Origin: Owenia fusiformis
Lineage: Eukaryota; Annelida; Polychaeta; Sabellida; Oweniidae
Assembly: GCA_903813345.2 (NCBI GenBank)
Contig: CAIIXF020000009.1
Span: 2,168,001 to 2,232,000 of the forward strand
Direction: 5' to 3'
Length of the DNA: 64,000 nucleotides
In this document: positions 1 through 64,000 of the stretch, piece by piece
How positions within the stretch are numbered: the first letter of the stretch is position 1
How the letters are laid out: each line of letters starts with the position of its first letter
Position numbers and translations under genes: made by a program
Notes under the pieces: generated by a model
What the model was told of the DNA's origin: nothing
The model's database searches: none
Seen by the model: only the letters and a program-made list of their open reading frames with translations

Positions 1-360
1 GGTATCTGATTAAACCTTATTAAATTTACTATATGATTACAATATTCAGTTATGCAAATTAGCTAATTTGCATTAATTGTGACGTCATCAAGCATGATTA
101 GAAGTGAAGATGATTCATCATATGGTTTATGTAATATTTCTAACATTTCAGATGCTATGGTAACATCACTTGATAATGAGGTTTTTACATTTCACGTTCT
201 TAATGAGTTAAAAGAAAGTTATTCTCCCTTTGCTTTAGAGATAAATAGTCACATGAATTTGTTTAAAAAAATTATAACTTAATTTAACCCCCTCCTGACA
301 GCCCCCATATTTGAAGATTTTGATGAAACCTGGCAAAATACATTAATTATTATGTTCCAG
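1..360 (+). repeat. Left arm of a large foldback element
   Basis: Read in reverse complement, positions 1-98 match 2567-2652, and 99-360 match about 1766-2080. The match includes the run around atgcaaattagctaatttgc, the gacgtcatca word and the cctgacagccccat segment. The arms differ by only a few substitutions and one small indel, apart from about 490 bases present only on the right. The window starts at or inside the arm, so the true left end may lie outside. A 67-codon frame in this arm is also mirrored in the other arm and is not taken as a gene. Confidence 0.9.
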
Positions 361-1765
361 AAGCCCCCAGAAGCTATATGATGGCCCCCAGTGGCCCCAA
401 GAATCTATACAGGGGCCCCATGTGGCCCCCAGAAGGTATACGATGGCCCCCAGAAGCTATACAAGTGGCCACAGAAACTATACTGTGGCCCTCAGAAGCT
501 ATATGATGGCCCCCAGAAGCTAATTAGTGGCCCCTAGGAGCTATACGGTGGCACCCAGAAGCTATACAGGGAACCCCAGTGGCCCCAAGAAGCTATACGA
601 TGGCCCCCAGAACCTATACAGCCCCCAGAAGCTACACGATGGCCCCCAGAATCTATATGATGGCTCCCAGAAGCTATACAGGGCCCCCCAGTAGCCCCTA
701 GAAGCTATACGGTGGCCCCCAAAGCTATATGGTGGCCCATTTGGGGACACTGTATAGCTTCTGGAGGCCATCGTATAGCTTATGGGGGCTACCTTATAGT
801 TTCTGTGGGCCCTTGCATAGCTTCTGGGGGCCATCGTATAGCTTCTGGGAGCCACTGGGGGCCCCTGTATAGCTTCTGGGGGCTACAGTACAGTTTTTGC
901 AGGCCCTTGCATAGCTTCTGGGGGCCATCGCATAGCTTCTGGGAGCCACTGTGGGCCCCTTTATAGCTTCTGGGGGCCACTATATAGCTTTCGGGGCCAC
1001 TGGGGGCCACCGTATAGCTTCTAGGGGCTACTGGGGGGGGCCTTTTATAGCTTCTGGGAGCCGTTGGGGGCCACCATATAGATTCTGGGGGCCATTGTGT
1101 AGCTTCTGGGAACCACCATATAGCTCCTGAGGGTCACTATTTAGCTTCTGGGGGCCATCATATAGCCTATGAGGGCCACTGGGGGCCACTGTATAGCTTC
1201 TAGGGGCTACTGGGGGCCCTTCACATTTTCTGGGAGCCATTGGGGGCCATCATATAGATTTTGGGGGCCATCATGTAGCTTTTTGGGGCTCCTGTATAGC
1301 TTCTGGGGGCCATCGTTTAGCTTCTTGGGGCTACTGGGGTCCCCTGTGTAGCTTCTGGGATCCACCGTATAGCTCCTGGGGGCCACTAATTAGCTTCTGG
1401 AGGCCATCATATAGCTTCCGAGGGCCACTGGGGGCCACCATATAGCTTCTGGAGACCATAGTATAGTTTCTGGGGGCCCTTGTATAGCTTCTGGGGGCCA
1501 TTATATAGCTTCTGGGGGCCACCGTATAGCTTTTTGGGGCCACTGGGGGCCCCTGTATAGCTTCTGGGCGCCACCGTATAGCTCCTGGGGGCCACAGGGT
1601 TTCCTGAATAGCTTCTGGGAGCTACCGTATAGCTCCTGGGGGCCACTATTCAGCTTCTGGGGGCCAACATATAGCTTCTGGGGAGCACAGTATAGCTTCT
1701 GGGGGCCACTTGGGGCCCCTGTATAGATTCTTGGGGCCACTGGGGGCCATCATATAGCTTCTGGG
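361..1765. repeat. Foldback core: ~21-bp minisatellite that switches strand near 730
   Basis: From about 361 to 725 the + strand reads variants of cccccagaagctatacgatgg. From about 735 to 1765 it reads the reverse complement, tatagcttctgggggccatcg. The unit is about 21 bases, with longer hybrids containing an extra ctgggggccac. The inner part is therefore a palindrome made of tandem repeats, with a longer right side (about 1.03 kb) than left (about 0.37 kb). Frames rich in GPQKLY or SYTVAPR on either strand are by-products of the repeat. Confidence 0.93.
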
Positions 1766-2652
1766 GGCTTCTGGAATCTAATAATTAATGTATTTTGCCA
1801 GGTTTCACCAAAATCTTCAAATATGGGGCTGTCAGTGAGGGGTTAAATTAATTAAGTTATAATTATTCTAAACAAATTCATGCGACTATTTATCTCTAAA
1901 GCAAAGGGAGAATAACTTCCTTTTAACTCATTAAGAACGTGAAATGTAAAAACCTCATTATCAAGTGATGTTACCATAGCATCTGAAATGTTAGAAATTA
2001 TATAAACATAATAAATATTAATAATAAAATATTACATAAACCATATGATGAATCATCTTCACTTCTAATCATGCTATATACTTCAGATGCTTTAAGAATC
2101 AAGAATATGAAGAATATGATGAAAAGCAGACTATATGTATACTATTTATATGAATCATTGAAAGTACATGGTAAATTATAAGATTTGATCTTTAATATAC
2201 AGGGTCGAGATAACCGTTTTGACCCCTGTGAATGATAGTCAAAATGCATGTAGCCTTTCCACATACTTATTAGTTCAGTTCAATACATGCACATTTTTAC
2301 TCAATAAGATTGAAACAACTATGGTTGTTACTTTTTTGTTAATTTAATATTCTTTTTATAATTGTCAAACAATGACGTTCACAGTAGCTGCCTCCAAAGC
2401 TGGATAATTTTGTTAATTCTGATCCTATTTTGAAGATTTGTTGTCTCTTTAATGTTGCTTATATCTTCCACTCATCAAATAAGGGACAAAACTATGCACA
2501 CATTCTGTCATACGGCCTCAGTTCTAATAGATATGTTGCTATACTAGGATATTCTGAACCAAAACTGGATTGATGATGTCACAATTAATGCAAATTAGCT
2601 AATTTGCATAACTGAATATTGTAACAATTTAATAAGGTTTAATCAGATACCA
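1766..2652 (-). repeat. Right arm of the foldback element, with ~490 extra bases
   Basis: Positions 1766-2080 and 2567-2652 are the reverse complement of 360-1. Between them, 2081-2566 has no partner on the left. This extra part contains the first ~200 bases of the 365-bp tandem unit found at 2361-3090, suggesting that the left arm lost this segment or the right arm gained it. Confidence 0.88.
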
Positions 2653-3090
2653 ATATCATCTCTATAGACCAAATAATAATGAAGCTACATTGATTCAAGA
2701 CGCCAAGGTAAGACGTATGTATATTATTGTCAAATAATGACATTCACGATAGCTGCCTCGAAAGTTACATAACTTTCATAATACTGATTCAATTTTGAAT
2801 CTGTTTTCACTTTTATGTTGCTTATACCTTGTACTAATAGAATAAAGGACAAAACCTTTCAGAAATTTTGCCATACGGCCTCAGTTCTAATAGATACGTT
2901 GCTATAGTTGGAAATTCTGAACCAAAAATAGATTGATGACGTCATAATTTATGCAAATTGGATAATTTGCATAATTGAATATCATAAATTTATTGGAAAT
3001 TTAACGAGGTTTAATTTGGTACCAATATCATTTCTATAGACCAAATAATGACAGAGCTATAAATGATTTAAGATACCAATGTAAGATGTC
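2361..3090 (+). repeat. Two tandem copies of a ~365-bp unit
   Basis: Units 2361-2725 and 2726-3090 share attgtcaaayaatgacrttcac near the start, tacggcctcagttctaatag in the middle and ccaatatcatytctatagac near the end. They are diverged by substitutions and small indels. The foldback arms are built from the same sequence, so the element and the tandem unit have a common origin. From 3091 to about 3680 I see only anonymous AT-rich sequence. Confidence 0.85.
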
Positions 3091-3679
3091 TAAAGATGCG
3101 TAACCATGGTAACTGAATGCTGCCATAAAAGTACTATGGGACATTAGTTGGCAATGTTAACAAATGGATTCATTAAATAAACACCCTAGGGATTACAAAA
3201 ATGTATGTAACTTATTCACACCTTATGGGTGCATGGGAACCCCTTGTTCCTACTATACTAAAGTCGTTTATTGAACCATCAGCTGAATGCATGAAACAAA
3301 AAAAGTTAAAATGAATCTTGCAAGAAAAAAAACTATTAAAAATGAACAATGAAAATTCAAAAGTTATGTACATCCACTGTAGATAGATATGCTAGCAAGA
3401 AATCTGTTGATATAAACCATACCCTGTATTGATGTTTTTGGACATTATTTAGATCAATATTAGGAGAGATTTATAGTTTTAGCTTATCAATTGGCAGGCA
3501 GATACTTAACACTTACATTTTATGTCCCCATAAAGATTATAAAATGTTTTCTCATTATTGAGCTCATTTCACAAAATGGCTGATGTGGTCAATGTTAAAG
3601 GGGTAATCTCATCCTAAATATAACATATTACAGCTAATTGGCCCTTTAAGCCATATGTTTATTTAGATGATCAGTTCAC

Positions 3680-3905
3680 ATAGGTGTTTATTTAGTGATT
3701 ATTAAAGAGCTATTCCCAGTGTTCATTTAAAGGCTAATTATGTCTAGGTGTTCTCAACATTATAGTCAGATGTTCTCCCAGTGAGGTGTTCATCCCAGAA
3801 ATTTCTATATAAGGTATAGTTAAGTGTTCACCAGAGAAAGGTGTTTTCTACAGAAAGGTGTTTTCTACAGAGGTGTTTTCTACAGAAAGGTGTTCAGTTG
3901 CTATA
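3680..3905 (+). repeat. gtgttc-rich minisatellite (ACAGT-family related)
   Basis: Degenerate repeats carry the word ggtgttc or ggtgtttt every 16-40 bases, tightest at 3837-3895 where aaggtgttttctacag recurs about every 17-21 bases. The same ggtgttc word marks the right arm of the ACAGT-ended MITEs elsewhere in the window, so this is probably a decayed member of that family. Confidence 0.6.
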
Positions 3906-4860
3906 AATGAATCGTTCACAGATCATTTTGGTTTACTTCAACTTGAAGCATCTGCAAAATAAATTCTGTAGCTTCAATAGCACTATTTAAGTCAAGTTTA
4001 CGAAATAAAGAATGTGAACAGGACCTATATATAGATAGAAGGGGGTTATTAGTGGTTGACTCGACCGCATTACTTATTCTCCTTTTGACATTTTACCTTG
4101 TTATTCTGTAAGAATAAAAATGAATTATGATGTTTCAGCCGCATAATTTAACGAAGTTTGTACTGGAATGTTTTGTGAGTTACATGTGCGTGTGTTTTGC
4201 AGAATTTTCTTATTTGTACTTTTTTAAGATTTATGGTATTTATTTCAAGATAAGACATGTGTGTACATTGTTGACAGAAGGGGTTTTAAAGTTGAAATGT
4301 TAATAGCATCAATTAGAAAAATGTGTGTCTCTAGCTTAAGATAAGTATGTGTTGCTATTTTAACAGCTGGGATTTTTTTGAATATTACAATATATTTTCA
4401 TTGAATCTAATCATTTTCTTTTTTCTCGTTCAACGTATACCATTTGACGCCTTGTACTTTTGTAATATTTATTGGAGATTGTGTCTGATCATAAAAAGTA
4501 AGAATTATGAATCTGCATTAGTCAAAGAGGCACCGCCTTTATCATTTATAACCACTATAAACCACAGAAGACTTTAATTAGTCTACTCTAAATAGAATGA
4601 GATAGGAATTCAAACTTACTCTGAAAAAGCTACAAAAATTAGAACACTCAGTGTTACAAAACACCTCTTGTAATGTTGATGCTAATAAAGATCTCAGTAA
4701 CCCAAAAAGGAGTCCTTATGCTTTAATTTTGATTGACCTAATCTGATTGGATATGACTAGATCAAAGAATCATCTCTTATTCATAGAGTATAGATAAAGC
4801 TCTCTTTTAACAATCTTGAAAGGGTGATTGCCTACTCTTACTCTTGTCCTGGAATAATTT
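3906..4860. other. Anonymous AT-rich stretch
   Basis: I see no gene, no recognisable repeat and no convincing splice-bounded exon here. A 76-codon frame at 4347-4577 has no family resemblance. Confidence 0.5.
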
Positions 4861-4862
4861 TT

Positions 4863-5005
4863 TATGTCGTCACCAGAAGTGATGACATATTGTTACAGTC
4901 TCAAACCTTTTTGTGAACAACGGTCTACATTTGGTGGTTGGCATTCGGTGTCTGTAACAAATGGTAGGTGGTGATATTTTTCATGTTGAGACCTTGTTTA
5001 CTATT
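4863..5005 (+). repeat. Family M repeat, copy 1
   Basis: It starts ttttatgtcgtcaccagaag and ends gtaggtggtgatatttttca. Five copies in the window share this layout: a left end resembling ATGTCACCA, a middle with gttggtgtttg-like words, then gtaacaaatggcaggtggtg. The ends form an imperfect inverted repeat (ATGTCACCA / TGGTGACAT), so a MITE is the best guess. Confidence 0.75.
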
Positions 5006-5949
5006 TGTTTTACTGTTGGTAATGAAAATCCTTCAAGTTATACAGACAGAGTAAGTGTAAGAGAATGCAAGAGTGTCGAGTCATCGAGTCTCTCTTTGAT
5101 TGAGTTTGCGGAAATTATAAGGTGATCTGATTGGTTAATATTTTTTCACTTTACTTGAATCAAGGACAATTATATTTCTTGCAGGTTCTAAGTTCCGTCC
5201 GTCTGGGTCAAAAATCAACGTAATTTGATGTTCCTTTTCATATAAGTAACATTTTACATCACTGTATAATTTTCAACCTAGTTTTTATATCCTCGTTGAT
5301 TTATTATTTTCTATCTATTCCTTTTAAGACAACATGCTTTTTTGAAGTGTAGCATTCTGCATGGATAAAAGTATTTGTTTTTTGCCTAAAATTGAAGTTG
5401 ACTTGAAAAAATACCTAAACCAGTGAACTTACAAAACAGGGATGATTTTATTTGTCATATATGTTTCATTTATAGTATTGCTTGTCACCAAGCCTTCAGG
5501 TAAACTTTCTTCGTAGGCGTAATGACAACTTATACTTATAGTATACTGTGACATTTTTGATGACACTTGCTTTCTTTGGAAATAGTTAGGCGTAAACTTA
5601 ACATTCTTGAGTTGCAGATTTCAACCATCTCTCCAGTTTCTCTTGATTTCCCATCTTTTCATTTCTCTTATCTTTCAATGTTGATTGTGATTTTGATTCT
5701 AAGATTTTATGCGTGTTATATACATATATGGTTAAAAGTTGTTCATTATTTTATGCAAATTTCTGTCCTCAATCTTTTTTTTCTCTTTGAGAACACACAT
5801 TTCCGCCACTATATTTTGCAGGGGTGTTTTATGATTTATTTTGGCTTTGACGTCATTGTCTCCGAGTTTATAAGAAACATGCTATTTTTACTTAACTTTG
5901 ACCACATACATATATTTACATTACCTTTTGACTCACTTATGAAATTCTA
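5006..5949. other. Anonymous AT-rich stretch
   Basis: A 127-codon frame at 5567-5950 is the longest open run but has low-complexity, hydrophobic, AT-driven composition and no family resemblance. Nothing else seen. Confidence 0.45.
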
Positions 5950-6118
5950 AAAGATCTGTCTGCTCACGCTTATTTAGTTATTTCTCGCTAAAATTTGAAT
6001 AAAATGCATGATATTTTTGCATTTTTATACAATTTAGAGTTTTTACTATATGCCTGTTTACTTTATTCCTTGCTGATTCCACTCTTTTCCACTCTATTTT
6101 GCATTTTAAAACAAGTCC
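5950..6118 (+). repeat. Family P dispersed repeat (~165 bp), + copy
   Basis: The family is recognised by tctgctcacgcttattt, then atttgaat(g)aaa, then tttctatacaatttagagt, then atgcctgtttactttatt, then ccactctatttt and gcattttaaaac. This copy is nearly complete. Members lie on both strands throughout the window. No terminal inverted repeat, tRNA-like promoter or A-tail was seen, so the class is unknown. Confidence 0.75.
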
Positions 6119-6474
6119 ACCTTGTCATTTTACCTACTGGTGTTATCTTAGTGTGAACCCACAATACCTTAACAATAAACATTGAAAGTTTACATTTTTT
6201 GATCATGAAATTGAATTTTAACAACATAATAAATATTACTATGTGAAGCTATTTTGATAACTTTGACATTGATATATTTTCTTAGAATTTAAAGTTTATA
6301 TTATTATAAGAAATTATTAGTAAGATATCGAAGGTCAATGATAGATCATCGATAAATGTTACCTTTTGCTAAGGTCGATGCCCTGATGATGTAAATTGCT
6401 GGACATTTAGAGATAATTTATACCTTTCATGATGACTGTTTATAAAGAGGACTGTTTGCTCTCTCGGGAATTTT

Positions 6475-6590
6475 AGCTCAAATGGGAGCAACATTTTTAT
6501 TTTCACAGTTCTGACCAATATGAGTCAAAATATGCCAATTTTCCAAGATATTCTCATTTTCAAGTGGGTGCATACATATAGATTTGAATT
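6475..6590 (+). repeat. Family H repeat, partial copy
   Basis: It contains ttttcacagttctgaccaat, gtcaaaatatgccaattttc and ttctcattttcaagtgggtg. The family's hallmark is gtgggtgcaaat with gggagatca ends. Only the middle is present. Confidence 0.6.
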
Positions 6591-6894
6591 TGGTACAAAA
6601 GGGATAAATGTAAACCTTTTTGGCAAAAAGTTGAATGGAAAGCTGACTATTTCTTTTAAATTTTCAAATAAGTTCTTAAGTATTATTATCAGTGTATTCT
6701 ACGCCCTTTGATTTGTCTCTCTGAATCATCATAATCTCTTTTAGATCCTTGTTCAAGATGTTTGTACCCTGCAGTCTCGTTATAAACTACCCTCTGCATA
6801 GTATAGACTATGTTACAGTTTAGCAGCCTGCCCCCACGACAGATACCAGTGACAACTCGGGTCATAAATCATTACACACCTACCACACTGACTT

Positions 6895-7061
6895 ATTCTC
6901 AACCAATCAGCGAGCTGGAAGGAACAAGTGTTAAATGCGTGCACAATAATTATGCGATTACGTCAGAAAATGACCATACATAGAAAGTTGTTCTTATTTC
7001 GACTACAAACTCTGATTCGTTCGGTGAGTTCAGAGATTTATTAAAAACTGAAAGAGTGAAG
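6895..7061 (+). promoter_or_regulatory. Promoter-like patch: CCAAT box, CRE-like site and a strong splice donor
   Basis: A perfect NF-Y type CCAAT box (aaccaatcag, 6901-6910) is followed by a CRE-like ttacgtca at 6958-6965, and then, at the spacing expected for a first exon, by a near-consensus donor TCG|gtgagt at 7023/7024. G+C is higher than in the flanks. No TATA box. This could be a promoter with a non-coding first exon, on the same strand as the PDE11-like gene about 37 kb downstream, but no transcript evidence is available. Confidence 0.35.
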
Positions 7062-7277
7062 ATGAAGCTCTCTTTTCAGAAGCGAAGTCGAACGAATGCA
7101 AAGGGTACGATGTTTGGTCTTTTAACCATATTAGCTCTTGTAATTTTCATTATCTCCTTTTTTATTTATTATGTGTTTCAAATACCTGTTGGTCTTTTCA
7201 CACTTATACATATTCAGGTTCTTACTGGCAAGTTTTATTTGATAATTTACAATGAAATCATCATTGAATACAATTGA
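7062..7277 (+). CDS. Small frame with a type II membrane anchor signature (uncertain)
   Basis: From the ATG at 7062 the product starts MKLSFQKRSRTNAKGTMFGL, a basic cytosolic-type N terminus, then about 23 hydrophobic residues (LLTILALVIFIISFFIYYVF), and ends near residue 71. The context gtgaagATGA is a fair start. It lies directly downstream of the CCAAT/CRE patch. I do not recognise it. It could be a first coding exon of a type II membrane protein or a short orphan peptide, but AT-rich DNA easily produces hydrophobic runs. Confidence 0.2.
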   Translation: MKLSFQKRSRTNAKGTMFGLLTILALVIFIISFFIYYVFQIPVGLFTLIHIQVLTGKFYLIIYNEIIIEYN

Positions 7278-8349
7278 GATATCGAGTGGTGTTCCAGAAC
7301 ATAATCAAGTAGCTTATCTGCTAACAATAGTACTTATTGAACACCTATCTAATAAAGAGGCTTTATCTTTCAACCGCATTCAATTCACTGCCGATCTCAT
7401 GTGTGTGGCCGTGGTAAGAGTTGCTTTTCAGCTTTTTCTATGAAATTAATCAAATGTTGGGTAGTTTTCCTTATACTATCATTCCAAGCCATTGGCAAAA
7501 TTTCAATTGAAGTATCTTTTTGTTGAATTTTAATGCAGTCATTTCCCATAACTTTCTAGACATTTTACCCCTTGGGCATTTAAGACCCCTTAGATGTCTC
7601 ACCCCCTGTACTGGATGTTTTACCCCTTTGACATTTCACCTAGTGGACATTTCACCCATAGATGTCACCGCATTTTATTCCCTGGACATTTCTGACTGAA
7701 CATCACATTTATGATATCGCTAGTGCATGATATTGCTTTATTCCGATTCTACCAAAAATTATATTTTGGAATGTTGAGATCAATCAAATTAACACCAAAG
7801 GTCATTTCACCAGGGAAGACCTTCAAATGTAATCAATTTATTGAATAATTGATTGATTAGACATCATAAATTGTGATAACATTTGAACCTTTTTGGTGTA
7901 AGTGTACTTTAGAATATCAATATGCTCATATTTCTTACGTATTTATCTATAGAGCTTCTTTGAAATAATTCACGTTTTTATGTTTGTTATTTCATGAAAG
8001 TTTTATTGAGTAACATCAACATTGTTTCATTTTTCTAACACAGAGCAGTTTGAACATTTTATGATAACGCTCATAAAAAGTATGTGTGTTGAAAATTGAT
8101 TTTACAGTCATTGTAGGCTGAGATGCGTGGGAGAATTTTAAGTTATTATTTGTTCAGACTTCAACCATATTGATGGATTTTAAAATCAATCATACTTAAG
8201 TACATATGAGTATACACACAAACTGTTTGTATATTCTGTAATGAATTTTTACTCTGTTTCTCTTTACTGTGATTTAAATCATAGATTTCTTATTTTTTGT
8301 TAATAACTGAGCTTTGTGCATATTATTCCTTACTTATTGCTATGTTACT
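7278..8349. other. Mostly anonymous stretch with a degenerate 15-18 bp minisatellite
   Basis: Positions about 7556-7695 repeat variants of tggacatttcacccc (six to eight irregular units). A good donor-like gtggtaagag occurs at about 7410-7419, with an open frame of 63 codons before it, but no matching acceptor could be assigned. Otherwise nothing seen. Confidence 0.45.
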
Positions 8350-8520
8350 CAGTGATCTCCATAGCAAAGCAAGTAGGTGCAGCACCCACCTGAGATTTTA
8401 AGAAACAGGCTTGCACCCACCTGAAAATCCATTTGCACCCACTTGAGAATGAGAAAATCATGAAAAATAGGCATATTTTGACCAATTTTAGTGTGAATTG
8501 TGAAAATGGGAATTTTGCTT
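8350..8520 (-). repeat. Family H repeat, - copy
   Basis: It begins cagtgatctccatagcaaag, then aggtgcagcacccacctgag, then cttgcacccacctgaaaatc and tttgcacccacttgagaatg. It is the reverse complement of the copy at 22425-22625. Confidence 0.7.
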
Positions 8521-9359
8521 AAAAGTTCCTGTGGAAAACAATGTTACTTCTGTTTGATTCACAGCCCTTTTGATTTAGCAGTTACTGTTTAGCTGATATT
8601 TCAAAGTAACCATGGGTACAAAATATGCAACGAGTTAAAACAGGATTTTCTATAATGTGAAAGAATTATAAAAACACAAACATGTGCTTTTAATAGCGCA
8701 AAGTCTTTCTTAGACAATAGCAAAAATATTTTTTATATCTTAATGATAATATCAATGTCTTTATTAAAATGTCAATGCTCCCGTAAAATCAACAATATTT
8801 CTTTTCAATGGCGTATAAAAAGACATACTTTCTTTATTTCCTTGTTATTAATAGCTATAAAACATATTATTCATGATTCCATAGGTTTTAATTTAAATGT
8901 CACACTTGTCATTTTCATGCGAACTCCGCTGCAAAATATTTCAAGGAAATCATTTAATTCCGTCTTTTTCTCAAAAAGAATCAAAACTGACTGCTTGATT
9001 TTTGCATTTTCATATAATATAGAGTGCTCACTTTGCCGGTATGTTCTTCATTTTGTGATTGTTTCTTGAAGTTTCCGTGTATCTTAAGAAAGGAAACCGA
9101 GGCCATCTTGTTTTTTAGACAAAATGATTGTTTTTACAATGTCAGGAGGACGCTTTGTCAGAAATACGCAAGTGCCAAGTCTGAATAGAGAAAACGAGAA
9201 TTGTAAAAAAATATTTGAATCTCAAATTAGAAAATTGCCAAAGGCTTTAATGTTTAGATAAAGGAATAGCCAATAACATAATCATGCAAAACAAATAGTA
9301 CATGCTAGCTTTGTACATAAACGATCACCCACCCATCACTTGATGCTTAGAAAGCAGTC
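8521..9359. other. Anonymous stretch with a decayed family P piece
   Basis: A 108-codon frame (8743-9069) overlaps words of family P (tttgcattttcatataatat, agagtgctcac) near 9000-9050 and is not considered a gene. The rest is unrecognised. Confidence 0.4.
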
Positions 9360-9560
9360 CCTTAGCCAGGATTTTCCAAGGGGGTTCACTTTTTAAAAAA
9401 TTCCAGGGGAGTTCACTTTTTGACAATTTTGGCCAAAAAATTGGCTAAAATCACTTGAAAAGTGCTCAGGATGGTGAAAATCTGCATGATTTTGAGAGAA
9501 TCTTTGGCCGGGGGGGGGGGGGGGGGGAGTTTTATCAAACCCCCCAAACCTCCCTTAAGG
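9360..9560 (+). repeat. Family R repeat, copy 1, with an 18-G run
   Basis: It runs from cccttagccaggattttcca to the aaacctcccttaagg end, with agggggttcactttttaaaa and cttgaaaagtgctcaggatg inside. An uninterrupted run of 18 G at 9510-9527 is present. Confidence 0.72.
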
Positions 9561-10939
9561 GGCTTGAAAAGTGACATAAATTAAAAAGAAGTGGAATGGG
9601 CAACCAAGAAAGTAGACATGTATAGTAGCCAACATAATAAACTTTATGAAATACAAGAAAATGAGAGTTCTCATTCAGGTGTTAGAAAGGAATTATGTGA
9701 AGAAGGGTGTCATAAAAGAGGTGTTAATGCTTAGGATTGTTGCAAAATGAAAGATTGCTCGAAGGTGAAATGTTAGTAATGAAGCAATAGATCATTGACC
9801 AATATCAATTTTTCTCTGCCATGTCCAATAATCCAAGATGAATATATTATAGCAAGGACAGAACCATATCTTGAAATATTTGACTATTTCACTTTCTCGA
9901 GGAACTTTGAATGGAGTATGAACATTTCTGATTTTTTGTTTAATTTTGAATATTGGTTGATTAGTTTGCTTCACAAATTGTGTTTTATATTCTATTTCAC
10001 TTTTTGAAATATGATTTTTCTCTAACATGAGTTATTAATGATTTATTAGATCTCTTAGCTTCATTGAAGTGAACCAGAAATTCATGAATCTGCAAAATCT
10101 GACAATTCCATCATTGATGATGAGGAAAATTATCAGATGATTCGTTTTGCAAAACAGAAAGTTAGTGAGAAAATAGAGCAAATAACAAGACACTAGGGTT
10201 TATTTTTGGTATAATCGTAACTTACAATTACAAGAAAGTCATTGTCTATTTTATGACGAACAATGCCTTGCGACCAAATCGCAAATTGTGACTGTTCCAA
10301 GAAGGGAACCCTGGGTAACAGAGGTGAAGGACACATTCTCGCTAACTCACTAAAAATACCAGAGAAATAGACAATTTCTTTAGATAAGAGTAATGCTGTT
10401 AATCTGAGGAGGGGTATCAACAAAGATGGTAAAGTTAGGGATTCCTTTAAGTCTGTTGTTCTGTTTCTATGACATCATTTTAATCCATGGTTACAGCAAT
10501 TGATTTAGGAATTTTTTAGAAGTTTTTGTTAATGCCCAAGATTAACATTTGGAATTTTGGAATTTGGAATTTTTAGTAAAAAGATATTGTCATGTTTTTT
10601 TGTTTTTAATTGTGTCAAGATTAATTCTCATATCTGCTACATGGTCCTCATCTTGAATGAGTTGTCCTCCAATCTTTTTCAAACATTTTTATCATAAATA
10701 CTCAAAGCTCATTGGTCAAAATTGATCACATGATAGACTGAAGATGACCTCCTTTGACTTGGTCAGTTATGATAACAACAAAAACACATTTCTCAATGCC
10801 ACTGTATGTGATTTTTATTGTAATATGTCCTGAACATTAATAAAGATATAATTTTAATTGTCTCTGAGGAACAATTTGGATAATTGCCAGGTTACCTATG
10901 ATTTTAACATTAGAGACAAGGACATTTCATGTATCTATA
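9561..10939. other. Anonymous AT-rich stretch
   Basis: No gene or clear repeat seen. Opposite-strand frames at 9795-10028 are mutual shadows without family resemblance. Confidence 0.45.
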
Positions 10940-11155
10940 TTAAATGTTCTCCCGAGGATTTTGTCTCAAGTGAATGCAAAATTCTTAATTTCAGGATTTA
11001 TACCTTTGGTCAATATATTCCTATTTTTATGATTTTTTTTTCTTATTTTCACTTTGGTGCAAGTGGATTTTCAGTTGGGTGCAAGCCTTTTTTAAAATCT
11101 CAAATGGTGCAACACCCACTTGCTTTAATGGTGGGGAGATCATGTTCATATTTAG
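10940..11155 (+). repeat. Family H repeat, + copy
   Basis: It runs from ctcccgaggattttgtctca through ttcagttgggtgcaagcctt to atggtggggagatcatg. A 150-codon frame at 10858-11310 is made mostly of this repeat and is not a gene. Confidence 0.68.
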
Positions 11156-11554
11156 TAATTGATCAGCCATTTATTGAATTCTCTAAAATTAAGAATTTAA
11201 AACCGATTTTAGAGCCTGGGATTCAAGAGGTTAAAATGCAAAAATTCTGTATTCTTAAAATGAAAAAAGGACTCTCTTATTATAAAAATATTGCCAGACA
11301 AATTATATAAAAATGAAAGCTAGATTATCCTGAAACAGAGTCAGAATTGTAGGAGTTCTTAGTGCATATGGTGTCAGTTCCTGTAATACACCAATAAATT
11401 ATGAAATCTCTTCCCACTACTTTTGTAATATAACCATGAATGTCAATTTTAATACTGACTTATGTAAAGCCAACACCTGTGGTCTGATTTTCCTTTTCTA
11501 AGATTTTTTTCATTTTGTGCTCATTCTAGCCTGATGTCAGATTTAATTCAATAG

Positions 11555-11660
11555 TTTTTATTAATCATTATTACAATTTAGAGTGTTTAATTACATGTCT
11601 GTTTATTTGATTTCCCAAGAATTCCAATCTTGCTATATTATTTTGAAATGTGAATTGTAT
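11555..11660 (+). repeat. Family P repeat, partial + copy
   Basis: The 3' two-thirds of the family: attacaatttagagtgttta, atgtctgtttatttgatt and ttgaaatgtgaatt. Diverged. Confidence 0.55.
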
Positions 11661-13269
11661 TTTGAATTGTAAATTGCTCCCCCTTCAACTTGAAATTTAT
11701 ACAATGATTTTACAATTATCATTATGATAGTTGAATAATGGCAAGATCTGAGATTTTGGGCATGATGGGTAAAATACTTGGTGGCCATTTTGATTTTTTA
11801 ATAAAAAGCACAATATTTATTATCACTTTGTGTCTTCTTTAGGAAATCAGTTACTTCTGCCATAGCCTTGTCAGTAGACATTCTCTGAATGGCAGGAATA
11901 TCGTGAAAAAGGCATGTAAGTTGTGTATATTGGATTTTAAAGGTGAAAGAGATTGATTTACTTTCATCATGTCTCTGGTAATAAATAAATAAACAAAGCT
12001 GTCTGTCAGTCAGTATCAAATTGCTCATACTTTTTTAATGATTTTCCAATTTCCACTCAAGGTTGAACCTCCTAAACTTATTATTTTTATTCACCCCAGT
12101 CCCTACCATTTTCTTTTATAACTGAGAAATGTATGATGAGATCTAATTTTTTTCAATTTCTTTGAATAAGTCATGTTTTGCAATGAAAATTACAATAGAA
12201 ATGAGAGGAATCAATGAGAAATAGAATAGACAGGCATGTTTTGAACATGTTGTTTCTAAATTATAAAGAAATGTAAGAAAATGAGACATGGGCATTCATG
12301 ATATCAATGACTAAAACATAGACTTGCTGTTAATGAATGAATGAATTAATGAGTGAATGAAGAAATGAATTACTTCTTGGAATATATCCCAAAATTGTAG
12401 AGAATTTGATGAATTTGTGATTTGCAAATGTAAATGGAAGAATTTAAGCTCCCAGTGGACCTCCAGAGACAATTGCATCTATTGAGAAATACAAGGGATG
12501 CTCAATAATGATTAGTAAATCACAATTTATAAAATTATTTTAATTTACTGATTCATGGTGGAATTTCTAAATATATTCTTCAATTAAAGGCCCTATGGAA
12601 AGTTTAAACCACTTTTGCTTAAAAATATATTCTTGTCCAATGTAATTTTGCAGTACATGTATAAGAATGATTCATTTGAGTGCTTTTGTTGATGAACATT
12701 TTTTAAGATATAAATAAAGAAAACTAGAAAAAAATATTCAGATTTTCATGGGGCCCTTAAAACAGTATTGACAAAAATGCTAGACATGAAAGTGCAAAGT
12801 GGCATGAGGTTGAAATGAAATCAGAGCCTTGTTCAATAAAGTACAAGATGCTCGATAAATGTAAAGTGAATCCAGACGAAAAGTAATAATCGTTGCTATT
12901 GCCAAAATGAAATGGACCGTGGAATTAATATATTTGACAATTTGGTGCATGTCTTATTTAGTCTCATACAATAAGAGTTTGTCTATTTTTTTTATTCTAC
13001 TTACATACCTCATGTGATGAATGAATAATTGCTTGTTACAAATATTAAGTCTTTGATAACCTTTTATAATTACAATGTCGACATGATACAAGGCTTGCTT
13101 CAGTAGTGATAACATTAAAAGGGATTGTACCTAGATCAGAGCTAAGTAAAAACTATTTGCAGATCTTGTTGTAAGACGATTATCATTTTATTCCTTGTTC
13201 TGAAAGTTGGTACATTATGTAGCAGGAATCATGAAGAAAAACTGTTCAAATAGTTCATAAGAATATATT
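11661..13269. other. Anonymous stretch with a GAAT microsatellite and a decayed family P copy
   Basis: Positions 12331-12373 hold an imperfect (TGAA)n run. Positions about 12180-12300 contain words of family P on the - strand (aatagaatagacaggcatgt, aattataaagaaatg). Nothing else seen. Confidence 0.45.
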
Positions 13270-13420
13270 ATTTTATATGTCACCATCAAAAGTAGTGACA
13301 TATTGTTATAGTCTCCTACTTTTTGTGGCTGGTGTCTGGCAGTTGGTGTTTAGTGGTTGGTGTTTGGCTTCTGTAACAAATGGCAGGTTGTGACATTTTG
13401 CATGTTATTACCTTGTATAT
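13270..13420 (+). repeat. Family M repeat, copy 2
   Basis: The left end is tatgtcaccatcaaaagtag, and the right end contains gtaacaaatggcaggttgtg then acattttgcatgttatt. It is the best preserved of the five copies along with 60704-60836, and is in the same orientation as the others. Confidence 0.8.
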
Positions 13421-13458
13421 TGTTCAGAAATGAATTTCTTTTAAGAAGGAAAGAAATT

Positions 13459-13706
13459 GACATCATCCCTTTCATTTGACCATCCATTTCATTTGACATC
13501 ATCCCTTTCATTTGACCATCCATTTCATTTGACATCATCCCTTTCATTTAACATCCCCTTTCATCTGACATCATCACTGTCATTTTATGCCATCCCTTTC
13601 ATTTGACATCAGCTCTTTCATTTTACATCAGCCATTTAATTTGGCATTAGCCCTTTCACCTGACATCATCCCTCTCATTTGACATCATCCCTTTCATTTA
13701 ACATCA
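13459..13706 (+). repeat. 19-20 bp minisatellite, gacatcatccctttcattt
   Basis: About twelve irregular units of gacatcatccctttcattt, some as pairs with gaccatccatttcattt. It immediately follows a family M copy. The - strand 65-codon frame rich in KGMMSNEMDGQM is a by-product. Confidence 0.88.
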
Positions 13707-14029
13707 ACATTTTTTTAAGTTGCCAGGCAGCAAATACCATGTCATATAAAGTAAAATCTTCAAGGCATATCACAAAGTATCCATTCATATATCACTAATT
13801 TACATTGTTTTCTCTCTGCTGTTTCCGAGTTTCATCAACTATGTCTAACAGAAGTAAAAGGCCTGAACATGATTATCATGATGAAAGATGAATCATCTGG
13901 GAAGCATTCTTATTTCTGAAATACATGAACTGGGATTAATATCTGTAGTCCTTTATGCAAACCAGAAAAACCATCTGGATTTTGTGAAAATTGTACCTGG
14001 GATGCTATAGGCCAAATGTAAAGATGTAT

Positions 14030-14174
14030 TATGCCTGAGTCGCACATTTGCTCAGATTCATTAGCCGTTACTTAGCTGATTGAGTATCTTGTTGAAAACT
14101 GAATACAATTTTGAACAAAATACTCAATCGGCCACACGCCAGCTGATGAATCGAGCAAATTTGACTCAGGCATT
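14030..14174. mobile_element. Palindromic MITE, ATGCCTGAGTC family, 145 bp
   Basis: The left end is atgcctgagtcgcacatttg and the right end is the inverted gcaaatttgactcaggcat. The interior pairs tgagtatcttgttgaaaac with gttttgaacaaaatactca-type sequence, so nearly the whole element can fold back. Related copies lie at 15836-15934 and, expanded, at 50015-50365. Confidence 0.85.
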
Positions 14175-14719
14175 TAAAGCTTGATGTAGAAGATCTTCAA
14201 TATTGAGCTTAATACTACTTTTCCCTTTGCCCATGTCGGCAAAGTGTCGTATAAATAAGCTCACATCTGAATTCTCTTCTGGGTTTGTATGCTGATGTAA
14301 TTAAGATTATACTCAGCACAAAAATAAATCTTTAAATATTCATCATGGTTGGCTGAGTACATACCTTTTAGAGCAGAAAGATTTGATGTTTAAAAGATGT
14401 CACAATCACCTTACCTATAAGAAAGTTACTATCTTCAAAGTCAAGTTTTATGCCAATCTCTGCAACTTAAACTGTATCCACATAATTAGTGGCATTTTAC
14501 AAACACAGAACAGATTCCAAATGTTGGTTTACAAGATATTTTTTCACGTTCTCAAACTTTGATCATATGGACTCGATTGGAATCTAAACATGTGAATTGC
14601 AATGCATGGGAAAGCCTTAATCTAAGTAATCAGCTATGTCTATAGATATAATAGCTCTGATTTTGTGGTTCAGTGACCTGAACATAAAACATTCTGTCAA
14701 TTTTCTATTTACACTCTTC
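14175..14719. other. Anonymous AT-rich stretch
   Basis: No gene or repeat recognised. Confidence 0.45.
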
Positions 14720-14975
14720 TCAATCGGTTCAGCATACAGATTTATTGGGTTGGCATTTGTGTGGTGTTATTTCTTGTTCAAAAATACATTGTTACATGTA
14801 TTGTAGGCTGCGGCCGATTCATTTTATCATAACTGTTCTAACATTTTGTATAACACATTATATTTTCAGAACATGGAATCTAAACACCCCCAGGGAGTCC
14901 TTTTGTCCTTTTGTAAATTTATATTGTATGAAAACTAGAATTGAATGATAAATTGAATTGAATTGAATTTTTGGT
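14720..14975 (+). mobile_element. Probable LINE 3' tail ending in a (TTGAA)n run
   Basis: The segment ends with gaattgaatg, then aattgaattgaattgaattt at about 14951-14970. An imperfect pentanucleotide tail of this kind is typical of non-LTR retrotransposon 3' ends in invertebrates. No reverse transcriptase sequence is readable. Inference from the tail only. Confidence 0.4.
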
Positions 14976-15180
14976 TTTGGACTGCTCGCAATGATCCTTT
15001 AATGGTTGAGGAAAGGCTTAAATAATTGTTTTTGTACTTAAGATCATTTTTGGGATATTTGGGTTTTGTTTTCATTATTATAGTTTGTGATATCAGTTAT
15101 GTTTTGTAATACTCTTTAGTCATCTCCCTTTGACCTTTTCGTCTACATATTATACTTAACTTTTCCCTAAAACATAATTT

Positions 15181-15600
15181 GTGACAAAATCTGAAAGATT
15201 AAATTACCCTGTCTTGAGAACTTATGTTAAATTCAAAAATGTCTTTGAAAGAGAGAGTTATTTAAATATCCAAAATAAAAATTACAGGCAAGCAATTTGT
15301 AGATTTAGGCTTAGTTCCCACAAGTTACATATAGAACTTGGTCGTCATTTAAAGCCAAAGCCAAAACCTGTAGATGAACGTTTATGTAATATTTGTGGTA
15401 TTTTAGAAGATGAACAACACTTCATCATGATTTGTTAGAAAAACACTACAGAAAGAAAAATTTTGTTTGACACCCTTACACGATTTAATTTTGTAGGCAG
15501 TCCTGACATCATTTTTAAAAAACTAATGTCTCACAAAAATTCTTATGTAATTTTACATTTAGCAAAGTTCATCTATCATTCACTCAAAAAATTGGATTAA
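15181..15600 (+). pseudogene. LINE ORF2 C-terminal fragment (zinc-knuckle end), one in-frame stop
   Basis: The frame reads through 15181-15435, a TAG at 15436, then continues to TAA at 15598. Before the stop it contains RLSSHKLHIELGRHLKPKPK and ERLCNICGILEDEQHFIMIC, i.e. a CxxC...HxxxxC zinc-knuckle like those at the C terminus of invertebrate non-LTR reverse transcriptase proteins. After the stop it continues with RKILFDTLTRF, SPDIIFKKLM and VILHLAKFIYHSLKKLD, the usual tail of the same proteins. The reverse transcriptase and endonuclease domains are absent, so this is a 5'-truncated copy with a single nonsense change. The following 235 bases to an AATAAA at about 15821 look like its 3' untranslated region. 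Confidence 0.7.
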
Positions 15601-15835
15601 TGTGTCAACGATGCATCACACTGATATTTAAATTTCTGTCAAGTTATATTTGTATTTCACAATTATCTTGTATTCTGTATTTTACATTTGATGATGTAAT
15701 TAGAATTGTATTTGACAACAACTTTATTTTTGTATTCAATAGTTAGTTTAGTCTTAGGTCAGTTTTGTAGATTGTAGTTTTTAGTGACTAATATGTCATT
15801 GTAATGACATCAGAGAGTCAATAAAAGATATATAT
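15601..15835 (+). mobile_element. Probable 3' untranslated region of the LINE fragment
   Basis: Follows the TAA of the ORF2 tail. It contains a TTTTAGTGACTAATATGTCA segment and an AATAAA in gtcaataaaagat, then a short (TA)n run abutting a MITE. Inferred from position. Confidence 0.45.
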
Positions 15836-15934
15836 ATAATGCCTGGGTCACATTTGCTCCGATCCATGGCCGGCACCCGGCCGATTGAGAGTTTTGTCGA
15901 TTGAAATTCAGAGCAAATGTGACCCAGGCATTAT
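15836..15934. mobile_element. Palindromic MITE, 99 bp, perfect 24-bp terminal inverted repeats
   Basis: The left end ataatgcctgggtcacattt(gctc) and the right end (gagc)aaatgtgacccaggcattat are exact inverse copies over 24 bases. The core includes ccggcacccggcc. It is the most intact member of the ATGCCTGxGTC family, implying recent activity or conversion. It sits directly after the LINE 3' region. Confidence 0.93.
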
Positions 15935-16348
15935 CGCTATTCTCTGATCATATTAAAATTGTATGATTTGAACAATCTCATTTGTACAGAACTATATGCT
16001 TACACTCTGCCCTGTCCATCTAAAATTAATGCAAAGCTCATTTTCTGACATATCTTTTGTAATCAAAAGTGATAGGGAGGAGCTCCGATGTGATAACTGA
16101 AAGTGATAGGGTCAAACTCCCTTTTAAAGAATCACTTATTAATTTGAGTGTGAGTTTTATACATGTCTGGTAATCTGTAACTGTTTTTGCTTTACCTTGA
16201 GTATTTGGATCAATCCACCGAAAGACTCAGTCACACTATTTGCTCTATGGCAGCAATACAGCAGCCATTATCTTCACAAATATAGAAAATTTACATTGTG
16301 CTGCTTATTATTTTCTATCCTGCATTTTTCTCTAGATTATGGGAAGCT
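15935..16348. other. Anonymous stretch
   Basis: Nothing recognised apart from a short direct repeat of aagtgatagggaggagct-like words around 16070-16110. Confidence 0.4.
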
Positions 16349-16356
16349 ATGGCCAC

Positions 16357-16943
16357 TAGTGGTGTCAATTAACCGCTTGAGCATTAACCGGTTAACCGGG
16401 GGGTTTTTACCGGTTAAAGTCGGTTAACCGGCGGGAAATTTGAACTGATAATTTCAAATGAGATCTTCATCTTCGATCTTGAAAGTTGAAACAAATTGGA
16501 AAAATGATATATCGGCGTTTTTTTTTTACGTTCGTCAAGCTTTACTCTATTCTATGTTAGTAAGCGCGGGAAAGCAATGTGGCAGGGATTAAAGTTGCTG
16601 ATTGGATGTTTGTAAGGAATTATCGGACCTATCACATGTATGAGTAGCTCACATGAAACTGACGCTTGAAAAACAAACAGATTAAAATGCAAAGTAAGCG
16701 CGGGAAAGCAATATGGCAGGGATTAAAGTTCCTGATTGGATGTGTGTAAGGAGTTATAGGACTTATGGCATGTATGAGTAGCTTACGTGAAACTGACACC
16801 ATAAAACCAAACGGATTAGCATGCAAAATAAGCGCGGGAAATCACAGAATTATACACGGTCAACTAACCGCCCATAAAAACACAGACCGGTCAAGGCATT
16901 ATCGGCGGTTAACCGGTTAACCGGTTAATACTTGACACCTCTA
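16357..16943. mobile_element. 587-bp hAT-type MITE with 8-bp target-site duplication
   Basis: The 8-bp direct repeat ATGGCCAC flanks the element at 16349-16356 and 16944-16951. The ends are TAGTGGTGTCAATTAACCG and ...GACACCTCTA, inverted and followed inward by several aaccggttaaccgg motifs. An 8-bp duplication with such ends is characteristic of the hAT superfamily. Inside, a 134-bp unit beginning taagcgcgggaaagcaat is repeated (16560, 16694, partial third at 16828). No transposase is encoded, so it is non-autonomous. Confidence 0.93.
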
Positions 16944-16951
16944 ATGGCCAC

Positions 16952-17213
16952 CGTAGGGTTGTTGTAGATTAAATGTGACTGTGGCGTTAGAATAGCATAT
17001 ATTAGGGTGTGTCAATTTTGACCAATCCTGGAGCTGGATAGGATCTAACTATATCATCATTTTATCGCAGGTTTTTTACATTGGATTTGTTGTTGCTATC
17101 TGATCTATTCCAGTTTTCTTCTTAAAACATACATCTCAATCTTTCCTTAACAACTTTGACACTGTAAAAGCATATCCATGATGAAACACCAGAAATATAT
17201 TCTATAAAGATCA
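16952..17213. other. Anonymous stretch
   Basis: Nothing recognised. Confidence 0.4.
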
Positions 17214-17219
17214 TGAATA

Positions 17220-17382
17220 CAGGGGTTTCGATAGCAACAGGCGTTTTTCACTGGTTGTTTTCACAAAATCGCCTGTTGTTTTGGGGGATTTAAACTTTTC
17301 CAGGTTTTTATGATTTCCATTAATTTTGCCTGTTGTTTTTCATTTATTTTGCCTGTTGTGAGAATTTGTAGTGAAACCCCTG
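17220..17382. mobile_element. 163-bp inverted-repeat element with 6-bp target duplication
   Basis: The ends are CAGGGGTTTCGATAG and (inverted) GTAGTGAAACCCCTG. The direct repeat TGAATA flanks it at 17214-17219 and 17383-17388. The interior repeats gcctgttgttttt-like words three times. A truncated relative lies at 40373-40470. Confidence 0.88.
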
Positions 17383-17388
17383 TGAATA

Positions 17389-18234
17389 TCATTTGAAATT
17401 AATGAGAAAGAGCGAACTTTCAAGTACAATATCCTTAATAACATATTTTAAAAATGTACATTAATTAAAGAACGTTTGAAATTCACTAACAACAATTATA
17501 TTGAAATTAACAAAGATAGATATAATTCACACAGAGGTATCTAGGTAGATCATACTGATTTTCAAGCTAGGCAAATCATAATATTTTTTCTGAGATGTAA
17601 GTTGCCAGTTCTTTTTTAAAGGTTGATGTGACATATGTTAAGAAATTTAGACAGGTTTTCAACAGATACAGTCAATTTGTAGAACAAAACCCATCTGATA
17701 GATTGCAATCTGCTGATAGCTTTAAATGAACCTGAAATTCTTATACATCAATTTTTTGAGCCCTCGGGTAAAATATTAGTAATCTCTTATTTTTGAGTAT
17801 ATTCTGTCTCTCATTATGTAATGCTCCCAATTGTGAGTGAAGACTTAGTTTTCATTTATTTTAGAAACAAAGGTTTGATAATCTATTTTACCACATACAT
17901 TTTGTTTTTCGGCCCCTTATATCGATGTTTAGTAACATCTTACATTGGAATTGTTGATTTAATATATATTACGTATCTCCATATTCCTTATATGGAAGGT
18001 TCACTGCATTATACCTGGGCCCATAACAAAGTTAAACTTATCGGAAATTTTGATTCCAAAACCGTTTAACCAAAATAGAATTGCTATGATACAGAATTGC
18101 AAAATAAGTGAGTATGCAATCAAATATATATAATATCCTTATACAACATTTGCACTGCCTAACACTATGTACCCAAAGACATGTGGATAGATTTCCTTTG
18201 GTTTCACTTCGGAGGTGTTATACTTACAGAGGCT
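17389..18234. other. Anonymous AT-rich stretch
   Basis: An 82-codon frame at 17821-18069 has no family resemblance. Nothing else seen. Confidence 0.45.
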
Positions 18235-18480
18235 CATTTAACAAAGTGGAAAAGTGTTCTACTTACAGAGGTGTTCTACTTACAGGGGTGTTCTACTTAC
18301 AGGGGTGTTCTACTTATAGAGGTGTTTCACTTACAGGGGTGTTCCACTTACATGAGTGTTCTACTTGAAGGGGTGTTCTACATACAGGGGTGATCCACTT
18401 ACAGGGGTGTTCCACTTACAGGGGTGTTCCACTTACAGAGGTGTTTCACTTACAGTTTGTTTCACTTTACAGGATTTACT
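18235..18480 (+). repeat. 17-bp minisatellite, gtgttctacttacaggg (ACAGT family)
   Basis: About twelve units of gtgttctacttacaggg with a/c and g/a variants. It ends in ttacaggatttactatt, matching the right terminus of the ACAGT-ended MITEs. This is the right arm of such an element locally multiplied. Confidence 0.88.
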
Positions 18481-18644
18481 ATTCTCACCATTATGATTGA
18501 TACCCATCATGTTTCCCCTGTTTCTTAATTCCATCTTTTCCACTCTGTTTATCTATTCTACATTGTGTTTCACTATTCTACATTAAGTAAATGGATGGCA
18601 GGATATTTGAATGAAACCTACAGCGCAGGTAATCGGGTGTTCTT

Positions 18645-18800
18645 TCAATTGTTAAGTACAAGATACTCTTAAGTAAAGTAACAAAGCATTTATTTTATAA
18701 AATGCAAATAAAGTAGAATAGAGTGAAATCAGTAAGGAATAATTGAAACAACCATTGTTACATCAGCATTCCATACTGTATTCCAAAATGCAAAGTACTT
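18645..18800 (-). repeat. Family P repeat, - copy
   Basis: It reads ttataaaatgcaaataaagt then agaatagagtgaaatcagta then aggaata, the reverse complement of the family's 3' half. The half toward 18800 is diverged. Confidence 0.55.
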
Positions 18801-20140
18801 TTTTTGTTATTTTCAGAGAGAATCTCGTTGTAGTGTCTTCGTGAGAATGTGTTTACTTAAACCAGGGCTGTTTGGCAATTGAAATTAAAAGTAACCTTTC
18901 TAAAAGATTACTGTATTTCCCCAGGGTTCTATAATTATCAGGATTGGTTTTCTCATATCATGGTTTCATTTACCTTTCCTCATCCTCCTAAGCAGGTGTC
19001 CAGAATCCGTACCTTTTTCTTCCCCTGCTATAACCAATTTGGAAGCGCCCTATTTAACTGAATCACATGATCTAATTATGCGCAATGACTTACACATGAT
19101 TTCTGTCGCAGTGTTACGACAGCCAATCAGATTGCGTGTTCTTAATCGGGGAAATGGTAACTGCTTATCGCAGGGAGTAAAAAGAAAGAATATATTCTGG
19201 ATTTTGAAGCCCTGTGATCGGAGGATGTCCTTTCCTCTGAAACTCAACTTTGTCTTCTAAGGTGTTTAGAACTGAAGTTGGAGCAGCTGAATCCGTGTGA
19301 ATCAAGATGACTTAAACTTGAACATTTTTATAATTTTCTGAAAAATATGCAATTTTCTTCCATTTCTCTAATTAAGAAGATTTTCTACATGCCTATGCAT
19401 TGATATTCCCTTCACATTTCATTAAAACATATGCTTTAGAGCAATTACTATACCATTTTTTCAATTCACTCTTTTTTCTCTGGAGTTTTTTTTAACATTA
19501 AATTCTGGTTGCTTATGAAGTAATGAAATAAAAGAATTGTGTTAAATAACCATCGAGATTAGATCTTTGATTGATAAGTGGTTGGAAAAGTACACTTCTA
19601 AGTTATCACCAAGAAATTAACCTAGATTTGTTAACTTATGTTTCCATGACAACAATTCAATTTCAATCAAAACTAATGACTTGTTTTAGTCAATATTTAG
19701 ACAATTTTTGGATCACTGCCATTTGTTTCTTATACAATCAGAAAATGATGCATTTATAAACCCCCATGGCAACCATCTTGATTTATGTGATTTCAGTTTT
19801 ATTAAGCCACCTTGAAAGTTGAAGATGATAGTATACCATGATAGAAACCTCTCTGGAATATGTCTTTGATATAGATATGTGTACTCTAAGAGTAGAATCA
19901 TTTGAACCATTGATTTGGCTTTTCTGCAGATGATTTCATGTCAAGTGTTTCTCTTGATCTCTCATTTTGAAGTCTGTGTGGGATTGCATGCAAGAGCGAA
20001 TCCCATGATGCGATATTTCAACATTGAAATGCTGAGGATGATCTAAACACATGTTCATTGGAGTAAGTCAAACTACAGACTATAATTCCATGCATTTTTG
20101 CTTAAATTGCTTGAGATGCCTGGTAATTTAATTTGTTACA
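18801..20140. other. Mostly anonymous; CCAAT-containing imperfect inverted repeat at 19005-19185
   Basis: cctttttcttcccctgctat at about 19010 is roughly mirrored by gcagggagtaaaaagaaag at about 19170, with agccaatcaga at about 19120. It may be an old MITE. Frames on both strands there (19039-19260) are shadows of each other. The remainder is unrecognised. Confidence 0.4.
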
Positions 20141-20308
20141 CAGAAAAACCTGACAAGGTGAACACCTCTTTAAGTGAAACAGTTTGAAGGGTCTTATTGG
20201 ACCGATTGATGTTTTGTTAAGTGAATCTCTGTAAGTAGAACACCTCTTAAGTTGAACACTTTTTAAAGGTATAAAAGGTGTTCTCCCAATACAGGTTTTA
20301 CTACTGTA
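20141..20308. mobile_element. ACAGT-ended MITE, copy
   Basis: It runs from cagaaaaacctgacaaggtg to acaggttttactactgta. The left half carries gtgaacacctc words and the right half their inverse ggtgttc. The ends AAACCTG / CAGGTTTTACT are inverted. Confidence 0.8.
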
Positions 20309-20842
20309 TATCTTGCTTATGTTAAAGCCACTGTTAAAAATATTCCAATAACACTGTGTCCATGACATGATCTTCTGAACTAAAATTGTCAAGGTGTTTG
20401 GAAAATTTGGAAATAATGGTTTACCGGTGATTCAAAAATGGGGCCAAATATTAAAAAACTGGGGGAATTTATACTCCGCAGAGGGAATGGAGGCACAATT
20501 ACACTGAATGAAATGCTCGGAGAATGGAAGCATGATAAATTGAGATCTTGTTAGATATTGATTAAACCATAGATGATTGATAGATATCTTGCATATATTT
20601 ATTACCAAATGGCTTGATCTCATCATCTCATTCGTTCATCGTTCATCATTAGCTTTTTTGGTTCCGCTTATTTAACCTGTAGGTCATTTTTCTAATTTTA
20701 ACAGATTGAAGATAATTTGTTATGCTGTTACCGCAAACTTTTGTCAGCTTTTTCTTAAAGGTTGTTTCTAAAGTAAAGATGTTTGACTGTTTTGACATAA
20801 CATGATAACAATGTTCTATTGTCCAATCTATTAAGCCCCTAC
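20309..20842. other. Anonymous stretch
   Basis: Nothing recognised. Confidence 0.4.
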
Positions 20843-21032
20843 CCAGGCCAGTTGCTAGCTTTTGCTAAGGGGGTTCACTTTCCAAACAATTTCAGGGGGG
20901 TTCACATTTGACAGATGGCTAAAATCACTTGAAAAGTGCTCAGAATGGTGAAAAACTGCCTGATTTTGAAATAATTTTTGCTTGGGATTGTGTGAACCCC
21001 GAACCCTCCCCCTGGCTACAGGCCTGCCTACT
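20843..21032 (+). repeat. Family R repeat, copy 2
   Basis: It starts aggccagttgctagc and ends ctggctacaggcct, an imperfect terminal inverted repeat. The interior has agggggttcactttccaaac and cttgaaaagtgctcagaatg, as in copy 1. Confidence 0.75.
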
Positions 21033-22150
21033 ACTTCTCATCCTTATTTTCAAATGAGCTTAAGAATACATTGATTTAACACAAGATGATTTGCAGACAT
21101 CTTAACAGAATTTGCACCATTAAAGCTTCTTGAATATTGAAAAAAATCAACGCGCAAGAGTACTCATGTATTAAGAATGGCTAATGAACTGTATTAGAGT
21201 ATATGCGATTTACATTACTGTAGCAGATTCCCTACATTTGGATTTATGACTTTGTGACCTTTAAAACTCATTTTTATAAATCTTAGGATACTCTGATAGC
21301 TGTAAATAAATAGCTATAGAATAAAATCAATAGATCTAGGGTATTTTACGATCGATTACTCATTCAAAAAGTTTCAACATTCAAGAAGTTTCAAGTTAAT
21401 ATTTGAGATGTTATTATATAATTTTGCTTAGAAATTGAGACTTTCTCCCCCCTTTTTCTTTCAAATAGAGGGAGTGGGGCACCTGCGATTTGACACACCC
21501 CGGAGAGCCCCCTTTTGCTTGAGGAACTAATTTGAAAAATCGTCATTTACCCATCAATAAAATGCACAAGGACTATTTGTATCTTTTTATATCTTTATTT
21601 ATACTGTTCCTAAAGTAATTTCCTCAGGTATGAAAAATAGATGAAAAAACATTTATATTATTGTTTTATTTCATGGTAACATTCACTTTGATGCCTTAAT
21701 GTGCATAAAATAGCTATATATTAGAAATACTCATCAAATGAATTTATAGCCATGTATAGTTTTTCAAAAAGTAAAAAAACCAAAGCATCAAAGTAAACAG
21801 TAAAGGAGTTCATGAATGTTCGTAATTTATTTTTTATTCTATTTTAGAATGTGATTTTTTTGTTTGATTGGTCATTAAGGGAATTTTATATCGTTTCCCC
21901 TCTAATTTGCCGTCATCAGATGTATTTCAAACATTTTGTCTGACTGAGAAAATAGTTCAATTTAGTTGATTGCTATGATTATTTAAGTTACAATTTTCTA
22001 GTTTAAGATAAGAACTTTCAAATTGTTCATTAAAGGGGCAATAAAGATTTGTTGCACAATTCTAGTATTTCTTATGATGCCTATTATTAAAGTTAAACAG
22101 TTGTTGATATCAATGTTACATTACTTTTAAAGCTTATTTGGCAATGTTAA
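21033..22150. other. Anonymous AT-rich stretch
   Basis: No gene, repeat or exon recognised. Confidence 0.45.
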
Positions 22151-22338
22151 TACAGTGGAACTTGCAAAGTGGAACACCTCTAAAACTAGGAAACCTCTGT
22201 AAGAGTGTAAGTGGAACACTTCAGAGTTCCAAAACCTATTGACTTAATGTTAAATGAACCTCTATAAGCAGATAACTGACTCAGGTGAAACGTTTTAAGA
22301 GGTACCAAAGATGTTCCACTTAGACAGGTTTTACTGTA
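22151..22338. mobile_element. ACAGT-ended MITE, copy with intact ends
   Basis: It runs from tacagtggaacttgcaaagt to agacaggttttactgta. TACAGT and ACTGTA are exact inverse ends. The interior has gtggaacacctc on the left and gatgttccacttaga on the right. Confidence 0.85.
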
Positions 22339-22424
22339 TTCCCCTTTCAGTTTTAATGATATTTTAGACATATCTGCATCTAAGCTCTTAAATGACATCC
22401 ATTGTTTCTAAATCATATAATTGC

Positions 22425-22627
22425 AGAGATCTCCCCAGGATTCATTCTCAGGTGGGTGCAAAATTCTCATTTTCACAATTCAGATCAAAATTGGTCAAAA
22501 TATGCCAATTTTTCATGATTTTTCTCATTTTCAAGTGGGTGCAAATAGATTTTCAGATGGGTGCAAGCCTATTTTCAAAATGGAAAAGTGTGCCCACTTG
22601 CTTTAATGCTAGGGAGATCACTGTGTT
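22425..22627 (+). repeat. Family H repeat, best copy
   Basis: It runs from gagatctccccaggattcat to gctagggagatcactgtg. The ends gatctccc and gggagatc are inverted, consistent with a small MITE. The interior holds three gtgggtgcaa words. Confidence 0.75.
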
Positions 22628-22796
22628 GAGGCTTAAAAAGTAAGTTGTGATGCAAATATAAGAGCAATAGGAGCTAAAAAAAAGATAAATAGAACTAATT
22701 TGTCAAAATCAATATAAACATATCTTATTTCTGTAATATAAACAGTTAACGAGTAAATAGAAAAATTATAAGAACCATGTTTAAACGTAAACCATG

Positions 22797-23695
22797 ATAC
22801 CATGGTTTACCATGGTTTACCATGGTCTATCATGATCAGCAATGAAATTACCATCAACTCTGACCATGGTGGCAATGATGTTTTTTTGGTCAATTTTTGA
22901 CCATGGTATACCATGGTATATCATGTTATACCATGTTTCATGGTATTTCATGTCCAAAGTTTGCCATCAAATACTATGGTATTTCATTGCCATGTTCCTG
23001 ACCATCATTTACCATGGTTTTACCATGGTATATCATGGTTGATTGCATTTCATTGTAAGATGTGACAATCAACTACCATGGTATTTCAATGCCATGTTCC
23101 TGACCATAATTTACCATGGTATATCATGGTTGATGGCATTTCATTATAAGATGTGACAATCAAATACCATGGTCATACCATGGTATTTCATTGCCATGTT
23201 CCTGACCATCATTTACCATGGTATTACCATTGTATATCATGGTTGATGGTATTTTATTGTACAATTTGACAATCAAATGTCATGGTCATACCATGATATT
23301 TTATTGTTATGTACCTGATCATCATTTACCATGGTATTACCTTTGTATATCATGGTTGATGACATTTCATGGCATTTCATTGTACCGTGTGACAATCAAT
23401 TACCATGGTCATACCATGTCATTTCATTGCCAAAATCATAACTCTCATTTATCATGGTTTTATCATTGCATTTCATGGTTGGTGGTATTTCATGGCATTT
23501 TATTGTCAAACCTCACCATCAAATACTATGGTCACACCATGGTATTTCATTGCCATAATCATAACTATCATTTATCATGGCATATCATTGCATTTCGTGG
23601 TTGATTGTATTTCATAGCATTTCATTGTCAAACCTGACCATCAAATACCATGGTTATACCATGGTATTTCATTGCTAAAAAGAACTCTACAAGAG
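22797..23695 (+). repeat. ~102-115 bp array rich in CCATGG
   Basis: About eight units contain taccatggtatttcattgcc, atgttcctgaccatcattta, ccatggtatatcatggttga and atttcattgtaagatgtgac. The anchor ctgaccat recurs at 22998, 23100 and 23202 and then more irregularly. CCATGG is itself a palindrome and is repeated more than twenty times. Frames such as 23218-23604 are repeat-driven. Confidence 0.92.
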
Positions 23696-24119
23696 TCTCA
23701 AGTCTAAAATTGGTCAGAGTTGAAATGGATCATGAAATGCAATGAAAACCACGTTTGACCATGAAATGCAATGAAATACAATGATTGATCATGATATGCA
23801 ATGAAATGCAATGGTCTTTCTTGCAATGCAGTGAAATACAATGAAAGGCCATGTTCAAAAAGTATTTTTTACATGAAATATCTTTATTAATGAATGTTGA
23901 TTAGATAACCAAATTATTATAATTAGTGATTCTGATATTCATCAAAATCACAACTTTATATACTTTTGTTCCTTTATTTAATAAATTAATTTTTATTATG
24001 AATAATTAAGTTAATAACCCTAGAAACAATTTTTTTTTTGTTAAACAAATATGCTTTACTTTTATTTGACTGTTGTCGGTTAAATAGGAGATCAACTCAA
24101 TATTTTGTAAGTCAAACCT
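23696..24119 (-). repeat. Decayed inverted extension of the CCATGG array, then AT-rich DNA
   Basis: 23720-23860 repeats ccatgaaatgcaatgaaata-like words, the reverse complement of tatttcattgcatttcatgg in the array. From 23865 to 24119 the sequence is plain AT-rich. Confidence 0.6.
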
Positions 24120-24830
24120 CCAGTCTTCGATTAAACATCTTGACTGTACTTCATTGCATTTGATGGTTTGCAACCATGAAATACTGCAAAATAGCAGTTT
24201 TTTCAAATGCAAAATTTTAAGTATAGTTTCCACAGTATACCATAGTAGATTGTGATAATTAGATGGCTCCATTGCATATCATGGTTAAATGTCTAGACCA
24301 TGATATCACTGCATTTGATGGTATTTGACCATGAAATACTGTGAAACTGTGGTATTTTTTAGATACAAAATTACATGTTAATTGACCATGGTATACCATG
24401 GTATATCATGATCGTTAAATGGCACCATTGCATTTCATGGTCAGGAGCGTTTTTTTAACATGGAATTTCCCATTGAAAAAATACTGCCGTTTCACAGTAT
24501 TTCATGGTCAGAAACCATCAAATGCAATGATATCATGGTCAAGAAACCATCAAATGCAATGATATCATGGCCGTGAACTTGACCATGATATCATTGCATT
24601 TGATGGTTTCTGACCATGAAATACTGCGAAACGGCAGTATTTTTTCAATGGAAAACTCCATGTTAAAAACGCACTGTAAACAATGAAATGCAATGGTGCC
24701 ATTTAACGTTCATGATCGGCCATGGTATTACCATGGTATTTCATTGCATTTCATGGCCATATACCATGGTATACCATGGTATGGCCATGGTCCATTTCAA
24801 CATGGAATGTCTATTTTACAAAATACTGAA
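24120..24830. repeat. Long imperfect palindrome centred near 24575
   Basis: The left arm (about 24385-24565) and right arm (about 24585-24745) are inverse copies: catttgatggtttctgacca pairs with its reverse complement, as do the aatactgcgaaacggcagta and ggtgccatttaacg segments. Further out, both sides reach ccatggtataccatgg. Two weaker single-arm copies precede it (24140-24290, 24295-24380). Arms of about 160-180 bp could extrude as a cruciform. Confidence 0.88.
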
Positions 24831-25354
24831 TGTACATGCAAATATGCCTATTTTTCATGAAGCCAATATAGCATTATCTCTCAAGAGCTAAAAACTATTA
24901 TCTACAAGCCACTGTTACCCCCCCCCCCATCCTACCACCCCCCACCCCATCCTACTACTCACTAGGGATGATAGCTAGACTTCTGTTAAACAGGAATGAT
25001 CATACACATTTAAAACTCAATTACCCTAAAATAAAATTCACCTTTTGCTCATATTGTACTTGAATCTTTTCTACCAAATTTCAATTGTTTGATGATTTTC
25101 GTGTTTCTGATAAAATTAATATCTTCCATTAATGACTCCTGTTTTTATAATTTTGTGTTAATTACACTGAATAGGATTCAGAAATGTGACAACTGTTTCA
25201 TTTCATGCAACAGTTCTTAACATCCTAATTATATCACGTTATATTAGAATGTGAATTATTGAATTATTATTGTAATTATGGGAAAAAGCAGCAGACAGAT
25301 GAGTTCATTGCTACCAGAGGATTGGGCTAAGGTTTAATATAGTTATTATATAAT
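24831..25354. other. Anonymous stretch with a C-rich run
   Basis: A 10-C run and a cctaccacccccc-type segment occur at 24915-24960. Nothing else seen. Confidence 0.45.
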
Positions 25355-25555
25355 TGCTACCAAAGCCAGCATTTGTCAAGGGGTACATTTTCAAAATATT
25401 TCAGAGGGGTTCGCATTGGATAACTTTGGCCCAAAATTTAAAAGTGCTTGGAATGGTGAAAAACTGCATGCTTTTCAGAAGGATTTTTGGCCAGGTTTGA
25501 TTGAACCCTCCAGAACCCCCCACCCCCCCCTCCCAGCTTTACAGGCCTCAAAGGA
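25355..25555 (+). repeat. Family R repeat, copy 3
   Basis: It contains aaagccagcatttgtcaagg, aagtgcttggaatggtgaaa, ttttggccaggtttgattga and a C-rich right end followed by ctttacaggcctc. A 99-codon - frame crosses it and is not accepted. Confidence 0.7.
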
Positions 25556-26239
25556 TTTGTGAAGATTTAATATATTTATACTTATTGAAGCAGCAGCAGT
25601 ATCTTCAGGTTTAGAACTGAGGTCATTGACTTGCCTATTATACACCCAGGCAAAGGATATAAAGGTGTCACCCATGGTCCAATCTTGATTCTCACAAGGT
25701 GTTAGTTGCTCCAACTTGTTATAACCACTTGGAATTTGTGGACGCCATCGGCCCCAATTCTGTCCCCAGCTCACAGCCTCTTACCCATTGGCCTACCATT
25801 ACCCTCAATTCTTATCTAGGTTAAGCCCTTACCCTCATGCCCTACCCACACTCCAGGTTTTGTCCTTACCCCTATTTATTACCTGAAAAATATGAAAGAG
25901 GATCACTGAATATCTATGTAAGTGGTACTGTCTGTATTGAATGATCCAAAATGAATATTTGATCAATAAAATATATTGCCTTTAAAGTACAAGTTAGATT
26001 TAAAAATACAACGATGCAATCATTTTGCCCCGAATAAGATTCTGAAGTTTTTTACAAGTTTTTGAAATTCTCCATAAGTGCGATATCGATCATAGTGTGT
26101 CCTGTTATTATTCTTCAGAGAAATAGAGTGAAATTACAGTATAGCTAATTGTTATTCTTCCAGGAACATCTCAATTATTGAAGTAAAAAGGCAATGTGAC
26201 ATTTGAATGCTTTTTTTTACGGGACTAATTTTCAGTCAT
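25556..26239. other. Anonymous stretch
   Basis: Nothing recognised beyond pyrimidine-rich text at 25780-25880. Confidence 0.4.
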
Positions 26240-26365
26240 GTCATCGTTATTCCACTCAATTTCTATCTAAAATTTGAATGAAGTGTCATATTTTCTTGCA
26301 TTTCTATATAATTTAGAGTGTCAACGTTATGCCTGGATATCTTTTTGCAATTTAAAACATAACCG
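26240..26365 (+). repeat. Family P repeat, + copy
   Basis: It contains caatttctatctaaaatttg, aatgaagtgtcatattttct, tgcatttctatataatttag and gcaatttaaaac. The middle segment with the second primer-like word atgcctg is shortened. Confidence 0.65.
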
Positions 26366-26599
26366 TGTTCTTTGTCATGACGTTTAACAGCTAGCTGATT
26401 ACCATGTCTAGGCTTTTCACCTTCGGGAAAATTATTTTTGTCATTATGTCTCAGCAATTACTCAGTAATATATATATCAAAATACTTTATATTCAAATAG
26501 GCGAGTGTTTAAAGTACTATTTCAGGACCTGATTCCTAATTAAACTCCTTTGAGAGAAATGGGAGACAAAATGACATGTTTTTTTAATGAAACCGTCAC

Positions 26600-26835
26600 G
26601 GGAACTCAATCCTGGCCCCGCCGACATCGCAAGCAATGAGCTCATGTTAGAAGCTTGAGAGATATGATGAAATTGAAATATAAAATTTTCTATGAAACTT
26701 TAGTAATTGACAGGGCAATGACATTTTTCAACTATAACTATTTTATCATATCTCTCAAGGTCCTGCTCCTAACATGAGCTCATTGTTTGCAAAGTCAGCG
26801 ACTCAAAGATATACGGGGGCCTGGATAAGTCCAGG
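26600..26835. mobile_element. MITE with ~75-bp imperfect inverted arms
   Basis: The left arm has aatcctggccccgccgacat, caatgagctcatgttagaag and ttgagagatatgat. The right arm is their inverse: atcatatctctcaaggtcct, ctaacatgagctcattg and cgggggcctggat. No clear target duplication was identified. Confidence 0.8.
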
Positions 26836-28110
26836 TGATTGCTGCCTTAAAAAACCCTCATGAATTTCACTATTTTGTATTTTGAAACATGATCATCACA
26901 ATATTCCTTCTACAGAGTGATAATAATATTTTTCTGATTTATATTAAGTTCATAGCTATTATATTCTCTTCAAAATCTCCTTATTCTTCCAGCTGGGAAG
27001 CCGATCTCTCTTAAGCTATTTGATTTTGCTTAATATCACTAATACTATTACGCTTACAAAAAGTTACCCTTGCAAAATATTTTCCTAACAGGTTAGAGTT
27101 ATCTTTATGAAATAATTTTCTGACAATTCTCTCTGTTATTAACTTGGCTTCTTATAAAGAATTGACCCAGCCTGAAACAAGAGTGAAGAACTGTCACAGA
27201 TTTTTTCACTAATTTAAAATTACAGTTTTGTATACTCATTTTGACAATATCTGAACAAATCACACTTTTTAATGTTTAGAGATATAGATGCTTACTTTAA
27301 AAAAAACTGATGCTGTTTACTATATCTTCTTTAATGTCAAAACCTGGCAAAAAGTGAAAAATCCTCTGGTTATTATAGTTTTGGGTCATCGTGAACTCAT
27401 TTTTCTTTTGGTGCTAACGTATTTTCAACATCTTTGAGTGTTGCTGCTTTATAATGATTGTACCGTTTAAGAGGTTCAAACATCTCACCACGTATGAACA
27501 TATCAGAGTTGGCATGATTTTAAACGTAAAATGAAGTGAAAAGAGTAGAATTAGCAAGGAATAAAGTAAATAGGCATATACTTAACACTGTAAATTATAT
27601 AGAAATTCCCCAAAATCGGACAATTCTTTCAGATTTTAAAGAAGAATGGTTAGATAAAAACATGACCATTTTATTTTTTTAAAAAGGTAAGTTAACAAAT
27701 TGAAGATTAATGAAATATTGATATTCCCCTGAGTGAATTATTTTGTCACCTTTTCAAGAACGAGGTCAGTTTTAAGTAGAAAATATGATATGCGCTGGCT
27801 CTTTAGTCTTGGGTTTCAAAGTATAGAATAATCCTTAAAGTAAGAAGTAATCCGTAAAGTAAAGTTAAAATCTCAAGTGGGGTTTGCTTAAAAGCATGTA
27901 TCATGTTCTAAAAGGTAATTAATTATAAAAATATGACATTTAGGTTTTTGATTCATGAACGTTCTATGAACGTTCTATAGATTGCATTACGTGACGAAAA
28001 TTGAAATCTTTATCAACTGATACTTATGGCATCATAAAAAGATACTATTGCGTCACAAACTCTCTCCCTGTAGTATTTGAAATGAGAGAAAAAGTGCCTG
28101 GATATCATGA
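26836..28110. other. Anonymous stretch around one family P copy
   Basis: Apart from the family P copy at 27505-27650 and a short duplication gaacgttctat at about 27958-27978, nothing is recognised. Confidence 0.45.
27505..27650 (-). repeat. Family P repeat, - copy
   Basis: It contains aaaatgaagtgaaaagagta, gaattagcaaggaataaagt, aaataggcat and taaattatatagaaattccc, in reverse-complement order relative to the + copies. Confidence 0.7.
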
Positions 28111-28810
28111 GACAAATTGAAGATGACAAGAGCCAGAAGGATAAGGGAAAGATGAAGGGCCAGAAGGATGAGAAAAATCCAGTAGATAAGAGAAAGGTGA
28201 AGGGCTAGAAGGATAAGGGAAAGATGGAGGGCCAGATGGATAAGAGAAAGCTGAAGGGCCAGAAGGATAAGGGAAAGGTGAAGGGCCGGAAGGATAAGGG
28301 AAAGATGAAGGGCCAGAAGGATGAGAGAAAGATGAAGGGCCAGCGGATAAGAGAAAGGTGAAGGGCCAGAAGGATAAGGGAAAGGTGAAGGGCTAGAAGG
28401 ATAAGGGATGTGAAGGGCCAGAAGCATAAGGGAAAGGTGAAGGGCCAGAAGGATAAGAGAAAGATGAAGGGCCAGAAGGATAAGGTAAAGGTGAAGGGTC
28501 AGAAGGATAAGGGAAAGGTGAATGACCAGATGGATCGATAAGAGAAAGATGAAGGGCCGGAAGGATTAGGGAAAGGTGAAGGGTCAGAAGGATAAGGGAA
28601 AGGTGAATGACCAGATGGATCGATAAGAGAAAGATGAAGTGTCGGAAGGATTAGGTAAAGATGAAGGGCCAGAAGGATAAGGGAAAGGTGAAGGGCCAGA
28701 AGGATAAGAGAAAGATGAAGGGTCAGACGGATTAGGGAAAGATAAAGGGCCAGAAAGATAAGGGAAATGTGAAGGACCAGAAGGATAAGAGAGAGATGGA
28801 GGGCCGGGTA
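28111..28810 (+). repeat. 27-bp polypurine minisatellite
   Basis: About 25 units of agaaggataagggaaaggtg plus aagggcc; the spacing of ggataa is 27 bases in the regular part. One strand is almost all purine. A 63-bp sub-block containing atgaccagatggatcgataa is itself duplicated (about 28520 and 28611). The period is a multiple of three, so the - strand stays open (124 codons, PSPFPYPSGP-like), but this is not a gene. Confidence 0.93.
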
Positions 28811-29262
28811 CAGGTCCTCAAATTTTCCATCTTCCTAGTTCTTTAATCCCCCCCCCCCTCCTTCAACCCTGAGAATCATGTATCTGTATTTGTTAGTGAA
28901 AATATTCCATATTTATCATTATGGTCAGGGCTCCCTGTCACGTACATGCATTATTATGTTGATTGATGGAGGATATTGCGACTCAAAGTCAATGGACTAA
29001 TCCATGGGGTCTGTTGATTCAACGTGACAGTTTGTATGAGATCGAAAGTAATTTCTTATTTCCTAATGTCTTCATTGATATTGGTTATATAGACTCTTTC
29101 ATCCTCTCTTGAAGTTTTTATTAATTTTTGTCTTCTTTAGTTTCATCAGGGTGTCTCTTGTTATGGCTAAATCTTGCTATTCTCTTGTACTTGGAGGACT
29201 AAATCAATGTCATATATTTCCTGGGTTTCCTTCCAAAGATTCCCTTTCAGATTAGTCTGTTT
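28811..29262. other. Anonymous stretch
   Basis: Nothing recognised apart from an 8-9 C run at about 28849. Confidence 0.4.
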
Positions 29263-29465
29263 TTATGTCACTACCAGAAGTGGTGACATATAATCTCCAC
29301 TTTTTGGGTGATCTTTGACATTTGATGTTTGGTATTCTGCATATATAATAGTCCAATCTTTTTTGTGAATGTTGTAGCATTCGGTGTTTAGCGTTTGATT
29401 AGTGTTTGTAACAATTTGCAATAACTTACAAGATGGTGACATTTTTGCATGTCAATGCCTTGTTA
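29263..29465 (+). repeat. Family M repeat, copy 3
   Basis: It begins tttttatgtcactaccagaa and ends tggtgacatttttgcatgtc. It is longer than the other copies because the middle has extra gtgaatgttg and gcattcggtg words. Confidence 0.72.
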
Positions 29466-30019
29466 CTCATTCTGAAGGTGATGTTTTGACCTCACTTTAT
29501 GGGCATATTGTGACATTTTATGTGACATATTTTAGGTCATTGAGGTATAATCACCCATAATTGAGGTATAATCACCCATTTGAGGAAATGTCACAGCTCC
29601 AAAGCAGTTGAATAATTCCTCTCTTGATTAATATATATATTTAAAAATGTAATGTTATATTTTGAACCTCAGATGCAAAGTAAGCAAGTGGGCTGCAAAT
29701 TTATATAACATCATATGACCCATTTGAAATTCATATATTATACCTTATGGGAAGTCATCACGACTAAAACAGAAGTCAATAAAGCAAGCCACAACTTAAT
29801 GATCATATAATGTAAAAGCCCCGTTTGATTCATAACACATTTTAACCTATTTGCAATTTGCATAAATGAACCCATTTGATCCAAAACACATTTTATAACC
29901 CATATGCAATTCAAGTATTTTATTGACGGGTAAGCAGCTGATAATCACATCTATTCTTCACAACAAGCAATAGCATTCACTCAAGCATAATATTGTGCAA
30001 TCGTTCCAAGCCTTACAAG
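29466..30019. other. Anonymous stretch with short duplications
   Basis: gaggtataatcacccat is repeated at about 29544 and 29563. cccatttgat and aacacattttat words recur at 29820-29900. No gene seen. Confidence 0.45.
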
Positions 30020-30185
30020 TCCGTCTGCTCATGCCTATTCTGATCAATATCTTTTTAAAATTTGAATAAAGTATAATATTTTCTTACATTTCTATACAAT
30101 TTGGAGCGTCTACTACATGCCTGTTTACTTTATTTCTTTCTGTTTTCATTATTTTCTCTTCTATTTTATATTTCAAAACTTCACT
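30020..30185 (+). repeat. Family P repeat, + copy
   Basis: Nearly full length: gtctgctcatgcctattctg, aatttgaataaagtataata, ttctatacaatttggagcgt, atgcctgtttactttatttc and ttctattttatatttcaaaa. Confidence 0.72.
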
Positions 30186-30431
30186 GTTCGGTAATTTTTT
30201 CAATGGTTGGCATTCAGGCATAGGGAAAGGAGCTGAAGCTAATCAAAGACATGTCAAAAGAATGTTTGTTTAACATAGGGGTGACATTTACCAATCTAAT
30301 ATCCATGCAGTATCAGTATTAGTTAAGCTCAAGTCTCTAAAGATATGATCATGGTAATTTGACTCATCGTGGCATGCTTGGTCCTTCTTGTGACTGCAGC
30401 CGAGTGATCCAAGATTATTTTGACTTTCTGA

Positions 30432-30705
30432 TCACTGGTAACTTGACCGATCCCTGGTACCTTGACTGATCACTGGTAACTTGACTGATCACTGGTAACT
30501 TGACTGATCACTGGTAACCTGATTGATCACTGGTAACTTGACTGATCACTGGTAACTTGACTGATCACTGGTAACTTGACTGATCACTGATAACTTGATT
30601 GATCACTGGTAACTTGACTGATCACTGGTAACTTGACCGATCACTGGTAACTTGACTGATCACTGGAAACTTGACTGATCACTGGTACCTTGACTGATCA
30701 TGCGA
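30432..30705 (+). repeat. 19-bp minisatellite, ttgactgatcactggtaac
   Basis: About fourteen units of ttgactgatcactggtaac. Each unit contains the palindrome TGATCA. Variation is limited to single substitutions (ctgatca/ttgatca, gtaac/gtacc). Confidence 0.93.
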
Positions 30706-31324
30706 CAATTATAGTTATTTGACTTGTGTATTTAAGGCTCTCTGACCATGGTATTTAGCGATCCAATCATGATAATTTGTATTTTTTCATGATTGTGGTA
30801 TTGCTACATCATAGTAGTAGTACATCATAGGTGACCTAGGTGACCTTGGTAATTTAACTCTCCGAGCATGATGTTTTGACCAAGACACTTTGACTATCAG
30901 GCCATTGTTTATATATATGGTCATACACTCTGCCATCGAGTCCCCCTCTCAATGTCATATAAATTATTTAGGAACAACCAATATGATAAACCATGGCATA
31001 TCATTTGTTCTCAGTCATATTTTGTTTTAAAAGAAACATAAAGATGTAATTAATATCAGAATGGGAGTAGCAGAAAATGAGACAGATTAGACAATTGATA
31101 GAGAAAAGAATCATGGTAAAGATATCAGCAGAGCGAAAGTTCAGTATTAGGATATAATATTTCACACAGTGCACCTTGTATTATTTATTGACAAGATAAG
31201 GAGTTAGGATTGTTGACAATTGATCGATAATATTATTTATTATCCCACACTTCATATAATCCTTTTATAATACACCATCAACCTTTACATTGGTCAAGGA
31301 TAATACAATCTCACCTTCACAAAA
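30706..31324. other. Anonymous stretch
   Basis: Nothing recognised. Confidence 0.4.
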
Positions 31325-31492
31325 AGTTTATGTCTGCTTACGCTTTTTCCACCCATTTCTCTCTTAAATTTGAATGAACTGTCTTATTTTCTGGCAATTT
31401 TATACAGCTTAGAGTATTGAGTAAATGCCTGTTTACTTTTTTCCTCTGTCTTTTCTTGCCATTCTTTGATTTCTGCATTTTAAAACAACAAC
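31325..31492 (+). repeat. Family P repeat, + copy
   Basis: Nearly full length: gtctgcttacgctttttcca, ctcttaaatttgaatgaact, atgcctgtttacttttttcc and gcattttaaaacaac. Confidence 0.74.
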
Positions 31493-32940
31493 CCTCTGAT
31501 TTTATTCTATGAGATTCCGCGCTTATTGTCAGGTAACAGTAGTATAAATGTCTGATTTATGTATACTGTAATTCAACGAAGACTAGCAATTTCTTGGAAG
31601 GAGACATACAGTTGCAGAACTTTCTGTTGAGAGTATACAGACATGGGGTCAGCCCATATACCAGGGAATTCTGTTTTTCTGGTTGTCACCACATCATAAC
31701 CAATTTGTGAAAAAATGCAGAATTGAACCTCTCAAGTTAAAAATAATGCAGATTTTTTGTATGCAATCACTCATATATTTTGCATATTTTTCCATATAGA
31801 AAACTTGAGTGTATGATCAACATCTAAATGCATCATGGTGTCTCAATTCATCATATTTTTGTGAAACGGAAAGATGTGATGATCGAATGTCAGAATGAAC
31901 TTAATGATAGAGCCATCAATTTTACAGAGGAATATGACGGAGAAGATGACACGGTCGAATCAGCACGTAGCACTTGTGATACATGAATCTAATGTTCATA
32001 TAGACCATTTGACCTTATAAAATACAAAAATACAATAATATGAAGAGGATTTTATGAAACATTATGTCCATTATTATCTTACCAGAATAGTTAGTCTCAA
32101 TTTTTTCACATTTATATCATTTTATATAATTTGTCTCAATATGTTTTTTTTTTAATTAGTATCATTCTGTTGCATGCTGGGAAGCATGGTTTTTGGAATA
32201 TGATTGGTTGTATTTGGTCACATGACCTCTGAAATAAGATCACATCATGCACCTTCTTTATCTACTATCATCAAAAACCGAAACCTGAATGTTTGATATC
32301 ATCGGTCTGGATTATAAAATTGCTAAGCAAATGTTCATTTTGCCAGATGCAACCCCCAAAATGTTTGTGTCCTTAGGCTAGTGACATCACAATTGGGAGA
32401 AACCAAACAATGTTCATACTCCAGAACTAAGCAATTTTTTAAGTGGAATACGTATCACCTGTGAAAGATACACAGGTACATTTGCATTCACCTCAATAAA
32501 AAGCTGAATCAATTAGGTTCTCATAATAGAGTCAAATTTTCTTGATTTGACTTTACTGTTAACCTTCATAACCTAGTATTAGTAAGTGGATCCAAAACTG
32601 TTATCTTGTTCTTGATATCTGACGTTTGTACCATTACCACTTCATTAAACCAGGGAACAAATTAATACCCTGTCTTCTTTAAGAGGATGAATTATGAGTT
32701 GTGGAAAAATTCCCCAATTCTACACATTCTTAGGATCCACTCTGCAAAGAGTAATATATCTTCAAAGAATATTTAGTGCTTCTTTTTTCTTTCTGTATTT
32801 TAAAAAGGTTTACTTCAAAACTGGCCTTGATGTCATAGATTTAAAATAGTGAATGCTTTTAATCAAAAAGATAAAAACTAAATATAATATTTTATCAAAA
32901 TAAATATTAAGCTCACATCAATAAAATGGGAAAATGAAAA
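31493..32940. other. Anonymous AT-rich stretch
   Basis: No open frame of note and no repeat recognised. Confidence 0.45.
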
Positions 32941-33850
32941 ACAGTGAAACCTGTATTAGTGAACACCTTTCTAATGAACACCTGTCTCTAGGTAACACCC
33001 CTTCTCAGCACATACTCCATTGACTTCTGTATGAATTACCCTATCTGTAGTGAACACCTGTCTAGAGTGAACTCTGAATACTATAAATACTTTCTCCATA
33101 GGTGTATAAAGTACACAGGTTTTACTGTATAATGAGACTTACCCTCTCTGTAGTGAACACCTGTCTAGAGTGAACTCTGAATACTATAAATACTTTCTCC
33201 ATAGGTGTATTAAGTACACAGATTTTACTGTATAATGAGACTTACCCTCTCTGTAGTGAACACCTGTCTAGAGTGAACACTGAATACTATAAATACTTTC
33301 TCCATAGGTGTATAAAGTATACAGGTTTTACTGTATAATGAGACTTACCCTCTCTGTAGTGAACACCTGTCTAGAGTGAACTCTGAATACTATAAATACT
33401 TTCTCCATAGGTGTATAAAGTACACAGGTTTTACTGTATAATGAGACTTACCCTCTCTGTAGTGAACACCTGTCTAGAGTGAACTCTGAATACTATAAAT
33501 ACTTTCTCCATAGGTGTATAAAGTACACAGGTTTTACTGTATAATGAGACTTACCCTATCTGTAGTGAACACCTGTCTAGAGTGAACTCTGAATACTATA
33601 AATACTTTCTCCATAGGTGTATAAAGTACACAGGTTTTACTGTATAATGAGACTTACCCTCTCTGTAGTGAACACCTGTCTAGAGTGAACTCTGAATACT
33701 ATAAATACTTTCTCCATAGGTGTATAAAGTACACAGGTTTTACTGTATAATGAGACTTACCCTCTCTGTAGTGAACACCTGTCTAGAGTGAACACTGAAT
33801 ACTATAAATACTTTCTCCATAGGTGTATAAAGTATACAGGTTTTACTGTA
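32941..33850. mobile_element. ACAGT-ended MITE whose right arm became eight 103-bp tandem units
   Basis: The element runs from acagtgaaacctgtattagt to tacaggttttactgta, with inverted ends ACAGTrAAACCTGT. From about 33038 a 103-bp unit (accctctctgtagtgaacac, ...tttctccataggtgtataaa, ...acaggttttactgtataatg) is repeated eight times. The anchor aatgag falls at 33131, 33234, 33337, 33440, 33543, 33646, 33749 and 33852, so no insertion or deletion has occurred between copies. Confidence 0.95.
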
Positions 33851-36800
33851 TAATGAGCCACTGGATGATAGAGTTGCTCAACTACAGAGGCTAGAAGGAA
33901 GTATTTGAAATTATATAAAGAAGCGTTATCAACTCTTGAAAATAGTAGCTCAATTTAAATAAAATAAAGTAGAATATAAGTTTTTGGAGCTGAAAAAAAT
34001 CTTATTTTAGATTTTTTTATTTCTATTTCCCACTTAATACAACACAAAAACTACTTTTAGATTAACCTATTTAAACAAAAATGTCTGATACTGGGGTTTT
34101 AGTTAACCAGTCTTATAGGGGCGAGTTGACTTCAAAGGGGTCTGAGTTGAAATTTAGCTATTTTTACCTAATACGATTTGTTATATTTCTCTATGCAAGG
34201 GATATACTTAATCAAAAAATAGGAGTCAAAATCTTTTAACACTAAGACACTCTGACACTATGGTCTAATCAATAAGATTGTCATTTCATCAATTTTTACA
34301 ATCCCTTTACTCTGCCTTAATTTCCTGTTTCTTAAGAATCAGGATTGAGTTGATTAATATAAGAAAAAGGCCCCTTGGAGAAATAGTTTTGAGGATTCAG
34401 AAATTGAGAATAAGAGTGAACTTTGCTAGGAATGATATAAACAGAGAAATGCAGTTTGGAATTCTGTAAATTCTGATGCAAAAGGAAGTGAATCTTCATA
34501 ATTTTTGTAAGGAAAAAGCATGGAGAGGCATGATGGCTGAAAATTCAGTTGAGATTCAAAGGAGATTGCCAAAGGAGATATTCAATAACTCCCAGGTGCA
34601 ATAAATAAACATGCCTTTTCTGGAGGATGTCACCATTGATGTCAAATGACAAAAAGCATTAAATAAGATAACAAAAACCCTTTATCACTGTTCCACAGCT
34701 GGATGACTCTAACAGCAGTTAGCTTCATTCAAGATGGTTGCCGAGATTCTTTCGTTTTTGATAAACCTCCGATTTCAAAAATTTTTACATGAACACAGCA
34801 AGAAAAAGAAAACATCTAAGAGTACACCACCAGGGAAAACAAACCCAAACTATCCCAAATCATGATCTAATGTGAAGAAACCAAACAATGTACTTTTAGC
34901 ACAAATCAACTTTTTTTTACATTTGATAATATCTTCATGTTCTCCAAGTGAAAAACACTGATGACTAAAGAGATTACCCAATCAAAAACAGCAGGATAGT
35001 CACTTCTTTATTTGCCAAATTCCAGTCAAAATAGACAAAAGTGAGAAATATGAAGCTCATACACATGAAGTCCATACTCCAAATTATATAGAAATTGCCA
35101 TAATTGATACATGTCAGTCAAATATTTTTGAGAAAATTAGCAAAATGGACATTGATCCATGATTTTTGTTATCTTCAGATCATAGTCAATCTCAAGAGTA
35201 CTCAAGCCTTCATGAAGGAGATGGTAGTACTACAAGAAAAAAACATCTGTGTCTGCTATATAGCCTTCAATTAAAGTTGCACTGTGATTTAATATTTTTA
35301 CTAAAAACTCAGCGAAACAAGGAGGATTACATTTAAATGGACAATTATATATAAAGTGAAGAACTGACCTGTATGATAACCTCAATAATAGGTCCTCTGT
35401 GGTATTTTCTGAGATTAATGATGACAAATATGGAAAAACATAGTCGCATTTGATTTCTGGGCAACATGTGTTTCTACCTTTATAATCTCATAGATTAATG
35501 GTTGATAAAGTCATATTACAACAGACATGTTGTCTTAAATAAGGGCTATCAAGAAATCAATTTGGAAATGTTTTCTAATATTGGAGATTCGTGGTTACCC
35601 ATTGATAAATAGATTATTAATGGTATTGAGAATTCTAGTTGTTTCAACACCATTAATGGTTCTTTGACAGATAAATAAAGAGATTTGGTTGATATTACAG
35701 ATTTATTATCCTACTGTTTTTATTCAGACTAATCACATATGCCTCAGAATTCCATTTTTATAGTTTCAGAATAACTGCAGTATTTCCTGCCTCTGAAAAG
35801 ACCTTGGAAGAAGATATAACGATTATTCTATATAAGGTTCAGGATATTGGGATTATCCTGAGGTCAATATTATCTGCCCCAGGTCTGGAGGTATTTTTGG
35901 AAGATATCAACTAAATCTAAATCTGAATATTGTAAACCGACTATAGGATAAACTGTTTATCCTATGCTATTGTGTTCTTTACATTTATTCAGAGCTAATA
36001 TTTTCTTGAGTGTTTGTAAATTATTTTGTGATTGTCTTAAATTCTCATAGCTTCTTCATAAAAAGGAGCAAGGTTTTATAATTCTGTACTAGCATTTTCC
36101 CATTTTTGTTATTTCCAGAAAATATTTATTTTATCCAAATTTTATTTTGCCAAAATCAATTTTTCAATTTTTGATTTTCCAATTTTATATGCCCACTCAG
36201 CTGGGAGTAAATTACATCCTACCAACTGTTGTAAATCCTTTTCAAAAAGAATATACCAGCATGATAAATGTTTCAGTTCAAATGTAAATACCAGGTCTTC
36301 GTTGCTTTTTCAATGAAACAAATTCAAGATGAAGTTAATAGACAGATTGTCAATATGCCTCTCAATAATGCAATAAGAAAATCAATTTGTTCATTCTCAA
36401 GATTTTTTTAAATAAGTAATGATTACCATCTAATGACATTTTAAACCTCTTCTGTCATCTAACACACATTCAGTCCATATGAGATTACATCAACGGAAAA
36501 TCTAAGATATTACCCTTTCACACTATTTGATGCTTTCCCGGAAATCAAAAATCAATAGCGTCCATATATTTCCTTGCTTTGTGTTCAAAATAAATGTACC
36601 ACAAGAAATAAAGTATACAATTATTGAACATATAAACTTGCTGAATAATAATGAAATTAATGATTTGGCGTTGAGTTTGAAATTCTTTGAAAATCAGTAA
36701 TTTAAGTTAAGGAGTGAGTGCATTTTTACATAGGTCTATAGAGAACCCATACGGCCCAACGCATGTTCGGAAACCTGATGGTCGGAAAATACAAAGTTGT

Positions 36801-37279
36801 AGTTGTTTTCTGGGGTAATGAATCCATGATCTTCATTTGTACTCTTACTTAAATATAAGTACAGTTTGAATTTTTTTATATATGTAATAGATTAACTGTC
36901 TGAAATCCATGATGCTCTGAGTTTAAGAAAAAAAGAGACATGTTTTCAAATTTCATGCCAAATTTTCAAGAAAGGCCAAATGACTTAAAGAGTCATTTAA
37001 AAATCGCTCGTACAATTCTCCCTCATTTTCAAGGTCTACCCTTTCTTGGATTTTATCCAAACATACTGTAAACATTTATTTCAGTAACCTGCTCACAAAT
37101 TTTGTCATATTGAAAATTCTGATATCATAGGGTTCCTGGAGATTGATGAAGAGAAACCTGGGAACAATAGTCATTATCGATTATTTCCTCCATAAAAACA
37201 ACGATCATGAAAGAGTTATGGGAAAATTCTTTGATTATAAGACAATCGGAAGATGTAAATAGTAAATCCCCTTTGCTAA

Positions 37280-37442
37280 AGTTGTCTATTTTCTCATGCC
37301 TTTTGTGTTATTTCTCTTTAGAATTTCAATGAAATATCTGAATTTTTGACAATTTTTACAATTTTGAGTATTGACTTCTTGCATATTCACTTTATTTCTT
37401 GCTAGTCCTATTAGATTCTACTTAATTTTGTATCATAAAATA
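37280..37442 (+). repeat. Family P repeat, diverged + copy
   Basis: It contains ttctcatgccttttgtgtta, gaatttcaatgaaatatctg, cacttttatt-like and tttgtatcataaaat. Recognisable by order of words but well diverged. Confidence 0.5.
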
Positions 37443-37568
37443 TGATTCAGTTATACTTTGTTGCTAAGTGTTTCTAGGTAGGATGGTAACCTATTATTCC
37501 CATGATTCGCAGAGAGAGGTCGATCAGTCATGATTCTTTTTTTCTGTTTGATTTTAAAGGCCAGTTTT

Positions 37569-37602
37569 CTCCTCCAGGAGATGGTAAGGTATCCTGGAGG
37601 AG
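37569..37602. other. Perfect 11-bp hairpin
   Basis: CTCCTCCAGGA and TCCTGGAGGAG are exact inverse copies separated by a 12-base loop. Isolated in otherwise AT-rich DNA. Confidence 0.7.
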
Positions 37603-38019
37603 CCCATAAAGTATCATTAAGAATATAACTTAGTTGTGGCACTACGTAGCTTCAAGATCTAGAATGAAGATTGACCCAATTCTATGCTTTAATCTTATTT
37701 CTTCCCAGTGAATAAGTAAGAAGTGATGAGTATCGAGATGGGACTTAATTACTATTCTGAAAAGTACATGCAATAAGACACTTCTCTCAAGGTGAACAAA
37801 ACGTACATATCATCAGATTGTTGAAATCCTGGTGAAAGTTCCTTATTCTTGGAATTCATCTGCTAAATTGTGTTAAAATAACCGCAATCAGCATTATGCT
37901 AAATATTGTAATCAGCGAATAGGACAATACTAAGTGAATTCTTATGTTGCTTGATAACCTAAAAACCTTGTTGATAAATCTGGTTATCAGTTTACTGCAT
38001 AGCTACAATATTATATTAT

Positions 38020-39560
38020 ACCCATAGGTTAGTCTGTTGCATAGCTACAATATTATATTATACCCATAGGTTAGTCTGTTGCATAGCTACAATATTATAT
38101 TATACCCATAGGTTAGTCTGTTGCATAGCTTCAATATTATATTATACCCAGTTGTCAGTCTGTTGCATAGCTACAATAATATATACCCAGTTGTTGCAAA
38201 GATAAAATAAAATACACCTAAAAATATACCAATGGGTTAGTCTGTTGCATAGCTACAATATTATATTATACCCATAGGTTAGTCTGTTACATAGCTACGA
38301 TATTATATTATACCCAGGTGTTAGTCTGTTGCATAGCTTAATATTATATTATACCCAGGTGTTAGTCTGTTGCATAGCTACAATAACATGTGCCCAGTTG
38401 TTGCAAAGATAAAATAAAATACACCTAAAAATATACCAATAGGTTAGTCTGTTGCATAGCTACAATATTATATTATACCCAGGTGTTAGTCTGTTGCATA
38501 GCTACAATATTAAATTATACCCAGTTGTTAGTCTGTTACATAGCTACAATATTATATTATACCTAGTTGTCAGTCTGTTGCATAGCTACAATATTATATT
38601 ATACCCAGGTGTTAGTCTGTTGCATAGCTACAATATTATATTATACCCAGGTGTTAGTCTGTTACATAGCTACAATATTATATTATACCTAGTTGTCAGT
38701 CTGTTGCATAGCTACAATATTAAATTATACCCAGGTGTTAGTCTGTTGCATAGCTACAATATTATATTATACCTAGTTGTCAGTCTGTTGCATAGCTACA
38801 ATATTAAATTATACCCAGGTGTTAGTCTGTTGCATAGCTACAATATTATATTATACCTAGTTGTCAGTCTGTTGCATAGCTACAATATTATATTATACCC
38901 AGGTGTTAGTCTGTTGCATAGCTACAATATTATATTATACCTAGTTGTCAGTCTGTTGCATAGCTACAATATTATATTATACCTAGTTGTCAGTCTGTTG
39001 CATAGCTACAATATTATATTATACCCAGTTGTTAGTCTGTTGCATAGCTACAATATTAATTTATACCCAGTTGTTAGTCTGTTGCATAGCTACAATATTA
39101 TATTATACCTAGTTGTCAGTCTGTTGCATAGCTACAATATTATATTATACCTAGTTGTCAGTCTGTTGCATAGCTACAATATTATATTATACCCAATTGT
39201 CAGTCTGTTGCATAGCTACAATATTATATTATACCCACTTGTCAGTCTGTTGCATAGCTACAATATTATATTGTACCCAGGTATTAGTCTGTTGCATAGC
39301 TACAATAACGTGAACCAAGTTGTTAGTTTGTTGCAAAGATATAATAAAATATACCTAGTTGTCAGTCTATTGCATAGCTGCAACAAAATATAACCAATGT
39401 AGAAAATTACAATTAAATATACCTCATCAGTCCATTGCAAAGCTACATAAAAATGTATTCAGTTGTTAGTATGTTGCAGATATCATGAAATATAGTCATC
39501 AGTCTATTATAAGCCACATGGAAATATAACAAATTGACAAAAAATATACTCAGTTGTCAG
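38020..39560 (+). repeat. 42-bp minisatellite, tgttgcatagctacaatatt
   Basis: More than thirty units of tctgttgcatagctacaata plus ttatattatacccaggtgttag. The spacing is 42 bases in the regular core (e.g. 38574, 38616). A larger ~210-230 bp block ending in ataaaataaaatacacctaa is duplicated (about 38195 and 38405). The edges beyond 39290 decay. Because 42 is a multiple of three, a 313-codon frame (38452-39393) stays open with no ATG start, giving a 14-residue repeat LLHSYNIILYPGVS. It is a by-product. Confidence 0.94.
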
Positions 39561-40372
39561 TCTGTTGCCATTAGCTACACATGATAAAAAGGTTTTTATG
39601 ATGCTATTATCATATTTTAATCAAAGATATGGATAAGTAAGGTCATTGAACTCATTGTAGGAGGTTCTCCAATTCTGTACTTGATGTCACGCTGAGTAAA
39701 CCGAGTGGGATTAGGATTTAATGACTGTAGCAATCGTCTTCGAAGATAACACATTGATTTATATTTGCCAACGTAATTTTAGTGAAAAATTTCTTTGACA
39801 AATACAGGATATCCCTCACTTTGAATCTAAAATGGATTTTTTTATTTGTGATTATTGTTGGTTTTGAAAAGGTTGAGACACAAATTTTGAATTCAATAAC
39901 TATTGATACTGCAAGCTACACATCTTTTTTGTCAGCTAAATCCAATAAGTATTTCGATTGGTCATTCATTTGCGTCACTCTACTGTAGAGCCATTGAAAT
40001 CATCATTCCCCTGAAACTACGAGCTCCTGAAAATAAATTCACAATCAGCTGATACTGAAATTGCAAAATTGAATGAAAAGTAAAATAAATGAATTAAGCA
40101 ATTAATTATATCCATAGACATATAGGGAACACACAAGAATATGTGAATATGTAAATTCTAGGGAATTATAGACAGAAGTAGAGTTGAATTATGTGACTGG
40201 ATAGAAAATTTATTCAAGAGCAGTTCTGACCCTCTCTGTTGACAGATAATCAATTTATTTGGTATAATCACAAATCTTTTCATAATGTCATTGACCCGTT
40301 ATTGTTGTAGTTTTAAATAATAATTAATAACAAAAACATAATTGACAATTTTAATGGATGTTCAGGGGTTTA
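39561..40372. other. Anonymous stretch
   Basis: Nothing recognised. Confidence 0.4.
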
Positions 40373-40470
40373 GCAGCAGGCAACAGGCAATTTTCACCAG
40401 TTGTTTAATTTATGATTTCCATTGATTTTGCCTGTTTTCATTTATTTAGCCTGTTGTGATGGAGCGTCAT
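40373..40470 (+). mobile_element. Truncated relative of the 17220-17382 element
   Basis: It starts caggggtttagcagcaggca and has tgatttccattgattttgcc and catttatttagcctgttgtg, as in the earlier copy. The right terminus is missing where another element begins. Confidence 0.75.
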
Positions 40471-40473
40471 TAT

Positions 40474-41001
40474 ATGTAACAAAATGGATGAATTTCCTGG
40501 ATGCGAATTTTTCGTTTTTCTAGTTGAAAGCCCATGAACTTACCTATGAGTCATGTTGCGGATTATCATTTGGCACAAAGTTACACAATATAATCTAGCT
40601 TTTAGAGATGCTTTTGGTTTGGAATTTGATTTTTAAATATAACCACCTTGCCGCGCCAGTTCTAGGGGTTTTAGTGCTATATTAGAAGGCATTCATTTTA
40701 CTACTCATTTGACCTGAGCAATATGTGACGTCAAATAGGTGGTCAAGAATGCATTTCAGACCTGCAATTTTCCCTGGGAAATTAGATATCGTTCAGTGCG
40801 TAAATGGACTTTCATCAATGTAACAAAAGCGAGGGGCTAAATATATGAATTGCAATTCCAAATCGAAGAAACTTATTAAAACTAGATTATATTTTCGAGC
40901 TTTGTGCCAATTAATTATAATCTGCAATTTGACTTATAAGTAGGTTTAAATCGAGAAAACAAAAAAACTCGTAACCAGGAAGTTCATCCATTTTGTTACA
41001 T
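40474..41001. mobile_element. 528-bp element with ~130-bp imperfect inverted arms
   Basis: The left arm starts atgtaacaaaatggatgaat and goes on through gcccatgaacttacctatga, ggcacaaagttacacaat and ataatctagctttta. The right arm is its inverse, ending tcatccattttgttacat. The centre contains gtgacgtcaaatag. No target duplication could be assigned. Confidence 0.85.
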
Positions 41002-41489
41002 TGACAATCCGTCAAAGTAACTAGTTGTGGAACAGTAATTAGATAAAGAGGAAATTAAGAAATTTGGAGAATAAGAAGATTTGTCAGTGAATTCTACAAA
41101 ATCCAGAGTGAATAATCCGAATATCATTGATGATTCAAGAGAGTACTTAAATATGAACTAAATGTCTGACAAAGGGAGGGTAGTACCCTTTTCAAGATCA
41201 TAAATGAGAGCTTCCTCTAGAGGCCTTAGAGGCTAGAAACGTTTTTAGGAGGCAAACTCTTGAACAGGGTGCCCCCCCTCCCTGTCCATTTAAACCATTT
41301 AGGTCAATAACTGTCTCTCAGGGACGCCTCCGCAATATTTATTGTGAGACATATTATAATATTTAATTATAAGCCCTATTGATTCTTCGATAATTTCTTA
41401 CTAATTATTTATTTAATACACACCTATTTCTGTTATATTTATAGGTAGATTATTCCAATTATAGGGAATTATTCCATGTTAATATACTA
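41002..41489. other. Anonymous stretch
   Basis: Nothing recognised apart from a short C-rich tract near 41273. Confidence 0.4.
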
Positions 41490-41654
41490 CAGGGTGACCC
41501 CAAAAAAATGCAACCCTCTATTTTTTCAATATTTTTCTTCAATGGAGGTTAATTGCTCTGAAATTTGGCACACAAGGACTTCATTCAGAGCAATTTACCT
41601 CCATTTAAGAAAAATATAGAAGAAATGGAGGGTTGCATTTTTCGGGTCACCCTG
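41490..41654. mobile_element. 165-bp Tc1/mariner-type MITE flanked by TA
   Basis: The ends are CAGGGTGACCCCAAAAAAAT and its near inverse ATTTTTCGGGTCACCCTG, flanked by TA on both sides. The inner arms continue (gcaaccctc / gagggttgc; aatggaggtaaattgctctg paired), so the whole element folds. TA duplication and the short fully palindromic layout fit mariner-derived MITEs. Confidence 0.9.
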
Positions 41655-41668
41655 TATATTCTATATGA

Positions 41669-41835
41669 TAGAAACCTGTATATCAGAACACCTCGCAATG
41701 TGAACATTCTTTTCTGTCCCAAATTTGTTGTCTCTCATTGACCTATATATTGCAAAAAACTTGAAATGTGAACACCTGCTAAACTGAACACTTTTGGTTG
41801 GTCTCGAAGTTGTTTGGATGAGCTTGATTTCACAT
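41669..41835. mobile_element. ACAGT-family copy, right end lost
   Basis: It starts tagaaacctgtatatcagaa and carries gaacacctcgcaatgtgaac, gtgaacacctgctaaactga and acacttttggttgg. It lacks the ACTGTA terminus and runs into a family R fragment. Confidence 0.7.
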
Positions 41836-41839
41836 TGAC

Positions 41840-41945
41840 CCCACATCACTTAAAACGTGCTTAAAATGCTGAAAAACTACATGATTTTAAAATGATTTTT
41901 GGCCAGGGGAGGGCAATGGTTGGGTGTCCAAGCAAACCTTGGCCT
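41840..41945 (+). repeat. Family R repeat, 3' part
   Basis: It contains aacgtgcttaaaatgctgaa, aactacatgattttaaaatg and atttttggccaggggagggc. The left half is missing where it abuts an ACAGT-family copy. Confidence 0.55.
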
Positions 41946-42249
41946 GATTGCTCTCACATGAATCTGAAATAGTTGTTCTCGTTCTTGGCAATATCATTAT
42001 AAGCTATCCTGACTTGATTCCAAGAGAGACTACCTTTTTGCTAGATTCACTCGACAATTAGTATTTTATATTCTCTAATTTCTATCACATGCGTGTCATT
42101 ATTAACCAACAGTTGTCTTTTCTGGAAACATATTGCTACAAATTACTCAATAATGAGCTCTTCAAATTGGAGATAATTCTACATCAATAGCCTAATGACT
42201 TGGCTCTAGTTCTTAAAATTTCCCCATTGGATGATGTATAATTCAATGA

Positions 42250-42905
42250 TTTTTTTCTCATTGGAATTTGAACAATCGGCTAATTTCTCATATTTTCATA
42301 CATTTTGGTATATACGCATCGTACTTGTATGCTCAATTCCTTGCGGATTCCACTCTTTTCTGAGATGTTTACCGAGAAATTATTAGATTTTTTAAGGGTA
42401 CTGTACAAAATGACATTGCGGATGCACTTCTATAATTGGGATATGTTTTAAGTTCAGTGTAGCATGCAATATGATCGCTACGACAATACGTTAGAAAAGA
42501 TTTTCGATGCTCATGTTTAAAGTGCAAAATAAAGTCAGAAAGAGTGGAATTAGCAAGGAATAAAGTTAGTAGACTTATAGTTCATATTCCAAATTGTATA
42601 GAAATGCCAAAAAAATAAACATTTCATTCAAATTTTACAGAGAAATATGCGAAAAATGAACAATTAGAGGGCAATTATTGGCGTAGGATCTGCAATTCCT
42701 CCTGGGGATATATTCTCTAAAACCAAACAGCTCATTGTCTTATTCCCCTGCACTTTAAAAACATGTTCGGTATTTTTATAAATCACAAAAAGTATGGGGA
42801 AATGGAATTGACAATGAGTAAGTTATACACCTTGGGTTTTATAGAAATGCCGGGAAAAGACATAGATTTAATCAAATCTTGGAGAGAAATATGAAAAATG
42901 TATGG
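42250..42905. repeat. Cluster of three family P copies, head to head
   Basis: A partial + copy (about 42250-42365) faces two - copies (about 42515-42665 and 42765-42905). The - copies share gaattagcaaggaataaagt or gaattgacaatgagtaagtt, then tagaaatgcc, then aaattttacagagaaatatg or aaatcttggagagaaatatg. The second and third look like a local duplication. A 60-codon frame at 42898-43080 follows and is not recognised. Confidence 0.65.
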
Positions 42906-43155
42906 ATGTAGAAATAAAGTTGAGGAGAGAGTTTATCTGCCCCACTGGGGACAATTAGCAACTGAGCTGATCAAGGGAAGACACACGAAAATAGATTTGT
43001 TGCACCTGCGTTTAAAAACATATCGATTACATTTAGGCAAGACAAGCTGCTATTTGTTTAACAAGAACTTAGAATTCTAGCATCAGGTCACTGTAATCCC
43101 CCCCCCACTATCTATTTACCTAATTGTAGAGTTGAAGTATAAAAGAGGGTATTAC

Positions 43156-43202
43156 CCAGAATTCAAAGATGACATGAACATAGGTTCATCTTTGAATTCT
43201 GG
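43156..43202. other. Hairpin with perfect 17-bp stem
   Basis: CCAGAATTCAAAGATGA (43156-43172) and TCATCTTTGAATTCTGG (43186-43202) are exact inverse copies with a 13-base loop. Weaker pairing (aaaagaggg with ccccc(ttt)) extends to about 43140-43220, giving a stem of pre-miRNA size, about 1.4 kb upstream of the first PDE11-like exon. Confidence 0.8.
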
Positions 43203-43239
43203 ATTTAATTTCCCCCTTTACAAATTATTTATAAAATGT

Positions 43240-43445
43240 GTAGAAAGGATTAGGGCTCAGTAACAATGTATCATGAAATATACAATTGGTTTCAACCTAT
43301 GTAAGGAGCTCTGAAATCGATGCAGGGGTTCCATACTTTCTATAAGCAGTCAAACAAAAATGAAATATACCATTAGTTTCAAACCGTGTAAGGAGCTTTG
43401 TAATCGATGTAGGGGTTCCATACTTTCTATAAACAGTCAAACCAA
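43240..43445 (+). repeat. ~100-bp direct duplication
   Basis: Two tandem copies of a segment containing gaaatataccattagtttca, gtaaggagctttgtaatcga and aggggttccatactttctat, differing by a few substitutions. Confidence 0.85.
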
Positions 43446-44570
43446 TTAAAAACATACATTTTAATTAGAAATTATGATTAAAAGGGAATTTTTGTATGAC
43501 CACTGAGAAAGTGAATTTGATACAGTCGCGTAATATTTATTTGTTTTACTCAGTGATGTTTCATAATAATTAACTATAATCTAAGCTAATTTTTTTAGAA
43601 TTAAAATCTTGCTCGCAGGCAGGAAATCATGAACAAAAATGCAGCCTTAAACAAAGACAGTTTTGGTAAAAGCAACCAGAGAGAGTGGTCTCCTGCTAAA
43701 TAAAACTTGTATTAGATTTCCCTATAGGTCGAAATGACATTTCGTAACAAAGAGTATAAATTAAGTTTTCTAGGAATCTGCAATGTTTACACTGCTTGTG
43801 AAATAAAAAAAACATGTACAGTTTGGAACAAAAATAATGACACATGGATTTGCTGAAGTGAGGATTTCCCATGTTAAAAATAAGAGAATTTTCAAGAGGC
43901 TTATACATCAGTGGATGAGAGTATACAAAATGTAAAATATACAAATTTTAAGGGATATGTATCTAGACAATATTTGAGACTATAAGGCTTTCAAAACACC
44001 ATGGTTTGGATATGGTGATAGAAAATCCACCTGTCATTTATTTTGGACCAAACTGTAGCCTCCTTAATTCTGTTAACACTCAAATGTCAACTTGAACTCA
44101 GCTGATCTAGCAAATAATCAAGATCTATATACAAGATCTCATCAAATCATTTGTAAAATGTAATTACTCAAACATTTGTACAATAAGGGTTCTAAGTATT
44201 ACTAGCTGTGATATTTGTATTTATTAGTAAGCTCGTGTTGCGTACCAGCTTGAGATTTGGGATTTTGAAAATATGTGGTCCAAAATGTATGAAAACCTAT
44301 TCCCACTTACTTGGAAATCTTGAAAATCTCAAAAATTAATGACCATATTTGAGCAGATTAGTCAGAATTTCAAAAGTTGAAAGAAAAAAATCCTCTAGGT
44401 ACTCTCAAAATGTACATGTATTATGAAAGTTTAAGTCAAATAGGTTTTGACACGAGACATGTGTCATGATATACATAGGACTTTCATGGTGGTTATGGTA
44501 CTTTATACCTGGTATATTGTCATGACCATATGCCTATAATATTATGGTTTATTATCTTGTGTATTTTCAG
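43446..44570. other. Anonymous stretch before the first PDE11-like exon
   Basis: Presumably intron. The upstream GAF-A exon ending in the DAYQ-type loop is not here. A - strand 82-codon frame is not recognised. Confidence 0.5.
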
Positions 44571-44732
44571 GATCACAGGTTTAATGATGAAGTTGACATC
44601 AAAACTGGGTACAAAACTCGCAGTATACTATGTATGCCAATCAAAGATGCCAATGGTGATGTCATCGGTGTCGCCCAAGCCATCAATAAAAACAGTCTTG
44701 TGGAGGAGCCATTTGATGAAAAGGATGAAAAG
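44571..44732 (+). CDS. Pde11: PDE11-like exon 1 of the window: second half of GAF-A
   Basis: The exon has 54 codons and is phase 0 at both ends. The acceptor is ...gtattttcag and the donor is AAG|gtatac. It begins [20 protein letters not shown] and continues with CMPI and [10 protein letters not shown]. The NK(X)nFX3DE motif typical of cyclic-nucleotide-binding GAF domains is complete: NK, then PFDEKDE. In family members this segment follows the NIxDAYQ loop, so an upstream exon ending at that point must exist; I could not find it in the preceding 44 kb. The exon sits in AT-rich intron sequence and is clearly richer in G+C than its flanks. GAF-A binds cGMP in PDE5 and PDE11 and acts as an allosteric module. 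Confidence 0.93.
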
Positions 44733-44814
44733 GTATACAATAGATATAATGGGTAGAGGGGGTTGGGGGCAGGAAATTGATGCAAACCCAAGCCTCCATT
44801 CCCCCTAATGGTTC

Positions 44815-44979
44815 CAGGGGTGGATCCAGGATTTTGTGTTAGGGGGGGGGGCGTGTGGTAATATTAACCGTGAGCGAATTAAAAAGAGTCAAATTTTGTA
44901 AAAAGCGATGAGCCAAAACATGAATTTTCCGACTTTTTAGGGGGTGGGCCCCCCATGCCCCCGTCTAGATCTGCTTGTG
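44815..44979. mobile_element. 165-bp element with 5-bp target duplication, CAGGGG...TG type
   Basis: The direct repeat GGTTC lies at 44810-44814 and 44980-44984. The left end is CAGGGGTGGATCCAGG. The right end is the degenerate inverse (tctagatctgcttgtg). The interior has a run of G and gggtgggccccccatgcccc. Same family as 50629-50940. It lies 82 bases inside the intron after exon 1. Confidence 0.85.
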
Positions 44980-44984
44980 GGTTC

Positions 44985-45979
44985 TACCTAATGTATATTT
45001 TCTCAGCATTGAATGGTCAGGTTATCTGTAAGCTGCTACTAGGAAAAGGGATGGGGGGGTGACATACAAGATATTGATCTAAATTTTATTTTATTAAGAC
45101 AAGTGCAATTAAATGTCTATATTTTTTCAAAGGAGAATGTTTCTTTAATTAGACCAATATATAGCAATGATAACTTTCCTTTTAAACAAATGTAATTTAC
45201 GTTTGGAAATACCTTCCTATATCTAGAATATTTTTATATATTCCCTAAACTGGAAAATGTGTATGTATGTGTAAGAAATGTATATTTATTCCCACGTTCT
45301 CAACTTTTTACAATCCCTACATAAACTGATAAAACTTAAATGTGAAATTACAACCCTCCCCATTTCAAAATTTTGACACTTTCCCTGAATTGAAAAAAAA
45401 GTGTATAATTTACTTCTCACAAATATTTTGACACATTCCCTATACTGGTTTTATACATGTCTGTATATCATCCATCATAGTAAAATGAAATAGAATGATG
45501 AATTGGTCATCAGACTCCCTTTATTATGATTTTCCTTCATGTTATATAGATCCCCTCAGGAAACACTGAACTATAAAATCTCTCCACATTATCAGAAATA
45601 GAACTTAGATTTTGTGTCATATCTCATGTATGATACTTGATATGATAAGTCGTTTCTATTGCATTTTGTTTTGAAATATATGGCAGTAGGTAACATTTGA
45701 AAGGGTATATGGAAATGTATATTATAGAAATGAGGCTCTGGAGAAATGTAACGAGACTGAATGACCATGTAATCATTTCTTGTCACATTTCCTGTCACAG
45801 ATGACGATAATATCCCGCCGCAGGGTTATTTTTCAGATTGCGGATGAACTGTTTATATACTGTACTCTTTGCTTAATAGAGTTATGCCACAGTCACAATT
45901 GACCTACAGCAAGATATAGATAGATATAGACATAGTCTAGGATACATCCCTAAGTTCTATTTTTACCTAAGTATCAATT
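44985..45979. other. Intron 1 remainder, AT-rich
   Basis: Degenerate repeats of ttttgacactttccctgaat-like words occur at 45240-45440 (five or so irregular units). Nothing else seen. Confidence 0.45.
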
Positions 45980-46115
45980 ATTATGTCATCATCAAAAGTA
46001 GTGACGTATTATTATAGGCTCCAACTTTTTTGTGGATGGTGTTCGATGGTTTGTGTTTGGTGGTCAACATCTGTAACAAATAGCAGGTGGTGACATATTG
46101 CATGTTTACTTGTAT
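45980..46115 (+). repeat. Family M repeat, copy 4, next to PDE11-like exon 2
   Basis: It begins attatgtcatcatcaaaagt and ends tagcaggtggtgacatattg. It lies 26 bases upstream of the exon at 46142-46231 and may supply part of the branch-point region. Confidence 0.78.
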
Positions 46116-46141
46116 TACTAGATTGTTATTGTTTATTTCAG

Positions 46142-46231
46142 GTGTTTGGTTCGTACCTTGCATTCTGTGGTATAGGACTCAGGAATGCCCAGCTTTATGA
46201 GCGCTCTCAGTTAGAAAATAAACGAAACCAG
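46142..46231 (+). CDS. Pde11: PDE11-like exon 2: end of GAF-A and linker helix
   Basis: The exon has 30 codons and is phase 0 at both ends. The acceptor is gtttatttcag and the donor CAG|gtgaga is strong. The product reads [20 protein letters not shown] and then [10 protein letters not shown]. In PDE5/6/11 proteins this is the last helix of GAF-A and the start of the long helical linker (LHR1) that joins GAF-A to GAF-B in the dimer. The [13 protein letters not shown] block is almost invariant in the family. A family M repeat ends shortly upstream, and an ACAGT-type MITE begins 6 bases into the downstream intron, so this small exon is hemmed in by repeats on both sides. Confidence 0.94.
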
Positions 46232-46237
46232 GTGAGA

Positions 46238-46735
46238 ACAGTAAAACATGTCTAAGTGGGACACCTTTGGTATTTTCAAGTAACATTTAGTCAGTTAGTC
46301 TTGGAACTCTAAAAGATGTTCCACATGGGAAGTGTTCTACTTGAGCTTCAAGTAACATTTAGTCAGTTAGTCTTGGGACACTTAAAAGTGTTCCACTTGG
46401 GAGGTGTTCTACTTGATTTTCAAGTAACATTTAGTCAGTTAGTCTTGGAACTCTAAAAGGTGTTCCACTTGGGAGATGTTGTTCAAGTAACACTAAGTCA
46501 GTTTGTCCTGGTGTAAAAGGGTAGGAGGGCCTATCAAATTATGGTCCTACTTTCCATTGATTTATATGGTGACCTGAATACAACTCTTTCCTTTATTATC
46601 GTATCCACAATCAGGGCCAGTAAGGGCCTTTAAGAAAGGGAACCATAATTCCCAGGGGACCATAATTCCTTTTACACCGGAATGCATAAAAGTGTTCCAC
46701 TTTCAGAGGTGATCCACTTTACCAGTTTCACTATA
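46238..46735. mobile_element. ACAGT-family element starting 6 bases past the exon 2 donor, internally expanded
   Basis: It starts acagtaaaacatgtctaagt and ends near ttaccagtttcactata, inverted termini. Inside, a ~90-bp unit with tcaagtaacatttagtcagt, tagtcttggaactctaaaag and tgttccacttgggag is repeated about three and a half times, and a second small element (46510-46679) is inserted. Confidence 0.82.
46510..46679. mobile_element. Small inverted-repeat element nested in the ACAGT copy
   Basis: The ends are GGTGTAAAAGG and CCTTTTACACC, exact inverse. The interior has aaattatggtcctac on the left and ggaccataattcc on the right, also inverted. Sister units of the host repeat read tcttggaactctaaaag across the site, which defines the empty site and a short duplicated CYGG. 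Confidence 0.8.
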
Positions 46736-46934
46736 TTGAGCTAATTGGTATGGGAGTCAGAATGCCATATGAGATTTTATGAATATGGAAAACACCTAAA
46801 TGTCTAAAAGTGAACTATTTCTTCAGGGTCTGCATGCATTAGCCTGATTATGATAATAGCACTTTAAGTGAATGTCATAGTGGTTTGAAAAACAAAATGG
46901 TTTAGAAGATAGTAAGTGCTATAAAGTATGTAAT

Positions 46935-47542
46935 AGAGCGACTAGGAGAATTCTCCCACAGATCTAGAGACCAAGAGATTTTTCCCTCTGATCGATAGTG
47001 ACCGAGAAATTTCTCTTTCAGATTAATAGTGACCAAGAGATATCTCCCTCAGATAAATAGTGACCAAGAGATCTTTCCCTCAGATCAATAGTGACCAAGA
47101 GATTTCTCCCTCAGATCAACAGTGACCAAGAGATATCTCCCTCGGATCAATAATGACTAAGAAATTTCTCCCTTAGATGGAGAGACCAAGATATTTCTGC
47201 CTCAGATCAATAGTGACCAAGAGATTTCTCCTTCAGATCAATGGTTACCAAGAGATATCTCCCTCAGATCAATAGTGACCGAGATATTTCTCCCTCAGAT
47301 CAATAGTGACCAAGAGATTTCTCCCTCAGATCAATGGTTACCAAGAGATATCTCCCTCAGATCAATACTGACCAAGATATTTCTCCCTCAGATCAATGGT
47401 GACCAAGAGATTTCTCCCTTAGATCAATAGTGTCCATGAGATATCTCCCTCAGATCAATTGACCAAGAGATTTCTCCTTCAGATCAATGGTGACCAAGAG
47501 ATTTCTCCCTTAGATCAATACTGACCAAGATATTTCTCCCTC
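46935..47542 (+). repeat. 31-bp minisatellite, part 1 (accaagagatttctccctca)
   Basis: About nineteen units of accaagagatttctccctca plus gatcaatagtg. Variants include atatct/atttct and gatggagag. Part 2 resumes at 48668 after a 1.1-kb nested insertion. The array lies in intron 2 of the PDE11-like gene. Confidence 0.94.
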
Positions 47543-48667
47543 CAGCGATTGCATTAGGTTAGAAAATTTGTGAGTCCCAAGGACGCAATTTTTTTTTAAA
47601 AAGTGTGTCCTTTGAAAAAAAGTGTGTCCCCTATTTCTAGCCTGTTTTGAGTAGGGCTGGCACGGAACGGAACGGAATCGGAACGGAACTCGGCTTCGGA
47701 ACTTTCAGAATTTCGGACCTTATTTATAATAGTTCCTACTCAGTCTCCCCTGAAGTTCTCATTTTTATTACCATAGGAACAGCAGTGTACAACTATATAT
47801 ATTTAAGTTTATTAAATACAAACACTAACACTATCTTACTGCCAGAACAAGTGACATAAATGTTCAAAACTAATGGCAAAATGTTAATGTCCTTGTCTTC
47901 TTGGCACCTTGGCATACAACTGTATATTGTATATTGGCTTTCTTACAATAATTTTCTTTTCTTATATGTACTGAATATATATAAAACAATCATACTTTAT
48001 TTATTTCTATTATTCATTACATATAAAACAACTTTATTAAGTGAAAATGTTTAAAAATTATATATATTTATTGATTTCGTTTCATAGTACGAGTTCGCTA
48101 TAGCGAGTTAGCGTTTCGCTATAACGATAAGTGAATGTTCTTTAAGGAAAATAAAAATTCCGAAAATTATCGGAATATGAGAAGGTAGGTCCGAAAGTCC
48201 GTTTCCGAAGGCAAAATCGGACGGTTCGGACATTAATTCCGTGCCAGCCCTAGTTTTGAGGTATACTTCTTGCCACGAATTTAAAACGGAAGTAAACGTT
48301 AAGTACGGACTGAATAAATGCATGTTCGTTCAATGAATACATTTTATTTCATGAAGAACCTAATATTTGTTTCTGAATAGGAAAAACCTTTGCGTGTCAT
48401 GGTTTCAAATCTAAAAATAAACAAAGTCGAAAAAATTCGAGAGAATCATGATTATTTGTAAATATTCAACATGTTGAGCTTTATTTACGATTCAAATAAA
48501 GGTGAGAGATCATAATTATTTGTTTTTGTTAGGTATCGTTGTAAACACATTGTAGTATTGACTTAAAAAAATGTGCGGCCAAAAAATGGAAATATTTTCA
48601 ATTTTTGCATCCTCCAAATTATTTTTGAGTCCTTAACATGTACGGGACGCCGTTAATGCAAGCCCTG
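47543..48667. mobile_element. TIR element inserted in the 31-bp array, 5-bp target duplication CCCTC
   Basis: The ends CAGCGATTGCATTA and TAATGCAAGCCCTG are inverse with two mismatches. CCCTC precedes the left end (47538-47542) and follows the right end (48668-48672), and array units show the unoccupied ctccctcagat. Without the nested hAT MITE and its duplicated 8 bp the element would be about 516 bp. No transposase is seen. Confidence 0.85.
47652..48252. mobile_element. 601-bp hAT-type MITE, TAGGGCTGGCACGGAA ends, 8-bp TSD GTTTTGAG
   Basis: GTTTTGAG flanks the element exactly at 47644-47651 and 48253-48260. The termini TAGGGCTGGCACGGAA and TTCCGTGCCAGCCCTA are perfect inverses. Sub-terminal ggaacggaacgg and cggacggttcgg words are also inverted. 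It contains a small cgctatagcga palindrome. The 8-bp duplication places it in the hAT superfamily, non-autonomous. Short frames at 47647-47859 and 48108-48323 are not genes. Confidence 0.95.
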
Positions 48668-49140
48668 CCCTCAGATCAACAGTGACCAAGAGATATCTCC
48701 CTCGGATCAATAATGACTAAGAAATTTCTCCCTTAGATCGAGAGACCAAGATATTTCTCCCTCAGATTAAAGTGACCAAGATATTTCTCCCTTAGATGGA
48801 GAGACCAAGATATTTCTCCCTCAGATCAATAGTGACCAAGATATTTCTCCCTTAGATGGAGAGACCAAGATATTTCTCCCTCAGATCAATAGTGACCAAG
48901 ATATTTCTCCCTTAGATGGAGAGACCAAGATATTTCTGCGTCAGATCAATAGAGACCAATAGATATCTCCTTCAGATCAATGGTGATCAATAGATATCTC
49001 CCTCAGATCAATGGTGACCAAGAGATATCTCCATCAGATCAATAGTGACCAAGAAATTTCTCCCTCAGATCAATAGTGACCAAGAGATATCTCCCTCAGA
49101 TCAATCTAGTGACCAAGAGATTTCTTCTACATATCTATAG
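48668..49140 (+). repeat. 31-bp minisatellite, part 2
   Basis: About fifteen further units. The first ~65 bases (agatcaacagtgaccaagag, ctcggatcaataatgactaa) repeat 47115-47180 almost exactly, showing higher-order duplication. A 59-bp double unit with cttagatggagagaccaaga occurs three times. Confidence 0.93.
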
Positions 49141-49662
49141 ACTAAGATAATTCTTTTACTTGTGAAAGAAAGTTGTTATCTTTTCCACGTACAGATATAC
49201 TGAAGTTCAGCTCCGCTTGATCCTTACAAAACATAATTGGTTATTAGAAGAATAATTAGTTTTTTATATTAGATGATCCCGACAGTTATTGTTACATATT
49301 GACGTATAAGAAACCACAATGACGTCGTTGGCTTAGCTGTATGTTTAGCCTCATATGACCCTTATAAGTCTCTTTGACACAATACATGTATAGAGATTTC
49401 GCATCTCACTTATAGCATGTTTATCATTGCCGTATAACATATAACTTTAGTGCTTGATTACATCATTATTTTATGCCCAACTCTTTATGCCAAGTGTGAT
49501 TTTCTTAAATATAGACGACTCTTGTCAAGGGGACTTTCTGTTTATTATAGTTTATCCACAATTTGACGCATGTGCAACTAAATACATTTTCTGTCATTTT
49601 AATAAAGGCATTCAACCCTGTGGCACCTTTTATACTTCATTGGAATGATTTTTAATTTTCAG
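49141..49662. other. End of intron 2, AT-rich
   Basis: Nothing recognised other than the acceptor for the exon at 49663. Confidence 0.5.
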
Positions 49663-49800
49663 GTATTGCTTGACTTGGCGCGTGTGATATTTGAGGAGCA
49701 AAGTAACGTCGCAAACCTCATCCACAAAATCATGATGCATACCCAGTCATTGTTGCAGTGTGAGAGGTGTCAAGTCCTATTAGTGGATGAGACATCAAAG
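49663..49800 (+). CDS. Pde11: PDE11-like exon 3: linker and first strand of GAF-B
   Basis: The exon has 46 codons and is phase 0 at both ends. The acceptor is tttttaattttcag and the donor is AAG|gtgagt, a near-perfect consensus. The product starts VLLDLARVIFEEQSNVANLI, continues HKIMMHTQSLLQ, and ends CERCQVLLVDETSK. VLLDLAxxIFEEQ is the family linker sequence, and CERCxVLLVDE is beta-strand 1 of GAF-B. The HKIM...CERC stretch resembles PDE11 more than PDE5. The exon ends exactly in the loop between beta1 and beta2 of GAF-B, which matters for the candidate cassette exon downstream. Confidence 0.94.
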
Positions 49801-50014
49801 GTGAGTTTCTCAAACATTATTGAACAATCCCACAAACTTCACCGCAAAGATTTGTTATTGTATTATTGGAAATGTTTCCCAAGTTTTCTTGAGCATCCCA
49901 AAAATGCTTTAAGTTATTGAACAGTCAGTAATTCATAAATTTTATTGAACATACCACAAATTTGGTTTGGCTAAAACAAAAAGGTAAAATAAGCATTATC
50001 TTTAAAACTTCTCA

Positions 50015-50365
50015 CTCAGATGGTGTTGTGCCGTGATCTCATTTACTCTGATTTTTGGCTGAAGAGTATTTTGTTCAAAATTGTACTCAATTTTGAACAA
50101 AATACTCATCTGTCAAGCACCAGTGTTGAAGATTTGAACAAAATACTCATCTGGTGGGTCCCAGTGTTGAAGATTTGAACAAAATACTCATCTGGTGGCT
50201 GCCAGTGTTGAAGATTTGAACAAAATACTCATCTGCTGGGTGCCAGTGTTGAAGATTTGAACAAAATACTCATCTGCTAGACGCCAGTGTTGAAGATTTG
50301 AACAAAATACTCATCTGCTAGGCGCCAGTGTTGAAGATGGGATCAAATGTGTCCAGTGCATTATT
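50015..50365. mobile_element. ATGCCTGxGTC-family MITE with six 41-bp tandem units
   Basis: gaacaaaatactcatctg recurs at 50095, 50136, 50177, 50218, 50259 and 50300, exactly every 41 bases, with gccagtgttgaagattt in each unit. The left flank has the inverse gagtattttgttcaaaattg, and the edges carry degenerate gtgatctcattta and gatcaaatgtgtccagtgca, matching the MITEs at 14030 and 15836. One arm of the MITE was multiplied. Confidence 0.88.
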
Positions 50366-50606
50366 GAACATGATTCTCCCAAATGAGCAAAGCTATATGA
50401 AAGAACATGCACCTAAATGTCATGGTATGATAAATTCATGCTGGTGCAGTACACATTTCCTCTGTGCTTAGAAATACTTCTTGAATAACTAAAGATTTAT
50501 CAACATTCAAAAGCATGTTGTAGTTTTAGTTGCTATAGTAATTGAACTTTACCTTTTAAAACACTGATCTTATGCTTAACTTACACTTAAAGTACACTCA
50601 TCTTAT
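50366..50606. other. Intron sequence, nothing recognised
   Basis: No repeat or exon seen. Confidence 0.4.
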
Positions 50607-51068
50607 ACAGTAAAGCATTTAGTGTGTCCACTGGCGGATTAGGGGGGGGGCCTGGGGGCCCGGGCCCCCCCCCCCCTTGGGTGGGCCCAGAAAAAAAAAA
50701 TTGGGCCCAAAAAATTTTTTGGGCCAAACAAGGCCTTCAGGCCCCAAAAAATCGGCCTTTTTGTTCATTACTGGGCCTTTTAAGGCCTTATTTTTTAATT
50801 TCAGGCCAAATTTTGAAGAAAATGGGCCTCAAAATTTCAAATTTTGGGCCCACTTTTGGATTTTAGGGGCCCAAAAATTTTTTTTTTCTCTGACCTGAAA
50901 TTTGGGCCCCCCCCCTTGTTGGTTCCTGGATCCGCCCCTGGTGTCACCAGGACCAGCAAAAATGTTCACATTTTGAGGTGTCATGGATATTCAAATTATT
51001 GGGCATAAAAGTGTGCACATTTCAGTTGCTCTATATGAGGTGTGTTCATATGTACAGTTTTTCCTGTA
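50607..51068. mobile_element. ACAGT-family copy interrupted by a second element
   Basis: The left part starts acagtaaagcatttagtgtg. After the insertion it resumes with gtgtcaccaggaccagcaaa and ends gttcatatgtacagtttttc. The left terminus is good, the right one diverged. Confidence 0.6.
50629..50940. mobile_element. 312-bp GC-run-rich element, 5-bp target duplication GTGTC
   Basis: GTGTC lies at 50624-50628 and 50941-50945. The ends CACTGGCGGATT and GGATCCGCCCCTG are inverted. The interior is full of gggcccaaaa and gggccttttaaggcc words and opens with an inverted G8-to-C13 block. Same family as 44815-44979. Frames rich in GPGGPGPPPP are by-products. Confidence 0.88.
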
Positions 51069-51882
51069 TTGTGTATTTAAATGCTGGTTTTACTTGACTT
51101 TGCTGGGCTTATACTATATTTTCCAGCTGCAATTTTGAATACCATTGATATTTGATAAAGTCATCCAGAGCTAAAAATATTTTTTGAAATCCAGAATGTC
51201 ACTTAAATCTTTTATCCGTGTTAAACAAAAACACTATAAATTACGGGCTCAGTTCTGGTAAATTTTATTATAAGAAATATAAATATTTGAGTGACTTCTT
51301 ATGTTTGGATATGCCCATGATAGTTTCAAATACCAAAGTTTTATGGAACATCTTAAGTCTAAAGGACTTCTGAACACCCCAATGTTTTGTGCTCTGGCGA
51401 CCTTGCTTTTATATCATCCATTTTGAAGACTGACCTTCTGTTATGTATGCTTTGTATCTATCGATGTACATGTACTAAATATATTCTGTTGTTCCAATCG
51501 ATTATTTGGTGCTATTGGCATTTTCATTATTTTTTTATTTGACTAAGTTATGTTATGTTTCATTTTTATATCTATCTTCAGTTGTTTCTTTTTTGTATTT
51601 TCCTGGCTACAGTTTACAGTTTATTCGAATACCTGAATTATTTACTTATTTAAAACGGCTCTGACGTTATAATAGTTGAATTTTCATGTGCCTATGATAC
51701 AAATACATTTAGAAACAAACAAACAAACAAACAAACAAGTAGAAACACTGTATTATGTTCTGAGATTTCCAACTCAGGGAGAATTGAAATATTCCAGGAA
51801 AACATGTTTGACTATTTCTCTTTTTATATTTTGCTCAATGTGTCTACAACCACTGCTTGATTTGTAGTTTTCTTTATTTTAG
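51069..51882 (+). other. Intron with a possible LINE/SINE 3' tail ending in (AAAC)n
   Basis: 51300-51740 has the look of a retroposon 3' end. It finishes with six AAAC units at about 51714-51738 after gatacaaatacatttag. No coding remnant is readable. The stretch ends at the acceptor of the candidate cassette exon. Confidence 0.4.
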
Positions 51883-51957
51883 AGCAATTCAAAATCATAC
51901 TCGAAAAGACGTCGAAGCAAAGAGGCATACTCCTATTTTCCGCAGCCTTTATCTCCG
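51883..51957 (+). CDS. Pde11: Candidate cassette exon: 25-residue basic insert in the GAF-B beta1-beta2 loop
   Basis: The exon has 25 codons and is phase 0 at both ends. It is bounded by a good polypyrimidine tract and acceptor (tttctttattttag) and a fair donor (CCG|gtataa). In-frame stops lie immediately outside both splice sites (TAG spans the acceptor; TAA follows the donor), so the open frame is exactly exon-sized. It encodes SNSKSYSKRRRSKEAYSYFP followed by QPLSP. The core KRRRSKE contains an RRxS motif of the kind phosphorylated by PKA or PKG, and also resembles a basic localisation signal. The segment is richer in CpG than its flanks. Recalled Drosophila PDE11 has no residues here, so the exon would be skippable. 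What is seen: splice signals and frame. Inferred: that it is used. It could be chance. Confidence 0.55.
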
Positions 51958-52102
51958 GTATAATATTTGCCATCTACCTTCATGATCCTATGTTCAAATT
52001 CTTTGTCAGCTAAATGTAAAAATAGCAAGTTGTGAAATCGAAGAAATATTGAAATACACAAGATAATGTCATATATTTCTAATTTTCTTGTGTTTCAATT
52101 AG

Positions 52103-52228
52103 ACTGGGAAAATTTCTTCCAGAAGATCTAAAAAAACTGAGAGAATTAATTCTACCATAAATCTAGAAAGACTGAGAGAAAAGATTCTGTTACAAGATCA
52201 AGAGAGGCTTGAAAAGTTCATATTTTGA
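52103..52228 (+). CDS. Possible alternative terminal exon (low confidence)
   Basis: After a good acceptor (tcttgtgtttcaattag) there is a 41-codon frame in phase 0 ending at TGA. If spliced from exon 3 or from the cassette exon, it would close the PDE11-like protein early in GAF-B. The product begins TGKISSRRSKKTERINSTIN and is a charged, helix-like tail with Leu and Glu/Arg/Lys. There is no usable donor inside. A variant poly(A) signal ATTAAA follows about 25 bases after the stop. The stretch is purine-rich with repeated actgagaga words, which by itself lowers the chance of stops, so this may be only a fortuitous frame. Confidence 0.2.
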   Translation, partial: TGKISSRRSKKTERINSTINLERLREKILLQDQERLEKFIF

Positions 52229-52318
52229 GAAAGAGCAAAATGAAAATGAAATACATTAAAAGTAATATATGATCATTATTTGTGTCATTTCTGTCTCTAG
52301 GTTTGATCAATTTGCTTT

Positions 52319-53008
52319 ATAGTAAAACTTGCCTTTTGTGAACATTTAATTTTTAGATGTAACCATTAAGTATATTGGGAGGTGTTCCTATTCAGTGGTG
52401 GTCATAATAAGAGGTATTCACTTTGAGAGGTGTATTTACATCGAGTTAATTTCATATCTAAAGGAGTTACATTGAAGTACTCACATTAAGAGGAAATTAC
52501 ATTGAGAGCATTCTGATACTCATAGCATCTTTCTGTTTCACCTGAAACATCTCAGGGCTGAGAAGAAATGAGATGGTCATGGTTTATCATGATGCATTTA
52601 GAGGTTCTTACATTGAATTCATCTTTGAAGGAATTAACATTGAGTGGGACTCACTTTGATAAGTGTTCACATTGGTAGGTGCTCACATTTATAAGTGTTC
52701 ACAATGGTAGGGGTTCATATTGGGAGGCGTTGACATTTATAGAGAGGTTTTCACATTGATTGGTGTTCACATTGAGAGGTTTTCACATAAATGTCCATTT
52801 ACATAGCGGTTTGTTGTCCTATTTAGATATGTTTACATTGATAGGATTTGTATACATGGGTGTCATTACTCACCTCATATCAAGGGTGCTTACATTTTGG
52901 ATGTTCTTTGAAGACAGGTGTTCACTCACACAGGTGTTCACTCACACAGGTGTTCACTCACACAGGTGTTCACTTACACAGGTGTTCACATTTACAGGTT
53001 TTGCTATA
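52319..53008. mobile_element. ACAGT-family element, internally expanded
   Basis: It starts atagtaaaacttgccttttg and ends ttacaggttttgctata. The middle is a degenerate array of acattgagaggtgttcac-like words, with four near-perfect 17-bp units (acaggtgttcactcaca) at 52914-52985. Confidence 0.75.
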
Positions 53009-53574
53009 TGTTTAGCTGTATTAATTTATTTAAACCATTTATTTATTTTGAGTTAAACTATTTAATTAATAATTAAATTACATCTACATGTATTTAGTTA
53101 ATATTTTAAAACTATAATTAAGTTATTTAGTTTATGTTTGTTAATTAAGTTGCCTTATTTGTAATTTCTGCTTTCTGTGATTATTATTATTTTGGGTTAT
53201 TTTGTTAAGTTATATATATGGTATGTCTGTCTTGCTGTCCTGTTCTTCAATTGTTGCTTTTTCAAGGAACAGGGTCAATAAAACAGTTTAACTTCACAAT
53301 CATAAGAGACCTGTCTTATAAATCCTGAACCGTTTTGATGAACCAATTAAACTCAGGGCTCGCCAGATTATGATGTCATACTTTACAGGCAGCAAATTGA
53401 ATTTAGCAATAAGTTTATCGTACTTCTGCCCTGAATTTGTTTTAATTTGATAAAATCCATTTCCATAAAATCAAGTTCAGTGATATCACCATAGGTTAAG
53501 GAGGGGAGGGGGTCAATCTGAAAAGTAATTCTTAATTTTGGACAACATCAAAATATTGAGCCAGTCCCTTTGTT
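53009..53574. other. Intron, AT-rich, with a poly(A)-signal-like site
   Basis: gggtcaataaaacagtttaa at about 53270-53290 resembles the 3' end of an old retroposon. Otherwise nothing. Confidence 0.35.
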
Positions 53575-53935
53575 GTTAATCTTGACAGTATGTAATATAC
53601 TGTTCTGTTAATCTTGACAGTATGTTATATACTGTTCTGTTAATCTTGACAGTATGTTATTTACTGTTCTGTTAATCTTGACAGTATATTTACTGTTCTG
53701 TTAATCTTGACAGTATGTAATATACTATTCTCTTAATCTTGACAGTATGTTATACACTGTTCTGTTAATCTTGACAGTATGTTATATACTGTTCTGTTAA
53801 TCTTGACAGTATGTTATTTACTGTTCTGTTAATCTTGACAGTTCTGTTAATCGTGTCAGTATGTTATATACTGTTCTGTTAATCTTGACACTATGTTATG
53901 TACTGTTCTATTAATCTTGTCAGTATGCTTCCTAG
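53575..53935 (+). repeat. 32-bp minisatellite, gttaatcttgacagtatgtt
   Basis: About eleven units of gttaatcttgacagtatgtt plus atatactgttct. The first spacing is exactly 32 bases (53575, 53607). Some units are shortened. Confidence 0.92.
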
Positions 53936-54614
53936 TTCTGCATTTGCATATAACAGCAAATATGGGGAGGACCATTAAATCGTTTTTTGAAGACAGAGTG
54001 TAACTGCTTGATATTTCAACCTTCAGTGATAAATTGTAGCAATGGCCTATTTGCCCTGAGTTCAAATTACTCATTTTTGATCTACTTTTATTGATTATGG
54101 CATTTTGATCTATATTATTGATTATTGCAGTTAATTACATTTAATTCACTTGTTCAAAGAAATATTTCTTGTGAATCAAATTGTCCTACTTCAGTATATA
54201 ATGGTTATTGCTCTTTTTCTTTATTAAATCAAATCTTTTGATATATTGAGCTTCTTTTAATTCAGGCCTCCTAGACTTCCATTAACGCGATTATCAGTTC
54301 CCACATCCTGAACTTAAGCTCTCACAGCGCGAAGGAACATACAGTTTCGGTGTGAAAACTGATGGTTGCGTTTTCAATATTGTAAATGCATTTTTATTTT
54401 GCAATTTTTAAAAATATTTTTTACTTCTGTGCCATCTTCTATTTTTTGGCAGGTTTGGGTAATTGTGCACTCAATGTTGATTCACAGTAAAACATCTTCT
54501 ATTTTATCTTTTATCAGGCACAACATATTCGGGCACAAAACACATTCATCCAAACCTATTTCCCAATAAAGATTCAGGTTAACCAATAGGAATATTTAGC
54601 ACACCCAGGGAATA
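53936..54614. other. Intron, nothing recognised
   Basis: AT-rich without repeat or exon. Confidence 0.4.
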
Positions 54615-54812
54615 AATTATATTCAGGGAAAACTTTGAACTCTTGACCTAGTTCCTTAATTACATTAAGGGAAACTTTGAACTCTTGACCTAGTTCCTTA
54701 ATTACATTAAGGGAAACTTTGAACTCTTGACCTAGTTCCTTACTTTCATTCAGGGAAAACTTTGAACTCTTGACCTAGTTCCTTAATTTTATTCAGGGAA
54801 AATATTGAGCTA
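54615..54812 (+). repeat. 42-43 bp tandem repeat
   Basis: Four units plus a partial containing actttgaactcttgacctag and ttccttaattacattaaggg. The anchor ctttgaac falls at 54633, 54675, 54717 and 54760. Confidence 0.92.
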
Positions 54813-55564
54813 TTAGGGAGCTTAAGCTAGCATATAAAATCAAAACGCCAACCTATATGTATGACCAATCGCCCATACAAATACATCGCTTGAATATTTT
54901 CTGTTCACGTTTAGGCTGTGAAAAACATTGCAAGCTTTAACTCCCTATTAAATTAGCTTCTTAATTACATTAAGGGAAAACATTCTCTCTTTATTCCGTA
55001 TTTGGTTCATAAAATGACCAAAAATGACCTTTATGTTGCATGCATTGCAGTGCCGCATGAGTCAGGTATGCTTTCAATTTACAAGTTTAAAGAATTCATG
55101 GTGGTTACATGTCTATCTTCTCTTCAGGATATTTATGAACTGAGTGCATGGAAAATCTGTATTCTACCAAACTTATACGCTTTGCCATGTAGATTTTTTT
55201 GTTCACCCTCTGTTTTTGATGATCCTGTTGCATGACCATTTTGGCATTTTCTTGATGAAATACTAGTAATGTTTTGATCTTGGATTTTTGAGAAGAAGAT
55301 CATGGCCACCAGTGATGGTTCAGTAGAGTTGTTAATAAGTCATGCATGTTTACATATACCATTTGCCTATACCTTGACCTTGTCTCCTTGACGATGTTGT
55401 TGTTGTTGTTTGCAATGTTTTAATAAAATACCATAGCCATTATAACCATCTGAGCTTTTAACATTGATAATCCGCTTGTAAGATGGGGTTATAGATATTG
55501 AAGCTTTTAAAACATGTTCACACATTGTAGTATAAATGCTTTACTAAAGGGAATGGTGGTTATG

Positions 55565-55960
55565 TAATTCTTAAAATCGCGGATTCGGTAGTATTGAATC
55601 TCTAATAAAGATGGCGCGAAAGTTTTTCCTTATAAGGTCAAAATATTTCCCATGATGCAGTTCGCGGGGGAACAAAATTTTTCTACCTTGTTTTTCCCCG
55701 TTGGTTTAACATGGGGATTTTCATACCCATTTTTCAAGCGATATTTTCGATCGAATCTCCATGCGATCGGAGAAAACAAACTATCAGAAACAATTAGTCT
55801 TTTAATAATCTTTATATAACATATATTTTTTTTCATTTTATTGGCTCCTAACGGGGTGAAAACAATGATTGAAAATGGGAGTATATTCCGGAAGAGAAGA
55901 AGTCACGTGACTAGTCGCCATATTGGAAAAAGCAATTCCATTCGACTTTCAACACGTTCA
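55565..55960. promoter_or_regulatory. Promoter-like GC-rich island inside the long PDE11-like intron
   Basis: It contains AAGATGGCG (YY1 type, 55608-55616) overlapping GCGCGAAA (E2F type), a perfect palindromic E-box GTCACGTGAC (55902-55911), and GCCATATTGG (55917-55926). CpG is plentiful compared with the flanks. It could be an internal promoter or enhancer, or a decayed transposon end. No TATA box, and no associated first exon could be fixed. Confidence 0.35.
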
Positions 55961-57600
55961 TGCCAATATTACCGCACTACAAACTGTAACATCGATGCAA
56001 CAACTGAATAAAAGTACTCATCTTCATATTACATTATAGAGTTACGTTGAAAACCCACAAACAACTGAGCATTTGACCAAAGAAGACACGTCGCTATTAT
56101 CTAGGTCAAGTTTAGTGGTTCGAAAGCAAATCTTACATACTCGTTTCCTAATTTTGTTGTTAATTGTATAATCTTTTATTGATTAAATCTGGTATACTGA
56201 CTATTAATTCAATGACAAAGAAGAAGAATTCCGATGGTGTCATTTTTTTATTTAGCTTGCGGGTGTAAAAACAAAATTGCGTAATTAATTTGATTTAGAA
56301 CTTTCGGGTCTCACAAATAGCTACACGAAATGCATCGTTGAAAAATATTGACCAATCAAATTTTGTCCTTTTTGAGTACATATATGCACCATATATGCGA
56401 ACGTTCTGATTCAAAGAGCGAACAGCGAAATGGAGAATTGTTCAAATGCTTTTTGTACATCACCATTGAATAATATGCAAGATATTGGCAAATATTTTGT
56501 GATTGTCTTAACATACGAGGGTTGTCTAAAATCTTGATGCTTTTGGACAGCCCTGGCCTGGTATGTCATGATTATCGTTGTGTGTGTTTGCGCTATGTCT
56601 TGCAATCGTTGTCATCTTCTGGAAGTGAACTGCTGTGAATGGTATGATCAAGTGATTTACATTGAAATGTGGGGAAATTAAGCAAGGAACATAGTAAACA
56701 GGCATGTTCCTAGAACATACTCTAAAATGTACATAAGAACCAGAAAGGGGAGGGGCAGTTTATTCATATTTTGAGCAATTGACTGATTTAAGTATGACAT
56801 ATCACTGTAGTTCACTCAACTGCTTAAAGGTGGCACTCACTAGCATACTGCATTATGGGATTGCTTATCGTAAAACTTTTCTCCTTTACAGGCAAATAAA
56901 GAAAATACACATAATTTAAAGAATTGCAAGTCTAAAATGGTGAATATATTAAATCTGGTGACTTTAATTCAACTTTCTCTTTTTGAATTTTTATTACTGT
57001 TGACCCTTTACCTTAATTTTTTAAAATTGATGACATTTTTCTTAATGTGTGTGGACTTGTACTAATTGTAGATTTTGATGCATTGTGACTAGGTTAAAGT
57101 TTCTTTTTTATTTTAACAATTTCAGCATTTGTCTGGAACTGGAATTTTTTCATAAAATGCTGGATTTTTTTCAATTTCAAAATGCATGCAATGGAGCTGG
57201 TTAGATAGCAGTTTAACACTTTGTGGCGTGTGTGAATTAGTAGAGCAGTTTTCTGGTATTGAAAGGGTTAACATTTTGGTGGCTGGGTATTTTTCAATTT
57301 CTGCATGCATAACTCTAACACTACACATAATTTTATACAAATAATGTTGTTTTCAAAAAATATTGATAACCAAAGACATTTATATAGATTTTTACCATTT
57401 TTGTAAATGAGTGCTTCACATTGAAAATTGCTATTCCATACATTAACTCATGTTGCTATAGAAACATCTTAATACTTTAGAAACGATTTGTTCCTTTTAG
57501 ACTGTAGTACTTCGGATGTATTAGAAAAATCAAGGCAAATGGAAAATGTTTTTTTCACCAGTGTTTTAAATTTCTCATTTTAGTGAAATAAAAGATGATA
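55961..57600. other. Intron, mostly anonymous, one partial family P copy
   Basis: Words of family P on the - strand occur at 56660-56735 (aattaagcaaggaacatagt, aaacaggcatg). Otherwise nothing recognised. Confidence 0.45.
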
Positions 57601-57606
57601 ACCATT

Positions 57607-57700
57607 CATATCTTTTAAGATTTATTCTGATATTAGTGTTATCTTTAAGATTTATTCTGATATTAGTGTTATCTTTAAGATTTATTCTATTATCAGGGTC
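57607..57700 (+). repeat. 30-bp tandem repeat, three units
   Basis: atctttaagatttattctga plus tattagtgtt, repeated three times at exactly 30 bases. The last unit is diverged. Confidence 0.9.
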
Positions 57701-57725
57701 ATTTTAAGGTAAGTTACCTTAAAAT
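57701..57725. other. Perfect 25-nt palindrome
   Basis: ATTTTAAGGTAA and TTACCTTAAAAT surround a single G. On both strands it contains a splice-donor-like AAGGTAA sequence. It follows a 30-bp repeat array. Confidence 0.85.
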
Positions 57726-58268
57726 CTAAATACAAAGCACACTTTTTTATATTATATCATACACAAAAGGCTTTTGTACAATTTACTGCATTTTTGTCAG
57801 TGTTTCATAAATATTTCTGCAACTTATTATATCTAAAAATTTTGAATTTGAATAATGAATTTTGTATCATGGTCAAAATATGTTTATATGTCTATCTTAA
57901 ACTTGCCTTCATTTACTAAGTTATTCACTTAAATCATCTTTCTAAAACGTTCATATTGTTTTTATTAATATTTTTAATACTTCATGTTTAATTGAAATTG
58001 ACTAAGATCAAAAAATAAACTAGAAATTAAAAGAATGGCTTTAATTCACATCCCAAATCACAGCCAAAATATTTTTAATTTATTTGACCCATTATGGTCT
58101 TTTTCCTCTTCAAACATCCATATTTATTTTACTTTACAAATATAAAACCGTGTAATGACCCTCCCAACATTTTTATTAATCAATTAATAATATATTGACC
58201 AATTTTAACAATGTTATTTCCAAGTTTTGCTTATCCTTAAATGACCTTATACGTCTAAAGTATAAGTA

Positions 58269-58566
58269 CAGGGTGGGCCAGATGAATGATTCACACGATA
58301 TGTTAAAGCATGTCATATATTATATATCATTTTTAAGATGAATCATTTCCTAACAAAATGACACCATCTAATTGAAAAACCTTTGTTTTCTTGTGTCAAT
58401 TTTAGCCTCTAACTCCACGATAAACAACGTTTTTTCAATCAGATGTCGTCATATTGTTAGGAAATGATTTATCTTTAAAATGATATACATGGCATGGGTT
58501 AACGGTATATCATATGATGTTCATCCTTAAACTTGGGTACTGTTTTTTTGCCCCACCCCCACCCTG
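58269..58566. mobile_element. 298-bp MITE, CAGGGTGGG ends flanked by TA
   Basis: The left end CAGGGTGGGCC and right end (GGCCCCACCC)CCACCCTG-like are inverted and flanked by TA on each side. The inner arms ttaagatgaatcatttccta and taggaaatgatttatcttta are inverse copies. The TA duplication fits Tc1/mariner-type MITEs. It is in the intron before the exon at 59067. Confidence 0.85.
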
Positions 58567-59066
58567 TATATATGGTATATTTATATAAGCAGAAATTTAA
58601 TTAATATTGCATGTTTAATAGAAATAGATTTACAGTTTTATTATTAATGTTGGAGTCTACTGGGTTCTATTTTAATACCCCTTATATTTATCGCTTGCAC
58701 ACCTTCCTGTAAAACATTTAAAGCAATTTTTTAATGAGACAGAAAAGCATGAAAATTAATTTTGAAAATAAGCTAGCAAAAATATTCTTTAAATTAAGTG
58801 TCTTATATTTTGGCACTTTAAACTATTTAATGTACTTTAACACCCTAAGAAGAAACTTTCCCAGATCTCCAGGAAAAAATCCCTGTTTTTTCCTGTGTGG
58901 GTTGATTATAGGAAGGTTTATTTTTAATCAAATTTACCCTATGGCAACATGACAGTTAAAAAATTAAGATGTATTGTAACCACATTAAAGGTGTTTTGAA
59001 ATGTTTCAATTCAGTTTATATTTCCAATGTGCGGTGTCTAACAATGTTTCTATTTGATATTTTCAG

Positions 59067-59137
59067 GGTGTTTTCTCCCAAGTTTATGATCTCCAAGCAA
59101 GTGATTTTGACAATGATGCATCATGTAATCGAGGAGC
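59067..59137 (+). CDS. Pde11: PDE11-like exon: GAF-B beta2 region
   Basis: The exon is 71 bases, entering in phase 0 and leaving after two bases of a codon. The acceptor is tttgatattttcag and the donor GC|gtaagt is perfect. It encodes GVFSQVYDLQASDFDNDASC and then NRG plus the first two bases of an Ala codon. This corresponds to the GSFSRVFDxEANDL block of invertebrate PDE11, which directly follows the VDExxK end of exon 3, showing that the two exons join with or without the cassette. The acidic DFDND stretch sits in the variable loop before the conserved FPINIG segment. Confidence 0.9.
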
Positions 59138-60703
59138 GTAAGTCATTTTTATTTTTTGACAAAAAGTCATTGTTGTCAAACACTATAATATTTATCCATT
59201 TTATTTGACATTTGACAATCTTGTATACCTTCTTTTATGCCTTTGAAAATGATCAAGAACTATATATTTTGATTTGATGAGGAGGATTTTGAAAGGTTGT
59301 TATACAAGAAGTAAACATTTTTTATTTTATTCGAACAGATTTGATTTAGTGGTTAGATTTTGCAATACTTTTTATATTTGGTAAAGTACAAATTAAACAT
59401 GTCGGTGGAATATAGTCTCATAATAATAACCTGTTTTATTTTACCCTCGTTGCATACTAATGAAGGAAAGTTGTGATAAAAATACAAAATAAGGTTTTAC
59501 TTAACCAAACTTAATGAAGAAATAAAAACAATAAATCTATGAGTATTGAAAGATTCACCCATGAAATTATTTAATTTTTGAATCCATAACGTTTTTGCTA
59601 AATAAAAGGTTTATGAAATCTTATCCTTGTATTGAGTATTTCTCAATGGTTCTTCTTGTTGCTGATGATTGAAATTTTATAGAGATCAATTTTTTTTCTG
59701 TTGATTCAAACAAATAACTTAAGTATGGATATATGTTACATAAGTGAGGTTTTTGAAATACATTTCTTAAAAGCACTTTAAACATGCAAAATAATGATCT
59801 TGTCTCTTAAACTGTAGATTCCACATTTATCAGAATACAGAGTGAGTGACAACATATAGATAATAACATGGTATTGTATAACACAATATGGTATTTATAA
59901 TAGCCAACTGATTACACTACCCCCTTCATTAAGAAGCTTGTTCGTCCTCAGACCATATAATAGATATTGATAAACATCTTTAATTGATGCGCTTTAAATA
60001 ATGTGTTTATTTGGCTTGAAAAGAGATATAAGAAAACATAAAACAGTTATTTTTATAATTTAATTGTTATATTCTGTTATATGAAATAATTAATGATATT
60101 GATTTACTTACATAAATTATGATAAGTTAAAGCTGGCATTGCTGAAGGCCTTATATAAGTATTTTTACATCTGAATAATCTTCATCAATGTCTGAAATTC
60201 CATCCTTATTTTTCCCGTGAACTATATTGAATATTTAAGTTCAACAGTTCCGTATCGTTGTTAAGATGTCTTGCCACAAGCCTATACATTGTTAAGCTAA
60301 AATTAAATATTGGATCTTTCGGTTAACATTGACATTTTTTCGATAAATGTTGTTTTTTATAAAACACCATTTACACTTAAGGCTAGCTTTAAATGTGGGC
60401 TTGAGGGCTTAACAAGCTTCTGAAATGGAAGGCCACGATGTAATTATACTTTTATTTAACACTTTTCTGTGTGCTTTAGAAAACGAATTAAACTAAATTC
60501 CCAATAGTACATTATTAATATATTAATTTTGTGAAGAGTTTTAGGATTCAGGAGGTATTAGCATTATCTAGTGACAAGAGTGAATTCTTTAAAAAATGTC
60601 CATGACTTAATCGTAACCTTATGATAGGCTGTGTAAAACAAATGTTGACGTAACCATTATTTTTTTGTAATTTTTTTTGTGTAGGAGTGTACTTGATATC
60701 CTT
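59138..60703. other. Intron, nothing recognised
   Basis: AT-rich, no repeat, no exon. Confidence 0.45.
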
Positions 60704-60836
60704 TTTATGTCACCATCTCAACAAATGACGCATTGTTATAGCTACCAACATTTTGTGGATGGCTGTTGGTGTTTGGCGGTTGGTGTTTGTAGCAAATGGC
60801 AGGTGGTGACATTTTGTATGTTATTGACTTGAATAA
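60704..60836 (+). repeat. Family M repeat, copy 5
   Basis: It begins ctttttatgtcaccatctca and ends caggtggtgacattttgtat. It lies in the intron upstream of the exon at 61472. Confidence 0.8.
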
Positions 60837-61040
60837 ATATTTCTTTTGTTTTAAAATTAATAGTCTAATAATCTTTCTTTGTCCCTTAACATTCTTATCT
60901 CATTTACTCTAATGTTTTCTTGTGAATGTGTTTGAATGTTTTTTTAATCATACTTATTTCTCACCAGATCAAATCTTGAACTGTGTATTATTTATTTCTG
61001 TAAAGACTCCATCTTCTTATCACCCAGTTAGGGTCATTGG

Positions 61041-61144
61041 AGGTCAGAGGTTTTGACCTTCTGTGATACATCTCTGAAGCAACCACTATCACTCTACTTT
61101 AAATATCACATAGAAGTTTAAGGTCACATGGAAGGTCAAGGTCA
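61041..61144. promoter_or_regulatory. Cluster of nuclear-receptor half-sites
   Basis: AGGTCA occurs at 61041-61046, 61121-61126, 61133-61138 and 61139-61144, and TGACCT (inverse) at 61054-61059. The last pair is directly abutted and forms TCAAGGTCA (61136-61144), an extended monomer site of the SF-1/ERR type. It is in the intron of the PDE11-like gene. Similar words are frequent in some invertebrate repeats, so function is open. Confidence 0.35.
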
Positions 61145-61471
61145 AAATGAGTCAAGTTCAATTTGTTGTTCCTTGAAGATCAATATAGTAGTTGTATATT
61201 AAAGTGCTTTGAAAGTGTGTCAATTAATATTATGGGAATTCACTCCTTTTGAATATACTTTTAGCTAGGAAATGCATTTAATTTCATCTGGTATGGTTAA
61301 TGAATAATTGGAAAGTAGCAAAATGACAGAATTGACAATACCTGAAAAGACATTAAATACCTTTAAAGACATGAAAATAAGAAGGCAAAATAATATATGG
61401 AAATTGAAAAGAAATACAGTTTTGAGTAAGAACGAGTAATAGTAAAGAAGGTATATGTTCTTATTTTTCAG

Positions 61472-61535
61472 TTCTTCAGAGCCGAGGTTTCCTATAAACA
61501 TTGGAGTTACAGGCTATGTAGCTACAACAGGGGAG
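61472..61535 (+). CDS. Pde11: PDE11-like exon: GAF-B core, FPINIGVTGYVATTGE
   Basis: The exon is 64 bases. Its first base completes the Ala codon begun in the previous exon, and it leaves in phase 0. The acceptor is cttatttttcag and the donor is GAG|gtatgt. It encodes SSEPRFPINIGVTGYVATTG and a final E. The RFPINIGxTGxVATTGE motif is a hallmark of the GAF-B domain of PDE11-type enzymes in invertebrates and is the strongest single argument for PDE11 rather than PDE5 or PDE6. About 210 bases downstream in the intron lies a 21-bp near-perfect hairpin. Confidence 0.94.
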
Positions 61536-61743
61536 GTATGTTCCAGTTTTTGTAGATTACAAAGGCTCTATTTGATTTATACAATTAGTTCCAATTTCTT
61601 TAGCATCCTTTTTCCATAAATCCCCAATCTTGATTCTGGTCCATTGGGCTAATGATCTCAATTTCATTTTGTTATTTATGTTCCAAGTTTTACATTGTAT
61701 CAGTTTTAGCCCTAATAAAATGTAGAGATTATGGTGTTCATGA

Positions 61744-61790
61744 ACTGTTCTTGAACTGTTCTTGAACAACAAGAACACTTCAAGAACAGT
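61744..61790. other. Hairpin: 21-bp stem with one mismatch, 5-nt loop
   Basis: ACTGTTCTTGAACTGTTCTTG (minus one mismatch) is the inverse of 61770-61790, with loop AACAA at 61765-61769. It is made of repeated gttcttgaa words; further copies (cagttcttgaaatt, gttcaagaacat) follow to 61822. It is in the intron 210 bases after the exon at 61472-61535. Confidence 0.85.
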
Positions 61791-62071
61791 CCCCAGCAGT
61801 TCTTGAAATTAGTTCAAGAACATAAGCTCATATTAAGTTCAAATTATTGTACTTAATTATAATTCTGTAGAAGTCATGTCGTGGAGTTGGGGCCTTATGT
61901 CTAAGCATTTTTAAAAGATGAATTTATGATTATAAATATTATATTAAGTCAAAATTAATTTTATTACATTTTCTGATTACATATCATGTACAAAATTACA
62001 GAAATTAATTACAAAATTAATTGTTGTTATGAATAAATTGATAAATTATACACTGATTCTTGGCGTTTCAG

Positions 62072-62119
62072 ATTCTCAATATACCAGATGCTTATAAAGA
62101 TGACAGATTTGATCCTTCT
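62072..62119 (+). CDS. Pde11: PDE11-like exon: GAF-B ILNIPDAYKDDRFDPS (last exon in window)
   Basis: The exon has 16 codons and is phase 0 at both ends. The acceptor is tggcgtttcag and the donor is TCT|gtgagt. It encodes ILNIPDAYKDDRFDPS, the NIPDAYxDxRFD loop and helix of GAF-B that is homologous to the segment just before the first exon in this window. The next exon should begin with the VDExTxFKHxxILCM block. I did not find it before the window end, so the gene continues beyond 64000. The intron before this exon is the shortest of the gene (536 bases). Confidence 0.93.
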
Positions 62120-63645
62120 GTGAGTATACCTACTGTAGCTACTACAATATGTTAGACTGTGGACTATTCTGTAGAAGTGCTCTAGAAATGCATTCTGCTT
62201 TTCATGGAAGGTCACACATTCCAACATATTTCAAACAATCTGCATGATAATGCTGGACACTTTCTGGGTAGTTGGACTTCATGTAGGGGTGGCAGACGGC
62301 CCTCAGGCCAATTTATACCCCTACCCCAACAAAACCTTGGGGGTACTTTAATACCACCCAATAAAAAGAATACTAATGCATATCAGATATTCATTGTTTT
62401 AAAGTGGGTAGGGCATGCCATGGTTAGTCAGTGACAGAAATTTCCAATCTCTGACTTATATGGTTACCATGGAAACAGTATTTATATCTCACAATCTTCT
62501 CAATTTGAGCCCGTCCCAAATGTGTCCTTTAGTTCTCAAAGTGAAATATTTGCAAATCTGTTTGGATTTTGTGGCTGCTACTTTGTTAAAAGTTGAATTA
62601 ATATGTATGAATTCACACTAAAGCACTAAAAACTTGATATAATGATCCCATAAATTAATAATATTTATCACATGTAGTCACACACAACTGCTTTAAGGGA
62701 AAAGTGGGCGTGGCACTTTTTGGTACTTGTGTAATTGTTGCAGCATTAAATGAAAAATACATATTACACTAACAACAATTGACATTTAATTAGCATCTAC
62801 TAACATTGTGTAACATTGTAATATGTTCATTATGATTATTAGATACTTTAAATATTTTATATAAGAGTTATCATGACCTTTCCCTATCACAGGTCATCAA
62901 TGGTCAAATTAACTTTTAGTCTTTTAGACTTTTAGAGGTCCTTAGTCTTTTTAGTTTGTCAAAGTCGTATTCATTGACTTGTACCTAGAATATGAATGGT
63001 TCCATTGATCAAGAGCTATGAGTTAAAATTGATTAATACATTTGTCAGGGTTAGAGCCATTTTATGCAATTGAAAACTAATGGACCGTTCCATCCTTTGA
63101 GTATGATGTTATCTCGTGCTGGTGTGATTTGCATACTTGTTACAGTTATGACTTGGATTGAGTTATATGAACTCATTTATCATTTTGACATTTGTACCAA
63201 ATCAGGCTTAAATGACAGTGGAACTATGGAGTATGATAATTTTTTTCATATATCGTGCATGAGCGCCACAGTTAACGATATCTCACTCCGCTTTAAAAGG
63301 GAAGGTAATACTAACTAGGCCTAGTAAAGGGGATGTAGTAAACATAAATAAATGATAGGTGAAATGTTATGCCCTGCCTTAATACATAACTAAGATTTCT
63401 TATTTTCTCGGACAAATGGTGTCTCACAATTGACTAACTGATTTTATTATCAATACATCAACATCAGGTAATGCATGATCTATCCAATAGACTAAAGATA
63501 ATACTTGATTCCAAGATGGCAAAATAAATCATTCCATGTATGAATTGCATTGTGCATCATTTTGCAGATATCATATGATGCATTCATTGACTCATGGTTA
63601 ACAAGGTACGGGTATAACATTCACTCCTTTTAGTATTTCGCAAAA
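62120..63645. other. Intron after the last exon seen
   Basis: Starts with the donor gtgagt. Two short frames (62204-62434, 62415-62621) and one at 63064-63318 show no family resemblance. The expected next GAF-B exon (FKH...ILCM block) was not found. Confidence 0.45.
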
Positions 63646-63896
63646 TGAGCCTGGCCATGGGAAAACCGGTCTTATCACAAAAATTAAAATTGTGCTACAG
63701 AGCCAAAAATGTGCTCAAGATTAAGAGGGAAATGTGCTAAATTCAAATCCGTCTTTTGGTCTATATCTGCAAGAAAAAATTGTTAAGACATAAGTCATGG
63801 CTCATTTGAAAGGTCTCTTTGTGCTTTTTAAGATAAACAAAAAATCAAAATATTGAAAAATATGTGATAAGACCCCCTTTCCTGTGGCCTGGCTCA
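63646..63896. mobile_element. 251-bp MITE with ~33-bp imperfect terminal inverted repeats
   Basis: The left end tgagcctggccatgggaaaa, then ccggtcttatcaca, is the inverse of tgtgataagaccccctttcc, then tgtggcctggctca, with a few mismatches. No clear target duplication. From 63897 to the window end nothing is recognised. Confidence 0.85.
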
Positions 63897-64000
63897 AATA
63901 ATGAAATATAAACAATTTACACATTTCCAAAATGCTGTACCTTCAGTGATTCCTTCAATATGGATAGTGGTTTGTTATGTTGAAGCTTAAAATAATATCT

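Follow-up and report, generated by a model that had tools for sequence, protein, structure and literature searches.

A probable in-frame pseudo-exon in the intron that splits the GAF-B domain of a PDE5/PDE11-family gene of Owenia fusiformis

The window, by which we mean the whole stretch of 64,000 nucleotides that was analysed (C9:2168001-2232000), bears on its + strand part of a gene of the PDE5/PDE11 family (Table 1). The gene encodes two N-terminal GAF domains: the first part of GAF-A matches the Pfam GAF family at cut-off (22.4 bits, and 24.9 bits in another search), and the best match of GAF-B among solved structures is PDE5A (E 3.6e-12). The PDEase_I catalytic domain (PF00233) was found over cut-off at C9:2253221 and C9:2255729, on the same strand downstream of the window, together with further catalytic pieces of the gene. 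Elsewhere in the window, a 316-codon open frame at 38443-39390 consists of minisatellite repeats of the VSLLHSYNIILYPG type and is probably not a gene.

A preliminary description of the locus spoke of a PDE11-like enzyme. The assignment to the PDE5/PDE11 family stands, but the preference for PDE11 over PDE5 is less clear-cut, the scores against human PDE5A and PDE11A sequences being close. A fly Pde11 sequence is the best match in seven of the ten pieces compared from GAF-B to the end of the catalytic domain, and over GAF-B exons 2 and 3 it gives 24/45, where human PDE5A gives 8/17 and human PDE11A 9/21. The other three pieces do better with the human sequences; these are GAF-B exon 1, of which the fly stretch used covers only part, and the catalytic pieces c5 and c6.

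Table 1. Exons of the host gene, the candidate segment and comparable intervals in the same intron (window positions unless another coordinate system is given)
Feature	Position	Strand	Description
First coding exon found, start of GAF-A	L007:220-957 (C9:2153219-2153956), upstream of the window		Aligned with PDE5A query 16-246, E 9.5e-39
Exon, GAF-A	44571-44732	+	Ends ...EKDEK; phase 0-0
Exon, end of GAF-A and linker	46142-46231	+	Phase 0-0
GAF-B exon 1	49663-49800	+	VLLDLARVIFEEQ...CERCQVLLVDETSK; phase 0-0; donor AAG/gtgagt; aligned to PDE5A GAF-B
Candidate cassette exon	51883-51957	+	SNSKSYSKRRRSKEAYSYFPQPLSP (75 nt, 25 codons); most likely an in-frame pseudo-exon
Look-alike in-frame interval, host intron	54518-54577	+	AQHIRAQNTFIQTYFPIKIQ; acceptor 12.2 bits, donor 3.1 bits
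Look-alike interval(s), host intron	56892-56957	+	56892-56939 or 56892-56957; acceptor 11.5 bits, donors 6.3 and 5.4 bits
GAF-B exon 2	59067-59137	+	GVFSQVYDLQASDFDNDASCNRG plus two bases; phase-0 start
GAF-B exon 3	61472-61535	+	SSEPRFPINIGVTGYVATTGE

GAF-B is split by an AT-rich intron of 9,266 nt that is filled with minisatellites, and it is within this intron that a cassette exon had been proposed at 51883-51957. The coordinates, the length, the AG upstream, the GT downstream and the 25 open codons were all borne out: the segment is preceded by ttttag and followed by gtataa (...ttctttattttag/AGC ... CCG/gtataa), and in the claimed frame it translates to the peptide given in Table 1, which contains KRRRSKE. 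Stops do lie right outside it, as had been claimed, one being the acceptor's own TAG and the other falling within GTA TAA on the far side, and the neighbouring exons are indeed in phase 0, with a donor after 49800 and an acceptor before 59067. In form the segment fits a cassette exon, with GT-AG borders, a length that is a multiple of three, matching phases and no stop. That it is open between its splice sites is correct, but this openness is weak evidence, because about 23% of the 75-nt windows in the host intron are open in any given frame and the candidate itself is open in all three.

We also confirmed that the candidate is richer in CpG than the intron, with 5 per 75 nt compared to a mean of 0.80, a count that is reached by 1.4% of the 75-nt intron windows, which fall into five clusters of which the candidate is one. 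Its GC content is 0.43 compared to an intron mean of 0.32, with 7% of windows as high. The candidate together with its flanks (121 nt) has one match in the 498-Mb genome, which is itself, and none of the tandem repeats listed for the intron overlaps 51883-51957; an exon derived from a repeat is accordingly unsupported. Relatives of the peptide were sought across the genome, which returned only the candidate itself and speaks against a genuine cassette exon, and a Pfam search of the peptide matched no family.

The strength of the splice sites was scored with matrices built from 13 donors and 12 acceptors hand-read from the host gene and blended with generic frequencies; the gene's own sites were scored leave-one-out. 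The candidate acceptor, previously called good, scores 9.5 bits, which is average and inside the range of the gene's 12 acceptors (6.7-15.5 bits). The donor CCG/gtataa had been called fair, a judgement that does not hold: at 2.8 bits it is the lowest of the 14 donors compared, under all 13 of the gene (4.8-12.8 bits). One of the two sites thus lies inside the range of real sites of the gene and the other below it. The average acceptor, the length and the phases fit a genuine cassette exon, and the weakest donor argues against one. Against a decoy, weak donors are frequent in cassette exons, the host gene's GAF-A exon has a comparable donor core (gtatac), and real acceptors can score under the candidate's, as does that of GAF-B exon 1 in a paralogue on C5 (3.4 bits). 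An automatically read collection from PDE genes (40 donors, 35 acceptors) was too noisy to be usable; 12 of these donors and 24 of these acceptors score under the candidate, and many of the picks are not real sites because profile ends fall within exons.

A different arrangement of splice sites was observed further along the same gene, downstream of the window, where 5.9 tandem copies (95%) of an 87-nt unit lie at L006:3470-3984 (C9:2255270-2255784). What is repeated is a splice acceptor with the opening portion of a catalytic exon, and the array presents six identical acceptors of 4.44 bits each, weaker than the 12 gene acceptors scored, each followed by the catalytic-exon start SMMMTACD. Because 87 nt make 29 codons and the units are without an in-frame stop, a reading frame entered at the first acceptor continues without a stop as far as the real donor after L006:4069. 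Judged from the sequence, the acceptor chosen would determine how many extra copies, from 0 to 5, of a 29-residue repeat the protein gains; the repeat bears TACD, which we take to be a metal-binding motif. This tandem acceptor array is a more striking lead than the candidate at 51883-51957.

Intervals comparable to the candidate were collected using both of its splice-site scores as thresholds, with lengths of 30-250 nt that are a multiple of three and open in frame, so that by construction a passing interval scores at least as high as the candidate at both ends. On the sense strand of the intron we found four passing intervals at three acceptors, namely the candidate, 54518-54577 and the pair starting at 56892, and zero on the antisense strand; passing acceptors alone number 11 on the sense strand versus 1 on the antisense strand. 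Across the whole window the sense strand has 8 intervals, of which three are true exons, one is the candidate and the remaining four use three other acceptors, and the antisense strand has 1. Apart from the true exons, one passing in-frame interval of the window, 36119-36283, lies outside the host intron. The gene-sense strands of loci L001-L005 yielded true exons, their variants and one further interval (L002:9175-9276), and their antisense strands yielded zero passing intervals.

Of 200 dinucleotide-shuffled versions of the intron, 41 contain one or more such intervals (mean 0.215), as do 24 of 100 local-block shuffles (mean 0.27); four intervals were reached in 0/200 and 0/100 shuffles, respectively. 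The excess over chance is marginal: a single passing interval is unremarkable, yet four exceed what shuffling yields. Two readings fit this. The sense strand of introns may have properties, lost on shuffling, that generate decoys, or splicing may use some of the intervals. As the four in the intron are never matched by shuffles and sense intervals outnumber antisense ones, some of the passing intervals may be real. For the candidate itself, the presence of neighbouring passing intervals counts against a genuine cassette exon.

Coding potential was evaluated with a Markov model for which kinase open frames totalling 32,802 nt, from 27 of 30 loci (L027, L030 and L037 being dropped), served as the training set. 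The candidate was compared with exon pieces taken from the host gene and from its C5 paralogue (66 for the Markov scores, 65 for the codon and amino-acid scores) and with 4,680 open frames of presumed intron, part of which (window 1-44560) may contain undetected exons. At order 3 it scores 9.5 bits per 75 nt, equal to or above 73% of the 66 exon pieces, a score reached by 0.6% of the intronic frames; the corresponding values are 56% and 3.1% at order 2 and 59% and 1.3% at order 4, and since pieces and frames overlap among themselves none of these percentages is an independent test. The order-3 score is reached by 2.2% of 1,671 GC-matched frames, and by 4.6% of the 152 of those with at least 4 CpG. 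This score is exon-like and favours a real exon. Among the look-alikes of the window, 54518-54577 is likewise exon-like with a Markov score of 8.5, and the others score below 0.

The claimed frame is hardly distinguished from its neighbours. A second frame on the same strand scores 9.47 at order 3. At orders 2, 3 and 4 the claimed frame leads by 0.76, 0.03 and 2.39 bits, where the median leads of the exon pieces are 10.7, 10.2 and 9.1 bits and where 9.1%, 9.1% and 10.6% of exon pieces have a lead as low. For synonymous codons the candidate scores -1.51, which places it at the 17th percentile of the 65 exon pieces (median 0.61), on a measure that discriminates poorly in that the intron median of 2.21 is above that of exons. 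The amino-acid score is -0.37, at the 9th percentile of exon pieces (median 1.72), and 27% of intronic frames reach it. The signal of the candidate therefore looks like composition rather than codons of the claimed frame, and neither the missing frame preference nor the codon and amino-acid scores lend support to a cassette exon.

The insertion point had been placed at the junction between VDETSK and GVFSQVYDL, and this position proved correct: the two exons joined directly align without gap to PDE5A GAF-B (VDEDCSDSFSSVF). The statement that Drosophila PDE11 has no insert here agrees with a gap-free alignment to the fly Pde11 sequence. At the same site PDE5A GAF-A is 3 residues longer, and a paralogue on C1, which reads RDQNSE/KVVFSKVFDL, is 1 residue longer with its better-scoring acceptor and none longer with the other acceptor. 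Some change in length is therefore tolerated at this turn, such that an insert of 25 residues is not absurd, a point in favour of the cassette exon.

A search with GAF-B gave hits to relatives at E 4.8e-12 on C5 and at E 2.2e-9 on C1, with weaker rows for the host gene's own GAF-A stretch and for places on C2 and C5. The C1 paralogue (L003, C1:49235000-49244900, minus strand) has an intron at the same position and in phase 0, and is nearer to human PDE11A (30/39 in GAF-B exon 1). Scanning the whole of this 6.5-kb intron gave zero intervals passing the thresholds; this absence is weak evidence because GAF-B exon 1 of the C1 paralogue itself fails the acceptor threshold (8.0 bits), as does that of the C5 paralogue. 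For C5, about 13 kb after GAF-B exon 1 were scanned, and the intron may be only partly covered because the next GAF-B exon was not found in this stretch. The scan has one passing interval, L002:9175-9276 (C5:7982575-7982676), about 13 kb after GAF-B exon 1, with an acceptor of 10.4 and a donor of 6.9 bits, which may be an exon or a further look-alike. The peptide it encodes is unlike that of the candidate, the alignment score being reached by 806 of 1000 shuffles. With no passing interval on C1 and a single dissimilar one on C5, an exon common to the paralogues is unsupported.

The phosphorylation site proposed for the insert rests on KRRRSKE, which is present in the candidate peptide as described; judged by its sequence, RRRS is a putative PKA/PKG site that fits the consensus R-R-x-S/T of these kinases. 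As background we sampled 3,462 open 25-codon frames of the window on both strands, excluding the surroundings of the candidate and keeping true exons. An RR/RK/KR-x-S/T motif occurs in 87 of them, the looser [RK][RK]x[ST] in 124, and a run of at least three basic residues before S/T in just 13, the last being a count that favours a genuine cassette exon. The motif is thus uncommon, but it was spotted after the fact. In addition, the first exon of the host gene has TPVRKISAQEFERS, aligned to PDE5A TPTRKISASEFDRP with its RKIS motif, which presumably corresponds to PDE5A Ser102, in the known phosphosite region of PDE5. As this RKIS-like motif is already present, kinase feedback can be accounted for without a further site. 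PDE5A and PDE11A4 have N-terminal PKA/PKG sites and undergo feedback phosphorylation by cyclic-nucleotide-dependent kinases, and the RKIS-aligned motif of the host gene resembles this arrangement. Those sites lie N-terminal to GAF-A, whereas the candidate site would be optional and inside GAF-B.

Human PDE11A offers the closest comparison for the splicing itself. Transcript variants PDE11A1-A4 alter the regulatory half of the enzyme, with a partial GAF-B in PDE11A1, according to the accessible portions of PMC13095499, and in those of PMC13095499 and PMC10146088 the variants differ at their amino termini. The candidate concerns the same enzyme family and the same regulatory half, but the PDE11A differences given there are N-terminal. 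A cassette inside GAF-B is not described in the accessible portions of either source, and among the matches listed for literature on PDE11 or GAF-B splice forms, as far as their text is accessible, there was no GAF-B cassette.

Collectively, these results make it probable that 51883-51957 is a chance in-frame pseudo-exon, a splice decoy within the intron that splits GAF-B; the strengths given to this and to the other readings are weighed judgements rather than computed posteriors. A usable-looking acceptor would here happen to be followed, 75 nt on and with no intervening stop, by a weak GT site. The spliceosome would normally join 49800 straight to 59067, giving ...VDETSK-GVFSQVYDL..., uninterrupted as in PDE5A GAF-B, and 51883-51957 would be skipped in all or nearly all mRNA. 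The testable evidence leans against the proposed cassette exon with a switchable phosphosite because the donor is the weakest compared, the intron holds look-alikes, the claimed frame is not preferred, no relative of the peptide was found in the genome and the first exon already has an RKIS-like motif.

We consider it unlikely, in spite of the exon-like Markov score, that the segment is a genuine cassette exon of some tissue or stage, adding 25 residues with KRRRS in the turn between two GAF-B strands. Such an exon might, with similarly doubtful standing, produce a longer exposed turn with a PKA/PKG site or a basic patch, at a position given by alignment, and it is a tentative suggestion that the insert would tune dimerisation or localisation and not block the catalytic site. 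Far less probable is the more specific proposal of a lineage-specific cassette through which a PDE11-type enzyme would gain, in its GAF-B turn, a second and internal PKA/PKG site beside the N-terminal RKIS-like site. Just as improbable is use of the acceptor in another transcript whose product would be truncated or degraded, either as an alternative terminal exon or as a poison exon paired with some other donor. Of the two sites the acceptor is the stronger, and another weak donor lies at 52015 (AAT/GTAAAA, 2.8 bits), which gives an interval of 133 nt that is closed in frame 0, but PDE11A variants differ at their N termini in the accessible portions of PMC13095499 and PMC10146088.

The pseudo-exon reading carries a caution for such predictions, as an intron whose shuffles yield about 0.2 in-frame intervals holds four in reality, and the kinase motif so added is too common to carry the case. 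If the exon were real, a splice switch would put a kinase site within a GAF domain, whereas the PDE11A variants described in the accessible literature differ at their N termini. If the lineage-specific proposal were true, splicing would decide whether cyclic-nucleotide kinases reach the dimerisation and regulatory domain of the enzyme, beyond its N-terminal site.
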